Origin: Deltaproteobacteria bacterium HGW-Deltaproteobacteria-18
GTDB taxonomy: Bacteria; Desulfobacterota; Desulfovibrionia; Desulfovibrionales; Desulfomicrobiaceae
Assembly (NCBI GenBank): GCA_002841885.1
Contig: PHBE01000003.1
Location: forward strand, 124,001 to 188,000
Length of the DNA stretch: 64,000 bases
Direction of reading: 5' to 3'
Position numbers and translations under genes: made by a program. This document shows positions 1 to 64,000 of the stretch, one piece after another. Under the pieces are notes generated by a model. That model had not been told where the DNA came from. It did not search any database and saw only the letters and a list, made by a program, of their open reading frames with translations. Numbering within the stretch: position 1 is the first letter of the stretch; the number at the start of each line of letters is the position of its first letter.

Positions 1-932
1 ACAGGCTGCTTGGCACCACGCATCTGGAAAAGGTCTTTTTTTGCAACTCCGGAGCCGAGGCCAACGAGGGCGCCATCAAGCTGGCCCGGCGCTACATGCG
101 CGAGGGTCGGGGCGAGGAGCGCTTCGAGATCATCACCCTTGGCGGGTCTTTCCATGGCCGCACCCTGGCCACCTTGACGGCTACGGGCCAGGACAAGATC
201 AAGACCGGGTTCGGGCCGCTGCCCGAAGGATTCATCACAGTGCCCTTTGCCGATTTAAAGGCCATGGAAGCCGCCATGAACGAGCGCACCGCTGCGGTGC
301 TGATCGAGATGATCCAGGGCGAGGGAGGGGTCAAACCCCTGCCGGGGGATTACGTTCGCGGTTTGGCCGAGCTTTGCGCCGCCAAGGGCGTGCTGCTGAT
401 CGTCGATGAAATCCAGACTGGCGTGGGCCGGACTGGAAAATTCTGGGCGCATCAGCATGCGGGCCTCGTCCCGGACATCGTTACCGTGGCCAAGGGCCTG
501 GCCGGAGGGCTGCCCATGGGTGCGGTCATGTGCACCGAAGAGGTCTCCAAGGGCTTTCCTCCGGGCAGCCACGGCACGACCTTCGGCGGCAACGCGCTCA
601 TCTCCGCCGTGGCGGCCAAGGTCATCGAGATCATCGAACGCGACGATCTCTGCGGCCGGGCCGCGCGCATGGGCGACTGGCTGCGCGAAAGGCTGGAGGG
701 AATCAGGACCAGACTCCCGGAGAAGATCGTCGAGGTGCGGGTGCACGGCCTGATGATCGGCATCGAATTGACGCATCCCGGGGCCGAGGTCTGGAAGGAG
801 CTGCTCGAGCAGGGCTTTGTCCTGAACCTTACCCAGGATACAGTGCTGCGTTTGCTGCCGCCGCTGGTCATAACCAGGGAGGAGTTGGAGGCGTTCTGCC
901 AGGCCCTGGAATCCATCCTGGCCAAAAGCTAG
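1..932 (+). CDS. argD: Acetylornithine aminotransferase, 5'-truncated by window edge
   Basis: PLP-dependent class III aminotransferase that converts N-acetylglutamate semialdehyde to N-acetylornithine in arginine synthesis (it may also act in the lysine pathway). The reading frame is open from base 3 to the stop at 930-932, giving about 309 visible residues; the N-terminal quarter lies outside the window. Visible family marks are FFCNSGAEANEGAIKLARRY near the start, VDEIQTGVGRTGKF for the cofactor-contacting Asp/Gln region, and the PLP-lysine segment TVAKGLAGGLPMGAV, followed by GTTFGGN. The gene ends 22 bases before a strong intrinsic terminator and prmA follows. Other class III aminotransferases are possible, but the motif set fits ArgD best. 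Confidence 0.9.
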   Translation, partial: RLLGTTHLEKVFFCNSGAEANEGAIKLARRYMREGRGEERFEIITLGGSFHGRTLATLTATGQDKIKTGFGPLPEGFITVPFADLKAMEAAMNERTAAVLIEMIQGEGGVKPLPGDYVRGLAELCAAKGVLLIVDEIQTGVGRTGKFWAHQHAGLVPDIVTVAKGLAGGLPMGAVMCTEEVSKGFPPGSHGTTFGGNALISAVAAKVIEIIERDDLCGRAARMGDWLRERLEGIRTRLPEKIVEVRVHGLMIGIELTHPGAEVWKELLEQGFVLNLTQDTVLRLLPPLVITREELEAFCQALESILAKS

Positions 933-954
933 TTTCTGCCGAGTTTTCGTTCAT

Positions 955-988
955 GGGCCCTTTTTTCACCGGGAGCGGGCCCTTTTTT
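955..988 (+). terminator. Intrinsic terminator after argD
   Basis: GGGCCC at 955-960 pairs with GGGCCC at 977-982 across a 16-base loop and is followed by six T. The loop also carries six T, so the block GGGCCCTTTTTTCA occurs twice as a direct repeat. It separates argD from prmA. Confidence 0.7.
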
Positions 989-1034
989 CAAACTTCAAAT
1001 TTCAACGGTGCGCATCCCGTTATCAGGTTTATAC

Positions 1035-1889
1035 ATGTCAAACAAACTCGCCCGTCTTACTCTTTCCTTTGCCCCGGAAAACGAGGATCTTGTCACCGGT
1101 CTGCTGTTTCTGCACACCCCTTGGGGCTGGGAGGATGACGGTACAAAGGACGGCCTGCGCCGCCTGACCGTGCATTTCGACCGTCCGGAACAGTCCGCCG
1201 AAACCGAGGCCGCTCTCCAGGCCGCCTGCCCGGAAATTATTCTGGAGAGCACAAGCGTGGATAACGCGGACTGGACCAGTGCCTGGAAAAAATACTTCAC
1301 GCCCATCCCCATCGGATCCAGGTTTGTGGTTCTGCCCGCCTGGCTCAAGGACGAGCCCTGCGCGGCCGAGCCCATTCTGATCGAGCCCAAGATGGCTTTC
1401 GGGACGGGACATCACCAGACTACGGCCCTGTGCCTTGAGGCGCTGGACCGCTTGGCGACGGATGGAGTCCTTACGGAGGGGCAATCCTTTCTTGATCTGG
1501 GCACGGGCTCGGGGATTTTGGGCATCGCCGCCGTCAAGCTCGGGCTCATCGGCCAGGGCCTCGACATCGACCCGGTGGCCATCGACAACGCCCACGAAAA
1601 CGCCGCCCTGAACGCGGTGGAGGGCGCTTTCAAACCCGCTACCGGCAGTGTCACGGACATCCCGGCGGAGCAGCGCTTTGACTGCATCCTGGCCAACATC
1701 CTGGCCAATCCGCTCATCGACATGGCCGAGGACATCTGTGCCCGCCTGGCCCGGCCGGGTGTGCTCATCCTGTCCGGCATCCTGCGCGAGCAGGCGGATC
1801 GCGTGGTGCAGGCCTATGTCGACCAGGGCTTGGCGGCTCCTGCGATTTCATACTCCGGGGAATGGACCCTGCTCGTCTTTCGCGCATGA
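1035..1889 (+). CDS. prmA: Ribosomal protein L11 methyltransferase
   Basis: SAM-dependent methyltransferase (284 aa) expected to trimethylate ribosomal protein L11. The Rossmann motif I SFLDLGTGSGILG is at residues 151-162, preceded by the PrmA-typical AFGTGHHQTT at 121-130. The substrate/cofactor loop NILANPL follows near residue 220. I chose the ATG at 1035 (MSNKLARLTLSF) over an upstream in-frame start because the PrmA N-terminal strand begins there; no strong Shine-Dalgarno is visible at either. The stop overlaps the next start in an ATGA, so the glycosylase gene is probably translationally coupled. Confidence 0.92.
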   Translation: MSNKLARLTLSFAPENEDLVTGLLFLHTPWGWEDDGTKDGLRRLTVHFDRPEQSAETEAALQAACPEIILESTSVDNADWTSAWKKYFTPIPIGSRFVVLPAWLKDEPCAAEPILIEPKMAFGTGHHQTTALCLEALDRLATDGVLTEGQSFLDLGTGSGILGIAAVKLGLIGQGLDIDPVAIDNAHENAALNAVEGAFKPATGSVTDIPAEQRFDCILANILANPLIDMAEDICARLARPGVLILSGILREQADRVVQAYVDQGLAAPAISYSGEWTLLVFRA

Positions 1890-2584
1890 ACCGGGAGGCC
1901 GTGCTGCTTGGCTACTACCGGGCGATGTCGGCCGAACTGGGACCAAGCAGGTGGTGGCCGGGACAAACGCCTTTCGAGATCGCTCTTGGCGCCATCTTGA
2001 CCCAGAACACGGCCTGGGCCAACGTGGAAAAGGCGATACACAACCTGCGCAAATCCGGCCTGCTCGATCCCGGGGCCCTTGCCCGGTTGACCGACGGGGA
2101 AATTTCGGTGCTCATCCGGCCGGCCGGCGCCTTCCGGGTCAAGGCGGTGCGGGTGCGCAATTTCCTGAATTTTCTGGACAGGACCTGTAATCTGGACATG
2201 AGCGGATTGCGGGGCGAGACGATGGAAGAGCTGCGTCCGGCCCTGCTGGAGGTTTCCGGCATTGGGCCGGAAACGGCGGATTCCATTCTCCTCTACGCCC
2301 TGGGACTGCCGTCCTTTGTGGTCGATGCGTATACGCGCCGCATCCTGTCAAGGCACGGGCTTGTTCCCGAAGACATCGGGTATGGGGAACTGCGGGAGTT
2401 TTTCATGGATGTTCTGCCGCCGGACGTGGCGTTATATAATGAATACCACGCCCTCCTCGTGCGCACGGGAAAGGGTTGGTGTGCAAAGAAGGCGGGAAAA
2501 TGTGCGAGCTGTCCTCTGGCCGTCTTCCTGGAAGAGTTCAGCCTCTTGACCTGCGTGGGAAAAAGCATCATCCCTCACCCATGA
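1886..2584 (+). CDS. HhH-GPD DNA glycosylase, MagIII / endonuclease III-like
   Basis: Base-excision repair glycosylase of the endonuclease III superfamily (232 aa). The helix-hairpin-helix is EVSGIGPETADSIL (about 122-135) and the catalytic Asp is in VVDAYTRRIL (D147). Where endonuclease III has the lyase lysine in its G-x-G-R-K-T-A motif, this protein has G-x-G-P-E-T-A. It is therefore predicted to be a monofunctional glycosylase, like the 3-methyladenine enzyme MagIII. Cysteines at 199, 206, 209 and 223 (C-x6-C-x2-C-x13-C) suggest a 4Fe-4S loop with an unusually long last spacing. The ATG at 1886 overlaps the prmA stop; an ATG at 1862 is possible but lies inside prmA. Confidence 0.85.
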   Translation: MNREAVLLGYYRAMSAELGPSRWWPGQTPFEIALGAILTQNTAWANVEKAIHNLRKSGLLDPGALARLTDGEISVLIRPAGAFRVKAVRVRNFLNFLDRTCNLDMSGLRGETMEELRPALLEVSGIGPETADSILLYALGLPSFVVDAYTRRILSRHGLVPEDIGYGELREFFMDVLPPDVALYNEYHALLVRTGKGWCAKKAGKCASCPLAVFLEEFSLLTCVGKSIIPHP

Positions 2585-3702
2585 ATCGACCGTCATTCCG
2601 CCCCAAGCCGCGCTTTTTAGCGATCATCCTGATGCTCCTGGGAGGCCTTGTGTTCACGGCCTCACTTGGCTTTGCCTCTCTGGAAGAAGAGATGGCAGCC
2701 AAGAACAGGCAGCTGGCCGAGCGGAAAAAAGCCATCCAGAGCCTGACCGAAAAGGAACGCAGCCTGCACAAGGATCTGGCCAAGCTTGAAAGCTCGGTCA
2801 AACAGGCGGCGGTCTCTCTTGAGACGCTCGAAGACGGGCTGGCCACGCTTAAAAAAGAGCAGTCCGAAGGCGCCGAGCGCCTTGATGCATTGCTTAAAGA
2901 ACGGGAAAAGACCACCGGTCGCCTGCAGGAGTTGATGCAAACGCTGTGGCCCATCTATCTGACGGCCAAGGAAGAGGGCTTTGCCTCGGTGGAGCAGTGG
3001 GCCGAAGCCAATCGCCGGGAGGCTTGGCTGACGGCCCTGTACGGCGAGGCGCAATCCTTGCGGGAGGAGATCGAGCGGCAGAGCCAGATTGTGGCCGACC
3101 AGCAGTCCGTTCTGGATCAGCGCGCGGCCCAGGCCGAGGCCAAGCTGGACAAGATCAAGGCGTCCAGGGCCGAGCTTGAAAAAAAGAGGACGCAGTACGA
3201 ACGCCAGATTGCCGAGGTGCGGGTCAAGAAAAAGGAGAGCGAAAAGGAAATCCAGAACCTGATGGGTTCCATCGCCGGCATCCGCCACAAGATCAGCCTG
3301 CAGTCTTCCAAGAAGATTTCAAAACTGCAGGGCAAGCTGAACTGGCCGGCCAAGGGCAAGCGGGTCGTGTCCTTCGCGCCTGACGGGAATCCCGCCAGCA
3401 ACGGGATAGGTCTGGCCTTGCCGGCCGGCACGCCGGTGCGCAGCGTCTCCTGGGGCAAGGTCGTGCATAACGACCAGTTGCGCGGCTTCGGGCAGGTCGT
3501 GATTGTTTTCCACGGCGAGGATTATTATTCGCTGTATGCCTTTTTGTCCGACGCCCCCATCCCGGTAGGTCGGGAAGTGGAACGCGGACAGCAGATCGGC
3601 GTATGCGGATTTTATCCTGCCGCCAAGGGCGAAGGCCTTTATTTCGAATTGCGTTACAGGCAAAAAGTCATTAATCCTTTAAAATGGTTACAATCGGGGT
3701 GA
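2581..3702 (+). CDS. envC: EnvC-like murein hydrolase activator (degenerate M23/LytM)
   Basis: Envelope protein of 373 aa with an N-terminal hydrophobic export segment (about 9-32), a long Glu/Lys/Gln-rich coiled coil (about 33-240) and a C-terminal LytM/M23 fold. The usual zinc ligands are missing: the H-x-G-x-D motif reads NGIGLALP, and the HLHFE motif reads GLYFELR. As in E. coli EnvC, it should therefore activate an amidase rather than cleave peptidoglycan itself. The start at 2581 overlaps the upstream stop (ATGA). It is followed by ctpA and a YibQ-type gene, an arrangement common in proteobacteria. A matching AMIN-type amidase lies at 42830. Confidence 0.87.
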   Translation: MNRPSFRPKPRFLAIILMLLGGLVFTASLGFASLEEEMAAKNRQLAERKKAIQSLTEKERSLHKDLAKLESSVKQAAVSLETLEDGLATLKKEQSEGAERLDALLKEREKTTGRLQELMQTLWPIYLTAKEEGFASVEQWAEANRREAWLTALYGEAQSLREEIERQSQIVADQQSVLDQRAAQAEAKLDKIKASRAELEKKRTQYERQIAEVRVKKKESEKEIQNLMGSIAGIRHKISLQSSKKISKLQGKLNWPAKGKRVVSFAPDGNPASNGIGLALPAGTPVRSVSWGKVVHNDQLRGFGQVVIVFHGEDYYSLYAFLSDAPIPVGREVERGQQIGVCGFYPAAKGEGLYFELRYRQKVINPLKWLQSG

Positions 3703-3797
3703 AAAGAAGGTTCGCATTTTTTCGGACCGGACTTCATCACGTTACCCGCTTTTTAGTGATTCCAACAATTTCTCGCCATTCCCTCAGGGAGGATATC

Positions 3798-5069
3798 ATG
3801 CGTTTCAGCCATTTTCTTGGCACGATGATTCTTCTGGCCGGCCTTTGCGTCACGGCCTCGTCCAGCCAGGCTCGGGATACCGATCATTATCAGGCCTTGA
3901 AGCAGTTCAGCCAGGTTCTGGATCTGATAGAAAAAAATTATGTTCAGGAAGTCGACCGCACGGATCTGATCCATGGGGCCATCGAGGGGATGCTCAATTC
4001 CATTGACCCGCATTCCACATATATCGATCTCGACAAGTTCAAGATGATGCAGGAAGAATTCCAGGGTGAATTCGGAGGGATCGGCATCCAGATCGGAGTC
4101 CGCGACAAGCGCCTGACCGTGATCGCCCCCATTGAAGACACCCCCGCCGACAAGGCAGGGCTCAGGGCCGGTGACATCATCCTTGAGATCAACGGAGTTT
4201 CGGCGATGGACATCTCCCTTGAGGAGGCGGTGTCCAAGATTCGCGGCCCCAAGGGAGAGGCCGTGGAGCTGACCATCATGCACAAGGAATCCCAGGCTCC
4301 GGAAAAAGTGACCATCGTGCGCGGCACGATTCCTTTGGTCAGCGTCAAGGTCAAGGAACTCGAGCCCGGCTACCTGCACCTGCGTTTGACCGACTTCAAG
4401 GCCAACACCACCGACGACATGCACAGCAAACTGCGCGAGTATTCGTCCAAGCAGGAGTTAAAGGGCGTAGTCCTTGATCTGCGCAACAACCCCGGAGGCC
4501 TCCTCAACCAGGCCATCTCCGTGACCGACACCTTTTTGCGCGACGGGCTCATCGTCTACACCCAGGGGCGTGATCCCAAAAGCAGAAAGGACGAGATGGC
4601 TTCCCGGCAGTCGACGGACGTGACCTGCCCGGTGGTGGTGCTCATCAACTCCGGTTCTGCCTCGGCCTCGGAGATCGTGGCTGGTGCCCTGCAGGACCGC
4701 AAGCGGGCCATCCTGATCGGCGAGCGCACGTTCGGCAAGGGCTCCGTGCAGACCATCATGCCCCTGTCCGACGGTTCGGCGGTCAAGCTGACCATTGCAC
4801 TCTACTACACGCCAAACGGCCGATCCATTCAGGCCGAGGGCATAGACCCCGACGTGGAGCTTCCCTTCGTGGTCGCGGCCGAAGATGCAACCCTGCCCCG
4901 TGATTTCAGGGAGGCGAACCTCTCCAAGCATCTGGACAATCCCAACGGGGAGACGGAGCTGAATCCGGAAGAGCTTGAAGCCAAGGAAGCATTGGCCAGA
5001 GACAACCAGCTGCGCATAGGGCTGAGCATGGTCAAATCCCTGCCGCGCTTCATGCAGATCACCAACTGA
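3798..5069 (+). CDS. ctpA: S41 carboxy-terminal processing protease
   Basis: Periplasmic serine protease of the CtpA/Tsp family (423 aa). A signal peptide (MRFSHFLGTMILLAGLCVTA) is followed by a PDZ domain at about 92-165 (GGIGIQIG, then DTPADKAGLRAGDIILEING). The S41 core has LDLRNNPGG, the nucleophile region [16 protein letters not shown] with predicted Ser289, and the general-base Lys314 in ERTFGKGSVQT. The 25-residue Ser-Lys spacing matches Tsp. The start at 3798 has the strong Shine-Dalgarno AGGGAGGA; the upstream in-frame stretch overlaps envC and lacks signal-peptide character. Likely substrates are envelope or peptidoglycan-hydrolase-associated proteins, by analogy. A terminator follows. 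Confidence 0.93.
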   Translation: MRFSHFLGTMILLAGLCVTASSSQARDTDHYQALKQFSQVLDLIEKNYVQEVDRTDLIHGAIEGMLNSIDPHSTYIDLDKFKMMQEEFQGEFGGIGIQIGVRDKRLTVIAPIEDTPADKAGLRAGDIILEINGVSAMDISLEEAVSKIRGPKGEAVELTIMHKESQAPEKVTIVRGTIPLVSVKVKELEPGYLHLRLTDFKANTTDDMHSKLREYSSKQELKGVVLDLRNNPGGLLNQAISVTDTFLRDGLIVYTQGRDPKSRKDEMASRQSTDVTCPVVVLINSGSASASEIVAGALQDRKRAILIGERTFGKGSVQTIMPLSDGSAVKLTIALYYTPNGRSIQAEGIDPDVELPFVVAAEDATLPRDFREANLSKHLDNPNGETELNPEELEAKEALARDNQLRIGLSMVKSLPRFMQITN

Positions 5070-5081
5070 TTCTCATCTCAT

Positions 5082-5114
5082 CGCGGGGCGACACCTGTCG
5101 TCCCGCGTCTTTTT
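5082..5114 (+). terminator. Intrinsic terminator after ctpA
   Basis: The 12-bp stem CGCGGGGCGACA / TGTCGTCCCGCG (one G-T pair, two-base loop) is followed by TCTTTTTAT. It ends 7 bases before the next start codon, so the deacetylase gene depends on read-through or its own promoter. Confidence 0.75.
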
Positions 5115-5120
5115 ATATCC

Positions 5121-6422
5121 ATGCCCCCAAAAAAACGGAAAAAAAAGAAGCCAGCTGCCAAGGCGTCCGGCTTTTCGCTGTTCAAATCCCTGCTCTGGAT
5201 TTGCGTCGTCCTTTTGACCGGCCTGACGCTTTTCGTGGCCATGCATCTGCCGTTCAAGAATGCTCCGAGCAAGCCCGGGACCGTTCAGTCGCCGGTCGCG
5301 CACAAGGCTCCAGAAGGACCTGTCGCGCAAGGCAGCAAGGAGCCCCGGTCAAAGCAGCCCTCCGTCAGGGACGTCCCGGCGCAAAAGAACCAGAGGCTGG
5401 TATACGAAGCCCAGATCGACGATTTTGACGCCAAGGTCCGCCGTGTCGATCTGGCCGTACTCAAGGGGCTGGCAGCCCAGGGCGGATCCGAGAGCCTCAT
5501 GCGTCACAGGACGGTGGAACTCAGGCGTCATGGAGGTCAGGAATTCTATTATCAGAACCTGACCATCAACCTGGGACAGGAAGTTTTTCCCTTTCTGGCT
5601 GAGCTCAAGAGAAATCTGGATCAGCTTGGGCCGGGCTTCAGCCTCAAGACCGTGGACAACAATCCGCGCGACCTGGAGATCTCCATCCTGGGCGAGCCGA
5701 CCCACCACATTTTTCTCCCCCTTTCCCTGGTTCCCGAGGCCCCTCCGGAAGTTCAGACGGTAAAAGCTCCGAGGCTTGTCATCATCATCGATGATCTGGG
5801 CGAGAGCATGGCCGTGGCCAACCGGCTGGCCGGCCTGCCATTTGAGGTCAGCTTTTCGGTTCTGCCTCATAACACCAAGGCGCGTCAGGTGGCCGAACTG
5901 GCCCGGCAGAAAGATCTTGAGCTGCTTTTGCATCTCCCCTGCGAACCGGAAGGCTATCCCAAGTCGGCTAATTCAGGTCCCGGAACCTTGCGCGTGAACA
6001 TGACTCCGGCCGTTCTGGAACAGACCCTGGCCGACAATCTGGCGCGTCTGCCGGAAGTGGACGGCGTCAACAATCACATGGGTTCACGTCTGACCCAGGA
6101 CAAAAAGGCCATGGCCGTGGTGCTCGGTCATCTGCAGGGGAGAGGGAAGTTTTTTGTGGACAGCCTGACCACGCCCAGGAGTTGCGTGCGCGACGTGAGC
6201 AAGACTCTGGGCTTGCGTTACTACAGACGGCACATCTTTATCGACAATACGGCCAAGGAGCACGCAATCCTGCTACAGCTCAAAAAAGCAGAGAGCCTTG
6301 CCAGGCGCACCGGGCTGGCAGTGGCTATCGGCCATCCCTACCCTGCGACGTTGTCTGCGTTGGAATCATGGGCGAAAACCCGCGATATGAGTGTGGTTGT
6401 CTGCAAAATTCAAGATATTTGA
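5121..6422 (+). CDS. Divergent polysaccharide deacetylase (YibQ / DUF610 family)
   Basis: Membrane-anchored protein of 433 aa: a lysine-rich N-terminus, one transmembrane helix (about 18-42), a low-complexity linker, and a C-terminal NodB-like domain from about 220. Family landmarks are APRLVIIIDDLGES (metal-site aspartates), LLLHLPCEPEGYP, and the VNNHMGSRLTQD histidine segment. Members of this divergent family sit beside envC and ctpA homologues in many proteobacteria, pointing to a role in envelope or peptidoglycan maintenance. The exact substrate is unknown. The first ATG after the ctpA terminator is used; no good Shine-Dalgarno is seen. Confidence 0.85.
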   Translation: MPPKKRKKKKPAAKASGFSLFKSLLWICVVLLTGLTLFVAMHLPFKNAPSKPGTVQSPVAHKAPEGPVAQGSKEPRSKQPSVRDVPAQKNQRLVYEAQIDDFDAKVRRVDLAVLKGLAAQGGSESLMRHRTVELRRHGGQEFYYQNLTINLGQEVFPFLAELKRNLDQLGPGFSLKTVDNNPRDLEISILGEPTHHIFLPLSLVPEAPPEVQTVKAPRLVIIIDDLGESMAVANRLAGLPFEVSFSVLPHNTKARQVAELARQKDLELLLHLPCEPEGYPKSANSGPGTLRVNMTPAVLEQTLADNLARLPEVDGVNNHMGSRLTQDKKAMAVVLGHLQGRGKFFVDSLTTPRSCVRDVSKTLGLRYYRRHIFIDNTAKEHAILLQLKKAESLARRTGLAVAIGHPYPATLSALESWAKTRDMSVVVCKIQDI

Positions 6423-6449
6423 CAAATTCCTGCTTTTTCTCCAAGTAAT
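6419..6449 (+). promoter_or_regulatory. Candidate sigma70-type promoter for the GAF/PilZ gene
   Basis: TTGACA at 6419-6424 matches the consensus -35 box. A weak -10 (AAGTAAT) lies 18-19 bases downstream, about 50 bases before the start codon at 6498. Only the -35 is convincing. Confidence 0.3.
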
Positions 6450-6497
6450 GGAAGCTGTACATAGAGATGTATTCTAGCTCATCAGCAGGAGCCCAAG

Positions 6498-7844
6498 ATG
6501 GAGCCGCTTACCCCTTCTTCATGCATAAACGTCCTCCTCGGAATTTCCCGGGGACTTTCGCATCGAACTAGCATTCAAAAAACACTGGAAGAAATCTGCA
6601 CCCATGTGGAGAGTTTTTTTTCTCCCAAGCACTTGGCGTTTTTGCTTGTTGATCCTGATACCGGCGACCTGACTTTCAACCACGTTGTGGGTGATAAAAT
6701 TGATTTGGTCAGAGGCAAGAAGTTGCGAAAGGGCACGGGACTGGCCGGGTGGGTCGCCGAGACGGGAGAAGCCCTGCTCATCGAGGACACTGCGCAGGAT
6801 CCCCGGTTCACTGCGCAATTTCTGACAGCCAAGACCAAGGGGTGCTCAACGGTCATGGCCGTGCCGCTCAAGAGTGGGGATATGGTCTACGGAGTGCTGG
6901 AGCTCATCGACACCCAGCACGGGGAACCCTTCACCAAGCGGCAGCAGGTGGATTTTTCGGCCATCGCGGAGGTCACTTCCGTGGCTTTGGAGCGGGCATA
7001 CTATTTTCAGGCCATGCGGCGCATGGCCGAAACGGATCAGCTCACAGGCCTGCCGAACAAGCGGACCTTCGATCGCTACATGGAACGCGAGATCGAAGTC
7101 TGCAAGCGTTACGGAACTCCGTCGAGCGTGCTGATGGTGACGATCGACAATTTGCGCAGGCTCAACGAGGAATATGGCCCGTCGAGCGTGGACAAGATCA
7201 TCCAGATGCTCGCCACGGTCCTGGGTGAGGAGGTGCGCAAGGTCGATGTGCCGTGCCGCATCGCATCGAACAGGTTCGCGGTGATCATGCCCAATACGGC
7301 CAAGCCTGCCGCTCTCGACGTCAGCCAGCGCATCAACGCCAAGATCGCCCAGCAAAGCGCCGCCAGACAGATGCCTTATTTTTCCGTGGGGCTGGATGTC
7401 GTTTCCGGCGTCCAGGAGGACATAGCACCGCTGCTTGGGATTTGCGACACGAGCAAGACCGCGACCAGGGGTTTTCGCAAGTTCCGCAACGTTGCTGCCA
7501 ACCTGGTGCTGCTGCTGAACGAGGAAAAGCAGGCCATGGAGCGCAGGCAGTATTACCGCAAGAACGTGCAACTGGCCGGACGGTTCGAAAATCCCGATAC
7601 GGGTGAGAGCGGTGATTTTCTGCTCGAAAACGTGTCCCTGAACGGTATCGGTTTCACGACGTTGCTCTCCCATCGTTTGGTCCGGGGGGCATTGATCAGG
7701 GTCCGTTTCCGCCTCGACGATGCGCGGCGAACCGAAGTCAGCCGGCTGACCCGGGTCAAATATCTGAGCGATCGATTTGTCGGGTGCCAGTTCGCAGATC
7801 AGAAAAGCTACGACAGTGATCTCGGTTTTTATCTGATGCGCTGA
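6498..7844 (+). CDS. GAF - degenerate GGDEF - PilZ signalling protein
   Basis: Cytoplasmic protein of 448 aa with three domains. A GAF sensor spans about 15-165 (KGTGLAGWVAETGEALLIEDTAQDPRF). A GGDEF-like domain spans about 175-335 (TDQLTGLPNKRTFDRYM), in which the signature GG(D/E)EF is replaced by ASNRF (residues 256-260), so cyclase activity is not expected. A PilZ domain covers about 345-448 with the c-di-GMP-binding RxxxR (350-354) and NVSLNG (378-383). I infer a c-di-GMP effector that combines ligand sensing with second-messenger binding. CAGGAG lies upstream of the ATG. It stands alone, flanked by terminators. Confidence 0.88.
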   Translation: MEPLTPSSCINVLLGISRGLSHRTSIQKTLEEICTHVESFFSPKHLAFLLVDPDTGDLTFNHVVGDKIDLVRGKKLRKGTGLAGWVAETGEALLIEDTAQDPRFTAQFLTAKTKGCSTVMAVPLKSGDMVYGVLELIDTQHGEPFTKRQQVDFSAIAEVTSVALERAYYFQAMRRMAETDQLTGLPNKRTFDRYMEREIEVCKRYGTPSSVLMVTIDNLRRLNEEYGPSSVDKIIQMLATVLGEEVRKVDVPCRIASNRFAVIMPNTAKPAALDVSQRINAKIAQQSAARQMPYFSVGLDVVSGVQEDIAPLLGICDTSKTATRGFRKFRNVAANLVLLLNEEKQAMERRQYYRKNVQLAGRFENPDTGESGDFLLENVSLNGIGFTTLLSHRLVRGALIRVRFRLDDARRTEVSRLTRVKYLSDRFVGCQFADQKSYDSDLGFYLMR

Positions 7845-7869
7845 TTGCAAGCGCATTGCATTCCTTGAA

Positions 7870-7894
7870 AGCGGACCCCGGGTCCGCTTTTTTT
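7870..7894 (+). terminator. Intrinsic terminator
   Basis: AGCGGACC and GGTCCGCT form a stem with a short CCCG loop (7870-7888), followed by a run of T. It closes the GAF/PilZ gene. Confidence 0.75.
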
Positions 7895-7958
7895 ATCCTT
7901 TCGGGTGGCAGCCTGCCCAGGATCGCGCCGGATTCGGATCTTCAGCGATGGTAGGGTG

Positions 7959-7986
7959 TTGACATCCGGTTTGGCTGGATTAAAGA
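7959..7986 (+). promoter_or_regulatory. Possible promoter for the IscA-like gene
   Basis: TTGACA at 7959-7964 is followed 16 bases later by TAAAGA, a weak -10 candidate. It lies between a terminator and a gene with a strong Shine-Dalgarno, where a promoter is expected. Confidence 0.35.
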
Positions 7987-8015
7987 AATACCTATTCAAA
8001 CTATAGGAGGCATCT

Positions 8016-8336
8016 ATGTTTACTCTCCAACCGGCGGCAAAGGCGCAGCTGGATGAGCATTTCGGCGGCAAGGACAAGGAACCCATTCGCATATACATGG
8101 CTTCCGGCTGCGGCGGAGCCCGTCTCGGGTTGGCCCTGGACGAGAAGAAAGACAATGATCAGATCTTCGACGTGGAAGGGTATTCCTTTCTGGTCGAGGC
8201 AGACCTGTACGAGCAGGCCAAACCCATGACGGTCCTCTTTGACCAGAACATGGGTTTTACCGTGGAATCGAGCATGGTTTTCCCCGAGGGCGGGGGCGGT
8301 TGCTCATCCTGCGGTTGCGGCGGAAGCTGCGGCTGA
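8016..8336 (+). CDS. IscA/HesB-like iron-sulfur carrier with Cys-rich tail
   Basis: Small A-type Fe-S carrier-like protein (106 aa). The first conserved cysteine is in ASGCGGARLGLALDE (C32). The C-terminus carries the CGCG pair (C99, C101) plus two extra cysteines (C96, C105) in a Gly/Cys tail. Classical IscA proteins have three cysteines in C and C-G-C positions; five here and the missing NPNA-type lead-in set it apart. A very strong ribosome site (GGAGG at 8006-8010, 5-base spacing) suggests high expression. It stands alone, not in an isc or suf cluster. Function as an Fe-S scaffold or carrier is inferred. Confidence 0.82.
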   Translation: MFTLQPAAKAQLDEHFGGKDKEPIRIYMASGCGGARLGLALDEKKDNDQIFDVEGYSFLVEADLYEQAKPMTVLFDQNMGFTVESSMVFPEGGGGCSSCGCGGSCG

Positions 8337-8354
8337 TTCAGGCAACGGCATGAA

Positions 8355-8391
8355 GCGTGAAAAGGGCGGTCCAGGCTGCCCTTTTCGCTTT
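8355..8391 (+). terminator. Probable terminator after the IscA-like gene
   Basis: GCGTGAAAAGGGC pairs with GCCCTTTTCGC around a ten-base loop, with one bulge. Only a short T run follows, so termination may be weak. Confidence 0.45.
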
Positions 8392-8423
8392 CGAAACCTC
8401 CACATTTTCGTTATCCACTCCCC

Positions 8424-8837
8424 ATGTTCATCACACCCCGCGTACACATCGAAGACGAGGACATCCGCCTTGAATTCATCCGTTCCTCCGGTCCCGGCGG
8501 CCAGAACGTGAACAAGGTGGCGACCGCCGTGCGCCTGCGCGTTCACCTGGACGCGATTCGAGGACTTGACGAAGACGGGATGGCCCGCCTCGAAGCCCTG
8601 GCCGGAAAGCGTGTCACCGTGGACAGGGAGTTGGTCATCAGGGCCGAGTCCCATCGTACCCAGGAGGCCAACCGCAAGGCAGCCCTGGAGCGTCTGGCGC
8701 ATCTGGTGGCCCAGGCTGCCGTGCGCCCCAAACCCCGCCGGGCCACCAGACCCACCAAGGCTTCCAAGGAGAGACGTCTGGCGTCCAAGGCCAGGCAGTC
8801 ACGCCTCAAGAATCTGCGCCGGAGCGCAGAGGACTAG
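8424..8837 (+). CDS. arfB: Alternative ribosome-rescue factor B (peptidyl-tRNA hydrolase)
   Basis: Codon-independent release factor of the ArfB/YaeJ family (137 aa) that frees stalled ribosomes. The catalytic GGQ sits in RSSGPGGQNVNK at residues 25-27. The C-terminal 35 residues are rich in Lys and Arg (RPTKASKERRLASKARQSRLKNLRR), the tail that enters the empty mRNA channel. There is no stop-codon recognition domain, so it is not RF1 or RF2. The last 32 bases overlap the 3' end of the convergent synthetase gene. Confidence 0.93.
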   Translation: MFITPRVHIEDEDIRLEFIRSSGPGGQNVNKVATAVRLRVHLDAIRGLDEDGMARLEALAGKRVTVDRELVIRAESHRTQEANRKAALERLAHLVAQAAVRPKPRRATRPTKASKERRLASKARQSRLKNLRRSAED

Positions 8838-11241
8838 CCTTTTTTCCTTCGACATTCCCTCCTCTCCTGCAACGCAGGTTTTCCGCCCCGAGCCTGGCCT
8901 GGACATACAGCCCAAGGGCCCGGACAGCCCGGTCAGCATCCCTGAAGACAGGCATGCCCCGTTCGCGCAGCATGGCCGCGAAGGGGTTGTACATCTCCCC
9001 GCCGTCGACCACGGCCACGATGGGCTTGGCGCTGTGACGAGCAATGGCGCCGATGCGTTCTGCGATGTTCTGGCTGGCGTCCATGTCCAGGGAGGACAGG
9101 GACGGCGTGAGCGGGATCATGCCGATGACGGCCAGGTCCACTCCCGGATCCGCCGCCAGCGCGTCCACGACCTCCGTGAATAGTGCGTCGGTAGCCGCCG
9201 GGTTCATGTCCAGCGGATTCTTGACCTCGACCAGCCTGTCGAGTCCGCAGGCCTCCAGGGCCTTGGAGATGCGCTGTCTCGTTGCGGGACGGAATGCGGC
9301 CATGCGCAGCTCGAAGTCATCGGTTGTAATGTTGTCGGCCATGCCCACCGCCTCGTACCCGGCCGTGGAAACAGCGGCCAAGCGGTTTCCGGCAATGGTT
9401 TTGCCATGCAGCCCCTTGGCCAGCATGTAGAGCTCGGTGAACTGGTTGAAGGATCTGGCCACCATGGCCCCGGCCTGGGTCAGGCAGGATTCGCAGACCG
9501 TGTAGTCGCCGGCCAGGGACGCCGTGTGGCTCGACGTGGCGGTCTTGCCCTCGGGTGTGCGGCCGGCCTTGTAGAAGATGACCTCCTTGCCGGACAGGAC
9601 AGCCTGCCGCACGGCGCGGGTGAAGTGCACGCCGTCGAGATCGTTGAATCCTTCGCAGTAGACTCCGATCACGTCCGTGTCCGGATGGCTCCTGAAGTAG
9701 GCCATGAAGTCGCCCAGGGTCAGGTCGTTCTGGTTGCCGATGGAGATCAGGTAGGCGGGGTCCAGCTCCGGGGCGCGGCTCATGCGTGTGGCCATGAACG
9801 CTCCTGACTGGCTGATGAAGGCGGAGTTGCGATGGTGCTGTCCCCGCCCCTTGGGAAGTTTTTTTTCGGGGATGAACCAGGTGTCGTAATTCCCTGGGTG
9901 GGAAATGACCCCCATGGAATTGCCGCCCAGGAAAACGGGTCCATCACCCTGCCTGTGACCGTCATCGATCCAGGACATGATCTTCTCGGCCATGGCCTTG
10001 CTGTCCTGCGTTTCGCCAAGGCCACCCGGGATGAGCAGTACGGACGCGGCTTTTTTGCAGCTCATGATCTCTTCGATCAGCTCCGGCAGGTGTTCGGCCG
10101 CCACGGCTACCACAAAGAGGTCAACCGGTTCGCTGAGGGCTGACAGCTCCCTGGCGCAGACTACCCCGTCGATATTGGTGGCGGACGGGTGGATGACCGT
10201 TATCCTGTCCGCAGGAAAACCATGGGCCAGGATGTTCTGCAGGATGACGCGACCAAAGTTCTGCCGGGATGTGGACACGCCGATCAGGCCGATGCGGGCC
10301 GGGTGCAGCAGGGTGTGGATCTTTTCCACGGGCCTTGGGGCGGCCAGCGTCTTTTGGGGCAGCGAAAAGCGGCACATCCCGTCAAGGGGCACCATCATGA
10401 AGTCTGAAAAGGCGAAAGGGTTGATTTCCAGTTCGTCGATGACGAAGGGAGCGTCCTTGGCCGTCGGTGAAAAGAAGTTTCCGACCTGGATGAAGGCCGA
10501 GAAGCACTCGATGAGCTGCTCGTCGGCGACCACGCGCTTCTGGCCCCGCGTCTTTCCGGCCAGGACCTTGTACGCCACGGTGCGCCTGAAGAGCTCGAAA
10601 AAGGACTCGCCGTCGTTGAGTTCGGTCGAAGCCGAGACGATGCTGCGGTTCTTGCGGAAATTGTCGGCCAGAAGCTCCGTGTCCGTTCCGCCCACCCCGG
10701 CGGTCAGAACCATGCCGAATTCGCGTGTGGCACGCAGGCCGACGATGAGTTCGTTGCCGAAAGAGGTGGCGTCCGGGGGGATGAACTGCACCAGGAGCAC
10801 GCCCTGGATGTCCTGGGAGATGGCCGAGACCAGCGCGTCGCCGGTCAGCCCCTGATAGTGCGTCGGGGCATGGGCGGGGCGGCGTTCGATGCGGTCTGCG
10901 TAGTTTTCGGCGACCTCGTACATCATGCGCCGCCAGGTCGAACGGATCTTGTCGGGATGCTTGGGGATGATACGTACGCCGCCAACGTCGCTCTTGTGCA
11001 CGATGTAGGGCGAGACGATCTTGAGCACGACCCTTTCTCCGGGAAGGGCCAGCAGTTCCTCGTCCGAGGGCCGGGTTCCGGCCAGGAGCAGGAGGCTGCG
11101 CGGAGGCGTCTCGGAGCCCAGGTTTCGCAGCAGGCTGTAAACCTCGTGCTCGTAAAGGAGGTCTCGCCCCTTGCGCTCGGCTTGTGTGAAAATCTGGGTC
11201 ATGGCCGCGAAATCGATATGCGTGGCAATTTTGATGCTCAT
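8806..11241 (-). CDS. ADP-forming acyl-CoA synthetase-like protein, permuted order
   Basis: Protein of 811 aa in the acetyl-CoA synthetase (ADP-forming)/succinyl-CoA synthetase superfamily, which links acyl-CoA hydrolysis to ATP formation or the reverse. Domains run ATP-grasp first (about 20-290, with VVLKIVSPYIVHKSDVGGVR), then CoA-binding (about 310-460, IGLIGVSTSRQNFGRVI) and the ligase domains. The phosphorylated histidine is predicted at H572 in ATSSHTASLAGDY. Many bacterial homologues place the CoA-binding part first. Start 11241 is chosen for its GGAG Shine-Dalgarno; 56 upstream in-frame codons lack family similarity. The substrate cannot be read from sequence, and a regulatory Pat-type acetyltransferase domain is absent. 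Confidence 0.85.
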   Translation of the reverse strand: MSIKIATHIDFAAMTQIFTQAERKGRDLLYEHEVYSLLRNLGSETPPRSLLLLAGTRPSDEELLALPGERVVLKIVSPYIVHKSDVGGVRIIPKHPDKIRSTWRRMMYEVAENYADRIERRPAHAPTHYQGLTGDALVSAISQDIQGVLLVQFIPPDATSFGNELIVGLRATREFGMVLTAGVGGTDTELLADNFRKNRSIVSASTELNDGESFFELFRRTVAYKVLAGKTRGQKRVVADEQLIECFSAFIQVGNFFSPTAKDAPFVIDELEINPFAFSDFMMVPLDGMCRFSLPQKTLAAPRPVEKIHTLLHPARIGLIGVSTSRQNFGRVILQNILAHGFPADRITVIHPSATNIDGVVCARELSALSEPVDLFVVAVAAEHLPELIEEIMSCKKAASVLLIPGGLGETQDSKAMAEKIMSWIDDGHRQGDGPVFLGGNSMGVISHPGNYDTWFIPEKKLPKGRGQHHRNSAFISQSGAFMATRMSRAPELDPAYLISIGNQNDLTLGDFMAYFRSHPDTDVIGVYCEGFNDLDGVHFTRAVRQAVLSGKEVIFYKAGRTPEGKTATSSHTASLAGDYTVCESCLTQAGAMVARSFNQFTELYMLAKGLHGKTIAGNRLAAVSTAGYEAVGMADNITTDDFELRMAAFRPATRQRISKALEACGLDRLVEVKNPLDMNPAATDALFTEVVDALAADPGVDLAVIGMIPLTPSLSSLDMDASQNIAERIGAIARHSAKPIVAVVDGGEMYNPFAAMLRERGMPVFRDADRAVRALGLYVQARLGAENLRCRRGGNVEGKKASPLRSGADS

Positions 11242-11398
11242 GGTGTGCTCCGAAGGTGGATTTGCGGTAACGTAGCGCAGGGGAGGGCGGCAGGACAAGA
11301 AGAGGTTCGTACGCCCGTGCGACGGCATGAGGGGTTTGTCATGGCGCTGTACCTGCAAAAGGCTGGACATTTTCGTTAAACGCGGCATGTTGGCATTC

Positions 11399-12262
11399 AT
11401 GAACACCAAGCTTCGTCTCTACACCTATTCCATCCCGTGGAACATATTTCTACTGACCGTGGGCAGCTTTCTTGTCGCCATGTCCATCAAGTCCGTGGCC
11501 GTGCCGCACGGATTCGTCACCGGCGGCGTGTCGGGCATCGCCCTTTTGGTCTATTATTTTTCGGAAATGCTGACCCCAGGGCTGTGGCTCTTCATAATGA
11601 ACATCCCCATCGCCCTGATCGGCTGGATCATGATCAGCCGCAGATTCGTGCTGTACACGGCCTACGGCATGTGCGCCATCACGGGCTGGATGGAGGTCAT
11701 CTCCTTCACCCTGCCCGTGCATGACCCCCTGCTCGCGGCCATTGCCGGAGGCGCCATACTCGGCGCGGGGGCAGGCATCAGCATGCGTTCCCTCGGGTCC
11801 TCCGGCGGCCTCGATATCCTCGGCATCCTCCTGCATCAGCGCTTCGGGTTCCGCATTGGCCAGGTCAGCTTCCTGTTCAACGCGGTTCTGTTCACGGTCA
11901 GCTTCTCGCTGCTGGAGACGGACATGGTGCTCTATTCCCTGATCATGGTTTTCGTGACGAGCCAGATCATGGATTATGTCCTGAGCATGTTCAACCAGCG
12001 CAAGCTTGTGTTCATCATCTCCGATCATGCCCAGGCCATTTCTGATGCCATCATCAAGAGCGCCAACCGTGGCGTGACCCTGCTTGAAGGACGCGGAGGA
12101 TACACCGGGCAGCCCAAGCAGGTGGTCATGACCGTGGTCAACAACGTACAACAGAAAAAACTCGAGGAGTTGATCTTTACCCTGGATCCCGAGGCTTTCG
12201 TAATTTTCGAGAACACGTTCAACGTCATCGGCAAGGGCTTTTCGCGGCGCAAGGTGTATTGA
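11399..12262 (+). CDS. YitT family membrane protein (DUF161 + DUF2179)
   Basis: Integral membrane protein of 287 aa with about five or six hydrophobic helices in residues 10-195 (for example FLLTVGSFLVAMSIKSVAVPHGFVTGG) and a soluble C-terminal DUF2179 domain (about 200-287, RKLVFIISDHAQAISDAI and GVTLLEGRGGYTG). The domain order is that of YitT/YpjC proteins; transport activity is suspected but not established. The start could also be ATG 11387; neither has a clear Shine-Dalgarno. It is divergent from the synthetase gene, with about 150 bases between them and no obvious promoter. Confidence 0.87.
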   Translation: MNTKLRLYTYSIPWNIFLLTVGSFLVAMSIKSVAVPHGFVTGGVSGIALLVYYFSEMLTPGLWLFIMNIPIALIGWIMISRRFVLYTAYGMCAITGWMEVISFTLPVHDPLLAAIAGGAILGAGAGISMRSLGSSGGLDILGILLHQRFGFRIGQVSFLFNAVLFTVSFSLLETDMVLYSLIMVFVTSQIMDYVLSMFNQRKLVFIISDHAQAISDAIIKSANRGVTLLEGRGGYTGQPKQVVMTVVNNVQQKKLEELIFTLDPEAFVIFENTFNVIGKGFSRRKVY

Positions 12263-12344
12263 GCGCGGCGAAGCGGGAAAGAGGGGAGTTTTGCAGGCGG
12301 GTGTCGGCGGGATGATTTTTGTTTATCAACATGGGTCAGGAAAC

Positions 12345-13766
12345 ATGAAAAGACTTTTGCGCAGCCTTTTACTCGGGATGTGGGTGGCTGTTCTCATAGG
12401 GCTCCTGAGCGCCTGTGCCGGCAAGCCCCTGCCCGAGATCAAACCGGACCCCGGGCTTGTGGCGGTGGAGGAGGAAGAGACTCCTCTGGGTCCGGCCCTG
12501 CTTGCGGAAATCGTCCTTGACGTACCGCAGCGGGCAAGCCTCGCCGTACAGGTTTCGGATCAGTCACTCATGGCTCCGGCGAAGCAGGTCGCCCTGCACG
12601 ATCTTGCCCTGGAGCGTTTTTTTGCGCCGTGGAAGCAGGTGCGCGCGTCATTGTCCGCCAAGGATATTTCCTGGGGCGTGCGCAGCTTCGGGTCCAAGCA
12701 GGGTTATGCCGAAAACCTGCAGCCGTACCCACAGGACAGGTGGGTGCATGTCGTGGCCTTGCAGGATCTGCCCACCTATCCATCCATGAGCGCCTCGGCC
12801 ATCATCGTCCGCAACACCGCCATGCGTGTGCTGCCCTCGAATCGTCCATTCTTTCTGGATCCGAAAAGAGCCGGCGAAGGTTTTCCGTTCGACTATTTTC
12901 AAAATACCGCCGTATGGATGGGCACGCCTGTTTTTATCAGCCATGCGTCCCTGGACCGAGCCTGGTATTACGTCGAGACGGCCTTCGCCAATGGATGGGT
13001 GCGCAGTGAGGACGTTGCGCTGGCGGACGGGAATTTTTGCGCGCAATATGAATCAAAGGCCATGGTGGCCCTGCGCAAGGACGAGACTTCGCTGCTCGGA
13101 CAGGGCATGTTTCTGGGGCAGACCCATATCGGAGCCATCTTTCCCCTGCATTCCCGCAGCGGACAGGGCTTCATGGTCAAGGTTCCTGTCAGGGACGCAT
13201 CGGGATGGGCAAAAGTGGCTCTGGCCGAGCTTGGCTATCTGCAGGCGTCGCGCATGCCTCTTCCGCTGACTTCACGCTCCGTGGCGGAACTGGCCGACGC
13301 CATGGCCGGGCAGTTGTACGGGTGGGGCGGGATGTTCGAAAATCGGGACTGTTCCTCCACCATGCGCGATCTGTTTCTGCCTTTTGGCATATGGCTGCCG
13401 CGCAATTCGTCGCAACAGGCAAAACATGGAGGAGAGCTGGTCGCCCTCGAAGGGTTGGATGTAAACTCCAAGCTTCATGTCATCCGCACTCAGGGAGTGC
13501 CGTTTGCCTCCCTTGTCTGGCTGCCGGGTCATATTGGTCTCTATCTTGGAACGGACGGAAGGGGCGAAGTACTGATGCTGCACAACCTGTGGGGAGTGCG
13601 CACGGCTTTGCCGGATGGCGGGGAAGGACGGGCCGTCGTCGGCCGTCTCGTCGTCTCGACCCTGCGCCCGGGGGAGGAACGGGACGATGTGCGCCGGAAC
13701 GATTTTCTGGAAAAGGTGCGAGGATTGACCCTGATCGACACAAAGCTTCCCGTGAACGATAAATAG
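12345..13766 (+). CDS. SH3-domain NlpC/P60 (C40) endopeptidase lipoprotein
   Basis: Predicted outer-envelope lipoprotein of 473 aa. A signal peptide with lipobox LLSAC places the lipidated Cys at residue 24. SH3-type segments occupy roughly 110-300 (PTYPSMSASAIIVRNTAMRVLP; VRDASGWAKVALAELGYL). The C-terminal NlpC/P60 domain has catalytic Cys336 (ENRDCSSTMRD) and His396 (WLPGHIGLYLG). The architecture matches gamma-D-glutamyl-diamino-acid endopeptidases known structurally from Desulfovibrio vulgaris. It should cut peptide stems of peptidoglycan. The start is the ATG preceded by TCAGGAA and directly followed by the signal peptide. Confidence 0.88.
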   Translation: MKRLLRSLLLGMWVAVLIGLLSACAGKPLPEIKPDPGLVAVEEEETPLGPALLAEIVLDVPQRASLAVQVSDQSLMAPAKQVALHDLALERFFAPWKQVRASLSAKDISWGVRSFGSKQGYAENLQPYPQDRWVHVVALQDLPTYPSMSASAIIVRNTAMRVLPSNRPFFLDPKRAGEGFPFDYFQNTAVWMGTPVFISHASLDRAWYYVETAFANGWVRSEDVALADGNFCAQYESKAMVALRKDETSLLGQGMFLGQTHIGAIFPLHSRSGQGFMVKVPVRDASGWAKVALAELGYLQASRMPLPLTSRSVAELADAMAGQLYGWGGMFENRDCSSTMRDLFLPFGIWLPRNSSQQAKHGGELVALEGLDVNSKLHVIRTQGVPFASLVWLPGHIGLYLGTDGRGEVLMLHNLWGVRTALPDGGEGRAVVGRLVVSTLRPGEERDDVRRNDFLEKVRGLTLIDTKLPVNDK

Positions 13767-14045
13767 ATCGGGGCATGTTTTTGGCGATTATCCTGATTTG
13801 CATCAGTCGGCGCCAAGGGCAGGATTCAGGCGGACGGATGCGGGTGAGTTATGCGAAATTGATACAAGCGTCGAAATGGAGGAGGCCTGTATGACGACTG
13901 GTCCAGGAGATGATTGTGAAAAAGAGCGCATTATCGGGGTGAGTTTTCCTAGACCCCCGTCTGCAGGTAGTGGCAAACAATCATATTGAATAACCATCAG
14001 CGGGGTCCGGTTTCGGGTTTCGCGCCTTATCAGCGGGAGATGGCC
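13767..14045 (+). other. Intergenic region before the Mo-oxidoreductase
   Basis: About 280 bases without a confident gene. It holds a good Shine-Dalgarno (GGAGG at 13881-13885) leading to a 32-codon reading frame, and a weak GGGGT/ACCCC hairpin near 13936-13960. No promoter or riboswitch could be assigned with confidence. Confidence 0.5.
13891..13989 (+). CDS. Possible 32-residue peptide
   Basis: ATG at 13891 is five bases after GGAGG and opens a 32-codon frame (MTTGPGDDCEKERIIGVSF...). I do not recognise it. It could be a leader peptide for the following oxidoreductase operon or chance. Only the ribosome site supports it. Confidence 0.22.
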   Translation: MTTGPGDDCEKERIIGVSFPRPPSAGSGKQSY

Positions 14046-16133
14046 ATGACGGCAACAAAATCAGTGTTCAGTGTCTGCGGCATGTGCACCGTGCGCTGCC
14101 CAATCCAGGTGGATGTGCAGGACGGCAAGGCTGTTCGCATCCAGGGAAATGAATTTTCTCCGCTCAAGAAGGGCCTTTGCGCCCGCGGAGCGGCCGGTAT
14201 CGCCCTGGAGCAGGATCCGGAAAAGCCTCAGACCCCGCTCATCCGGGTCGGTGAACGCGGCGAAGGCAAATGGCGGGCTGTGTCCTGGGATGAAGCCCTG
14301 GACTACGTGGCCGACAGGCTCAAGGGAATCATGGCCGAGCACGGGCCCCGTTCGGTGCTGTGGAGCGACCGCGGCGGTCCCTTTCCGGATCTGCATCAGG
14401 CGTTCATGCGCGGCATCGGGTCACCCAACTACTGCAATCATGACGCATCCTGCGCCCGCAACGTGCAGCACGGAGCGCAGTCCGTCATCGGCGTGGGCCG
14501 CAAGATGGTGGCTTACGACCTGCGCAACGCCAAGCACATCATCCTCCAGACCCGCAACATCATGGAAGCCATTAACGTGGCCGAAGTCAACGCTGCCCTG
14601 GACGGCATCGCCGGGGGCGCAAAGCTGACCGTTATCGACATCCGCGGCAACGTGAGTGCGAGCAAGGCCGACAACTTTTTTCTCATCCGCCCCGGCACGG
14701 ACTACGGCTTCAACCTTGGCGTCATTCACGCGCTCATTTACGAAGGGCTCTACAACAAGGAATACGTCGAGCAATTCGTGGACGGGTTTGAGCAGCTCAA
14801 GGAGTTCGTTAAGCCCTACACGCCCGAGTGGGCCGCCGCAGAGACCGGAGCTTCGGCCGAGGCCATTGTCGACCTGGCCCGCCAGCTGTCCGCTGCGGCG
14901 CCAAGCGTGGTCTGGCATCCCGGCTGGATGGTCGCCCGTTACAACGATTCCTTTCAGGTCTGCCGCACGGCCTACATCATCAACGCACTGCTCGGCTCCA
15001 TCGGCGCCAAGGGCGGCCTGCCCTTCGTCAACGCGGCCAAGGAAGTGGGGCGCAAGGGCCTCAAGAAGCTGGTCGATCTTTTCCCCAAGCCCGAGGAGAA
15101 GCGGGCCGACGGCGTGGGTTGGAAATACCCGCAGTTCGACGGAGGCCCGGGCCTTGTCAATCTTGCCTACGACGCCATAGTCACGGGCGAGCCGTATCCC
15201 GTCAAAGCCTATCTCTGCTTTCGCCACGATCCGCTCATGGCCATGCCCGATCCCGAGGCCTTGAAGAAAAAATGGGCCGGACTCGACCTTCTGGTCAGCA
15301 TCACTTTTTCTTGGTCGGACACGGCCTGGAATTCGGATGTGGTCCTGCCCTTGTCCACCTATCTGGCGCGCGAGAGCATCATCGCCGGCAAGGCCGGTCT
15401 CAAGCCCCAGTTCTTTGTCCGTCACCGGGCACAGGAGCCAACCTTTGATTCCAGAGCCGACTGGGAAATCATCTGCGGCCTGGCCAAGAGGCTGGGCCTT
15501 GATCCACTGGCCTTTGATACCATCGAGGATCTCTGGAACTACCAGCTTCAGGACACCGGCGTGAGCATCGAGGATTTTCAGGCCAAGGGTTTCGTGGAAT
15601 TGGCCGACAAGCCCCTCTACCGCCCCATGTCCGAGATCACGCTGCCCACGCCTTCGGGCAAGATCGAGATGTCGAGCGGCAAATGGGCCAAGGTCGGACA
15701 TGACACCCTGCCTCCCTACGCTTCTCCTGCTCATCCGCCGCAGGGGATGTTCCGCATCGCTTTTGGCCGGGTCGGCGTGCACACCCAGGGGCACACGGTC
15801 AACAATCCTCTTCTGGCCGAACAGATGCCCGAAAACGTGGCCTGGATTCACACCAGCCGTGCCGCCGAAATGGGCATTGCCGACGGCGACATGGTCGAGG
15901 TTTTCTCGGTCAGGGGCGAAAGCGGCAGAATCCGCGCATTTGTGACGGATTGCGTGCATCCGGAGGCCCTGTTCATGGTTCACGGGTTCGGGCACAAGCT
16001 GCCGGTGGAATCGAGAGCCATAGGCAAGGGCGCGGCCGACCAGGAACTCATGCCCGGCGGTCTGGAATGCTGGGACAAGGGTGGTGGATGTCTCTCCATG
16101 CAGGAACACTTTGTCGGCGTGCGCAAAATCTAG
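14046..16133 (+). CDS. Molybdopterin-dependent oxidoreductase, catalytic subunit
   Basis: DMSO-reductase-family protein of 695 aa. An N-terminal 4Fe-4S motif has cysteines 11, 14, 18 and 45 (CGMCTVRC ... GLCARG). The bis-MGD-binding fold follows, with a plausible Mo/W-ligand cysteine C136 in NHDASCARN. The C-terminal dinucleotide-binding domain is near 565-690 (GRVGVHTQGHTVNNPLL). No Tat signal is present, so it should be cytoplasmic. The ATG at 14046 is preferred because GGGAG lies six bases upstream, rather than abutting as for 14040. The next gene is its four-cluster Fe-S partner and there is no membrane anchor. Substrate unknown; aldehyde, acyl-CoA or sulfur-compound oxidoreductases of this family are possible. 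Confidence 0.88.
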   Translation: MTATKSVFSVCGMCTVRCPIQVDVQDGKAVRIQGNEFSPLKKGLCARGAAGIALEQDPEKPQTPLIRVGERGEGKWRAVSWDEALDYVADRLKGIMAEHGPRSVLWSDRGGPFPDLHQAFMRGIGSPNYCNHDASCARNVQHGAQSVIGVGRKMVAYDLRNAKHIILQTRNIMEAINVAEVNAALDGIAGGAKLTVIDIRGNVSASKADNFFLIRPGTDYGFNLGVIHALIYEGLYNKEYVEQFVDGFEQLKEFVKPYTPEWAAAETGASAEAIVDLARQLSAAAPSVVWHPGWMVARYNDSFQVCRTAYIINALLGSIGAKGGLPFVNAAKEVGRKGLKKLVDLFPKPEEKRADGVGWKYPQFDGGPGLVNLAYDAIVTGEPYPVKAYLCFRHDPLMAMPDPEALKKKWAGLDLLVSITFSWSDTAWNSDVVLPLSTYLARESIIAGKAGLKPQFFVRHRAQEPTFDSRADWEIICGLAKRLGLDPLAFDTIEDLWNYQLQDTGVSIEDFQAKGFVELADKPLYRPMSEITLPTPSGKIEMSSGKWAKVGHDTLPPYASPAHPPQGMFRIAFGRVGVHTQGHTVNNPLLAEQMPENVAWIHTSRAAEMGIADGDMVEVFSVRGESGRIRAFVTDCVHPEALFMVHGFGHKLPVESRAIGKGAADQELMPGGLECWDKGGGCLSMQEHFVGVRKI

Positions 16134-16142
16134 GGGGCAGCG

Positions 16143-16592
16143 ATGAGCAATTACAGAATGAAACTGGACAAGAAGCGTTGCATTCACTGCAAGGCCTGTG
16201 AAGTGCACTGCAAAGTAAAGAATAATAATCCTGTTGGAATCAAATACGCTGTGCACACCTCTGGCAAGCCGGAGCTTAAAGATGGCAAGATCGTGATGAA
16301 GGCCTCTTTTCGCAGCTGTTATCACTGTGACGATCCCGCCTGCGTTGCTGCGTGCCCCACGGAGGCCATGGTGCGCCGCGAGTCCGATGGTTTGGTCTAC
16401 GTGATCAAGGAATTGTGCATCGGATGCGAATCCTGCATTGCGGCATGTCCCTGGAACATCCCTGTTTTGCACGAGGAAGAGAATATTGTCGGAAAATGTG
16501 ATTATTGCATGGACCGTCTTGATGCCGGTATGGAGCCGGCCTGCGTGACAGCTTGCACAACGCATGCGCTGTGCCTGGAACGCAAGAAGTAA
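16143..16592 (+). CDS. 4Fe-4S ferredoxin subunit of the Mo-oxidoreductase
   Basis: Electron-transfer protein of 149 aa of the DmsB/PsrB/HybA type. Sixteen cysteines form four clusters: CIHCKACEVHC, CYHCDDPACVAACP, CIGCESCIAACP and CDYCMDRLDAGMEPACVTAC. It begins nine bases after the catalytic subunit gene, clearly the same operon. No Tat or Sec signal is visible, in keeping with a cytoplasmic complex that would pass electrons to soluble carriers. A strong terminator follows. Confidence 0.92.
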   Translation: MSNYRMKLDKKRCIHCKACEVHCKVKNNNPVGIKYAVHTSGKPELKDGKIVMKASFRSCYHCDDPACVAACPTEAMVRRESDGLVYVIKELCIGCESCIAACPWNIPVLHEEENIVGKCDYCMDRLDAGMEPACVTACTTHALCLERKK

Positions 16593-16616
16593 TCTGTATT
16601 TTTATTTGTCATCCTG

Positions 16617-16655
16617 ACGCCCCTGGACTGAGTGCAGTGCAGGGGCGTTTTTTTT
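16617..16655 (+). terminator. Intrinsic terminator of the oxidoreductase operon
   Basis: ACGCCCCTG pairs with CAGGGGCGT across a 14-base loop and is followed by eight T. Confidence 0.85.
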
Positions 16656-16814
16656 GAAAAATATTTTGAGTGTCAAATTTTTAAAGCGCTACAAAAAAAT
16701 ATTTCATCAATACGACTTAAATCAGCACGAAATGTTGAAGTCCTCGGATTGCTGGGTTATGCAGGACTACTTGCTGGTAAAGCTTGTTTTCAAATCAACA
16801 AGTTGGAGTGTTAT

Positions 16815-18878
16815 ATGAAGCTCAGATCGAAATTCGTCCTTCCGCTTTTTGTTTCGGTGGTTGTCCTGGGTATTGCAGGCGGACTACTCATCCGTTCCCA
16901 GTTGACTGATTTTCAGGGGCAATTGTTGCGCTCCATCGCCGAGGAAAAATCGCGTGAGGTGGACACCGCCATCACGACACTGGCGAATCAGGGGCTTGAG
17001 AAGGCAGCGCTTTTTTCCAGGCGGACGGATGTGGTGCAGGCCTTTGAGTTGGCCCATCTAGGCAATATTGATAATGAAGCGGACCCCCTGCTGCAGCAGG
17101 CCCGGGATGAGTTGCGGCGGTTGCTTGAAGACGACCTGGCCGGATTCAAGAGCGTCTCGGGCAAGGCCATGCAATTGCATTTTCATTTGCCCAAGGCGCG
17201 CAGCCTCGTGCGCCTGTGGAGGGAAAAGCAGACCAAGCGCGGCGGGGAGTGGGTCGACATCTCCGATGATCTGACCGCTTTCAGGGAGACGGTCGTGCAG
17301 GTCAACACCAACGGCAAGCCTATCAAGGGTATCGAAGTCGGCAGCGGCGGGTTCGCCATCCGCGGCATCGCTCCGGTAGTGGATGCAAGCGGAAAGCAGC
17401 TGGGATCGGTCGAGACTCTTGAATCCTTCGAATCGGTCATCGCGGGGGCTGCTTCCGGGGCAGGACAAAGCATGGTCGTGTATATGAACGCTGCGAATCT
17501 GTCCGTGGCCACGGCCCTGCAAAATCCGGAAAAGAATCCTCTGGTCGGCGACAAATTCGTTCTGGTCACACCCACCGAGGACGGCCGGGTCGAGGGCCTC
17601 GTGACCCCGGAATTTTTGCTGCAAGGGCAGCAGGGCACCGTTTACGAAAGATTCGGGGATATGGCGCTGGCCGCTTTTCCGGTCAGGGATTACGCGGGCG
17701 GACAGGTCGGCGTACTGGTCTATGCCTTTGACGCGTCTGCCTGGACCACGGCGATCCGCGACGTGGGGTTCTATATCCTGGCTCTCATGGCGGTGGTGCT
17801 TGTGGCTGCCGGATTGATCAGTTCTGTTGTGCTCATGCGTCTTATCATTCGTCCGCTCTCCCTGATGAAGACGCGCATCATCGACATCACGGAGGACAGG
17901 GCCGATCTGACCGACCGTCTGGCAGTCAAATCCAGCGACGAGATCGGCGAGCTTTGTTCCTGGTTCAACAAGCTCATGGACAAGATTCGGAACATGCTCG
18001 CGGATGTGGCACAAAGTTCGAATCAGGTGGCGAGCGCTTCCCAGGGGCTTTTACAGCTGGCAGGGTGCCTGAACGGCTATGCGGACACGATGACGCACAC
18101 CTCCACGGCGGCCGCGTCTTCCACGGATGATATGAGTTCGAACATGAACACCGTGGCGGCAGCCATGGAGGAATTCACGGTCAACATAAGCACCGTGGCC
18201 ACCAATTCCGACGAAATGAGCGCGACCATCTCCGAGATCGCGCTCAGTACCGGCAAGGCCAAGGAGATGACGGTCCGGGCCGTGTCCGCCGCGAGCAAGG
18301 CCACGGCTCAGGTCGGTGAGCTTGGTGTGGCGACGAGGGATATCGGCAAGGTGACCGAATCCATCACCGCCATTTCCTCCCAGACCAATCTGCTGGCCCT
18401 CAATGCCACCATCGAGGCGGCCCGGGCCGGTGAGGCCGGGCGCGGTTTTGCCGTTGTCGCCAACGAGATCAAGGAATTGGCTCAGCAGACGGCAAAGGAA
18501 ACCGAAGAGATCCGCAACCGCATCCAGGGTATCCAGCAGGCAACCGGGCAGACGATTTCGGAAATTGCCGAGATCACAGAGGTCATCGGCGACGTGGACG
18601 TTATCGTGGGGTCCATCGCCGCGGCCGTGGAGGAGCAGTCCGTGACAACGCGCGACATTGCAGAGAACGTTGGCCAGGCCTCGGTTGGCTTGCAGCAGGT
18701 CAACGAAAGCGTGGCTCACGTGGATGCGGTGGTGCGCGATATCGCCCGTGACGTCGGGCAGGTGCGCAACGTCGCTACGGATGTTACTTCGACGGCCAAA
18801 TCCGTGCATGAAAATGCGCAGAACCTGTCCGGTCTGGCCCAGGGTCTGGATACCATGGTCAGTAAATTCAAGATTTAG
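16815..18878 (+). CDS. Methyl-accepting chemotaxis protein
   Basis: Transmembrane chemoreceptor of 687 aa. TM1 is at about 8-28, followed by a large periplasmic sensor of roughly 290 residues that may be a double-Cache domain, TM2 near 320-345 ([22 protein letters not shown]), a HAMP domain, and the signalling tip [20 protein letters not shown] that contacts CheA/CheW. No C-terminal CheR-binding pentapeptide is present. An upstream in-frame extension is ignored because the ATG at 16815 has GGAG nearby and starts directly with the membrane anchor. The 160 bases before it are AT-rich, but no sigma28 promoter was recognised. Confidence 0.93.
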
Positions 18879-18942
18879 CTTCGCGGGCTTTTTGGGCCTG
18901 TTGATTGAAGGCTCGACAGGTTGTTTTGCGTGCAAGTCGCAG

Positions 18943-18975
18943 GAGAGCCGTCTTAAGAAGGCGGCTTTCTTTTTT
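18943..18975 (+). terminator. Intrinsic terminator after the chemoreceptor
   Basis: GAGAGCCGTCTT pairs with AAGGCGGCTTTC (two G-T pairs, three-base loop), followed by six T. Confidence 0.75.
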
Positions 18976-19050
18976 CAGCAATCTCGGATCCAGGCGGCGT
19001 GCATTCCCGGGGTTCGGTACGGTTGGTCAATTCAAAAAAATGGGCGTGTG

Positions 19051-19884
19051 ATGTTGAATATCGGGTGTCACCTTTCCTCTTCCAAGGGTTTTCTGGCCAT
19101 GGGGCGTACGGCCATCGAGATCGGCGCGAGCACGTTTCAGTTCTTCACGCGCAATCCGCGGGGCGGGAAGGCCAGGAGCATCGATCCTGCCGATGTGGCC
19201 GCATTCATGGCGTTGGCCAAGGAACATGTCCTGGGCCCTCTGCTGGCTCATGCGCCGTACACGCTGAATCTGTGTTCGGCCGACGCCAAGGTCAGGAGCT
19301 TTGCCCTGGAGACGATGCGGGACGATCTGTTGCGCATGGAGCATCTGCCCGGTAACATGTATAATTTTCATCCCGGCAGTCACGTGGGTCAAGGCGTGGA
19401 CGAGGGAATACGGCTCATCGCGGCGCAGCTTGATGCCGTGCTCACATCGCAAACAAAGACGCTGGTCCTGCTTGAAACCATGTCCGGCAAAGGCAGCGAG
19501 GTGGGGAGCACTTTTGGCGAACTGCGCGAGATCATGGACCGCGTGCGCCTGCCGGAAAAAATCGGAGTCTGCCTTGACACCTGTCATGTGCATGACGCCG
19601 GATACGACATCGTCACCGACCTGGACGGCGTGCTGGCCGAATTCGACCGGGTCATCGGCCTGAAAAATCTGCACGCCGTTCATCTGAACGACAGCCTGAA
19701 CCCCAGAGAAAGCCGCAAGGACCGCCATGCCTGCATCGGCGAAGGCCACATCGGCCTGGAGGCATTCGGACGCATCATCAACCATCCGCAGTTGCGGCAT
19801 CTTCCTTTTTTTCTGGAAACACCAAACGAACTGCCGGGGTATGCCCAGGAGATGAGCCTTCTGCGGGGGATGTGTAAAGACTGA
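19051..19884 (+). CDS. nfo: Endonuclease IV
   Basis: AP endonuclease of the TIM-barrel Xylose-isomerase-like family (277 aa), acting in base-excision repair. Metal-site segments are visible: [45 protein letters not shown], and [12 protein letters not shown] near the C-terminus. The start ATG 19051 ([14 protein letters not shown]) fits the family N-terminus. A GTG sits directly before it, and there is no clear Shine-Dalgarno. It is a second repair gene besides the MagIII-like glycosylase in this window. Confidence 0.93.
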
Positions 19885-20012
19885 CCGGTCCGGCGCGTCG
19901 GGCAGGCAGGGCCGCCCGGCTGCGCGGCGCCCGCAGCGAAGGTGCCCGAAGACCAGCCAGTGTCGGGAATCACGCCCCAGCACCCCGGACGGAACAGAGG
20001 TGATGCGGGTGT

Positions 20013-20921
20013 CTAGGGATGCCCGAACTCGTCCCGTAGCCGCGCCAGGGCTTGCAGCTCCCTGCGCTCGTATGCCGCCCTGTCCAGCAGCGTCGGCTGG
20101 CCCGTGGGTGGCACGTCGTGGTGCATGTAGCGGTAGATGTCGAAGTTTCCGCAGGTGTGGCCGCGTACGTGCATGTCACGGAACCAGCCGCAGCCCACGT
20201 CCAGGATCTGTTTGCCCACGTTCAGGATGGCGCCGAAGGGCGTAACGCGGCCCTTGGGCACGGTCAGGGGACGAGCCTTTTTCATGTCGATAAGCGCGCA
20301 CCATTCGTTGACCCGGCACTCGGGCAGGGGCCAGGGCTGTCGCACGAAGCAGTCGTGCATGCGCGGCAGGTGGAGGGCGCGCATGAAGAAGCCCTCGGGG
20401 GCGCGGGTGGTCTTGTAGAGGGACTGGAGTTCGTCGAAGGACGGCCGGTAGTCGAAATAGTGGTCTGAGTCGCACCTGCCCGTGAAGGCCGCCGGGCAGT
20501 ACCAGCACTGGCCGATGTGGCCGATGGCGATGTGTCCGCCGATGCCGTCGAGCATGGCCCCGACCACGTCGTCATGGAAGTGGGCGTCGTTGTGGATGAT
20601 CAGGACGTAATCCTTGTCGGTGCTCTCCCAGCCCCATTGGTAGCGGATGGCGTGGCGGTAGGTGACGTCGTCCAGGCGTTCGGGCTCCAGGGCGAAGCAG
20701 TAGTTCCAGATCTCTGGGCGCAGGTAGGATATCTTGTGCTTGAGCTTGTCGAGAACGAACCCGTGCAGCCCGGTGTGGATGTCGACGCCGAGGTGTTTGG
20801 TGTTCTCCTCGACGAACCAGATGCGGTCGATGTGGTGTCCGCTGGCGCGCTCCAGGGTGAGCAGGGCCAGGGCGGTCTGGTAGGGCTTGCCGCAGACGTT
20901 GATGAGGACGTCGATCTTCAT
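20013..20921 (-). CDS. Putative glycosyltransferase-like protein
   Basis: Protein of 302 aa. The N-terminus (MKIDVLINVCGKPYQTALALLTLER) reads as the first strand and helix of a GT-A fold, and VLIIHNDAHFHDD near 110-120 could serve as a DxD-like metal site. No signal peptide or membrane helix is seen. The start at 20921 is set by the Shine-Dalgarno GGTGGAG; upstream codons to 21011 look non-coding. It is divergent from another short glycosyltransferase-like gene (21104), suggesting a small surface-glycan or protein-glycosylation module. I cannot assign donor or acceptor, and the family assignment rests on fold-like features only. Confidence 0.6.
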   Translation of the reverse strand: MKIDVLINVCGKPYQTALALLTLERASGHHIDRIWFVEENTKHLGVDIHTGLHGFVLDKLKHKISYLRPEIWNYCFALEPERLDDVTYRHAIRYQWGWESTDKDYVLIIHNDAHFHDDVVGAMLDGIGGHIAIGHIGQCWYCPAAFTGRCDSDHYFDYRPSFDELQSLYKTTRAPEGFFMRALHLPRMHDCFVRQPWPLPECRVNEWCALIDMKKARPLTVPKGRVTPFGAILNVGKQILDVGCGWFRDMHVRGHTCGNFDIYRYMHHDVPPTGQPTLLDRAAYERRELQALARLRDEFGHP

Positions 20922-21103
20922 GTTCTCCACCGGGCCGGAGGGGGCCGCTGTTGTCGGAACCGTTCGGGAGGGCCTTCTGCAACCTTCGTACACAAGCGAC
21001 GGGAGTGTCAATCCGGAACGGGATTTGATCCGCAGCCCCGGTTGTTGTGGCAGGATTTCTGCTAGCGGTCTCGTGGAGTCAAAATATCGCCGAGGTCACC
21101 CGG

Positions 21104-21724
21104 ATGCTCAAATCGCTTTTTCTCAGATCCTCGAATTTTTCAGCCTTTGCCCCGGCTCGCCACGACGAGGTCGTGCTCGTCCTGCCGTTCATCGACCATG
21201 ACCTGGCGGTTCAGGTCGAGGAGATCCTACGCCTGCGCGCCAGCCATCCCGGCCTTTTGATATTGGTGGAGGATGACGCGCGTCTTGGCTTCATCCGCGT
21301 GGCGAACTTCGTCTACTCGCGGACAGCGTCGCCTTTCTTCGCCTACCTGGCCCAGGACGCCTATCCCGGCATGTACTGGCTGGAGCAGGGCATGAAGGCG
21401 CTTAAGGATAGCCGGGCGGGGCTTCTGGCCTTCAACGAGGGCCGCTTTTTCGGCACCGTGGCGGCCTTCGGCCTTGTCCGGCGCTCGTGGGCGGCGACCC
21501 TTTACCGGCACATGCTCTTCTACCCGGGCTACCGCTCCCACTGCGCCGACACGGAATTGACGGCCATCGCCTACGTCAGAAACCAGCTGGTCTTCAATCC
21601 CAACGCCCTTCTCATCGAGGTGGATTACCGCAAGCACACCAAGCCCAACGACCCCGACGACGAGCGCCTCTACAGGGAGCGGCAGGCCACGGGCTTCGGG
21701 GGGCTGATTTCTGTCGGGGCGTGA
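21104..21724 (+). CDS. Putative short glycosyltransferase-like protein
   Basis: Protein of 206 aa. Segments such as VVLVLPFIDHDL, LLILVEDDARLGFIRVANFVYSR and PFFAYLAQDAYPGMYWLEQG resemble GT-A family-2-like folds, where EDD could be the nucleotide-sugar motif. It is shorter than a usual family-2 enzyme. ATG 21104 has GAGGT upstream; a GTG at 21047 would add 19 residues. Divergent to 20013-20921 with 182 bases between. Function uncertain. A bidirectional hairpin terminator and tRNA-Ala lie downstream. Confidence 0.55.
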   Translation: MLKSLFLRSSNFSAFAPARHDEVVLVLPFIDHDLAVQVEEILRLRASHPGLLILVEDDARLGFIRVANFVYSRTASPFFAYLAQDAYPGMYWLEQGMKALKDSRAGLLAFNEGRFFGTVAAFGLVRRSWAATLYRHMLFYPGYRSHCADTELTAIAYVRNQLVFNPNALLIEVDYRKHTKPNDPDDERLYRERQATGFGGLISVGA

Positions 21725-21782
21725 TTTCCGCCCACGGGGACGGCGGACGTGGCGGAAGAGGGGCGGGGGATGGAGGATGCAA

Positions 21783-21814
21783 CAAAAAAGCCGTCATCTC
21801 TGACGGCTTTTTTG
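21783..21814 (+). terminator. Bidirectional intrinsic terminator
   Basis: AAAAAAGCCGTCA pairs with TGACGGCTTTTTT around TCTC. The A and T runs on both sides allow termination of the plus-strand gene and of the minus-strand tRNA transcript. Confidence 0.85.
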
Positions 21815-21858
21815 TTTGTGGCATTCAAGTAAACTTAATGTTTTTTCATGCGTTTAAG

Positions 21859-21934
<76 letters not shown>

Positions 21935-22159
21935 ACAACGCGAAGCCGCCTTTTGATACATTCGCCATCGGCTGTCAACAGGAAAAAATTGTCATACACT
22001 CAAGTGTGGCGCAATTGGTTCGTCCCTGATAGGGGGGCCTGACAAATCTGGCGTTGTGGGCTTCCTGATGAAGGTGATTTTATGGAGCCTGGCGGCCGGG
22101 GCGGGCTTTTTTCCGATGTCGGAACTTGGCCTGTTACAACCTCAGCGGAGAAATTTTTG

Positions 22160-22771
22160 ATGCGATTTTTTCTGAAGATGGTTCTGCTTACGGCTTTTTG
22201 CATTTCGGGACCAGGCGTGCTCTTGGCTGCCGACAAGGCTGCCGGGCAATGGGATATCGATATGGAACACTCTGCCGTGGGGTTTCGGATTCGCCATATC
22301 GTGGGCTATGTGCCCGGCGTCTTCAGCCGGTTTTCCGGCCAGGTGGAATATGATGCGGCCGCGCCCGAGAAAAGCCAGTTTTATTTTCTGATCGACAGTT
22401 CAAGCGTTCATACCGGCGTTCCCGCCCGTGACGACCACCTGCGCAGTCCCGACTTTCTGGACGTGGCACGGTCGCCCAGGATGATTTTTTCTTCCAGGCA
22501 AGTGGTCCCCGAAGAGGGAGGCGTTCTTGTCGTCACCGGAGACCTGACCATTCGCGACGTGACCGCCGAGGTTCGGGTTCCCTTGCGGGTGCTCGGCATC
22601 GCCGACCATCCCTTCAAGGACAAGATGCCGGGCGTTAGGGTACTCGGCCTGCATGCCGAGTTTTCCATAAATCGTCTGGATTTCCATGTGGGCTCCGAGG
22701 AATGGACCCGGATGGGAGTCATGGGCGAAACCATCGATCTGACTATCGACATGGAGCTGCTGCAACGCTAG
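22160..22771 (+). CDS. YceI family periplasmic protein
   Basis: Lipocalin-like secreted protein of 203 aa. A signal peptide (about 1-24, MRFFLKMVLLTAFCISGPGVLLA) is followed by the YceI beta-barrel with the hallmark opening WDIDMEHSAVGFRIRHI and SPDFLDVARSPRMIFSS. YceI proteins bind isoprenoid-type lipids such as polyprenyl chains. The ATG at 22160 starts exactly at the signal peptide with GGAG upstream; an in-frame start at 22082 would add 26 poorly conserved residues. It is the first gene after the tRNA; a coupled ABC ATPase gene follows after 55 bases. Confidence 0.9.
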   Translation: MRFFLKMVLLTAFCISGPGVLLAADKAAGQWDIDMEHSAVGFRIRHIVGYVPGVFSRFSGQVEYDAAAPEKSQFYFLIDSSSVHTGVPARDDHLRSPDFLDVARSPRMIFSSRQVVPEEGGVLVVTGDLTIRDVTAEVRVPLRVLGIADHPFKDKMPGVRVLGLHAEFSINRLDFHVGSEEWTRMGVMGETIDLTIDMELLQR

Positions 22772-22826
22772 TACTGTCCTCCGTTCCGGGGCCTTCCTGG
22801 ACAACTTGCCCGCAGCCAGAGGAAGC

Positions 22827-24329
22827 ATGGACAGTCTTGAGATTCACCTTCGGCACGTCGATGTGGATTTGGGCACAGCCCGCATTCTGCATGACCTGAA
22901 TCTGACCCTTTGCGGTCGTGAGCATTTTGCCGTTCTCGGCGACAACGGGGCGGGCAAGACCACCCTGCTGCGGCTGCTCGTCGGCGAGCTGTGGCCTTCA
23001 CAGCGAAGCGGCGGCGAGCGCATCTATCGACTCTTCGGGGAAGAATCGTCTTCTCCCATCGGCGTGCGTCCGCATGTGCGCCTTGTCACGCCCGCCATGG
23101 CGGACTGGTATCTGCGCCATGATCTGCGGGTGCCGGTCTGGGAAATCATCTGCGCCGGGATGCACAACACCCCCTTTCTTTATCACGAGCCAGTCGAGGC
23201 CGAACGCGAAAAAGCACGGACCCTGGGCCTTGAAATGGGCCTGGGACTGGTCCTTGATCGTCCCATGCGAGCGGTGTCTACGGGCCAGGCCAAACGCGCG
23301 CTTCTGGCCCGGGCGCTCATCGCCTCTCCAAAACTGCTTGCCGTAGATGAGCTGACCCAGGGGCTGGACCGGCAAGGTCAGCTCAAACTGCTTGACGCTC
23401 TGAACCGCATCGCGGCCACGGGCGACACCCGCCTTCTGGTCAGCGGACATGGCCTGCTGCCCGTGCCCGAAGAAGTTCGGGGGCGGATATATCTTGAGCA
23501 CGGGCGGCTCGTTGATAGTCCGGCGCAGGTTCGCCCCGGCACCCTGGAGTTGCCGGAAGAGCAGGCCTCGTCGGTCCGGCCAGAGACCGTGGTCGAACTT
23601 GATTCGTGCACCGTGGTCATGGAAGGCCGCGCAGCCGTGGACAATCTGAGCTGGACGCTTCGTGCCGGTGAATGCTGGGGCGTGCTCGGGCACAACGGCG
23701 GCGGCAAATCGACTCTGTTGCAGCTCATCACTGGGTACCGCCGCCCCTGGCCGGGCGGCGAGGCGAAATGGTTCGGCCGGTCGGGGCTCACGCGAATGAT
23801 GCAAATCCGTGGTCGCATAGGCATCCTTGCTCCCTGGATCGGGGAGCGCATCGAGCTCAAAGCCTCCTGCCGCGACGTGCTTCTTTCGGGCCTGTGCGAC
23901 GGGCTGGGCGTGCATCGCGGCCTTACAGAACCGCAGATCGGCCAGGCCGAGGAACTGGCGAAAGCCTGGGGCATGGAGGATTGGCTGGATCGGCCGCTGG
24001 GTTCCCTCTCCTACGGTCAGGCGCGGCAGGTCATGCTGGCCCGCGCCGTTGTGCATGTCCCGGATCTTCTGGTCCTGGACGAACCTTTTTCCGGCCTCGA
24101 CGCCTCCTGGCAGGCACGCATGGTCGAACTGCTGCGGCATTGGGCCGCAAAGGGGCGCACCCTGGTGCTGGCCACCCACTCCCCGGAATACATGGACGAG
24201 CTGCTGACCCACGGTCTCATTCTCGATCAGGGGCGGCTCGCGGCCGCTGCCGAATGGTCCGCATTGCGGCAGACTCCCGCCTTTGCCGCACTTTTCGAAA
24301 ATCCGGGGCAGCCGGCAGAGGTGTCATGA
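22827..24329 (+). CDS. Tandem ABC ATPase, ModF-like
   Basis: Soluble ABC protein of 500 aa with two nucleotide-binding domains. NBD1 has Walker A GDNGAGKTT (38-46), signature VSTGQAKRALLARAL and Walker B LLAVDE. NBD2 has Walker A GHNGGGKST (about 288-296), signature LSYGQARQVMLARAV and LLVLDEPFSGLD. Both halves keep the catalytic Glu. The pattern is that of ModF/PhrA-type proteins, often placed near molybdate genes but lacking a proven transport partner. No permease or binding protein is nearby. ATG 22827 follows AGAGGAAG. The stop overlaps the glycosyltransferase start (ATGA). Confidence 0.82.
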   Translation: MDSLEIHLRHVDVDLGTARILHDLNLTLCGREHFAVLGDNGAGKTTLLRLLVGELWPSQRSGGERIYRLFGEESSSPIGVRPHVRLVTPAMADWYLRHDLRVPVWEIICAGMHNTPFLYHEPVEAEREKARTLGLEMGLGLVLDRPMRAVSTGQAKRALLARALIASPKLLAVDELTQGLDRQGQLKLLDALNRIAATGDTRLLVSGHGLLPVPEEVRGRIYLEHGRLVDSPAQVRPGTLELPEEQASSVRPETVVELDSCTVVMEGRAAVDNLSWTLRAGECWGVLGHNGGGKSTLLQLITGYRRPWPGGEAKWFGRSGLTRMMQIRGRIGILAPWIGERIELKASCRDVLLSGLCDGLGVHRGLTEPQIGQAEELAKAWGMEDWLDRPLGSLSYGQARQVMLARAVVHVPDLLVLDEPFSGLDASWQARMVELLRHWAAKGRTLVLATHSPEYMDELLTHGLILDQGRLAAAAEWSALRQTPAFAALFENPGQPAEVS

Positions 24330-25969
24330 ACATCGTCTGCGTGAGTTCAAGCCTGTGCGCAGCCCTGACCGGCCTTGGACACAACGTGCTGGACCTGCGT
24401 CCGGGAGCGGGCATCGTGCGCCTTGCTCCGCTTGTGGGGGATTTTGTCCCTGATCTCCTTATCCAGCAGGAATCCCTTGGCCCCCGGACCCTCGTCGCCG
24501 ACCTCGATGTTTTTGCCTGCCCCAAGGTTTTCTGGTCCATAGACACGCATTTGAACAGCTTCTGGCACCAGTACTACGCCCGCCTTTTCGATCTCTTCTG
24601 CACCACCCAGAAGCATTGGCAATCCTGGTTCAGGGAGCGGGGTGTCGCCCGGACCCTGTGGCTGCCCTGGTATGGCTCGCCGCGCGTCCTGCCCCTTTGG
24701 GACGAGCGTCGCCAGGGCCTGGGTTTTGTCGGCCGGGTCACCCCGGAGAGGCCGGTCCGGGAGTGGTTTATGGATTGGCTCAAAGCGCTGGGGCCTCTTG
24801 AGACGCGGGCCGACCTCGGTTTTGCCTCCATGCTCGATTTTTACGATCGCAGCCGGATCGTGCCCAACGAGTCCATTTTCGGGGAAGTGAATTTTCGCCT
24901 GTTCGAAGCGGCCTCCTGCGGATGCGCGGTGATCAACCCGGCCACACCCGGACTTGAGGACCTGTTCGTTCCGGGCGAGGAGGTTGCCGTGTATCGCGAC
25001 GGCGCGGAGCTTGCCGACTGGGTCCGGCGACTGCGTTCGGAGGCTCTGCTGGCCCGCAGCATGGGGCTGCGCGCACGGGAGCGGGTCAAGCGCGAGCACC
25101 TTCCGCAGCATCGCGCTGCCGCGCTGCTCGCTGCGGTCGGTGAAACGCCTGCCCGGTCAGCGGCCACAGGGGGCGACGCGCGGGTGGCCTGGTGGCTGAC
25201 CCTGTATCATCTTTGGGAGGCAGGGCGTCTGGACATGGATGCGGATGTTCTTGCCGGCGGGCTCTCGGCCCTGCCTGTGACGCAAGAGGTTCTGGCCGTT
25301 CTGCTGCGTCTGCGGGCCAGGCTCGGCCGGGAAGAGTACATGCGTCTGGCCGTGCCGGTGGCCGAAAAAGGGCAGTACGAGTCCTCGGTTGACGTCAACC
25401 TGGCGGGCAGCATGGGCGCGCTCGGGTTTGCCGATGTGCGTCTGGCGCGTCTTTTTTTCCTGCGGCACAGGCGTCACTGCGCGCCTTCGTCCCCGGACCC
25501 GGGGAGCACGCCGCTTTTGATTTGCCTTGCCTGGGCCAGGGAGCTACAACGTATCAGGCGGGTTTTCAGGCCCGGATTCGTGTTCAATCCCAAAAAGCAC
25601 CTGCCGGCATCCAGTCTGGAATGTCTGGTGCTGGCCAGCGAATTCGAGCCGCAACACACGGACGTGTACAGGGAGATGGCCAGAATCCTCGCCCGCGACA
25701 GGGGATGGGACAGCTTGCGGCTCAAGGCCCTGTCCTATCTTTCATTGCGTGAGCGCACGAACTGGCGGCTGACCCTGGAACTCGGGGCCACCAATTGCCG
25801 CGCCTTTCGCGTGCGGCAGGGCCTCGAAGAGCTGCTGGCGGCCAGGGACGAAGCCCTGCGTCAGGGCCAGGAAGATCGTTTTTGGCGGCGGCTTGAAGCC
25901 CATGACGAATCCGGACGAATCCGGGACCTGCTGCGCCCCGCGACCGTTCCGGGACCGCACGCAACCTAA
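24326..25969 (+). CDS. CgeB-like glycosyltransferase
   Basis: Protein of 547 aa. The first 270 residues resemble the CgeB/spore-maturation glycosyltransferase group: PKVFWSIDTHLNSFWHQYYARLF, WLPWYGSP, GFVGRVTPERP, FEVNFRLFEAASCGCAVINPATPGLEDLF. The last is the GT-B donor-binding segment. The C-terminal half is helical without a recognised domain. It starts in an ATGA overlap with the ABC gene and ends 13 bases before recN. Related genes in Desulfovibrionales often modify cell-surface structures or flagellin; the target here is unknown. Confidence 0.75.
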   Translation: MNIVCVSSSLCAALTGLGHNVLDLRPGAGIVRLAPLVGDFVPDLLIQQESLGPRTLVADLDVFACPKVFWSIDTHLNSFWHQYYARLFDLFCTTQKHWQSWFRERGVARTLWLPWYGSPRVLPLWDERRQGLGFVGRVTPERPVREWFMDWLKALGPLETRADLGFASMLDFYDRSRIVPNESIFGEVNFRLFEAASCGCAVINPATPGLEDLFVPGEEVAVYRDGAELADWVRRLRSEALLARSMGLRARERVKREHLPQHRAAALLAAVGETPARSAATGGDARVAWWLTLYHLWEAGRLDMDADVLAGGLSALPVTQEVLAVLLRLRARLGREEYMRLAVPVAEKGQYESSVDVNLAGSMGALGFADVRLARLFFLRHRRHCAPSSPDPGSTPLLICLAWARELQRIRRVFRPGFVFNPKKHLPASSLECLVLASEFEPQHTDVYREMARILARDRGWDSLRLKALSYLSLRERTNWRLTLELGATNCRAFRVRQGLEELLAARDEALRQGQEDRFWRRLEAHDESGRIRDLLRPATVPGPHAT

Positions 25970-25982
25970 GCACAAGGCGGAT

Positions 25983-27584
25983 ATGCTCGAAACACTGCGC
26001 ATTCGGAATCTGGCCCTCATCGACGATGTCGAGCTTGAATTCTGTCCGGGCCTGAACGTGCTCACCGGCGAATCCGGCGCGGGCAAGTCTTTCATCCTGC
26101 GCGCCCTGGATTTCATCCTCGGCGAACGCATCGCCGCCGATCTGGTCCGTCCAGGCCGTGAAAAGGCCCTGGTCGAGGCCGTGTTCCAGCTTGACGGCGA
26201 AGAGCTTTTTCTGCGGCGCGAACTCTCCGCCAAGACCGGTCGCAGCCGCCTCTTTATCAACGACGATCTGGGTTCCCAGGAACGTCTGGCAGAACTTCGG
26301 CCCAAGCTTTTGATGCACACCAGCCAGCACGGGCAGCAGCGCCTGCTTTCACCGGAGCATCATGTCGAGATCCTGGATGCGTTTCTGGCGGATCCGCTGA
26401 TTCTCGTCACCCAGCGCGAGGCCCGCGAAGCATTGCAGGCCATTCTGGCGCGCAAGGCCGAGGTGCAGCGGCGCATGGCCGGCCTGCTCGAACGGCGTGA
26501 GTTTCTCGAATTTCAACTGGCCGAGATCCGCAAGGTGGACCCTCGCCCCGGCGAGGAAGAGGAACTGCTGCGACTGCGCGATGCGTCCCGCCAAGCCGAG
26601 AAGGCCCATGCGCTGGCCGATGAGGCCCAGGGGCTCTTGCTGGGCGAGAACGGGCTGCAGGACGCCCTGACGTCTCTGGAACGCGCTCTGGCCGGGCTAG
26701 GTGAGGCCGACGAGAGCTTCGGCGAGCACGCAAGGGAGGTCGGGCGTTTCCGCGATGGCTTGTCCGACATGGTGCGCGACCTGCGCGCCCTTGGTTCGCA
26801 TCAGAACGCGGATTTCGATGCCGAAAAAGTGGAGAAGAGGTTGTGGGAACTGCAACAGCTGCAGCGCAAGCTCAAGAGGTCCCTGGATTCCATCGTGGCT
26901 CTTGGCGAGGAGATCGAGGAAAACCTGTCCTTCCTGGACGAAAGCGGCCTTGCCCTGAAGCGGCTGGAAAAGGACGAGGTCCTGGCCGCCAAAGCCCTGG
27001 CCCTGGCCACGACGGCGCTCAATTGCGCGCGGGAGGCAGCTTCCGTCGAGCTGACCGCCGGACTCAAGAACGAACTGGTCAACCTGGGTTTTTCGGAGCA
27101 TCTGCGGGTTCTGGTGGATTTTCGGGCCCTGACCATCCACGCGGGTATTGACGAGCTTCGGCCCCGGTTTTTATGGGTGCCCAACCCCGGTCTTGATGCG
27201 CAGCCTCTTGACCGCATCGCCTCGGGGGGCGAGCTGTCCCGCTTTCTGCTGGCCGTGGTCAGCCTGCGCACCAGGGATCAGCTCCCGGCCCTGCTCTTCG
27301 ACGAGGTCGATTCGGGCATAGGGGGGCAGACCCTGATCAAGGTCGCCGAGCGTATCCGCCTGCTTGCGGCGCGTCAGCAGGTCATCCTCATTACCCACTG
27401 GCCGCAGCTGGCCCGGCTGGCCGACGAACATTTCGCCATTCGCAAGGAAGTTCACGACGGCGTGACCTACACCTTGTGCGCAAGCCTCTCCCCCGCCGAG
27501 CGTCAGGCCGAACTGGCCCGCATGGTGGGCGAGGCCCCACCCGTCACCCATGAGCCAGGACAAGCGTCCGGGAATTTCATATGA
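25983..27584 (+). CDS. recN: DNA repair ATPase RecN
   Basis: SMC-like ATPase of 533 aa acting early in double-strand-break repair. Walker A GESGAGKS is at 29-36. Central coiled-coil arms span about 160-370, and the C-terminal ATPase half carries IASGGELSRFLLAV (signature) and LLFDEVDSGIGG (Walker B). The Walker A second residue is Ser rather than the usual Thr. The start MLETLRIRNLALID matches the family. Its stop overlaps pyrK (ATGA), so pyrimidine genes follow in the same transcript. Confidence 0.94.
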   Translation: MLETLRIRNLALIDDVELEFCPGLNVLTGESGAGKSFILRALDFILGERIAADLVRPGREKALVEAVFQLDGEELFLRRELSAKTGRSRLFINDDLGSQERLAELRPKLLMHTSQHGQQRLLSPEHHVEILDAFLADPLILVTQREAREALQAILARKAEVQRRMAGLLERREFLEFQLAEIRKVDPRPGEEEELLRLRDASRQAEKAHALADEAQGLLLGENGLQDALTSLERALAGLGEADESFGEHAREVGRFRDGLSDMVRDLRALGSHQNADFDAEKVEKRLWELQQLQRKLKRSLDSIVALGEEIEENLSFLDESGLALKRLEKDEVLAAKALALATTALNCAREAASVELTAGLKNELVNLGFSEHLRVLVDFRALTIHAGIDELRPRFLWVPNPGLDAQPLDRIASGGELSRFLLAVVSLRTRDQLPALLFDEVDSGIGGQTLIKVAERIRLLAARQQVILITHWPQLARLADEHFAIRKEVHDGVTYTLCASLSPAERQAELARMVGEAPPVTHEPGQASGNFI

Positions 27585-28357
27585 TCGACAGCCAAACACC
27601 ATGCCGGGATCTGGAGGTTCTGTCCTGCCGCCCCGGAAGCGACCCTTCCATCATCGACCTTGTCCTCGCCGCGCCGGGTTGGACCTGCAAGCCCGGACAG
27701 TTCGTCATGCTTCGCCCTGCGCATTGGGGCGTCGAGCTGGTCTGGCCCCGTCCTTTTTCCGTCTGCGACGTGTCCGACGAGGGCTTGCGCATCATTTTCC
27801 AGACCGTGGGGCGCGGCACGCGCAAGCTCGCCGAGCTTGAACCCGGACAGAAAGTCACGGTCTGGGGGCCGCTTGGGCGATGGTTCCGCATCGACGAGTC
27901 CCGGCCCAACCTGATCCTGGCCGGAGGGGTTGGCATCGCTCCCTTTGTCATGCTGGCCCGGCGCGAAAAAACGGACAACCTGTCCATGCTTTTCGGGCAT
28001 CGCCTCGATCTTGAACATTATCCGTACGACGAGATAGCGGCCCATATCAAAAGCGAGGCCATGCAGCAGAAAACCCCGGCCGACATCGCCCAGTTCGAGA
28101 CGGTGCTCTCGGAGCGCATCAAGGCATTGGCCGGTGTCGGACAGGTGCTGGCCTGCGGACCGGAACCCATGCTGAAAGTCGTGCAGAAATACTGCCTCCT
28201 GCACGGCACGGATGGCCAGGTTTCCCTGGAAAATCGGATGGGCTGCGGTGTTGGGGCATGTCTTGGCTGCGTCTGCAAGACCGTGGCCGGGGATTACGTG
28301 CAAAGTTGCGTGCACGGTCCCGTCTTCGATGTGCGCGACATAGAGCTGGGGGTATAG
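27581..28357 (+). CDS. pyrK: Dihydroorotate dehydrogenase electron-transfer subunit
   Basis: FAD and 2Fe-2S protein of 258 aa that takes electrons from the dihydroorotate dehydrogenase subunit and reduces NAD. FAD-binding RPFSVCD is near 49-55, and LILAGGVGIAPFV near 112 is the NAD/FAD-binding turn. The C-terminal 2Fe-2S cysteines lie in MGCGVGACLGCVCK and in VQSCVHGPVF. It precedes pyrD directly, which fits the class 1B heterotetramer. Confidence 0.93.
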   Translation: MIDSQTPCRDLEVLSCRPGSDPSIIDLVLAAPGWTCKPGQFVMLRPAHWGVELVWPRPFSVCDVSDEGLRIIFQTVGRGTRKLAELEPGQKVTVWGPLGRWFRIDESRPNLILAGGVGIAPFVMLARREKTDNLSMLFGHRLDLEHYPYDEIAAHIKSEAMQQKTPADIAQFETVLSERIKALAGVGQVLACGPEPMLKVVQKYCLLHGTDGQVSLENRMGCGVGACLGCVCKTVAGDYVQSCVHGPVFDVRDIELGV

Positions 28358-28359
28358 CC

Positions 28360-29268
28360 ATGGATCAAACAGTCAAACTTGGACCCCTGACACTCAAGAA
28401 TCCGATCATCACCGCCTCGGGCACCTTCGGGTACGGCCTTGAGTTCATGCGCTACGGCGACCTTTCCGCCATCGGTGCGATCTGCCTCAAGGGCATCTCC
28501 CTGGCTCCGCGCGCGGGCAATCCCATGCCGCGCATAGCCGAGACCCCCTGCGGCATGCTCAATGCCATCGGCCTGCAGAACGTGGGCGTGGAAAAATTTC
28601 TCAAAGAGAAGCTGCCCTACATCCCTGCCGGAGCGACGCTCATTGCCAACCTCTACGCCCAGACCGCCGAGGATTTTGGCGAGTTGGCCGGGATTTTTTC
28701 GACCGAGGACAAGATTTCGGCCCTTGAGGTCAACATCTCGTGTCCCAATGTGCGCGAGGGCGGCGTCCAGTTCGGCCAGGACCCGCTCATGGCCGCGCAG
28801 GTTGTCGGTGCGGTGAAGAAGCGGGCCGGGGACAAGCCGGTCATCGTCAAACTCAGCCCCAACGTGACCGATGTGCGCGTCATTGCCAGGGCGGCCGTGG
28901 ATGCGGGGGCGGACATGCTCTCGCTCATCAACACGCTCGCGGGCATGTCCGTGGACATCCGCAAGCGCAGGAGCCGTCTGGCCAACGTGGTCGGCGGGCT
29001 TTCGGGCCCGGCCATCAAGCCCGTGGCCCTGCGCATGGTCCATCAGGTGTCGGGCGCCGTGAATGTGCCGATCATCGGCATGGGCGGCATCACCAGCGCC
29101 GAGGACGTGCTGGAGTTCATCCTGGTGGGGGCGCACGCGGTGCAGATCGGCACGTACAACTTCATGCGCCCGGACAACGCCTTTCGCCTGGTCGAAGAGG
29201 TGCGGGTGCTGGCCGAGTCGTTGGGGATCGCCTCCTGGGACGAGTTCCGGGGGACGCTTCAGGTGTAA
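28360..29268 (+). CDS. pyrD: Dihydroorotate dehydrogenase catalytic subunit (class 1B)
   Basis: FMN enzyme of 302 aa oxidising dihydroorotate to orotate in pyrimidine synthesis. TASGTFGYG and MLNAIGLQNVG at the substrate end, and the catalytic-cysteine segment EVNISCPNVREGG, mark class 1B. GMGGITSAEDVLEFILVGAHAVQIGT is the phosphate-binding end of the barrel. Start ATG 28360 lies two bases after the pyrK stop. Upstream alternative starts overlap pyrK and are rejected. Confidence 0.95.
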   Translation: MDQTVKLGPLTLKNPIITASGTFGYGLEFMRYGDLSAIGAICLKGISLAPRAGNPMPRIAETPCGMLNAIGLQNVGVEKFLKEKLPYIPAGATLIANLYAQTAEDFGELAGIFSTEDKISALEVNISCPNVREGGVQFGQDPLMAAQVVGAVKKRAGDKPVIVKLSPNVTDVRVIARAAVDAGADMLSLINTLAGMSVDIRKRRSRLANVVGGLSGPAIKPVALRMVHQVSGAVNVPIIGMGGITSAEDVLEFILVGAHAVQIGTYNFMRPDNAFRLVEEVRVLAESLGIASWDEFRGTLQV

Positions 29269-29302
29269 GGATTGCTGCAGATACCTGGGACGCGTAAAGG
29301 GC

Positions 29303-29330
29303 ATGGATTCACGTCTACGCGGGGATCCAT
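29303..29330. repeat. REP-like hairpin
   Basis: ATGGATTCACGTCTACGCGGGGATCCAT forms an imperfect stem and resembles the widespread GGATTCCCGC...GCGGG intergenic palindromes. One copy seen, so repetitive status is an inference. Confidence 0.35.
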
Positions 29331-29369
29331 GTTTTCGGAAATGTTCCATCGAAGCACGAGGGGGAAGGG

Positions 29370-29618
29370 ATGATCAAGAGATTCTGCGACATATGCAGTG
29401 TGGAGATTCAGGGCCTCAAGGACGGAATCTACGAGGAACGTTACACTCTGGTCATTGAAGATCCGGCAAATCTGTCCCGCCTCGGCGGGCAGCTCGGAAA
29501 GATGAACCCGGTCATCGAGATGAAGCTCCAGAACAGCAATAATACTGATATCTGCCGAGAATGTCTGGAAAAGGTTCTGGTCAAGGAGTTCCACCGGAGA
29601 GCCAAGCGATCGGAATAA
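29370..29618 (+). CDS. Small CxxC...CxxC protein of unknown function
   Basis: Protein of 82 aa with two Cys pairs (C6-C9 in RFCDIC and C62-C65 in DICREC) that could hold one zinc ion in a treble-clef or ribbon-like fold. There is no signal peptide or helix-turn-helix. GAGGGGGAAGGG lies just before the ATG, a strong ribosome site. It stands 100 bases after pyrD. I do not recognise the family. Confidence 0.6.
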   Translation: MIKRFCDICSVEIQGLKDGIYEERYTLVIEDPANLSRLGGQLGKMNPVIEMKLQNSNNTDICRECLEKVLVKEFHRRAKRSE

Positions 29619-29952
29619 AATGGCAGGCTTCCAAAGTAATTGCCTGTCACCCCGGCGTCTGGTTCTGGCCCTGTTTTCAAAGCAGGTCTTGAGCACCAGC
29701 CTCTTCATCCTGTCAGAATTTCATAAGATCGTGTCGTCGCTGCTTTCGAAAAGGATGATAGAGATGACGGCATTCGCATTTTAGCTTCACGAAAGATCCC
29801 ATCCCGTTCAAATCCCAGATGATTTGCGCCGAACCTCCAGCCTGGAGGGAGGTGCTGCAGCCCTTGGCTTCCCGTATTGGTGAATCCGCCTGTTTGATGG
29901 CGGCGTTTTGTGGTCATTTTGCCCGGGCAGGATGTCCCGGGGCGGGTCTTGT
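29619..29952. other. Non-coding gap between convergent genes
   Basis: 334 bases with no convincing gene on either strand. It holds a plus-strand hairpin with a T run (29886-29909) and a CCCGGG...CCCGGG stem (29922-29941) near the rsmB stop. Confidence 0.6.
29886..29909 (+). terminator. Possible terminator downstream of the CxxC protein
   Basis: CCGCC pairs with GGCGG over an eight-base loop, followed by CGTTTT. It lies about 270 bases after the gene, so assignment is loose. Confidence 0.3.
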
Positions 29953-31227
29953 TCAGCTTTTGCGCAGGACCGCGCCGTAGAAAAATTCACCCAGCCCTTC
30001 AGAAGGATCGCTGGTTGATTGTCGCAGGCAGGAGAAGGAGGGATGGTCGTGAGTGAAGCGTTCGATCTGCTTCTCGTTTTCTTCAGGATTGAGGGTGCAG
30101 GTCACGTAGGCCAGACACCCTCCCGGCGTGAGGACATCCGCCGCGGCCTGCAGGATTTCTCTCTGCAGGGTGACAAGCCCAGCACAATCGGCCGCGGTCC
30201 GTTTCCACTTTATGTCTGGTCGCCGGGAAAGGACGCCAAGGCCCGAGCAGGGGACATCAAGAAACACGGTGCGGGGCATCTGCCGCAGGGGATAGGGGCC
30301 CTGGCCCTGGGCCCGGAATGCGGGGATGTTATAGCCGAGCCGCGCACCTTCGGCTTTTAGCTGTCTCAACCGGAAGACATTGACATCCGATGCCCACACG
30401 CTTTTGCCCACTTCGGCCAGCAGGTACGTCTTGCCGCCCCGGCCGGCGCAGGCGTCGAGCACGGGAGATGGCCAATGATCAACGCCCAGGGCATCCATGA
30501 TTTTTTGCGCGGCAAGGCTCTGGCGCGTCGCTGCCCCCTCGGCCACGGCCTGGGCCAGAAAATCCGGCCACTGCGGGAGGGCAAAACCCCAGTTCGTGGA
30601 ATCCTGTTTCAGCGGCTGCAGATTGTCCCGCAGCGCTTCCGCCTGCGCATGCGTACGGTTGATCCTGACCCCAAGCGGCGGCGCGCTTATGGTCGCCTGC
30701 AGGAAGGCCTGGGTCCGCTCCTTGCCGTAGCTGTTCAGCCACATGCCGGCCAGCCACCGCGGGCAGGAATACCAGGCGGCCAGAAAATGGTCATGACCGG
30801 CGGTCTTGGTCTGGTAATAGTCCTCGAAGCGCACGGCCAGGCCCAGGCGCAGCAGGTTGCGCAGCACGCCGTTGGCCACCTTGCTCATGGTCTGGTCCAG
30901 ACGTTCGCGCACCAGGGTCACGGCCCAGTCCAGGGTCGCGTAATCGGGGATGCGGCTCAGGAAAAGGAGTTCGTAAAAGGCCACTCCGAGAATGCGTTTC
31001 ATGATGGGAGAGGTCTGGACCGGATTTTTCAGCAACTGGGAGAGAAGAAAATCGATACGTCCGCGCATACGCAGGTATCCGTAGGCCAGTTCCGTGGCCA
31101 GGCCCTTGTCCGGTCCGGCCTGGACCGGGTTCAGCACATCGTCCACGGCGGCCTGCAGGTCCTGCTTGTGGTCGAGGGTGCGGCGCAGGATGTCGAGGGC
31201 CAGGCGGCGGGCTGCAGGCGTGCTCAT
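29953..31227 (-). CDS. rsmB: 16S rRNA m5C967 methyltransferase
   Basis: SAM enzyme of 424 aa. An N-terminal NusB-like RNA-binding domain (about 1-140) is followed by a Rossmann methyltransferase. Motif I is VLDACAGRGGKTYLLAEVG, motif IV FLDVPCSGLGVLSRRPDIKW, and motif VI YVTCTLNPEEN. The two cysteines (PCSG and TCTL) are the RNA m5C catalytic pair. Start 31227 overlaps the DUF116 stop in an ATGA; an in-frame start eight codons upstream is less likely. Last gene of the hisS-aspS-def-fmt operon. Confidence 0.92.
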   Translation of the reverse strand: MSTPAARRLALDILRRTLDHKQDLQAAVDDVLNPVQAGPDKGLATELAYGYLRMRGRIDFLLSQLLKNPVQTSPIMKRILGVAFYELLFLSRIPDYATLDWAVTLVRERLDQTMSKVANGVLRNLLRLGLAVRFEDYYQTKTAGHDHFLAAWYSCPRWLAGMWLNSYGKERTQAFLQATISAPPLGVRINRTHAQAEALRDNLQPLKQDSTNWGFALPQWPDFLAQAVAEGAATRQSLAAQKIMDALGVDHWPSPVLDACAGRGGKTYLLAEVGKSVWASDVNVFRLRQLKAEGARLGYNIPAFRAQGQGPYPLRQMPRTVFLDVPCSGLGVLSRRPDIKWKRTAADCAGLVTLQREILQAAADVLTPGGCLAYVTCTLNPEENEKQIERFTHDHPSFSCLRQSTSDPSEGLGEFFYGAVLRKS

Positions 31228-32030
31228 GCCAGGAATTCCTTGATGGCCCATTCGACCTTGTCCAGGGCCACGTCGGTGTCAAGGCAGGGCCCGAAGGGAC
31301 GGGAATTGAGGATGCCGTAAACGGGCAGGGGATGGGTGTCCTGGATGCCGCTGGCCAGATCGCGCTCGCAGGCCACGGCGATGATCAGCCCGGGACGGTG
31401 CTGGACCACGATGCGCCGGGCAATGGTTCCGCCCGTGGCCACGGCCAGCTTGATGCCGTATTTGTCGCGCAGGGCCAGAAGGCCGGCCAGGGCGCAGTCT
31501 CCGCATCGTTTGCAGTTGTCGATGTCGTAGGTCAGCCGGAATTTGCAGCGGCTGTTCTGGATGCAGTGCGGCATGAGCAGCAGGATCCTTTCCGCCGGAA
31601 AGCGGTGCCCCTCGCCCCTGACCAGTTCGTTGTTGACCTTGATGAACGAGGCCCGCACCGTCTGTTTCGGGATGCCGACGAAGCGGCCCAGCAGGGTCAT
31701 GAGCGGCAGGAAGAGCTTGACCGTGATGCCGCGCAGGCGCTTGGCGAAGAGCACGGGGCGGCCGAGCAGGATATTCAACACCAGGGCCAGGGCCGCCCAG
31801 CCGATGGCCAGGATCAGGGCCACCGTGATGAAGCCGAAAACCCAGGGCGCGGCGGGATGGATGGTGGTCAGGCCGACAAAAGGGATGAACCAGACCAAGG
31901 CCAAAAAAAGGCAGATCAGCACCGAAGAGCCGGTGATCAGGCCGATGAAGACCCGCTTGCGGGTTTGAAAGGAATCCCGGATCTCCTGCTCCAATGGGCT
32001 TCTGGTTTTGGTGCTCCTGGGACTGACCAT
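31224..32030 (-). CDS. DUF116 family membrane protein
   Basis: Protein of 268 aa with two N-terminal transmembrane helices (about 28-50 and 65-90) and a C-terminal DUF116 domain. The hallmarks are LLLMPHCIQNSRC, DNCKRCGDC, VATGGTIARRIV, and VACERDLASGI with LPVYGILNSRPFGPC. The conserved cysteines could bind a metal or an Fe-S cluster. The function is unknown. It sits four bases after fmt and overlaps rsmB. In several anaerobes DUF116 genes travel with fmt/def/rsmB, suggesting a link to translation or a shared operon position. Confidence 0.9.
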   Translation of the reverse strand: MVSPRSTKTRSPLEQEIRDSFQTRKRVFIGLITGSSVLICLFLALVWFIPFVGLTTIHPAAPWVFGFITVALILAIGWAALALVLNILLGRPVLFAKRLRGITVKLFLPLMTLLGRFVGIPKQTVRASFIKVNNELVRGEGHRFPAERILLLMPHCIQNSRCKFRLTYDIDNCKRCGDCALAGLLALRDKYGIKLAVATGGTIARRIVVQHRPGLIIAVACERDLASGIQDTHPLPVYGILNSRPFGPCLDTDVALDKVEWAIKEFLA

Positions 32031-32034
32031 GGGA

Positions 32035-33015
32035 TTATTCGCTCGGGCAGGAAGGTTCGGTTTTGAGCAGATGGTCGCCGGAACAGCGGCTCAAATAGCC
32101 GCAATAGAACTCTCGGCCGCGCAGGGGCTTGCTGTTTGCGGGCTTGATGACCGGCACCGCGTAAAGGCGATCGCTGCAGGCGATGAGCACGCTGTCGTCG
32201 GCCACGCCATGAATTTCGCCGGGCTGTGCGCCTTCGGGCAGGGGATCGCCGATGGTGCCCGGGTGCACGGTCAGACGCAGGGTCTTGCCGGGCATGCCGT
32301 CCCAATCGAACCAGGATCCGGGCCAGGGGAAAAGGCCGCGGATGCGGTTGTGCACGGCCAGCGCGGGTTGGTTCCAGTCGATGCGTCCCTCTTCCTTGGA
32401 AAGCTTGGCGGCATAGGTGGCCCGGGCGTGGTCCTGGGGGATGCGTACGAGGCGTCCCTGGTCCATCTTTTCCAGTGCCTCTACGAGAAGCTTACCGCCC
32501 ATCTCGGCCAGTTCGTCGTGAAGGGTCTGGGCCGTGTCCGTGATGCCGATGGCGCGGCTGCGCTGCAGCAGGATGTCGCCGGTGTCGAGGCCCGCCTCCA
32601 TCTGCATGATGGTGATGCCTGTCACGGGACGCCCGTCCATGATGGCGCGCTGAATGGGTGCCGCGCCCCGGTACTCGGGCAAAAGGGAAGCGTGCACGTT
32701 GATGGCGCCGAGTTTGGGGATATCCAGCACCGTGCGGGGCAGGATCAGACCGTAGGCCGCGACGAGCAGAAGGTCCGGCTCAAGGGCCGCCAACTGGTCC
32801 ACGTCCGCTTGCTGCTTGAAGTTCAGGGGCTGGAATACGGGGAGTTGCGCCTCCATGGCCAGCAGCTTTACCGGCGGAGCCGTGCAGACCTGTCCACGGC
32901 CGCAGGGACGGTCAGGCTGGCAATAGACTCCAACGATGTCGCAGCCGCCCCAGTCAAGAAGGTGTTTGAGGGACACGGCCGCGAAATCGGGCGTGCCCAT
33001 GAATACGACTTTCAC
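32035..33015 (-). CDS. fmt: Methionyl-tRNA formyltransferase
   Basis: Enzyme of 326 aa that formylates initiator Met-tRNA using 10-formyl-THF. The catalytic Asn-His-Asp region is seen in INVHASLLPEYRGAAPIQRAIM and MDTGDILLQR-like sequence, and the C-terminal tRNA-binding domain starts near 205. I chose the GTG at 33015 (VKVVFMGTPDF) because it begins at strand 1 and forms a GTGA overlap with the def stop. The ATG at 33039 would add eight residues (MAEREKRR) and overlap def by 28 bases. Directly downstream of def, as in many bacteria. Confidence 0.92.
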   Translation of the reverse strand: MKVVFMGTPDFAAVSLKHLLDWGGCDIVGVYCQPDRPCGRGQVCTAPPVKLLAMEAQLPVFQPLNFKQQADVDQLAALEPDLLLVAAYGLILPRTVLDIPKLGAINVHASLLPEYRGAAPIQRAIMDGRPVTGITIMQMEAGLDTGDILLQRSRAIGITDTAQTLHDELAEMGGKLLVEALEKMDQGRLVRIPQDHARATYAAKLSKEEGRIDWNQPALAVHNRIRGLFPWPGSWFDWDGMPGKTLRLTVHPGTIGDPLPEGAQPGEIHGVADDSVLIACSDRLYAVPVIKPANSKPLRGREFYCGYLSRCSGDHLLKTEPSCPSE

Positions 33016-33524
33016 TCTTCGTTTTTCTCTTTCAGCCATTTTTTGAGCTTTCTTTCATACAGGGTGCGCTTCAATTTGCTGATCTTGTCGATGAACAGCA
33101 CGCCATCGAGGTGATCCACCTCGTGCTGCAGGCAGATGGCCATGAGGTCATCGGCATCCATCTCCACCGGGTTGCCGTCAAGGTCCGTGGCGGACAGGTG
33201 CAGGCGCTCGGCGCGTTTCACCGTGGTGCGGTAGCCGACGACGGACAGGCATCCTTCCTCGGACTCCACGGTGCCTTCGAAGTTGGAAAGGACGGGATTG
33301 ACGAAGACGTGCGGGTCTTCGCGCTTGTCCGGGCCGCTTAAATCCACGGTGATGAGGCGGATGCTCTCCGCCACTTGCGGCGCTGCCAGGCCGATGCCTT
33401 TGTCCTGGTACATGATTTCAAGCATCTCGGCGGCAAGGGCTCGTATTTCTTCGGTTATCTCCGTCACCGGCGCCGCCTTTTTGGCCAGCACCGGGTGGGG
33501 ATAGGTAATGATCGATCTCGACAT
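33012..33524 (-). CDS. def: Peptide deformylase
   Basis: Metalloenzyme of 170 aa that removes the formyl group from nascent proteins. All three motifs are present: GIGLAAPQV, EEGCLSV (metal Cys) and QHEVDHLDG (two metal His and the catalytic Glu). Five bases separate it from aspS, and its stop overlaps the fmt GTG. Formylation and deformylation are thus co-transcribed with the aspartyl- and histidyl-tRNA synthetases. Confidence 0.96.
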   Translation of the reverse strand: MSRSIITYPHPVLAKKAAPVTEITEEIRALAAEMLEIMYQDKGIGLAAPQVAESIRLITVDLSGPDKREDPHVFVNPVLSNFEGTVESEEGCLSVVGYRTTVKRAERLHLSATDLDGNPVEMDADDLMAICLQHEVDHLDGVLFIDKISKLKRTLYERKLKKWLKEKNEE

Positions 33525-33529
33525 GATGT

Positions 33530-35326
33530 TTACTCTTTGGGCTTTTCCCGGAGGCGCAGTCCCAGATCGCGCAACTGTGTGTTTTCGACCGTCGACGGGG
33601 CCTCGGTCATGAGGCAGGTCGCCTTCTGAGTCTTGGGGAAGGCGATGACGTCGCGGATGGACTTGGCTCCGGTCAGGAGCATGATCAGACGGTCCAGTCC
33701 GAAGGCAATGCCGCCATGGGGCGGTGCGCCGAAGACCAGGGCGTCGAGCAGAAAGCCGAACTTTGCCTGGGCTTCCTCGGCATCTATGCCGAGCGCGGCA
33801 AACATCTGCTGCTGGGTCTCGGGGTTGTGGATGCGGATGGAGCCGCCGCCGACCTCGGTGCCATTCAGCACGAGGTCATAGGCGCGGGCCACGGCCTTAC
33901 CGGGATCGGCAGCCAGTGCGCCCATGTCCTTGGGTGCGGTGAAGGGGTGGTGCATGGCCACCCAGCGTTTTGCCTCGGGGTCCCATTCCAGGAGCGGGAA
34001 ATCCGTGACCCACAGGGGCGCGAAGGTGCCCTCGGGGATGAGGCCAAAGCGTTCGCCGAGTTTGAGGCGCAGGTTGCCAAGCGCGCTATTGACCATGTCC
34101 GGGGCTCCCGCCTGGAAGAAGACGATATCGCCGGGCTTGAGATCCAGGGCCTCGGTCAGCCCGGCCCGTTCGGCATCGCTCAGAAACTTGGCGATGGGGG
34201 ACTGCCAGCCGTCCTCCTTGATCTTGATCCAGGCCAGGCCCTGGGCGCCGTAAATCTTGACGAACTCGGTGTAGTCGTCGATCTCCTTGCGCGAAAGTTC
34301 GGCGCCGCCGGGTACGGGCAAGGCTTTTATCAGGGCTGCCGTGGCGAAGAGCTTGAACTCCGAGCCGCGCACGATTTCGGTCACGTCGGTGAGCTTCAGG
34401 CCAAAGCGGATGTCCGGTTTGTCCACGCCGTATTCGGCCATGGCCTGCTCGTACTTCATGCGCGGGATGGGCTGGGCGAGCTCCTGGCCCAGGGCTTCGC
34501 GCAGCACGCGGACGATCATGCCCTCGGCCATGCCCATGACCTGCTCTTCGTCCACAAAGGACATCTCAATGTCGATCTGGGTGAACTCGGGCTGGCGGTC
34601 GGCGCGCAGGTCCTCGTCGCGGAAGCATTTGACGATCTGGAAATAGCGGTCCATTCCGCCGCACATGAGCAGCTGCTTGAAGAGCTGCGGCGACTGCGGC
34701 AGCGCATAGAACTGGCCCTGGTTGACGCGGCTCGGCACCAGGAAATCGCGTGCGCCCTCGGGGGTGGACTTGGTCAGGACCGGGGTCTCGATTTCAAGGA
34801 ATCCGAGCTCGTCCAGATAACGGCGCACGGACTGGGAGACGCGGCTCCTTAAGATCAGATTGTCGGCCATGGCCTTGCGGCGCAGGTCCAGAAAGCGGTA
34901 CTTGAGGCGCAGGTTCTCGGACACGTCGACCCGATCCTCGATGGGGAAGGGCGGTGTCTTGGCCGTGTTCAGGAGCTTGAACTCGGTCACGTAGACTTCG
35001 ATGGCGCCCGTGGCCAGCTTGGAGTTGACCATGTCGTCGGGACGTGCGCGCACCACGCCCTTGATGGCCAGGACGAATTCCGTGCGCAGCACGTGGGCGC
35101 GGGCGTGCGCCTCGGGTGCGACCTCAGGGGAGAAGACGACCTGAGTCAGGCCGTGGCGGTCTCGCAGGTCGATGAAAATCAGTCCGCCGTGGTCGCGGCG
35201 GTATTGCACCCAGCCCATGAGGCAGGCTTCCTGGCCCAGCTGCTTAGGTCCCAGGTCCGCACAGGTGTGGGTCCTGCGCCAGTCGCCGAGGGAGTCCATC
35301 CCGAGTTCCGTGTTTCTGTCATCCAT
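33530..35326 (-). CDS. aspS: Aspartyl-tRNA synthetase
   Basis: Class II synthetase of 598 aa charging tRNA-Asp, and possibly tRNA-Asn if non-discriminating, which sequence reading cannot decide. The anticodon-binding OB fold is at about 20-130, then the catalytic core with [43 protein letters not shown], the GAD insert (about 300-420) and the C-terminal class II motif [18 protein letters not shown] before ATG 35326 sets the start; an upstream in-frame start is ignored. It lies 50 bases after hisS. Confidence 0.94.
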
Positions 35327-35376
35327 ATATTTTCCTCGCTTGGGTACGATAAGCTGCAAACGGTGTGTGTAAAGTC

Positions 35377-36630
35377 CTAGGGCTTGCGAAAGCCCAGGGC
35401 CTGCTCCAGATCATCCTGGCCGATATTCTTCTGCACGCCCGTGGCCATGTCCTTGACCACGATCTGGCCCTTTTCCATTTCGTCCTGACCCAGGATCAGG
35501 CAGGTCTTGACGCCGAGCTTGTTGGCCTGGCGCATCTGGGCCTTGATGCTGCGGGCCTCGAAGGAGACCTCTCCGGCGAAGCCCCGCTCGCGCATGCGCT
35601 GGGCCAGGAGCAGGGCCGTGTTCAGGGCGCGGGAGTCGAGCACCGCCAGATAGAAGTCCGGGGTCGGGATCTGGGCCTGCCCGTAGAGCAGGGCCAGACG
35701 TTCCATGCCGCAGGCGAATCCGATGCCCGGCAGGTCGGGGCCGCCGAGCTGCTTGATCAGTCCGTCGTAACGGCCTCCGCCGGCCACTGCGGTCTGCGCG
35801 CCGATCTCTCCGGAGACGACTTCGAAGGTGGTGCGCTGGTAGTAGTCAAGGCCGCGCACCAGTCGCTCGTTCAGGCGGTAGGGAAGCTGGGCGCTGTCCA
35901 GGATGTCGCGCACCTGGGCGAAATGTTCGTCGCATCCGGGGCACAGGGAGTCGGTGATGCTCGGGGCGCCGTCGACCAGTTCCTTGCAGGTCGGGACCTT
36001 GCAGTCCAGCACGCGCAGGGGGTTGGTTTCGCTGCGGCGCTTGCAGTCCTCGCACAGCTTCGACTGATCCACCCCGGACAGGAAGTCCCGCAGACGCTGG
36101 TGAAAGACCGGCCGGCACTCGGGGCAGCCCAGTGAGTTGAGTTCCAGGGAGAGATTCTTGAGGCCCAGTTTGCACAGGAAGGTCCAGAGCATGAGCACGA
36201 CCTCGGCGTCGGCCTGGGGCGCATCCGTGCCCAGGACCTCGACGTCGAGCTGGTGAAACTGGCGCAGGCGGCCTTTTTGCGGGCGCTCGTAGCGGAACAT
36301 GGGTCCGCAGGCAAAAAGCTTGGTCGTGCCCTCGGATCCGCACTGGCCTGATTCGATGAAGGCGCGCAGCACCCCGGCCGTGGCTTCGGGGCGCATGGTC
36401 AGTGAGCGTCCCTTGCGGTCGGCGAAGGTATACATTTCCTTTTGCACGACGTCGGTTTCCTCGCCGATGGAGCGGGCGAACAGCTCTGTTTTCTCCAGTA
36501 TGGGTACGCGCACTTCCTGGCATCCATACGTGCCGAAAACCTGGCGGGCCAGATTTTCCATCAGGGTGTGGACCGTGCTCTCCGGGCAGAAGAGGTCAGA
36601 AAAGCCTTTAATTTTCTGAATTTTAGACAT
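35377..36630 (-). CDS. hisS: Histidyl-tRNA synthetase
   Basis: Class II synthetase of 417 aa. Motif 1 lies in [31 protein letters not shown]; motif 2 is [20 protein letters not shown]. The histidine-binding [15 protein letters not shown] and GGGRYDGL are also clear, as is the C-terminal anticodon domain. It is the first gene of the minus-strand operon and diverges from mobB across about 150 bases without a clear promoter. Confidence 0.95.
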
Positions 36631-36777
36631 AGAAAATATCTGTCCTTGACGAATGGGATGGGGGATGCGCGCCTTGAGCCAGGCTCCGTTTGCAATGGGG
36701 CGGGACTTGCGGCGATGCGCATGGGAAAATTGAATTGGTTAATTGATGAACGAAGGATTGTCAAAGACGGAGGAGCA

Positions 36778-37482
36778 ATGTTCAAGGCTGTTTCAGTGGT
36801 GGGCTTCAAGAAATCAGGCAAGACCACGCTTGTGCTTGACCTTGCCCGTGAATTGACGGTGCGGGGCCGCAAGGTGGCAGTGGTCAAGTTTACCCATCAC
36901 GGGCTGGACCTCGAGGGCACGGACACGTCCCGTTTTGCGCAGGAGTGCGTCAGCGTTGCAGGTATCGGTCCCAAGACCACGACCCTGCTCTGGAATTCTG
37001 CGCGGCAGCTGCAGGACATATTTCCCCTGCTCGATGCGGACATCGTGCTGGTCGAAGGAGGGAAATCCCTGACCTGGCTGCCCCGGATCGTGGTTCTGGG
37101 CTCCGGAGAAGACGAGTCCATGCTGGACAACGGCTTGGCCCTGGCTTCCCATGGGACGGGGGCATTGCCCGGTGTGCGCAGGATCGACTCCATCGCGGAT
37201 CTGGCCACGCTTGCCGACAGCCGGGCCTTTTCCCTGCCCGGCCTTGATTGCGGAGCCTGCGGCAGGGATTCCTGCCTGGCTCTGGCGCGGGAAATCGTGA
37301 CCGGCACGGCCGACGAGGATTTCTGCGTGGCCATGCATGCCAAGCTCAGCATACGGGTCGGAGGCAGGCGTCTTGCTCTGAATCCTTTTCTCGACAGGCT
37401 GGTCACGGGAACCATCCGCGGACTTCTGACCGAACTCAAGGGCAATGTGCCTGGGCAGAAGGTTGAAATCATCCTGGAATAA
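36778..37482 (+). CDS. mobB: MobB-type GTPase fused to a C-terminal Fe-S domain
   Basis: Protein of 234 aa. The N-terminal part is MobB-like: P-loop GFKKSGKTTLV (9-19), then RKVAVVKFTHHGLDLEGTDTSRF, and LVEGGKSLTWLPRIVVL. MobB binds GTP and helps MobA form the molybdenum dinucleotide cofactor. The C-terminal part has cysteines C158, C161, C166 and C183 in LPGLDCGACGRDSCLALAREIVTG, a pattern matching the Fe-S domain of RnfB and corrinoid Fe-S proteins (PF04060). The fusion implies an Fe-S cluster on a cofactor-synthesis GTPase. Strong ribosome site CGGAGGAGC. The ClC gene follows after 28 bases. Confidence 0.82.
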   Translation: MFKAVSVVGFKKSGKTTLVLDLARELTVRGRKVAVVKFTHHGLDLEGTDTSRFAQECVSVAGIGPKTTTLLWNSARQLQDIFPLLDADIVLVEGGKSLTWLPRIVVLGSGEDESMLDNGLALASHGTGALPGVRRIDSIADLATLADSRAFSLPGLDCGACGRDSCLALAREIVTGTADEDFCVAMHAKLSIRVGGRRLALNPFLDRLVTGTIRGLLTELKGNVPGQKVEIILE

Positions 37483-37510
37483 ACCCGCGAACAAGTGACG
37501 AGGAGAATTC

Positions 37511-39301
37511 ATGCGCAGAGACCCGGCTGAATCCGACCGGATCATGGCCATGGGCAGGTGGTTGCTGAATTTTGTGCTTATCGGCGTGGTCAGCGGCTTG
37601 GGGGCTGTTCTTTTTCATTTGCTGTGTGAAGGCGGCAATTTTCTTTTCATGGACATGCTGGCCGGCTACCATCCGCCTGCGCCAGCCGGTGAGCGTCACC
37701 TGCTGCCAAGCACCGGCAACGAGTTCAACAGATACATGCTCTTCGTTCTTCCGGCCCTCGGCGGCCTGATCAGCGGCTGGCTGGTCTATACGTTTGCGCC
37801 GGAGGCCGAGGGGCACGGCACGGACGGTGCCATTGACGCCTATCACCGCAAGGCGGGGCACATCCGCGGGCGCGTGCCCATCATCAAGACCCTGGCCTCG
37901 GCCATAACCCTGACCTCCGGCGGGTCTGGCGGACGTGAAGGTCCCATCGCCCAGATCGGAGCCGGTTTCGGATCCTTTCTGGCCACGCGCCTGAAGCTTT
38001 CGGACCGGGACCGGCGGATCATGCTGGCTGCGGGCATGGCCGCCGGGGTGGGCAGCATTTTCAGGGCCCCGCTGGCCGGAGCCCTGTTCGCGGCCGAGGT
38101 GCTTTACCGCGACCCTGAAATAGAAGGGGATGTGATCATCCCTGCCGGTTTGTCCTCGGTGGTGGCTTACTGCATTTTCTGCATGTTTTTCGGTTGGGGG
38201 AATCTTTTCCGGGCCCCGCAGATGGCGTTCTCGAATCCCCTGGCGCTGGGTCCGTATACGGTTCTGGCTCTTGTTCTGACCGCCGTAGGCTGGCTTTATG
38301 TGACCAGCTTTCATCGCATCACCGCCTTTTTCAGATCGCTTCGCATGCCCCGGCATTTTCGCCCGGCCCTTGGGGGCCTGGCCGTTGGCGTGATCGGCTT
38401 CTGGCTGCCCCAGACCCTGGGTTTTGGATACGGCTTCGTGCAGATGGCCCTGGATGGCGACGCGTCGCTGTGGTTGTTGGGGACGGTCTGCTTTGGCAAA
38501 ATCCTGACCACTTCGCTGACGATCGGTTCAGGCGGTTCGGGCGGCGTGTTCGGTCCTTCCGTGGTGATCGGCGGGGCCGCCGGTGCGTTGGTCGGGATTT
38601 TCTTCCATCATTTCATGCCCTCGGTTGTTCCGCAGCCTGCGGCCTTCGTGCTGGTGGGCATGGCCGGATTTTTTACCGGGGTATCCAACACGCCCATCTC
38701 GACCATCATCTTCATCAGCGAGATGAGCAATTCCTATCAGTTGCTGTTGCCAAGTCTGCTGGTCTGTTCCCTGACCTATTTGCTGTCCAAACGCTGGACC
38801 ATCTACACGTCGCAGGTTGACGGACCGGTCGACTCTCCGGCTCATGCCGGGACGCTGTTCGTCGACGTGCTGCAGAAGCTTAAAGTCAGTGAATTGCAAG
38901 ACCGCCTGACCCCGCCCTGTCTCATTCCGCAGAACATGACCCTGGCCAGTTTCAAGGAGCGCTTTCGCTCCACAAAGGAGCATTATTTCCCCGTGGTGGA
39001 TGGGAATGAACGCATGATCGGAATCTTCTCCGTCAATGATGTGCGTGAATTTCTTTTTGAACCGGGTCTTGACTCTCTGGTGGTCATGTCGGAATTAGGT
39101 ACAAGAGAAGTCATATCCACCACACTTGACGAGGATCTCAATTCAGTATTTTCCAAAGTGACGGTGAAGAATATTGACTCCATACCGGTGGTTCGGGATG
39201 ATGCCCCCGACATTGTGGTGGGAATGCTCAGCAGAAGAACCATCATCGACTTTTACAACAAGCGCTTGGCCACGCTCCGTCAGCGCGGGGAAAAGGGGTG
39301 A
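37511..39301 (+). CDS. ClC-family anion channel/transporter with tandem CBS domains
   Basis: Membrane protein of 596 aa. ClC selectivity-filter segments are visible: GSGGREGPIAQIG (gating Glu in GREGP), GSGGSGGVFGPSVVIG, and the 'PLAGALFAAEVLYRD' helix. About ten hydrophobic helices occupy residues 15-430. Two CBS domains follow at about 455-580, likely binding adenine nucleotides. With the gating Glu present it could be a proton-coupled antiporter, which sequence alone cannot prove. GAGGAG precedes the ATG. It sits between mobB and a MoaD-like gene, with the latter two bases downstream. Confidence 0.9.
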   Translation: MRRDPAESDRIMAMGRWLLNFVLIGVVSGLGAVLFHLLCEGGNFLFMDMLAGYHPPAPAGERHLLPSTGNEFNRYMLFVLPALGGLISGWLVYTFAPEAEGHGTDGAIDAYHRKAGHIRGRVPIIKTLASAITLTSGGSGGREGPIAQIGAGFGSFLATRLKLSDRDRRIMLAAGMAAGVGSIFRAPLAGALFAAEVLYRDPEIEGDVIIPAGLSSVVAYCIFCMFFGWGNLFRAPQMAFSNPLALGPYTVLALVLTAVGWLYVTSFHRITAFFRSLRMPRHFRPALGGLAVGVIGFWLPQTLGFGYGFVQMALDGDASLWLLGTVCFGKILTTSLTIGSGGSGGVFGPSVVIGGAAGALVGIFFHHFMPSVVPQPAAFVLVGMAGFFTGVSNTPISTIIFISEMSNSYQLLLPSLLVCSLTYLLSKRWTIYTSQVDGPVDSPAHAGTLFVDVLQKLKVSELQDRLTPPCLIPQNMTLASFKERFRSTKEHYFPVVDGNERMIGIFSVNDVREFLFEPGLDSLVVMSELGTREVISTTLDEDLNSVFSKVTVKNIDSIPVVRDDAPDIVVGMLSRRTIIDFYNKRLATLRQRGEKG

Positions 39302-39303
39302 CC

Positions 39304-39528
39304 ATGAAGATACGGATCAAATGTTTTGCGACTCTTGGCGACCATACGCCGGAAAGCGGCAGTCTGCAGTTGGCCGAGGGCGCGACGGTCATGGACGCCA
39401 TGACCCTGGTCGGGCTCAAGGAGGAGGATGTGAAGCTGATTTTCGTCAACAGCAAGAGCGCGGCGCTTGATACCGTGCTGGCCGATGACGACCAGCTGGG
39501 CATTTTTCCGGCGGTGGGAGGGGGATGA
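39304..39528 (+). CDS. MoaD/ThiS-like sulfur-carrier protein
   Basis: Ubiquitin-fold protein of 74 aa ending in Gly-Gly-Gly, the C-terminus that is adenylated and thiocarboxylated by a HesA/MoeB/ThiF enzyme. MKIRIKCFATLGDHTP is the first strand and VEDDQ-like VLADDDQLGIFPAVGGG the end. An ATGA overlap joins it to the adenylyltransferase gene. It might feed molybdopterin (MoaD), thiamine (ThiS) or another sulfur-insertion route. MobB nearby favours Moco. The upstream GTG adds only two residues. Confidence 0.83.
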   Translation: MKIRIKCFATLGDHTPESGSLQLAEGATVMDAMTLVGLKEEDVKLIFVNSKSAALDTVLADDDQLGIFPAVGGG

Positions 39529-40364
39529 GCGACTCGTTTGCGCGCGGCCTTGAACGGGTGAGCGCTCATGACGCCCAGCGCAAGGTACGCACCGTGTCCC
39601 TGGCAGAGCTTGGCGCGTTGTGCGACCGGGAGGGACTCTCCCTGAACCAGGGCGGGCGGGCGGCTCTCGCGCATGACGTGACGCCCCTGCCCCTGCTCAA
39701 GAGCAGGCACGGCATAAGCCGGGGCGAGCAGGCCGCGCTTCTGGACTCCACGGTGCTGCTGGTCGGGGCCGGAGGACTGGGCGGTTATGTGCTGGAACTG
39801 CTGGCCCGGTTTGGCGTGGGGCGAATACTCGTTGCCGACGGCGATGTTTTCGAGGAGAGCAACCTCAACAGGCAATTGCTTTCCAGCGTGGCGGATCTGG
39901 GGCGCAACAAGGCCAGGGTCGCGGCGGAGCGGGTGGCGCGCATTGCCCCGTTGGTGGATGTGCAGGCTCTGGAGATATTTCTGGATCGGGACAATCTGCC
40001 CCGGGCCCTGCAAGGAGTGGGCGTGGTTGTCGATGCGCTGGGCGGGATAGCGCCGCGCATGGCCCTGCATGATGTGGCGCTGGGATTGAAGATTCCGGTC
40101 GTGGCCGCAGCCGTGGCCGGCTGGACCGTGGTGGTGGGCAGCGAGACTTTCGCACGCAGGGGTATCTCGCGCATGTGGTCAAACCCCGATGCTTCGGACG
40201 CGGAACACGCTCTGGGCAGCCTGTCCCCGGCGGTCTCGCTGGCAGCGGCGCTCATGGCGGCCGAAGCCTCCCGTTATCTGCTCAAGGGCGAACTCCAGTT
40301 GGCCGGGCGCATGCTGCACGCCGATCTGGCCTCCTTTTCTTTTGAAATTTATGATCTTGAATAA
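39525..40364 (+). CDS. HesA/MoeB/ThiF-family adenylyltransferase
   Basis: E1-like enzyme of 279 aa. The ATP-binding motif is LVGAGGLGGYVLELLARFGVGRILVADGD, and ESNLNRQLL supplies the conserved Asn/Arg. ARVAAERVARIAPLVDVQ and GIAPRMALHDV fit the family. The usual zinc-binding CxxC pairs are absent, so it resembles ThiF/HesA variants more than MoeB. About 65 N-terminal residues precede the Rossmann core. It should activate the adjacent GGG carrier. Confidence 0.86.
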   Translation: MSDSFARGLERVSAHDAQRKVRTVSLAELGALCDREGLSLNQGGRAALAHDVTPLPLLKSRHGISRGEQAALLDSTVLLVGAGGLGGYVLELLARFGVGRILVADGDVFEESNLNRQLLSSVADLGRNKARVAAERVARIAPLVDVQALEIFLDRDNLPRALQGVGVVVDALGGIAPRMALHDVALGLKIPVVAAAVAGWTVVVGSETFARRGISRMWSNPDASDAEHALGSLSPAVSLAAALMAAEASRYLLKGELQLAGRMLHADLASFSFEIYDLE

Positions 40365-40380
40365 GACACGAGACAATGAG

Positions 40381-41007
40381 ATGAACACAATCGTTTTGGC
40401 AACGGGCAATGCGGGCAAGATTCGTGAACTGGCGGCCATGCTGGCCGAGCAGGTGCCCGATATCCGGGTTCTCGGGCTGTCCGATTTCCCCATGATCAAG
40501 GACATCCCCGAGACGGGAGTGACTTTCGAGGAGAACGCGCGCATCAAGGCCGTGGCCGTAGCCCGGGCCACCGGGCTGGTGGCCGTGGCCGACGACTCGG
40601 GTCTGGCCGTGGACGCTCTGGGCGGTGCCCCGGGAGTCTATTCCGCCCGTTACAGCGGCGAGGGAGCAACGGACCAAAAGAACGTGGACAAACTGCTTGA
40701 TGCCCTGACCGACGTGCCGGATGCCGGGCGGGGCTGTCATTTTGCCTGCGTCATGCTGGCAGCGACCCCTGGCGGCACGGAATTGATCGGACGGGGAGCC
40801 TGGCACGGCCGGGTCGCCTGGACGCCCGCGGGCAGCGGCGGGTTCGGGTATGATCCCGTATTTTTTGACGAGAATTTGGGTGTGACGGCGGCGCAAATGG
40901 AAGCGCAGGTCAAGAACGCTCGCAGTCATCGGGGGCTCGCCCTGCGGGATCTGCTTCGCGGCTGGCCTGAATTCTGGAAAAAAGCTCAGCTGGAATTGGA
41001 GAAATAA
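40381..41007 (+). CDS. rdgB: XTP/dITP diphosphatase (HAM1-like)
   Basis: House-cleaning nucleotidase of 208 aa that removes deaminated purine nucleotides. Motifs: LATGNAGKIREL at the N-terminus, TGVTFEENARIKA, VADDSGLAVDALGGAPGVYSARYSG, and GGFGYDPVFF near the C-terminus. ATG 40381 is the first start after the HesA stop, with a weak GAG. glmS starts two bases after its stop. Confidence 0.95.
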   Translation: MNTIVLATGNAGKIRELAAMLAEQVPDIRVLGLSDFPMIKDIPETGVTFEENARIKAVAVARATGLVAVADDSGLAVDALGGAPGVYSARYSGEGATDQKNVDKLLDALTDVPDAGRGCHFACVMLAATPGGTELIGRGAWHGRVAWTPAGSGGFGYDPVFFDENLGVTAAQMEAQVKNARSHRGLALRDLLRGWPEFWKKAQLELEK

Positions 41008-41009
41008 AC

Positions 41010-42827
<1,818 letters not shown>

Positions 42828-42829
42828 GG

Positions 42830-44731
42830 ATGTCTCTACGAAAATCGCTTGAAATTGTTATTGCCCTGGCGATGGTGCTGGGGTTTGCATGCACTGCTCT
42901 GGCTTCGGCCAAGAGCGAGTATACGCGTGGGGTCAGCGCTTTCAATTCGTTGCTTGCCAACGAAAAGAGGGCCGGGCTGAAGGCGGAATGGGAAGCGGTC
43001 ATGAAGCCGTTTTTACGTTCTCTTGGGGCCGATCCCAAAAGCGAGTATGCGCCCCGGTCCATGTTTTTTCTCGGCAGATGCTATGAAGAGCTGGCCCGCC
43101 GCTCTTTTTCCCGGACCGACCGGCTCAAGGCCCTCGAAGCCTACGATCGCATGCTGGCCGTGTATCCCAGGCATGGATGGGCCGATGACGCCCTGTACCG
43201 CATGGGCCTGGTCTGGCAGGAGCAGTTCAACGATCCTGTAAGGGCAGCCAAGGTTTTCACGGCTGTCCTCAACGATTATCCCAACGGCGACAAGGTTCCC
43301 GAGGCGCGTGAACGCCTGGCGCGAATTCCTGGCGGCGATCCGGTCAAGACTGCCTCGCCCGCGCGGGAAAAGCCGGAGGAGACAAAATCTGCGGCGGCCC
43401 CGAAGCAGGCAGCGGTCCCGGCGGCAAAGCTCAAGGACGGGCTGACCCTGCTGGGCATCCGTCACTGGTCCAGCCCGGATTATACACGGGTGGTCATGGA
43501 TATCACCCAGGATGCGCACTATGAACGCGCGCTCGTGGAGAAGGCCAAGAACGGCAACAAGCAGCTGCAGATCATGCTGCAGCAGGCTGGCATTGCGGCC
43601 GATGTCATGCCAGTGCGCAGCATCGATGACGGGATTCTTTCCATGATTCAGGTAGCCCCTGATCCGGCTGGAGGAGCGCTGGTCACACTGGATCTGATGG
43701 CGATGGACCACTACAGGGTTTTTACCCTGCCCGAGCCTTACCGCGTGGTTATCGACATTTACGGCAAGGCCGGGGAAGCGACTCAAAAGTCCCAGGCCGT
43801 TGCCGCCGCTCCGCAGACGGATCATGTGCAGGCGGCCTTGGCCGAACTGCAGGCAAAGCAGGAACAGCCCTCTCCCCCGAAAAAGGACACAACGGCAAAA
43901 CAGTCCGGCAAGATCCCCGCGACCAAGAGCACTGCTGCGAAAACCAAGACCCCCGCTCAGGAGGCCAAGACGCCGGAGATCAAGGTCAGTTCGACGCAGA
44001 AAAAGTATACAGGCTCCCTCGTTGAACAGCTTGGTCTCAAGGTGCGCACCATCATGATCGACGCCGGACATGGCGGCAAGGATCCCGGCGCGGTGGCCAA
44101 CGGCCTTCAGGAAAAGAAGCTCAATTTGCGTATGGCCAAGATTCTGGGAGGGATGCTCAAGGAACAGGGTTTCGAGGTGCATTACACCCGTACCGGCGAC
44201 TCGTTCATCCCGCTGGAGGAGCGCACGGCCATGGCCAACGCCAAGAACGCGGATCTGTTCATTTCCATCCATTGCAATGCACACAAGGATAAAACCGTCA
44301 AAGGGCTTGAGGTCTATTACCTGAACCTGGCCACCGACGCGCAGGCCGTGCGCGTCGCGGCGCGTGAAAACGGCGTGTCCGCGAAGAAGATCAGCGACAT
44401 GCAGTTCATCCTTTCGGACCTCATGCTCAACTCCAAGATCAATGAATCACGGCAGATGGCGGCCCTGGTCGAAGAGGAGACCTTGCGGATCATGCGTCCC
44501 AAGTATTCGCTCTCCAGTCATGGCTCCAAGGGCGCGTTTTTCTACGTCCTGACCGGGGCACGCATGCCGTCCGTTCTGGTGGAGCTCGGCTATCTGACCA
44601 ACCCCACCGAAGCGGCCAGACTCAACACGGACGCCTATCTGGGGACCATGGCTCAAGGACTGACCCGTGGCGTGCTGGCCTACAAAAAGAAACTGGAACG
44701 ATTTGCCCTCAACCCATCGGGCAAATCCTGA
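42830..44731 (+). CDS. N-acetylmuramoyl-L-alanine amidase with AMIN and repeat domain
   Basis: Periplasmic amidase of 633 aa. A signal peptide (about 1-27) is followed by an N-terminal TPR-like region (about 28-165, APRSMFFLGRCYEELARRSF, DALYRMGLVWQEQF), a linker, an AMIN domain (about 200-315, RHWSSPDYTRVVMDITQ), a Lys/Pro linker, and an Amidase_3 domain (about 400-625). Zinc and catalytic residues appear in IMIDAGHGGKDPGA, EKKLNL, FISIHCNAH and VLVELGYLTN. Such amidases split daughter cells and need an activator such as EnvC, which this window encodes at 2581. It starts three bases after glmS. Confidence 0.92.
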   Translation: MSLRKSLEIVIALAMVLGFACTALASAKSEYTRGVSAFNSLLANEKRAGLKAEWEAVMKPFLRSLGADPKSEYAPRSMFFLGRCYEELARRSFSRTDRLKALEAYDRMLAVYPRHGWADDALYRMGLVWQEQFNDPVRAAKVFTAVLNDYPNGDKVPEARERLARIPGGDPVKTASPAREKPEETKSAAAPKQAAVPAAKLKDGLTLLGIRHWSSPDYTRVVMDITQDAHYERALVEKAKNGNKQLQIMLQQAGIAADVMPVRSIDDGILSMIQVAPDPAGGALVTLDLMAMDHYRVFTLPEPYRVVIDIYGKAGEATQKSQAVAAAPQTDHVQAALAELQAKQEQPSPPKKDTTAKQSGKIPATKSTAAKTKTPAQEAKTPEIKVSSTQKKYTGSLVEQLGLKVRTIMIDAGHGGKDPGAVANGLQEKKLNLRMAKILGGMLKEQGFEVHYTRTGDSFIPLEERTAMANAKNADLFISIHCNAHKDKTVKGLEVYYLNLATDAQAVRVAARENGVSAKKISDMQFILSDLMLNSKINESRQMAALVEEETLRIMRPKYSLSSHGSKGAFFYVLTGARMPSVLVELGYLTNPTEAARLNTDAYLGTMAQGLTRGVLAYKKKLERFALNPSGKS

Positions 44732-44755
44732 TAATCGTCTCCGGTGAGACTTTTG

Positions 44756-44794
44756 CCGCCCATGCCCCGTTTTGGGGCTGGGCGGTCTTTTTTT
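44756..44794 (+). terminator. Intrinsic terminator of the mobB-to-amidase run
   Basis: CCGCCC...GCCCC pairs with GGGGC...GGGCGG in a long stem, followed by seven T. Confidence 0.85.
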
Positions 44795-44820
44795 AACACT
44801 TTGCTTCGGAGTCAAGAGTC

Positions 44821-45507
44821 ATGGTTTTTCCCCTCGGTTCGGTGATCAACGCATTGGCCATTCTCGCCGGAGGCGCTTTGGGGATGTTGCTGCATGGCCG
44901 GTTGCCGGAGAAAATGCGGCAGGTCGTTTTTCAGGGCCTCGGGCTTTGCGTTCTGGTCATCGGCATGCAGATGGCTTTGCAGGGGAAGAACGGGTTGCTT
45001 GTGGTCCTGAGCGTTCTCATTGGCGGAGTGGTGGGCGAGGCCTTGCATCTCGAGGACCGTTTCGCGGGACTGGCCGGGAAGCTGAAAAATCTGGTGCGTT
45101 CAAGCAATACCCGTTTCGTGGACGGCATGGTCAACGCCTCTCTGATTTACTGCATCGGCGCCATGGCCATTCTCGGTTCTTTTGACGAAGGCATCCGCGG
45201 AGACCACTCGATCCTCTTCACCAAGGCCCTGCTGGACGGATTCGCCTCCATCGCCCTGGCTTCGACCTACGGGGCCGGGGTGCTTTTTTCCGCCTTGCCG
45301 GTCTTGCTTTACCAGGGCCTTTTGACCCTTTTCGCCAGTTCCTTTCAGGCGTATTTCTCAGATTACCTCATCGCCCAGCTCACGGCCACCGGCGGGACCC
45401 TGATCCTTGGCATCGGCATCAACCTGCTCGGGCTCACGGTCATTCGCCTGTCCAGCCTTTTGCCGTCTCTGGTCGTGATCGTCATCCTTTCCATCGTCTT
45501 TCCGTAA
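44821..45507 (+). CDS. DUF554 family membrane protein
   Basis: Integral membrane protein of 228 aa with about six or seven helices. Family-like segments are GSVINALAILAGGALGMLL, GLCVLVIGMQMAL, GGVVGEALHLEDRFAGL, and VDGMVNASLIYCIGAMAILGSFDEG. It may be a transporter, but no substrate is known. CTTCGGAGTCAAGAGTC precedes the ATG. It follows a terminator and precedes the histidine-kinase cluster by 132 bases. Confidence 0.88.
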   Translation: MVFPLGSVINALAILAGGALGMLLHGRLPEKMRQVVFQGLGLCVLVIGMQMALQGKNGLLVVLSVLIGGVVGEALHLEDRFAGLAGKLKNLVRSSNTRFVDGMVNASLIYCIGAMAILGSFDEGIRGDHSILFTKALLDGFASIALASTYGAGVLFSALPVLLYQGLLTLFASSFQAYFSDYLIAQLTATGGTLILGIGINLLGLTVIRLSSLLPSLVVIVILSIVFP

Positions 45508-45639
45508 GTGCGCAGCGACCCTTCTTGGCGGAGAAGAGTTTTGCTTTTCAAAGTCTTGCCGATGTGTTTAAAATGGAAAGGTCGGAGTCGGAATTTTCCG
45601 CTTCGGCATGCGTGGATTCAAACTTTTAGCGGTGGGCAG

Positions 45640-47538
45640 ATGGCGACCTCATCCCGGATTATTCCAACCGATGCCAGCGGACGACTGGGTCGCAAGCTGC
45701 TGCTCTGGATCCTGCTCGGGAGCACTGTTTTCACGGTGCTCGGAACGGTGGTGCAGCTTACTTTCGATTACCGCAACGACAGGGAGGCCATGCTCTCGCA
45801 GCTGGAACAGATTCGCACGTCGCGCCTGTCCAGCCTGACCAGCGCGCTGTGGCATCTGGACGAGGTACAGATCCTGGTCCAGCTCGAAGGGGTCCTCGAG
45901 ATGCGCGACATCATGTACGCAGAGGTCGTGACTCCGGAGGGAATACGGTATTTTCGGGGGGGGCAGGCCGAGGAAAAAGATCTGTTCGTGCGGAAATTCC
46001 CTCTCCAGTACAAGGTCCTGGATCGCATCGACATGATCGGCACCCTCATTGTGGCCGCCGACAAGAGCGCCTTGCAACGCCGGCTGCTGGACAAGATCCT
46101 GGTCATCGGCATCACCCAGGGCGTGCAGATCTTCCTGGTGGCCATCCTTGTCGTTTTCATCTTTTACATGCTGGTCACCCGTCATTTGCGCCGGATGGCT
46201 CTCTATACCGCCGGCCTGACCATCGACAGGTTGCCGGAACCGCTTTTGCTGGACAAGCGCTCGTCCACGCCCGACGAGATCGACATCGTGGTCCGCGCCT
46301 TCAACGACATGCGCGAAAACCTGCTGCGGGATATCAAGCAGCGGGAAGACGCCGAGAAGAAGCTCAAGGAGGCCGAAGGGTACATCCGTAACATTCTCGA
46401 TTCGATGCCTTCGATCCTGGTCTCTGTAGATGTGGATGGACGCGTCACCCAGTGGAATCAGCAGGCGGTGCTCAAAATCGGTGTCTCGGTGGAAGAAGCC
46501 GTGGGCAGGCCGTTTACGGATGTGTGTCCTGGGGCTCCGGTCAGCATGGAGCAGATCAGGGAGGCCGTGAGCACCAATCTTTCGGTCAAGATACCCAAGG
46601 TGCCCAAGAAAGAGGAAGACGTGGTGGTCGAGTACGTGGACGTCACGGTCTACCCCCTGACGACCAACAACGTGCAGGGTGCGGTCATACGCATAGACGA
46701 CGCCACGGAGCGGGTGCGGCTCGAAGAGATGCTCATCCAGTCGGAAAAGATGATCTCCGTAGGCGGCCTGGCTGCGGGCATGGCCCACGAGATCAACAAT
46801 CCCCTGGCGGGAATCCTGCAAAACGGGCAGGTCATCAGAAACAGGCTCTCCCCCGAGTTGCCCGCAAACAGGAAGCTGGCTGAAGAACTCGGTGCCGACA
46901 TGGACCTGATCCATGCCTATTTCGAACGGCGCGGTTGCATGCGCATGATGGATTCGATCATGGACTCGGGCTTGCGGGCCGCGCGGATCGTCGAGAACAT
47001 GCTGTCTTTCAGCCGCAAGAACAATCTGCGCATGGCAGAGGTAGATATCCGGGCACTGCTGGACCGGACTCTTGAACTTGCGGCCAATGACTATGACCTC
47101 AAAAAGCAGTATGACTTCCGAAAGATCAGGATTATTCGCGAGTACGAGGAGAATCTGCCGCTGGTCTGTTGCGAGGAAAGCAAGATCCAGCAGGTCTTTT
47201 TCAACCTGATCCGCAACGGTGCCCACGCCATGGGTTCCAACGACCGTCCGCCCTGCTTCATTCTGCGCGTCATGAGCGCCGACACGGAGGTGCGGATCGA
47301 GATCGAGGACAATGGACCGGGTATGTCCGAAGAATTGCGCAAGAGGGTTTTCGAGCCGTTTTTCACCACCAAGCGGGTGGGGGAAGGCACCGGTCTTGGT
47401 CTCTCGGTGTCCTATTTTCTGATAGTTGAAAACCATGGCGGCAGGATCGATGTGGAATCAAGCCTTGGCAAGGGTTCCGTCTTCATCATCCATCTGCCTC
47501 TCACTCCGGTGGAAAAAACCGCCGGCGGAGCTTCATGA
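45640..47538 (+). CDS. Membrane sensor histidine kinase (HAMP-PAS-HisKA-HATPase)
   Basis: Kinase of 632 aa. TM1 is near 20-42, then a periplasmic region of about 115 residues, TM2 near 155-178, HAMP, and a PAS domain (about 235-360). The HisKA has the phospho-acceptor His in GMAHEINNPLAGIL, followed by an unusual 40-residue insertion before MMDSIMDSGLRAARIVENML. HATPase_c motifs are VFFNLIRNGAHAM (N box), DNGPGM (G1) and GEGTGLGLSVSYFLI (G2). The start at 45640 is the first ATG compatible with the membrane anchor. Its stop overlaps the receiver gene. Confidence 0.9.
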   Translation: MATSSRIIPTDASGRLGRKLLLWILLGSTVFTVLGTVVQLTFDYRNDREAMLSQLEQIRTSRLSSLTSALWHLDEVQILVQLEGVLEMRDIMYAEVVTPEGIRYFRGGQAEEKDLFVRKFPLQYKVLDRIDMIGTLIVAADKSALQRRLLDKILVIGITQGVQIFLVAILVVFIFYMLVTRHLRRMALYTAGLTIDRLPEPLLLDKRSSTPDEIDIVVRAFNDMRENLLRDIKQREDAEKKLKEAEGYIRNILDSMPSILVSVDVDGRVTQWNQQAVLKIGVSVEEAVGRPFTDVCPGAPVSMEQIREAVSTNLSVKIPKVPKKEEDVVVEYVDVTVYPLTTNNVQGAVIRIDDATERVRLEEMLIQSEKMISVGGLAAGMAHEINNPLAGILQNGQVIRNRLSPELPANRKLAEELGADMDLIHAYFERRGCMRMMDSIMDSGLRAARIVENMLSFSRKNNLRMAEVDIRALLDRTLELAANDYDLKKQYDFRKIRIIREYEENLPLVCCEESKIQQVFFNLIRNGAHAMGSNDRPPCFILRVMSADTEVRIEIEDNGPGMSEELRKRVFEPFFTTKRVGEGTGLGLSVSYFLIVENHGGRIDVESSLGKGSVFIIHLPLTPVEKTAGGAS

Positions 47539-47942
47539 TGTCGCAGGATACGATCACGCAAAGCACGACAACGGTGCTCGTTCTGGATGACGAGCCGAAC
47601 ATTCGGGAGAGCCTGGCCGAGTATCTGATGGATTGCGGTTTTGTCACTCTGGCGGCCGAGAGCGCCGAGGACGCCCTGATGCTGCCCGGCCTGGGCGATG
47701 TCTCGGTGGCGGTGGTGGACATCCGCCTTGGGGGTATTGACGGCCTGGAGTTCATCAAGAGGCTGCACGCCCTGCATCCTTCCGTGCGCTGCCTCATCCA
47801 TACCGGCTCCACGGATTTTCAGCTGGACAAGGAATTGCGGGCCATCGGCCTGACGGAACGCGAGGTGCTCTTCAAGCCGGTCCTGGACATGGGCATTTTC
47901 GAGACCCTTATCCTGGAGAAGGTCGCGGAGGGCAGGTCATGA
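47535..47942 (+). CDS. Single-domain response regulator
   Basis: Receiver-only protein of 135 aa. Acidic pair DDE near 18-20, predicted phospho-acceptor Asp in VVDIRLGGIDGLEF, Thr in IHTGSTD and Lys in LFKPVL. There is no output domain, so it probably passes phosphate on or acts by protein contact, like CheY or Spo0F. GGCGGAG precedes the ATG. Translationally coupled on both sides (ATGA). Confidence 0.9.
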   Translation: MMSQDTITQSTTTVLVLDDEPNIRESLAEYLMDCGFVTLAAESAEDALMLPGLGDVSVAVVDIRLGGIDGLEFIKRLHALHPSVRCLIHTGSTDFQLDKELRAIGLTEREVLFKPVLDMGIFETLILEKVAEGRS

Positions 47943-49171
47943 ACCAAGGCGGGAAGTCCGTGGTCCTGACCATCGACGATGACCAGGCGGTCCGTGAGAG
48001 CCTGGCCAATTTTCTCGAGGATTTCGGATACGGGGTGCTGCAGGCCGGAGACGGACAGCAGGGCCTGGAAGTTTTTGCGGCCAACCGTCCTGATCTGATC
48101 CTGGTGGATCTGCGCATGCCTCGCATGGACGGGTTGCAGGTTCTGGCCAAGGTGCAGGAACTCTCCCCGGAGACGCCCATCATGGTGGTCTCGGGGGCCG
48201 GGGATATCCGTGACGTGGTGGAGGCGTTGCGCCGCGGCGCCTGGGATTATCTGGTCAAGCCCATCCAGGACATGAACATCCTGTTGCATTCCGTGGAGAC
48301 ATGTCTGGAGCGGGCCAGGTTGCAGCGTCAGAACCGGGAGTACCAGAAAAGTCTGGAGGAATCACTTGATAAGCTGCATCGCACCCAGAAGGAAATGATC
48401 CAGTCGGCCAAGATGGCGGCGCTGGGCGATCTGGTGGCCGGGGTGGCTCATGAGGTGAACACGCCCATAGGGGTGAGCGTCACGGCGGCGTCCTTTCTGG
48501 CCGAGCGGACGCGGCAGCTGCGGGAACTTTACGAGAAAGGCGAGATGAAGCGGTCGGACCTGGAGAAATACCTGGCCCTGGCCGAGGAGTCTTCCGGGTC
48601 GGTGCTCTCCAATCTGGAGCGGGCCGCGGAGCTGGTGCAGAGTTTCAAGAAGGTCGCGGCGGATCAGAGTTCCGAAGAGAAGCGTGTCTTCGAGATGAAA
48701 AATTATCTGGAACAGATTCTTCTGAGCCTGCGGCCGCAGTTCAAGCGCACCCCGCATCAGGTGCAGATGCACTGTCCGGATGACCTGACCCTTGATTCCT
48801 ACCCCGGGGCGATCATGCAGATCATGACCAACCTGGTCATGAATTCCCTTATCCACGGCTTCGCGGACGGACGGCCCGGGGAGATATCCATCGATGTGGA
48901 GGCTGCCGGCGAAAACGTGGTGCTGACGTATCGTGACACGGGCATGGGCATGGGCCGCGAGCAAAAGGAGCGGATCTACGATCCGTTTTACACCACCACG
49001 CGCGGGTCCGGGGGGACGGGCCTTGGCATGAACATTGTCTACAACCTGGTTACCCAGACCCTGAAGGGTTCCATCCTGCTGGAAACCAGCCCCGGTCAGG
49101 GCGCCATGTTCATGCTGACGCTGCCCAAGGATCCGGACAGGATTGTTGTCCTGCCCGGCAATCCGGCATAG
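47939..49171 (+). CDS. Receiver-histidine kinase hybrid without sensor or DNA-binding output
   Basis: Cytoplasmic protein of 410 aa. A receiver occupies about 1-125 (TIDDDQAVRES, LILVDLRMPRMDGL, VVSGAG, LVKPI). A short coiled coil leads to a HisKA with phospho-acceptor His in VAGVAHEVNTPIG, and a HATPase (TNLVMNSLIHGF, YRDTGMGMG, GGTGLGMNIVYNL). The order receiver-then-kinase suggests control of kinase activity by an upstream phosphate donor, plausibly the membrane kinase at 45640. It overlaps the preceding receiver gene, and ends 12 bases before the convergent arsC. Confidence 0.9.
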   Translation: MNQGGKSVVLTIDDDQAVRESLANFLEDFGYGVLQAGDGQQGLEVFAANRPDLILVDLRMPRMDGLQVLAKVQELSPETPIMVVSGAGDIRDVVEALRRGAWDYLVKPIQDMNILLHSVETCLERARLQRQNREYQKSLEESLDKLHRTQKEMIQSAKMAALGDLVAGVAHEVNTPIGVSVTAASFLAERTRQLRELYEKGEMKRSDLEKYLALAEESSGSVLSNLERAAELVQSFKKVAADQSSEEKRVFEMKNYLEQILLSLRPQFKRTPHQVQMHCPDDLTLDSYPGAIMQIMTNLVMNSLIHGFADGRPGEISIDVEAAGENVVLTYRDTGMGMGREQKERIYDPFYTTTRGSGGTGLGMNIVYNLVTQTLKGSILLETSPGQGAMFMLTLPKDPDRIVVLPGNPA

Positions 49172-49183
49172 GTGCTCCGGCCC

Positions 49184-49612
49184 TTATTGCTCCTTGTCCA
49201 GAGTTTGCGGCAGCCCGGCCACGAACTTCCGGATTTCATCGCGTACCCGTCGGTAGACCGCCAGAATCTCGTCTTCATCAGTCAGCCCCGCGCACAGGCT
49301 CGGAGGGTCGTCAAAGCCACGGTGCACACGTCTGACCTGTCCGGGAAAGAAAGGGCAGGTTTCATTGGCATGTCCGCACAACGTGACCACCACCTCGAAA
49401 TCGTGGTCCGGCAGATCGTCCAGGGTTTTGGATGAATGCCCGCTCATGTCCACTCCCGCCTCTTCCATGACGCGCACTGCATGGGGGTTCATGCCATGAC
49501 GCATGATGCCCGCGGAACATGCTTCCACCTCGTTTTTCTTCAAATGCCTGGCCCAGCCTTCGGCCATCTGGCTGCGGCATGAATTGCCTGTGCACAAAAA
49601 GAGAATTTTCAA
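49184..49612 (-). CDS. arsC: Arsenate reductase, thioredoxin-coupled (LMW phosphatase fold)
   Basis: Protein of 142 aa reducing arsenate to arsenite. The P-loop LFLCTGNSCRSQMAEG has nucleophile Cys7, and TLCGHANETCPFFP supplies the resolving cysteine pair. The best start is the TTG at 49612, preceded by AGGGAG; no ATG fits the family's N-terminal strand. It lies downstream of arsR on the same strand, 207 bases apart, which is long for an ars operon. No arsenite efflux gene is adjacent. Confidence 0.92.
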   Translation of the reverse strand: MKILFLCTGNSCRSQMAEGWARHLKKNEVEACSAGIMRHGMNPHAVRVMEEAGVDMSGHSSKTLDDLPDHDFEVVVTLCGHANETCPFFPGQVRRVHRGFDDPPSLCAGLTDEDEILAVYRRVRDEIRKFVAGLPQTLDKEQ

Positions 49613-49819
49613 GAGTTGCTCCCTGCTTGCCGGATTGTTCAGACATCACCAAGCGTGGCCCCGCACTGGGGCAAGGTGATGAGTTCCTGTATCGCGTCCC
49701 TTATGGCGCCGTGAATTCTTACGGGTCTGATCCAGCTGCTCTTCGTGGTTTTCCCTGCCCCGGAATCAAGCCTGAAAACCGCATTGATTGCCGGCAACCT
49801 GGGCTGCCAAGACGCATGT
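49613..49819 (-). other. Intercistronic stretch between arsR and arsC with a large hairpin
   Basis: CATCACC (49644-49650) pairs with GGTGATG (49675-49681), enclosing a second GCCCC/GGGGC stem. It lies just before the arsC start on the minus-strand transcript. No gene or decayed efflux gene is recognisable in this stretch. Confidence 0.4.
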
Positions 49820-50176
49820 TTATGATGTTTCAGTCACAGGGCGTGACGATTTGGTTGCAAGAAAGTCGAAATAGCGCCGGTCATCTTCAAGGCAGACGGG
49901 GTGCTTTGCGATATGCCGTGTGAGATCCTCGGCAACCGAGGATTGCAGGGACGGGCCTGAGTCAAGGAGCTGGTAGTAGACCCATTTTCCGCTGCGGCGG
50001 GCCTTGACCCATCCTGCGTTCTTCAGAAATGCCAGATGCCTTGAGACTTTGGACTGCGGGTTTTGCAGGGCTTCCGTCAGGTCACATACGCAGAGTTCCC
50101 CGTGACGGAGCAGGCTGACGATACGCAGGCGGGTGGGGTCGGACAGGGCCTTGAGTGTTTCGGCGATTTTCTCCAT
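49820..50176 (-). CDS. arsR: ArsR/SmtB-family arsenic-responsive repressor
   Basis: Winged-helix repressor of 118 aa. The metalloid-binding ELCVCDL motif lies in the recognition-helix region (two Cys), with SKVSRHLAFLKNAGWV as the DNA-recognition helix. It should leave its operator when arsenite binds. A perfect palindrome lies seven bases upstream of the start codon. No Shine-Dalgarno is seen, which fits a possible leaderless transcript. Confidence 0.93.
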   Translation of the reverse strand: MEKIAETLKALSDPTRLRIVSLLRHGELCVCDLTEALQNPQSKVSRHLAFLKNAGWVKARRSGKWVYYQLLDSGPSLQSSVAEDLTRHIAKHPVCLEDDRRYFDFLATKSSRPVTETS

Positions 50177-50182
50177 GAGGGC

Positions 50183-50210
50183 GACATATTCGCATGGGCG
50201 AATATGTCAA
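50183..50210 (-). promoter_or_regulatory. arsR operator overlapping the core promoter
   Basis: GACATATTCGC (50183-50193) and GCGAATATGTC (50198-50208) form a perfect 11-bp inverted repeat with a four-base spacer. On the minus strand a -35 TTGACA (50210-50205) and a -10-like TATGTC (50188-50183) are 16 bases apart and lie within the two arms. ArsR bound here would block RNA polymerase. Confidence 0.7.
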
Positions 50211-50417
50211 GCCGTCAAATTCGCTTGTGCCGTTTGGATGTCTCAAGGTAAATGACGGTGATTACGGATCATAGGCGGACTTTTTTTCCATGAATGATAA
50301 GGGGGAGGATTTGGCCACATATTTTTGTTGTCTGCATCGAGGGCTGGTCCAGGCGCATTATTTACGGGCGCGGCGGTCGCTTGTGGTGAAGTGGATCGAG
50401 TGGACGGAATCCCTGTC

Positions 50418-51527
50418 ATGAGCGCAGATTTTCTTCTGCTTGTACTCGTAGTCTTTCTGGCGCTTGGGTTCTCATTTCTCTGTTCCGTGGCCGAGGCCGT
50501 GCTTTTGAGCATCACGCCGTCCTACATTGCGAGTCTGCGGGAAAAGAATCCGGGTCGTGCGCATGTTCTGACGAAGTTGCGTCTTGATGAGGTGGACCAG
50601 TCCCTGTCCGCGATTTTGACCCTGAACACCATCGCGCACACCGTGGGCGCCATCGTGGCCGGCGCGCAGGCCCTCGTGGTCTTCGGCAATGCGTGGATCG
50701 GCCTTTTTTCGGCGGTGATGACGCTGCTCATTCTGTTTTTGTCCGAGATTGTGCCTAAAACCATCGGCGCGATTTACTGGCAGTCGTTGACCGGAATGAC
50801 GGCATTTTTCGTCAGCGCGCTGATCAGGATTCTCTTTCCCCTGGTATGGCTCTCCAACGGACTGACCAGACTGATCTCCCGGGGAAAAAGGGAGCATGTC
50901 TTCAGCCGCGACGAGTTTATCGCCATGGCCGGCATCGGAGAGCAGTCGGGTCATCTGGAGGAGCACGAGTCACGGATCATCCGTAACATTTTCCGTTTCG
51001 GATCCGTGACGATCACGGCCGTGATGACTCCCCGCACGGTAATGACGGCGCTTCAGCAGGACATGACCATTGCCGCTTCCCTGCCCTTTGTCACCCGGAC
51101 ACCGTTTTCCAGGCTGCCTCTTTACGGTGCGGATCTGGATGACATAACAGGCCTTGTGCTCAAGGACGAGGTGCTGATCTGCATGTCCAAGGGACGCTGC
51201 GACGGAGATCTGGAATCATTGAAGCGCCCGATACTGTCGGTGCCGGACAGTCTGTCCCTCTCCGATCTGCTGGAATTTTTTCTCGACAAGCGCCACCATT
51301 TGGCCATCGTGTTGGACGAATATGGCGGGACCCGGGGATTGGTGACGCTGGAAGATGTGGTTGAGACTCTTTTCGGGATGGAGATCGTGGATGAGATGGA
51401 CAGTGTGACCGACATGCAGGCTCTGGCCCGGCAGCAGTGGGAAAAAAGAGCCCGCTCGCTGGGGATTTTCGAGCAGGACCAGGAAATTGACTCCGAAAAA
51501 AAATATCCGTCCGTGACCCTTTCGTGA
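50418..51527 (+). CDS. CNNM/CorC-type membrane protein (DUF21 + CBS pair)
   Basis: Membrane protein of 369 aa. An N-terminal DUF21 domain with about four helices (1-160, FCSVAEAVLLSITPSYIASL and LSEIVPKTIGAIYW) is followed by a CBS pair (about 205-330: TAVMTPRTVMTAL, HHLAIVLDEYGGTRGLVTLEDVVETLFG). Related proteins are magnesium or cobalt transport/efflux candidates. The usual C-terminal CorC_HlyC domain is missing or very short. ATG 50418 (MSADFLLLVLVVF) begins at the first helix; a TTG start 31 codons upstream is rejected. zupT follows after 21 bases. Confidence 0.88.
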   Translation: MSADFLLLVLVVFLALGFSFLCSVAEAVLLSITPSYIASLREKNPGRAHVLTKLRLDEVDQSLSAILTLNTIAHTVGAIVAGAQALVVFGNAWIGLFSAVMTLLILFLSEIVPKTIGAIYWQSLTGMTAFFVSALIRILFPLVWLSNGLTRLISRGKREHVFSRDEFIAMAGIGEQSGHLEEHESRIIRNIFRFGSVTITAVMTPRTVMTALQQDMTIAASLPFVTRTPFSRLPLYGADLDDITGLVLKDEVLICMSKGRCDGDLESLKRPILSVPDSLSLSDLLEFFLDKRHHLAIVLDEYGGTRGLVTLEDVVETLFGMEIVDEMDSVTDMQALARQQWEKRARSLGIFEQDQEIDSEKKYPSVTLS

Positions 51528-51548
51528 CGCATCAAGGAATTCGCGCCC

Positions 51549-52445
51549 ATGAATGAAGTCTGGTTTGCCCTGGCCCTGACCACGTTTGCAGGTCTGGCCA
51601 CGGGAATAGGCAGCATTATAGCCTTTACGGCCAAGCTTTCCAGCTACCGTTTTTTGTCCGTGGCCACAGGTTTTTCGGCGGGAGTCATGCTCTATGTCTC
51701 CTTTGTGGAAATATTCTTCAAGGGACAGGAATCCTTGGTGAACCACTACGGAGACCCTCTTGGATACTGGGTCAACGTGGGGTCGTTTTTTGGCGGCATG
51801 CTGCTTATCGGGCTTATCGACAATCTGATTCCCGAAGAGACCAATCCGCATGAAATTCCTTCCGAAGCCGAGGCCGATCCGCTGCATGGCAAGGTCACAA
51901 CCCTTTTGGGCATGCAGGAAAACAGCTGCGGCCCGGCCAAGACTCCGTTCAAGCCGCAGCCCGGTCATGAAAAAAAGCTGATGCGCATGGGCCTTTTCAC
52001 GGCCCTTGCCATCGGAATCCACAATTTTCCCGAGGGGCTGGCCACGTTTCTGGCCGCCCTGGAGGACCCAAGCCTCGGTGTAGCTATCGCCGTCGCCATC
52101 GCCCTGCACAACATCCCCGAGGGAGTGAGCGTGTCCGTGCCCATCTACTACGCCACGGGAAAGCGCAGGACGGCATTCTTCTACTCTTTTCTGAGCGGCC
52201 TGGCCGAACCGATCGGAGCGGGTATCGCCTATCTTGGCATTCTCTATTTTGCCGGTGGGCCGGATGGAGTTCTGCCGCCCCAGCTCATGGGCATCCTTTT
52301 CGGCGGTGTGGCCGGGATCATGGTCTACATCAGCCTTGACGAACTCTTGCCGACAAGTCGCGCCTACGGAGAGGGGCACGACAGCCTGTTCGGACTGGTA
52401 GGAGGCATGGCGGTCATGGCGCTCAGCCTGCTTTTGATGCGCTGA
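51549..52445 (+). CDS. zupT: ZIP-family zinc transporter
   Basis: Transporter of 298 aa with eight predicted helices. The metal-binding HNFPEG and HNIPEG motifs (about 157-162 and 182-187) are the ZupT signature. A hydrophilic loop of about 55 residues after TM3 ([21 protein letters not shown]) is typical in position. It should import zinc, and possibly iron or manganese. Coupled with the CorC-type gene upstream; a strong hairpin follows. Confidence 0.93.
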
Positions 52446-52491
52446 ATCGATGGAAAAAAGACTCGATCAAAAAGGGCGGGGATGAATGATT

Positions 52492-52530
52492 GCGGGGCGG
52501 ACCGTGGAATGCACGGCCCGCCCCGTTTGC
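52492..52530. terminator. Terminator hairpin between convergent zupT and the bet operon
   Basis: GCGGGGCGGACCGT pairs with ACGGCCCGCCCCGT (two G-T pairs) around GGAATGC, with TTTGCGTTT on the plus side. It could serve both genes; the T tract is better for zupT. Confidence 0.7.
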
Positions 52531-52532
52531 GT

Positions 52533-53486
52533 TTACTTGCGGGATTCCAGCAGCTTCTGGAAAGCGGGAAGCCCGGGCTTGCCGTCCTTGGTGGTTACCC
52601 CTTCAAGCCATTTGGCCGCCATCTCGGGATGGGCCGCAACCCAGTCCAGAGCCGCGTCGCGGGCTTTCATTTCGGACTTTTCGTGCATGGTGACCATGAT
52701 GGAGTTCATCATGGTTACGGGCACGACATAGTTCTTCAGAAAGCGGGTCACGTTCGGCATGTCTTCGGGAAGTCCCTTGCGCACGTTGGTGTAGACCGTG
52801 GCCGTGCCGTCATTGGGGCCGAAGGTTTCGTCAGTGCTGCCTGTGAGATAGGTCATGTCAATCTTTTCGTTCATGCTGTGCGGGGACCAGCCCAGAAAGA
52901 CGATCCACTTCTGCTCGCGCATGAAGGCCTGCACCTGGGCCAGCATGCCCGATTCGCTGGAGGCGACCAGCTCGAATTTGCCAAGGCCGAACATGTCAGT
53001 CTTGATCATGGACTCGATGATGTCGTTGCCGTCGTTTCCTTCCTCGATGCCGTAGATCTTCCACTCCAGCTTGTCGCCGAATTTGGCGATATCCTTGAAA
53101 TCTTTGAGGCCACCCGCGGCCACGTAGCTCGGCACGGCCAGGGTGTACTTGGCTCCGGTCATGTTCGGCACGAGCTGGATCACGTTGCCGGAGTCGAAAT
53201 GCGGCCGCGCCACGCTCTCCATGGACGGCATCCAGTTGCCCAGGAACACGTCGGCCTCGCCCGTGGCCAGGGCCTGGTAGCAGATGGGCAGGGATGTCAT
53301 CATGTTGGACGAGGTGTAGCCGAGGCTCTGCAGGATGGCCACGGCCAGCTCGCTGGTCACGGTGACGTCGGTCCAGCCGACGCTGGTGATGCGCACGTCT
53401 TCGCGGCTGGCCTGAGCCGGAGCGGTGAAAAGGGCCAGCAGCAGGACTAGGACCGGGATGGTTTTTTTCAGTGTGGCAATGGTCAT
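52533..53486 (-). CDS. Glycine betaine/choline-binding periplasmic protein
   Basis: ABC-type substrate-binding protein of 317 aa in the ProX/OpuAC/ChoX group. A signal peptide (about 1-26, LVLLLALFTAPAQA) is followed by the OpuAC domain (SVGWTDVTVTSELAVAILQSLGY; ADVFLGNWMPSM; KWIVFLGWSPHSMN). The Trp and Tyr residues could form the aromatic box for a quaternary amine. AAGGGAG precedes the start. It is the last gene of the bet operon, 64 bases after betB; no permease or ATPase is encoded nearby, so it must work with a transporter elsewhere. Confidence 0.87.
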   Translation of the reverse strand: MTIATLKKTIPVLVLLLALFTAPAQASREDVRITSVGWTDVTVTSELAVAILQSLGYTSSNMMTSLPICYQALATGEADVFLGNWMPSMESVARPHFDSGNVIQLVPNMTGAKYTLAVPSYVAAGGLKDFKDIAKFGDKLEWKIYGIEEGNDGNDIIESMIKTDMFGLGKFELVASSESGMLAQVQAFMREQKWIVFLGWSPHSMNEKIDMTYLTGSTDETFGPNDGTATVYTNVRKGLPEDMPNVTRFLKNYVVPVTMMNSIMVTMHEKSEMKARDAALDWVAAHPEMAAKWLEGVTTKDGKPGLPAFQKLLESRK

Positions 53487-53550
53487 GAGTACTCCCTTGT
53501 TGAGTTGAAAGGCGGAGTGACACGGGGCCGGGACATCCCGGCCCTGCATG

Positions 53551-55026
53551 CTACACGCCGAACCAGCGGATCGGCCGTGCATTGTGGTTCTGGAAAATGT
53601 GCTTGACCTCGGTGTATTCCTCCAGGCCCATGCGGCCGAGCTCGCGTCCGAGTCCGGACTGCTTGTAGCCGCCCCAGGGAGCCTGGGTGAAATAGACGTT
53701 GAAGTCGTTGACCCAGACCGTGCCGAAACGCAGGCCCGCCGACATGCGGCGGATGCGGTCCGGGTCGCGGGTCCAGAAACCGGCGGACAGGCCGTAGATC
53801 GTGCTGTTGGCTCGGGTGAGGGCTTCGTCTTCGGTAGAGAAACGCTCGATGGTGATGACCGGCCCGAAGACCTCCTCCTGCACGATGCGCATGTCGTTGG
53901 TGCATTCCGTGAACAGGGTCGGCTCCACGAAAAAACCGTCCGCCAGGTCCGGATCCGCCGGGCGTTTTCCTCCCAGCAGCAGCTTCGCCCCTTCTTCATC
54001 GGCAATACGGATGTAGCTTTCCACCTTCTCGCGGTGCGCGGCGGAGATGAGGGGGCCCATCTGGGTGCCGTCCGTCATCCCGTCGCCGAGGCGGATTTTT
54101 GCCATGCGATCCTTGAGCGCATCGACCATGCGGTCGTGGATGCCGTCTTGCAGCAGGACGCGGGCTCCGGCGGAGCAGATCTGTCCGGCGTGAAAGAACA
54201 CACCGTTCAGGATGTAGTCCAGGGCCGTGTCGAAGTCCGCGTCGTCGAAGATGATGTTCGGGTTCTTGCCGCCAAGTTCCAGGGCGACCTTCTTCACGTT
54301 TGCGGCCGCCGCACGCATGATGGTCTTGCCGGTCTCGATGCCGCCGGTGAAGGAGATGAGGTCGACGTCCGGGTTTTCGGCCAATTCCGCGCCCACCGTG
54401 GCGCCGGGGCCAAGCACCAGATTGACCACGCCTTCGGGGAATCCGGCCTCGGCGCAAAGTTCGGTGACCTTGATGGTGGTCAGGGGCGTGATCTCGCTCG
54501 GCTTCATGACCACCGTGCACCCGGCGGCCAGGGCCGGAGCCAGTTTCCAGGCGGCCTGCAGCAGCGGGTAGTTCCAGGGCGAGATCTGGCCGCAGACACC
54601 CACGGGTTCCCGCACCACCATGCTCGTGGAATCCGGGACCGGGGAGGCGATGACCTCGCCCGCGTCCTTGTCCGCAAGCCCCGCATAGTAGCGGAAGATG
54701 CCCGCGATGTCGGCCATGTCCCAGCGGCTCTCTTCCAGGGTCTTGCCGGTATTCAATGTCTCGAGCCGGGCCAGTTCCTCGGCGTCGCGCTCGATCAGGT
54801 CCGAAAGGAGCAGCAGCTTGCGTCCGCGCTCAGGGCCAGAAGTCTTTGGCCACGGTCCCTTGTCGAAGGCACGCCGCGCCGCGTTAATGGCGTCACGGGC
54901 GTCCTCGCGGCCGCCTTCCGAAACCGTCGCGATGACGCCCTGGTCGAAGGGGTTGATGATGTCCCGCATGGCCGATGATTGGGCGCGGGTCCAGATGCCA
55001 GCGATGTGCATCATTTTCTCAGTCAT
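53551..55026 (-). CDS. betB: Betaine aldehyde dehydrogenase
   Basis: NAD(P)-dependent dehydrogenase of 491 aa oxidising betaine aldehyde to glycine betaine. Key segments are the NAD-binding SPWNYPLLQAAWKLAPALAAGC, VALELGGKNPNIIFDDAD (general-base Glu), and FHAGQICSAGARV (nucleophile Cys). Its start overlaps the betA stop (ATGA), so the two steps of choline oxidation are coupled. Other aldehyde dehydrogenases are possible from sequence alone, but the neighbourhood makes BetB clear. Confidence 0.92.
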   Translation of the reverse strand: MTEKMMHIAGIWTRAQSSAMRDIINPFDQGVIATVSEGGREDARDAINAARRAFDKGPWPKTSGPERGRKLLLLSDLIERDAEELARLETLNTGKTLEESRWDMADIAGIFRYYAGLADKDAGEVIASPVPDSTSMVVREPVGVCGQISPWNYPLLQAAWKLAPALAAGCTVVMKPSEITPLTTIKVTELCAEAGFPEGVVNLVLGPGATVGAELAENPDVDLISFTGGIETGKTIMRAAAANVKKVALELGGKNPNIIFDDADFDTALDYILNGVFFHAGQICSAGARVLLQDGIHDRMVDALKDRMAKIRLGDGMTDGTQMGPLISAAHREKVESYIRIADEEGAKLLLGGKRPADPDLADGFFVEPTLFTECTNDMRIVQEEVFGPVITIERFSTEDEALTRANSTIYGLSAGFWTRDPDRIRRMSAGLRFGTVWVNDFNVYFTQAPWGGYKQSGLGRELGRMGLEEYTEVKHIFQNHNARPIRWFGV

Positions 55027-56681
55027 TTCTTCTCCTTGGCCGCGGACTTTTCTCCGTGGCGGTAGAAGGGGGCGGTGTCGGGCGCCAGCGGCGTGTTGCC
55101 GAGGATCATGTCCGCCGCTTTCTCGGCGATCATCATCACCGGGGCGTAGATGTTGCCGTTGGTCACATAGGGCATGATCGAGGCGTCGACCACGTGCAGC
55201 CCCTGCACTCCATGGACGCGCAGCTCGCTGTCGACCACGGCCATGTCATCGTATCCCATCTTGCAGGTGCAGCTCGGGTGGTAGGCGCTCTCGCCTTCGC
55301 GGGCCACGAAATCGAGGATCTCCTCGTCGGTCTGCACGTCCTCGCCCGGAGCCAGTTCCCGGCCGCGCAGGCTGTCGAAGGCGGGCTGGGTCATGATTTT
55401 GCGGGTCAGGCGGATGGCATCGACCCAGTCCTTGCGCTCCTGTTCCGTGGACAGATAGTTGAACAGGATGGACGGATATTCCTTGGGATCGGCGCTCTTG
55501 ATCTTCACGTGACCGCGCACGTCGGTGTTCATGGGGCCGACGTGGACCTGGTAGCCATGGCCCTCGTTGGGGGAGGAGCCGTCGTAGCGAATGGCGATGG
55601 GCAGGAAATGATACTGGATGTTCGGGTATTCGACCTGATCATTGCCGCGAATAAATCCGCCGGCTTCGAAATGGTTGGTGGCTGCCTCGCCGGTCTGACC
55701 GAAGAGCCATTTGAGGCCGATCCAGGGCTGATTCCACCACTGAAGTGCCGGGAACATGCTGACGGGCTTGGTGCAGGCGTACTGCACGTAGAGCTCCAGA
55801 TGGTCCTGCAGGTTCTCGCCCACACCCGGCAGGTCGTGAACCACGGGGATGCCGAGTTCGCGCAGTTCCGCCCCGTTGCCGATACCGGAGAGCTGCAGCA
55901 ATTGCGGGGAATTGATGGCCCCGCCGCAGCTGATTATCTCGCCGCCGTTGACGCGGTGCATGCGGCCGAGGCGTTCGTATTCGACGCCCACGGCGCGGGT
56001 ACCTTCAAAAAGAATGCGATGAGCCGTGGCCTTGCACTTGACGGTCAGGTTGCGCCTGTTCTTGACGGGATGGACGTAGGCCCGGGCCGCGTTCCAGCGC
56101 CGGCCGCGATAGGTGGTGCGGTCGAATTTGCCGAATCCTTCCTGCTGGTAGCCGTTGACGTCGGTCAGGGGATATCCGGCCTCCTGTACGGCCTGGAAAA
56201 AGGCGTCGAAGAGCGGATTGTCGCAATCCGGGCTGGTCAGATACAGGGGGCCTGAGCCGCCCTGGTACTCGTCCGCGCCCTTTAGCCGGTATTCGAAGCG
56301 CTTGAAGTAGGGCAGGCAGCGTGCATAATCCCAGTTTTCAAGACCTTCTTCGCGGGCCCATTTTTCATAGTCCATGGCGTTGCCGCGGATGTGGATCATG
56401 CCGTTGATGCAGCTCGATCCGCCGAGCACCTTGCCGCGCGGCTGGTAGATGCGCCGGTTGTGCATGTGCGGTTCCGGCTCGGATTCGTACCACCAGTTGT
56501 AGGTCTTTCCGGCCAGGGGGTAGGTCAGGGCAGCGGGCATGTGGATGCGGAAATCAAGGCGGAAGTCGGGCAGCCCCGCTTCGAGGACTAGGACGCTGGT
56601 TTTGGGATTGGCACTCAGGCGGTTGGCCAGGACGCTGCCGGCGGAGCCGCCGCCGACAATGATGTAATCATAAAATTTCAT
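55023..56681 (-). CDS. betA: Choline dehydrogenase
   Basis: FAD-dependent GMC oxidoreductase of 552 aa converting choline to betaine aldehyde. The dinucleotide-binding GGGSAGSVLANRLS is near 10-22, GMC signatures are PRGKVLGGSSCINGMIHIRG and ISCGGAINSPQLLQLSGIG, and the catalytic pair region is SAYHPSCTCKMG and PYVTNGNIYAP. AAAGGA precedes the start. It is downstream of its putative regulator by 32 bases. Confidence 0.93.
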   Translation of the reverse strand: MKFYDYIIVGGGSAGSVLANRLSANPKTSVLVLEAGLPDFRLDFRIHMPAALTYPLAGKTYNWWYESEPEPHMHNRRIYQPRGKVLGGSSCINGMIHIRGNAMDYEKWAREEGLENWDYARCLPYFKRFEYRLKGADEYQGGSGPLYLTSPDCDNPLFDAFFQAVQEAGYPLTDVNGYQQEGFGKFDRTTYRGRRWNAARAYVHPVKNRRNLTVKCKATAHRILFEGTRAVGVEYERLGRMHRVNGGEIISCGGAINSPQLLQLSGIGNGAELRELGIPVVHDLPGVGENLQDHLELYVQYACTKPVSMFPALQWWNQPWIGLKWLFGQTGEAATNHFEAGGFIRGNDQVEYPNIQYHFLPIAIRYDGSSPNEGHGYQVHVGPMNTDVRGHVKIKSADPKEYPSILFNYLSTEQERKDWVDAIRLTRKIMTQPAFDSLRGRELAPGEDVQTDEEILDFVAREGESAYHPSCTCKMGYDDMAVVDSELRVHGVQGLHVVDASIMPYVTNGNIYAPVMMIAEKAADMILGNTPLAPDTAPFYRHGEKSAAKEKK

Positions 56682-56713
56682 GTTGTATCCTTTGAGATTA
56701 GGGTTGCCCCGCT

Positions 56714-57478
56714 TTAGGAATCGTCGGGCGAAACACGGGGGGATGAGGACGCCGCTGCACGCTCATTCAGGCAGGATCTGAGCATGGCGTAATGGTAGCC
56801 GATGAGGCTCCGGGCACGCAGGGGGTCGTTTTCGGCAATGGCGCGGGCGGTTTCGGCCCAGTTGGCTGCAGTGCGCTCGCGGTACACCGGGGTATCGTAC
56901 AGGGTGTAGTCATGGGAGCTGAACCCTCGTTGCAGCGCCTGCATGATCCACTCGAAAATAGGGTTGCCGGCCATGCCGGCCAGGGCCAGATTGAGGCCTC
57001 GGTCCAGATGACCGATCCTGTCTGCGTCGTGGTTTTTCTGCCTGAGGCAGGCCTCGAACTCTTCGGCCATGGACACCATGGCCTGTTTGGCTTCGGCCGA
57101 GCCTCGGGCAATGGCCAGGAGGGCCAGGGTCTGGTCCACGCTTTCGCGGAATTCGATGAGGGCCGAAGGCGCGACATCGTGCTGCTTGAGAAAGAGGGCC
57201 AGGGATTCCCCGATGCTGACCATGCCGACCTTGCACACGTACGCTCCGCCCTTGACGCCCTTGCGGATGTCCAGGAGCCCTTTTTGTTTGAGCGCCCGTA
57301 GAGCCTCGCGGATTGCGCCGCGTCCGGTGCCGAACTGCTGCTGCATCTCGCGTTCGCTGGGTAGACGCTCTTCGGGTGCCAGGCGCCCGGCCAGGATGGC
57401 AGCCTCGATCTGCAAGGCGACATCTTCACTGGCCCGTCCGGCTTTGGCCGGAAAGAAGAGGGGTTCGGAGGCTGTCAT
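56714..57478 (-). CDS. GntR/FadR-type regulator of the bet operon
   Basis: Transcription regulator of 254 aa. The N-terminal winged helix is LPSEREMQQQFGTGRGAIREALRALKQKGLLDIRKG (about 40-75). The C-terminal all-helical FCD domain spans about 85-235 (EFRESVDQTLALLAIARG; HLDRGLNLALAGMAGNPIFEWIM). The usual choline regulator BetI is a TetR protein, so this is a non-orthologous replacement. Gene order regulator-betA-betB-binding protein suggests autoregulation. The effector is presumably choline or a choline product. A palindromic site lies directly at its start codon. Confidence 0.87.
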   Translation of the reverse strand: MTASEPLFFPAKAGRASEDVALQIEAAILAGRLAPEERLPSEREMQQQFGTGRGAIREALRALKQKGLLDIRKGVKGGAYVCKVGMVSIGESLALFLKQHDVAPSALIEFRESVDQTLALLAIARGSAEAKQAMVSMAEEFEACLRQKNHDADRIGHLDRGLNLALAGMAGNPIFEWIMQALQRGFSSHDYTLYDTPVYRERTAANWAETARAIAENDPLRARSLIGYHYAMLRSCLNERAAASSSPRVSPDDS

Positions 57479-57488
57479 TGGTAGTACC
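57479..57488. promoter_or_regulatory. FadR-type operator-like site 1 at the regulator start codon
   Basis: TGGTAGTACC fits the TGGTNNNACC palindromic form of FadR-family operators. It touches the start codon and would cover the Shine-Dalgarno region of the regulator. Confidence 0.45.
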
Positions 57489-57551
57489 TTTTGGTGTTTT
57501 TTTGCGCAAAATAAGGGAAAAAAGAGCTGTAAAGTTCTTTTTTGCCGTGAA

Positions 57552-57561
57552 TGGTAGGACC
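57552..57561. promoter_or_regulatory. FadR-type operator-like site 2
   Basis: TGGTAGGACC matches TGGTNNGACC, the core of FadR-like sites. It lies about 75 bases upstream of the regulator start. Confidence 0.45.
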
Positions 57562-57616
57562 TTTTTGCCTAAATAGGACTGGGGTGTCAACCCGGTTGGC
57601 GGAAAAAGTGGGAAAA

Positions 57617-57636
57617 GGTCGGACCATTTGGTCCGC
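57617..57636. promoter_or_regulatory. FadR-type operator-like site 3 with palindrome
   Basis: GGTCGGACCA (57617-57626) is followed by the overlapping inverted repeat CGGACCA-TT-TGGTCCG (57620-57635, seven-base arms). The two overlap, giving a compound site about 140 bases upstream of the regulator start and just after the end of the four-helix-bundle pseudogene. Confidence 0.5.
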
Positions 57637-57644
57637 AGGAAGGC

Positions 57645-58212
57645 TCAGGAATTGTCTGCGGCGCGGCCCATGCGCCTGTCCAGGCGGGCGCGGGTCATGC
57701 GTTCGGAGAGGCCGCCTTCTTCGATGAGGGCTTTCTCAAGCTGCCTGATTTGCTGGTCAAGCAGGTAGTTGGTCTGGTGAATGAGGCAGATGAGGATGTT
57801 GGCTACGGTTTCGGGTGGGCGGGATTGAATATAGGTCCTATAGGTCTCATAGGACGTATTTTTTTGGCTGCCCAGTTTGCGGACGAACATGGCCTCTTTG
57901 CTGGACTTGTGCCAGAGCGTGTGTCCGCGCACTCTGAGGTAGTCGCGGTAATCTTCAAGCAGCTCTTCCATGCTGGCGCGGGCAACGATGATCAGCTTGA
58001 TTTCGCTTTTCCTGGATGTCGCCGAGGCCATGCAACCCTTGATGATGTTCTGCTTGCCAGACCGCACCGTGGACCATCTGGTCCACGGTGCGGTCGCGTC
58101 TGTGCATGAAGCGGTCGCATAAACACACCGTGCCGTCATAGACTATGACGGCCTTGCGGTAGGAAAGGAGTTCTTCGTAGGCGCCGTGTTTGGGGATGAA
58201 GTGCTGCGTCAT
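57645..58212 (-). pseudogene. Frameshifted four-helix-bundle protein with suffix domain
   Basis: Two minus-strand frames together make one protein. The first (from ATG 58212) reads MTQHFIPKHGAYEELLSYRK... to DRTVDQMVH; the second continues RSGKQNIIKG, EIKLIIVARASMEELLEDYRDYLR, and the C-terminal suffix YETYRTYIQSRPPETVANILICLIHQTNYLLDQQIRQLE. This matches the 23S-IVS-like four-helix bundle (TIGR02436) with the suffix domain (TIGR04258). The frames join near 58068, so a one-base insertion or two-base deletion is implied. The join lies in a perfect 36-bp palindrome (58060-58095). The start codon sits in the loop of a GCTGCG/CGCAGC hairpin. It could be a sequencing error or genuine decay. Confidence 0.75.
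58060..58095. repeat. Perfect 36-bp palindrome in the four-helix-bundle gene
   Basis: GACCGCACCGTGGACCA (58060-58076) is the exact reverse complement of 58079-58095, with the two-base centre TC. In the minus-strand frame it encodes DRTVDQMVH and contains the frameshift point. Confidence 0.9.
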
Positions 58213-58220
58213 TGCGCAGC
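58203..58220 (-). promoter_or_regulatory. Hairpin around the pseudogene start codon
   Basis: GCTGCG (58203-58208) pairs with CGCAGC (58215-58220), leaving the ATG (58212-58210) in the six-base loop. It would sequester the start and lacks a Shine-Dalgarno. Confidence 0.5.
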
Positions 58221-58231
58221 GTTTTTACTAT

Positions 58232-58263
58232 AGGTCCTATAGGTCGTCGGACCTATAGGACCT
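58232..58263. repeat. 14-bp-arm inverted repeat between glnA and the pseudogene
   Basis: AGGTCCTATAGGTC (58232-58245) and GACCTATAGGACCT (58250-58263) form a perfect stem with a GTCG loop. On the plus strand seven T follow after one G, so it resembles a terminator in that direction, opposite to both flanking genes. The same 14-mer recurs at 57833-57846 inside the pseudogene. Confidence 0.75.
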
Positions 58264-58270
58264 GTTTTTT

Positions 58271-59617
58271 TCACAGTCTGGGTAGGTACTTTTCCAGCTC
58301 GTAATTCGTCACTTGCGAGCGATACTGGTCCCATTCCACACGTTTGTTGGCCAGGAATTTGGTGAAGATGTGGTCGCCCAGGGCCTCGCGGATCAAGGCG
58401 CTGTTTTCCATGGCTTCGAGGGCTGTCTCCAGGCTGCCCGGGAGGCTTTCGATCCCGCGATCCCGGCGTTGCCCGGTGGTCATGATGTAGATGTCCTCTT
58501 CAACGGGTTCGGGCAGGGTGTAATTTTCCTCGATGCCCTTGAGGCCGGCGGCGAGCATGCAGGCAAAGGTCAGGTAGGGGTTGCAGGCCGGGTCCGGTGA
58601 ACGCAGCTCCACGCGGGTGGCGGCCTCCTTGCCGGGCTTGTACATGGGCACGCGGACCAGGGTGGAGCGGTTGCGTCGCGCCCAGGCGATATTGGTCGGG
58701 GCTTCGAAGCCGGGCACCAGGCGCTTGTAGGAGTTGACCCACTGGTTGGTGATGGCCGTGAATTCCCTGCAGTGCTTGAGCAGCCCCGCAATGTAGGCCT
58801 TGGCCTCGCGGCTCAGGTGATGGTCGCCGTCGGCGTCGTAGAAGAGATTGCGGCCGTTCTTGAACAGGGACTGATGCACATGCATGCCGCTGCCGTTTTC
58901 ACCGTACAGGGGCTTGGGCATGAACGTCGCGTAGCAGCCGTTCTGGCGTGCGATCTCCTTGACCACCACGCGGTAGGTGATGGCCGTGTCCGCCATCTTC
59001 AGGGCATCGGCGTAACGCAGGGCCAGTTCATGCTGGCTGGGCGCAACTTCGTGATGTCCGTATTCCACGGGAATACCCATGGAGCGCAGGCACGAGATGA
59101 TCTCGCGGCGGATGTCCCCGGCCAGGTCCAGGGGCGGGGCGTCGAAATAGCCGCCCGCGTCAAGGGGCTTTGGAGACGACGAGCTCTCGAACAGAAAAAA
59201 TTCCAGTTCAGGGCCGACATAAAAGGAATAGCCCTTGCTCGCTGCGGCCTGCAGGTTCCGTTTGAGGCAATGGCGGCTGTCCCCGGCAAAGGGGGTGCCG
59301 TTTGGCTCCAGGATGTCGCAGAACATGCGCGCGATGGGAGCTGCGGTCTGCCGCCAGGTGACCAGCTGGAAGGTGGCCGGGTCCGGGATGGCGATCATGT
59401 CGCTTTCTTCAATTCTGCAAAATCCTTCCAGAGACGATCCGTCGAACCCCATACCCTCCTCGAAGGCCGCCTCAAGTTCGCCGGGCAGGACCTGAAAGCT
59501 TTTCAGGGTTCCAAGCACATCCACGAACCAGAACTGGACCAGCTCGATCTTGTGTTCGCGCACGGCTTTGACGACATCGTCGGAATTCTTGCAGTTGAAG
59601 ATGGGAAATTCGGGCAT
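58271..59617 (-). CDS. glnA: Glutamine synthetase type I
   Basis: Enzyme of 448 aa making glutamine from glutamate, ammonia and ATP. Segments include VQFWFVDVLGTLKSF, EEGMGFDGSSLEGF, YVGPELEFFLFE (metal Glu), HHEVAPSQHE, NGSGMHVHQSL, and RNRSTLVRVP. At about 450 residues it is of the shorter GSI-alpha size. The adenylylation-type Tyr region of GSI-beta is not obvious. GGAGGAACACCC precedes the ATG. No sigma54 promoter could be found in the upstream 300 bases. Confidence 0.94.
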   Translation of the reverse strand: MPEFPIFNCKNSDDVVKAVREHKIELVQFWFVDVLGTLKSFQVLPGELEAAFEEGMGFDGSSLEGFCRIEESDMIAIPDPATFQLVTWRQTAAPIARMFCDILEPNGTPFAGDSRHCLKRNLQAAASKGYSFYVGPELEFFLFESSSSPKPLDAGGYFDAPPLDLAGDIRREIISCLRSMGIPVEYGHHEVAPSQHELALRYADALKMADTAITYRVVVKEIARQNGCYATFMPKPLYGENGSGMHVHQSLFKNGRNLFYDADGDHHLSREAKAYIAGLLKHCREFTAITNQWVNSYKRLVPGFEAPTNIAWARRNRSTLVRVPMYKPGKEAATRVELRSPDPACNPYLTFACMLAAGLKGIEENYTLPEPVEEDIYIMTTGQRRDRGIESLPGSLETALEAMENSALIREALGDHIFTKFLANKRVEWDQYRSQVTNYELEKYLPRL

Positions 59618-59924
59618 GGGTGTTCCTCCGCAGCATGATGTTTGGCTGCGCGGAACCTAGCAAAGAGAGGGGCGGTTGTCTTGTTTTTGAGGACCGATTT
59701 GCAAAATTGGAAAATCATCGCCCGATGAGAATGATTTGTCCCACACAAATGCGGATTGGATGACAGGGCAATACCCGTAGGGGCAGACCTACGTGTCTGC
59801 CCTCCCCGGTCCGCCCTGCCCGGTTTCGCGAATGCGGAATACATGGCGGCCACGCAGGGGCGAAGAAGGGCAGACGCGCAGGTCTGCCCCTACGGCCGTG
59901 TGGATCGTCGGTAATGGGCGGTGT
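59618..59924. other. Gap between glnA and trpA
   Basis: 307 bases. The part next to glnA is moderately AT-rich and should hold the glnA promoter, but none matches a consensus well. The part next to trpA is the 121-bp inverted repeat. Confidence 0.6.
59775..59895. repeat. 121-bp MITE-like inverted-repeat element
   Basis: The terminal 15 bp CCGTAGGGGCAGACC (59775-59789) is the exact reverse complement of 59881-59895. The match extends inward to about 29 bases per arm with two mismatches. Each arm also contains its own GGGCAGAC/GTCTGCCC stem. There is no coding sequence inside. It resembles the dispersed GTAGGGGCAGACC elements seen between genes in several bacterial genomes. Confidence 0.7.
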
Positions 59925-60695
59925 TCATTCCTGGCATGCCGCCAAAAATTCATCCACGGCTGCCAGGCCTTTCGAATCCATCAGATTGATGATGTGGCTG
60001 CCGATCACGGCCACGTCGGCAAGACCGTCCAGCATTCTTACATGCTCGGGGCTCGATATGCCGAAACCGGCGGCAATGGGCAGGCCGGCCTTCTTCTTCA
60101 GGTTTCGGACATAATCAACGCCGGCCTGATCAAGGCTGGCTCCGGCTCCGGTGATGCCGACCTTGAGGGTCGTGTACAACAGGCCCGAGGCGCGACTCAG
60201 GATGGCGTCCAGACGTGGGCCTTTCGTGTCCGGCGAAATGACCATGACCGGGTGCAGCCCCTGCTCGCGTGCGGCTCCGGCGTAGTCGCCATCTGCCTCG
60301 TCCCAGGACAGGTCGGGCAGGATCAGGCCGCTGGCCCCGCTCTGGCTGGCTTTTGCCATGAACGCTTCTTGCCCCATGGCGAAGGGGATGTTGGCGTAGG
60401 TCATGAACATGAACGCAACTTCCGGCAGCTCCTTTGAAAGGGCCGCGCAAAGTTCGAAACAGTGCGCGGGCGTGATCCCGGCGTCCAGAGCGGCCTGATT
60501 GGCGCGCATGATGGTCGGCCCGTCGGCCAGGGGGTCGGTGAAGGGGATCTGAATTTCGACAAGTTTCACTCCGCGGCGGGCCATGAGCCGGATCAGGTCG
60601 GCATTCGCGTCCAGATTCGGGTATCCGCCCACCACGTGGGTCATGAGCTGGATGCCGGTGGCATCACGCAGGACCCGGTCGATATTATTTTCCAT
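59925..60695 (-). CDS. trpA: Tryptophan synthase alpha chain
   Basis: TIM-barrel enzyme of 256 aa splitting indole-3-glycerol phosphate. Landmarks: [32 protein letters not shown] (catalytic Glu in VEIQ and Asp in FTDP), [15 protein letters not shown], and [10 protein letters not shown]. The catalytic segment reads VEIQIPF rather than the common VELGVPF. Last gene of the operon; its start lies 11 bases inside trpB. Confidence 0.94.
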
Positions 60696-61923
60696 GACGT
60701 ACCTCGTTTTCCAGAAAAGCGATCCAGTTTTCGCGGTCCAGTTCCATGGCCGTGATGAAGATGTCCTTGTCGCCGCGCCCGGAGATGTTGACGATCATGA
60801 TCTCGTCCCTGGGCAGGGTCGGCGCCAGTTCGATGGCCCGGGCCACGGCGTGGGAGGATTCAAGGGCCGGGATGATCCCTTCCAGCCTCGTCAGGCGCTT
60901 GAAGGCGTCCAGGGCTTTTACGTCCGTGATGGGCGAAAATTCCACGACGTTCTGGTCATAAAGCCAAGCCAGTTCAGGCCCGACTCCGGCGTAATCGAGG
61001 CCCGCCGAGACCGAGTGGGTGTCTTGCAGCTGTCCGCTCTCATCCTGCAGGAAATAGCTCTTGTAGCCCTGCACGATGCCGACCTTGGGACTGCCGCCAA
61101 AGCGGGCCGCGTTGTCGCCGATCTTGGGCCCGCGGCCGCCTGCCTCGGCGCCGTGAAAGCGGATGCCGTTCTCCCCGAGGAAGGGGTGGAAGAGTCCGAT
61201 GGAATTGGAGCCGCCGCCCACGCAGGCCACGAGATGATCCGGCAGGCGCCCTTCGCGTTCCATGATCTGGGCCCGCGCTTCGCGGCCGATGACGGACTGG
61301 AAGTCGCGCACCATGACCGGGTAGGGAAATGGTCCCAGAGCCGAACCAAGAATGTAGTGCGTGTCTTTCAAATTCTGAATCCAGTATTTGAGGGTGGCGT
61401 TGACCGCGTCCTTGAGGGTCCTGGTGCCGTCGGTGACCGGGACGACCTCGGCTCCAAGGAGCTTCATGGCGTAGACATTGGGATACTGGCGGCGCACGTC
61501 CACCTCGCCCATGAAGACCTTGCACTCAAGGCCGAAGCGCGCGGCCACCGTGGCCGAAGCCAGGCCGTGCTGCCCTGCGCCCGTCTCGGCGATGACCTTG
61601 GTCTTGCCCAGACGCTTGGCCAGCAGCGCCTGACCCAGGGCGTTGTTGATCTTGTGCGCGCCGGTGTGCGCCAGCCCTTCGAGTTTCAGGTAGATCTTGC
61701 AGCCGCCCAGCTCCCGGGTCAGATTCTCGGCGAAGTAGAGCGGCGTGGGACGGCCGCAGTAGTTTTGATACAGATCCGTCAGTTCGGCCGTGAACTCGGG
61801 GTCGTCCTTGTATTTCAGGTAGCCCTGCTCCAGTTCCTCAAGGGCCGGAACAAGCATCTCCGGGACGTAGCGCCCTCCGTAAGGACCGAAATGGCGCGGG
61901 AGCATGTCCGATATTCTGCTCAT
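60685..61923 (-). CDS. trpB: Tryptophan synthase beta chain
   Basis: PLP enzyme of 412 aa joining indole and serine. [22 protein letters not shown] holds the PLP lysine; [11 protein letters not shown] carries the catalytic Glu, [17 protein letters not shown] binds the PLP phosphate, and the monovalent-cation region follows. This is the common TrpB1 length. GAGGAAAACC precedes the ATG at 61923; upstream in-frame sequence overlaps trpF. The ATG overlaps the trpF stop by four bases. Confidence 0.96.
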
Positions 61924-62534
61924 GGTTTTCCTCGCAGTAGTTGTAAGGCGTGGCGTATTTTTTCGTGCTCCTTGATCCCGGGGGCGCTCTCGACTCCGGA
62001 GTTGAGATCGAATCCGGCCGCGCCGGTGGTTTTCATGACCGTCAGATTGTGTGGCCCAAGGCCCCCCGCCAGATACCAGGGGTGGGGGCATTGCAGCTTT
62101 TGCAGGTCTTTGGGGGCGAGGCTCTTGCCGTGTCCGCCCCCGCTTTTGCCGCTGTCCAACAGAATGGCCCGGCAGACCGGGGCGAAGAGGAGCATGTCCG
62201 AGGCCAATCGCTCCGGCGTTGGATAACGCTCGGGCCACATGGTCTTGATGACTCGCTCGGGGCCAAGGGCCATGCACTGCTCCAGGGTGTGCCCGCCGTG
62301 AAGCTGGAGCAGATCGAGGTCCGCTCCGGTGGCGATGGACCGGATTTCCTCCACGCTTTGGCGCACAAAGACTCCGGTCTTGAGGGCGCGGCCGGGCTTT
62401 TGGGAGGCGACCCATTCCCGGGTGACATTCCGGGGGCTCCCGGGATGAAAGATGAAACCCAAAAGATCGATGCCGAGCGTGTCGCAGAATTCGACATCCT
62501 CCGCCCGGGTCATGCCGCAAACCTTGATGATCAT
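61920..62534 (-). CDS. trpF: Phosphoribosylanthranilate isomerase
   Basis: TIM-barrel enzyme of 204 aa. [11 protein letters not shown] holds the catalytic Cys, LLQLHGG and [15 protein letters not shown] the substrate loop and catalytic Asp, and [18 protein letters not shown] the phosphate site. Here trpF is a separate gene between trpC and trpB. Joined to both neighbours by ATGA overlaps. Confidence 0.95.
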
Positions 62535-63304
62535 GACTGGCCTCCGGTAAGCGCGGCCAAGCCCTGGCCGGGATCGCCGTGCTGCATGATCGCCGTGCCG
62601 ATCAGAAGCGCGTCCAGGCCGGCGGCCTTGAGCTCCCGCACTTGCTCTTGCGTATTGATGCCGCTGGCCCCGATCCAGATTTCTCCATCCTCCTTGCGCC
62701 GCACCATGTCCAGGCAGCGGCCAAGATCCGTGGTCAAGGTGTCCAGGTCGCGGTTGTTAACCTGGATGATGGTGCTCCCGATCTCCTTGGCCCGGTCCAG
62801 GTCACGTTCATCGAATATCTCGACTACCGGCTCAAGGCCGTTTGTCAGGCACAGGGCGTGCAACTGGGCCAGTTCGTCAAGATCATCGAACATGCGCACG
62901 ATGAGCAGGATGGCCGAGGCCGGAGTGGCCATGGTCGCCTCCACCTGCAGGGGGTGGATGATGAAGTCCTTGCGCAGCAGGGGCAGCCCCAGTGGCGCGA
63001 CCTCGGACAAAAAACCGAGGCCCCCCTTGAAATAGGTCGATTCCGTCAGGATCGACAGGGCGCATGCTCCGGCCTCTGCGTATCCCCGGCAGGCTTGCAG
63101 GGGCAAAACGTCCAGATTGATGTCGCCCCTGGACGGGGACGCGCGCTTGTATTCGGCGATGATCCCCGAGGACCCTGGTCGGGTCAGGGCCGCGCCGAAT
63201 TCCGGACGCAGTCCGTCATGGGGAACGTGTCTGTGCCCTGCGTCGCGCAGGCGGATGAGTTCGTCGATTTCAGCTTGCTTGGCCCGTCGGAATTTCTCAA
63301 GCAT
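62531..63304 (-). CDS. trpC: Indole-3-glycerol phosphate synthase
   Basis: TIM-barrel enzyme of 257 aa. [13 protein letters not shown] contains the catalytic Lys and phosphate site, [18 protein letters not shown] and [13 protein letters not shown] the active-site Glu/Lys pair, VQVNNRDL-like [15 protein letters not shown] the Asn, and [25 protein letters not shown] the C-terminal phosphate site. The start overlaps trpD by eight bases. Confidence 0.95.
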
Positions 63305-64000
63305 GGAGCGCTCCGCTTTGGAGCCCCTGCTCCACTTTTGCCTGGGCCATTTCCATGGCTATTTCCAGCGGCAGATCGTCTTCCAGCAGATAAAGGGCCA
63401 CGCCAAGGTTGAGGGTGACCATGTCCTGAAGGGATTTTGGACCCTGTCCGGCAAGGACCTGTCGCTGGAGTTTCAGGGCCTGTTCCTTGCTGTCGCAGGC
63501 CAGGTCCCGGGGGATGCAGGTCGAGAGGCCAAAATCCGCCGGGTCGATGACTGCCTCGCGGATTTTGCCGTGCTCGACGAAGATGACCTGGCCGGGTCCG
63601 CAGGGGGTCAGTTCGTCGAACCCGCCTGCGCCATGCACGATGGCCGCGCGTTCAAGGCCTTTTCTGGCCGCCAGCACCTGGGCGATCATGGGCGCGAAGC
63701 GAAAATCCGGCACGCCGAGGATCTGGTGCGTGGGCAGGGCCGGGTTCAGAAGCGGGCCCATGAGGTTGAAGATGGTGCGCACGCCCAGTTGCTGTCGCAC
63801 CGGACCGACATGCCTGAAGGCCGGATGAAAATGCGGGGCGAAGAGGAAGACGAAGTTGCGTTTGGCGAGCTCCGTACGCGCCTCCTCGGGTTCCGTGACC
63901 AGGGGGTAGCCCATGTCCTCGACCACGTCGGCGCTGCCGCATTTGCTCGATACGGCGCGGTTGCCGTGCTTGACGACCTGGTAGCCCATGTCGGCCAGGA
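63297..64000 (-). CDS. trpD: Anthranilate phosphoribosyltransferase, 5' end beyond window
   Basis: C-terminal 234 residues of TrpD, which joins anthranilate to PRPP. KHGNRAVSSKCGSADVVEDMG is the substrate-binding HGNRxxSSxxGSAD motif. FAPHFHPAFRHVGPVRQQLGVRTIFNLMGPLLNPA is the anthranilate site, and VHGAGGFDEL follows. The frame runs off the right edge, so the start is not in the window. It is the first gene of the trp operon portion visible here. Confidence 0.95.
   Translation of the reverse strand, partial: LADMGYQVVKHGNRAVSSKCGSADVVEDMGYPLVTEPEEARTELAKRNFVFLFAPHFHPAFRHVGPVRQQLGVRTIFNLMGPLLNPALPTHQILGVPDFRFAPMIAQVLAARKGLERAAIVHGAGGFDELTPCGPGQVIFVEHGKIREAVIDPADFGLSTCIPRDLACDSKEQALKLQRQVLAGQGPKSLQDMVTLNLGVALYLLEDDLPLEIAMEMAQAKVEQGLQSGALHA

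Follow-up and report, generated by a model that had tools for sequence, protein, structure and literature searches.

A perfect palindrome at the frame break of a four-helix-bundle gene: a probable case of quasipalindrome correction in a bacterial coding sequence

The broken gene and its family

The window, by which we mean the whole stretch of 64,000 nucleotides that was analysed, carries on its minus strand a gene for a four-helix-bundle protein whose reading frame breaks inside a palindrome. The features of the locus are collected in Table 1. One open reading frame (58212..57955) reads MTQHFIPKHG...DRTVDQMV-HG, and the other (58139..57645) carries ...VRSGKQNI... through to its stop. A first-pass annotation made from the sequence had described two gene halves in different frames that meet at the palindrome, and the open reading frames agree with that description. 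The gene lies between a glnA-like gene and the gene for a GntR-type regulator, and it is present in a single copy in the genome (3.99 Mb in 37 contigs).

Table 1. Coordinates of the genes and palindrome parts at the locus, as positions in the window.
Feature	Position	Strand	Basis
Frame-broken four-helix-bundle gene	57645..58212	-	Open reading frames, profile search, intact 193-codon orthologues
Upstream frame, 85 aa; family-like residues to the junction, then out of frame to the stop	57955..58212	-	Open reading frame
Open downstream half, in the other frame; carries the TIGR04258 match and corresponds by homology to orthologue residues 51-189	57645..58064	-	
Left arm of palindrome in gene sense (putative donor/template), GACCGCACCGTGGACCA	58079..58095	-	Sequence and orthologue comparison
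Centre of palindrome, 2 nt	58077..58078	none	
Right arm of palindrome in gene sense (putative recipient), TGGTCCACGGTGCGGTC	58060..58076	-	Sequence and orthologue comparison
glnA-like gene, beside the broken gene	58271-59617	-	Named from its own sequence
GntR-type regulator gene, other neighbour of the broken gene	56714-57478	-	Named from its own sequence

The gene had been assigned earlier to a TIGR02436/TIGR04258-like family, and its intact orthologue bears this out by scoring above both cut-offs (85.8 bits for TIGR04258, cut-off 40; 30.4 bits for TIGR02436, cut-off 24). These two NCBIfam models describe four-helix-bundle proteins related to PF05635 (23S_rRNA_IVP), and for PF05635 itself the orthologue scores 27.2, under the gathering score of 33.8. 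The window copy differs from the proteins of the family in being split and in matching TIGR04258 alone, at 77.2 bits in the downstream open reading frame (cut-off 40), while neither of its two open reading frames gives a match to TIGR02436. Judged by orthology, the window gene is a broken member of TIGR02436 and not an intact one. No solved structure was matched by sequence, and a literature search for TIGR02436 turned up no papers. A viral source of the gene was considered and rejected, as no relative of it was found in viral contigs.

The gene is intact, as a 193-codon frame, at the same place in four genomes of the same genus, L003, L004, L005 and L006 (L028, labelled Desulfomicrobium sp., is the same contig as L006). 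In each of them the gene follows closely on the end of the glnA-like gene, and the region downstream resembles that of the window as well. The downstream half has matches in 9 of the 16 genus genomes, the window's own being counted. The closest orthologue is that of L003, with 89.7% DNA identity across the gene. All four orthologues read DRTVDQMVQAARSGK, and the junction is read straight through in 100 of the 104 fetched loci with a family match, a number that includes a few duplicates in which the same gene was fetched twice; the remaining four loci match the C-terminal part only. A short inverted repeat, GCTGCG...CGCAGC (58195-58218), has the start codon of the broken gene in its loop; L004, L005 and L006 have this repeat too.

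The palindrome and the changes that made it perfect

The palindrome, GACCGCACCGTGGACCATCTGGTCCACGGTGCGGTC, occupies 58060-58095 and has 17-nt arms, 100% complementary, around a 2-nt centre, so that the perfect 17+2+17 structure of the first-pass annotation is confirmed at its exact position. Among perfect palindromes in the 64 kb whose spacer does not exceed 6, it has the longest arms. The runner-up (21781-21816) has 16-nt arms and the look of a terminator. Third-order Markov simulations of the window (n = 8) gave a longest arm of 14, compared with the real 17. On the strength of these simulations, the arm-length scan and the enumeration described below, a chance origin of the 36-bp palindrome was rejected. 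The palindrome is absent from the other 347 of the 348 genomes of the order that were searched, with up to 3 mismatches allowed.

The left arm, GACCGCACCGTGGACC, is identical in the window and in all four orthologues. In gene sense, the window has GGTCCA--CGGTGCGGTC and its relatives mostly have GGTCCAGGCGGCGCGGTC; in a longer view, GACCGCACCGTGGACCAGATGGTCCA--CGGTGCGGTCTGG in the window stands against GACCGCACCGTGGACCAGATGGTCCAGGCGGCGCGGTCGGG in the majority of relatives. The right arm of the window, between 58070 and 58069, lacks two bases of the orthologues; at 58066 it has T (gene sense) where all four orthologues have C. The two-base loss and the C>T both turn the right arm into the exact reverse complement of the left arm, and the uninterrupted arm, which measures 4-7 nt in the orthologues, reaches 17 nt in the window. 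Read in the old frame, the C>T is A50V; 99 of 100 homologues have Ala there. Just outside the arm there is a window-only G>T at 58059 (TCG>TCT). The frameshift had initially been put down to a net two-base loss or a one-base gain; the loss stands, joined by one C>T, and the gain can be dropped. It had also been proposed to search for a homologue whose frame is intact and whose right arm is imperfect and longer by two bases; the four syntenic orthologues are of just this kind. A relative carrying the perfect palindrome with an open frame, the case named in advance as speaking against template switching, was looked for and none was seen.

Each orthologue is predicted to fold into an imperfect hairpin with exactly one 2-nt bulge in its stem and with a mismatch at the changed C or adjoining it. 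The predicted folding energies are about -12 to -16 kcal/mol for the orthologues versus -22.3 kcal/mol for the window. These orthologue folds are only modestly stronger than those of synonymous recodings (as-low fractions of 0.16, 0.008, 0.07 and 0.02), so the ancestral repeat was not exceptional. A hotspot at the palindrome site common to the whole family was rejected, since most homologues are predicted to fold more weakly (median -7.8 kcal/mol) and no homologue spanning the site is broken there.

We also enumerated every 2-nt deletion combined with every substitution in the central 48 nt of the majority orthologue sequence. The 17-nt arm, that is, the palindrome, appears in 2 of the 5106 outcomes, and all the others have arms of at most 11. 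Enumeration from L004 alone gives the same result. Enumeration from L003, L005 or L006 singly gives no 17-nt arm, because one or two arm positions in each of them are unlike the majority. As a stand-in for the ancestor, the majority sequence is the better choice, because the window shares GGTCC with L004, L005 and L006 and the GCGG stretch with L003 and L004.

Probable template switching and its rivals

Quasipalindrome correction is, to our knowledge, mostly known from reporter genes and eukaryotic comparisons. We think it quite probable that the palindrome is the product of one such template-switch mutation in coding sequence. The ancestor would have had an imperfect inverted repeat made from the codons for DRTVDQMVQAARS, with stems of 6, 3 and 6 bp, a 4-nt loop, a 2-nt bulge and a single mismatch. 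While the gene-sense strand was being made, its growing 3' end, ...TGGTCCA, would have paired over seven bases with the newly copied left arm, TGGACCA, and would then have been extended on that arm as template, adding CGGTG... The return to the true template would have been via GCGGTC, which is present on both templates. The two bases of the bulge and the mismatch (C>T) would thereby have been removed together, leaving a perfect repeat and a shifted downstream frame. An intramolecular route of this sort would fit without extra assumptions. Template switching had been suggested from the first reading of the sequence, and the unchanged left arm together with the imperfect right arm in the four orthologues supports it. 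For a single event, we have the combinatorial argument of the enumeration only; no intermediate was seen among the genomes compared. The G>T at 58059 is unexplained by copying of the left arm and counts against the switch account, as do the modest strength of the orthologue folds and the outcome of the enumeration from L003, L005 or L006 singly.

Read as template switching, the feature is a natural instance of an already known mutation mechanism. In E. coli lacZ reporters, a 4-bp frameshift is removed in reversion by intramolecular template switching (PMC7202029). The QP5 and QP6 reporters of that study share with the present case the passage from an imperfect to a perfect repeat and the removal of bulge-type extra bases. 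They differ in that the frame of an engineered reporter was restored under selection and the event was measured, whereas here the frame of a natural gene was destroyed and the event is deduced by comparison. In yeast, homogenisation of arms has been described in natural coding genes (PMC8604942). The Saccharomyces cerevisiae work likewise concerns a natural, multi-nucleotide, arm-matching change in a coding inverted repeat, examined by phylogenetic comparison, but it reports amino-acid replacements, while the present change is bacterial and shifts the frame by a 2-nt deletion. For RNA genes, template switching has been put forward as a means of creating and maintaining perfect stems (PMC8794818). 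The present locus would provide a clean natural example from bacteria, where comparison with relatives reveals both the donor and the recipient arm, the bulge and mismatch, and the cost in the form of a lost frame. A further lesson is that a gene interrupted within a palindrome is not necessarily the result of a sequencing error or of two separate mutations.

If the break is real, the gene is most likely a young pseudogene by now. The main rival to template switching in the cell is an artefact of sequencing, amplification or assembly, in which either a polymerase changed template at the hairpin during library preparation or the consensus is in error there. Sequencing error had been the leading alternative in the first-pass annotation, and it keeps that place, ranked below template switching; we regard an artefact as unlikely. 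A branch codon model, as an artefact would have it, shows no relaxation on the window branch. Over the whole gene, omega is 0.093 on that branch versus 0.095 elsewhere, with no significant difference, and downstream of the break it is 0.118 versus 0.093. The gene is also free of a second disabling lesion, as expected of one that is truly intact. The raw counts of substitutions after the break (7 synonymous, 9 non-synonymous) are striking, but, the codon model giving no significant difference, relaxed selection was rejected as proof of a pseudogene. With an upper 95% bound on omega of about 0.19, our arithmetic leaves at most about one tenth of the branch unconstrained.

Two observations speak against an artefact. 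The window lineage has four changes, F31L, E59K, L82M and F163L, at near-invariant residues (at least 97% conserved in 94 homologues), E59 being Glu in 100 of 100 homologues. Changes at such residues make up 4 of the 8 amino-acid replacements on the window branch versus 1 of 19 elsewhere in the tree (Fisher p 0.017, for a comparison that was chosen after looking and that leaves A50V out of the 8), and they suggest a loss of constraint. Furthermore, in about 50 kb aligned to the nearest relative, the broken gene is the only clear frame-split gene found, and therefore the assembly is not indel-prone; the other split hits overlap the broken gene or a neighbour on the opposite strand, or are apparently spurious antisense frames. 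The evidence is compatible with a recent, real inactivation and does not prove one.

We consider it very improbable that a 2-nt deletion and a C>T transition arose as separate, ordinary mutations and perfected the repeat by chance. In favour of this account, C>T changes are common, and the ancestral repeat was short of perfection by these two features only. Against it, only 2 of the 5106 such combinations give the palindrome, and the C>T would need to be either a rare Ala-to-Val replacement at a near-invariant residue while the gene was intact or, once the frame had broken, a coincidental hit. The least probable account is a palindrome under selection, serving as an operator, as a terminator-like hairpin or as a programmed +1 frameshift by which the full protein is still made. 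In its favour, the downstream frame was under strong purifying selection over most of the branch (omega = 1 is rejected by about 9 log units), and further palindromes lie just upstream. Against it, the recency of the break explains this constraint, neither the orthologues nor the other genomes searched in the order have the palindrome, there is no T run after it, and inspection showed no recognised slippery site.

Other repeats around the gene

The upstream palindromes just mentioned are two. The first is an inverted repeat inside the broken gene (58132-58152), GCCGTCATAGACTATGACGGC, with 10-nt arms that are perfect in the window; the repeat of L003, L004 and L006 is off by one mismatch, and that of L005 by more. 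The window reads ATA (gene sense) where the orthologues read ATT, and this T>A, which is synonymous, perfected the repeat on the window lineage. The second (58232-58263), between the glnA-like gene and the broken gene, is a palindrome of TATAGG repeats with 14-nt arms. In L004 it is longer and perfect, with 16-nt arms and a paired G/C change; the other orthologues show small departures, so that the hairpin keeps most of its self-complementarity among relatives, and the window loop differs by a clustered change. Taking these two together with 58060-58095, it is conceivable, and in our estimation doubtful, that the 5' part of the locus is a natural hotspot of template switching. If it were, repeated correction of arms would maintain the hairpins and eventually destroy the gene.

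The TATAGG-type repeat, a unit of 9 bases, occurs both inside the gene (57829-57857, coding SYETYRTY) and just upstream of it (58228-58263). Across all fetched homologues, other phyla included, the motif reaches 1.675 per kb in the 200 bases that precede the gene and 0.061 per kb in the other flanks, a difference of about 27-fold. A literature search found no paper on this repeat. In L033, there is a long tandem array of 9-base units upstream of the gene.

Downstream of the broken gene, at 57604-57640, lies a palindrome, GGACCATTTGGTCC, that is similar in three orthologues and looks like GGACCATCTGGTCC, the core of the in-gene palindrome. It stands ahead of the gene for the GntR-type regulator; it may act as an operator or as a terminator. 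A different short repeat, TCCCATNNN / ATGGGANNN, forms inverted repeats around and inside the gene start in L007 and L011, and short inverted repeats of the same kind lie upstream of the gene in L057 and L073.
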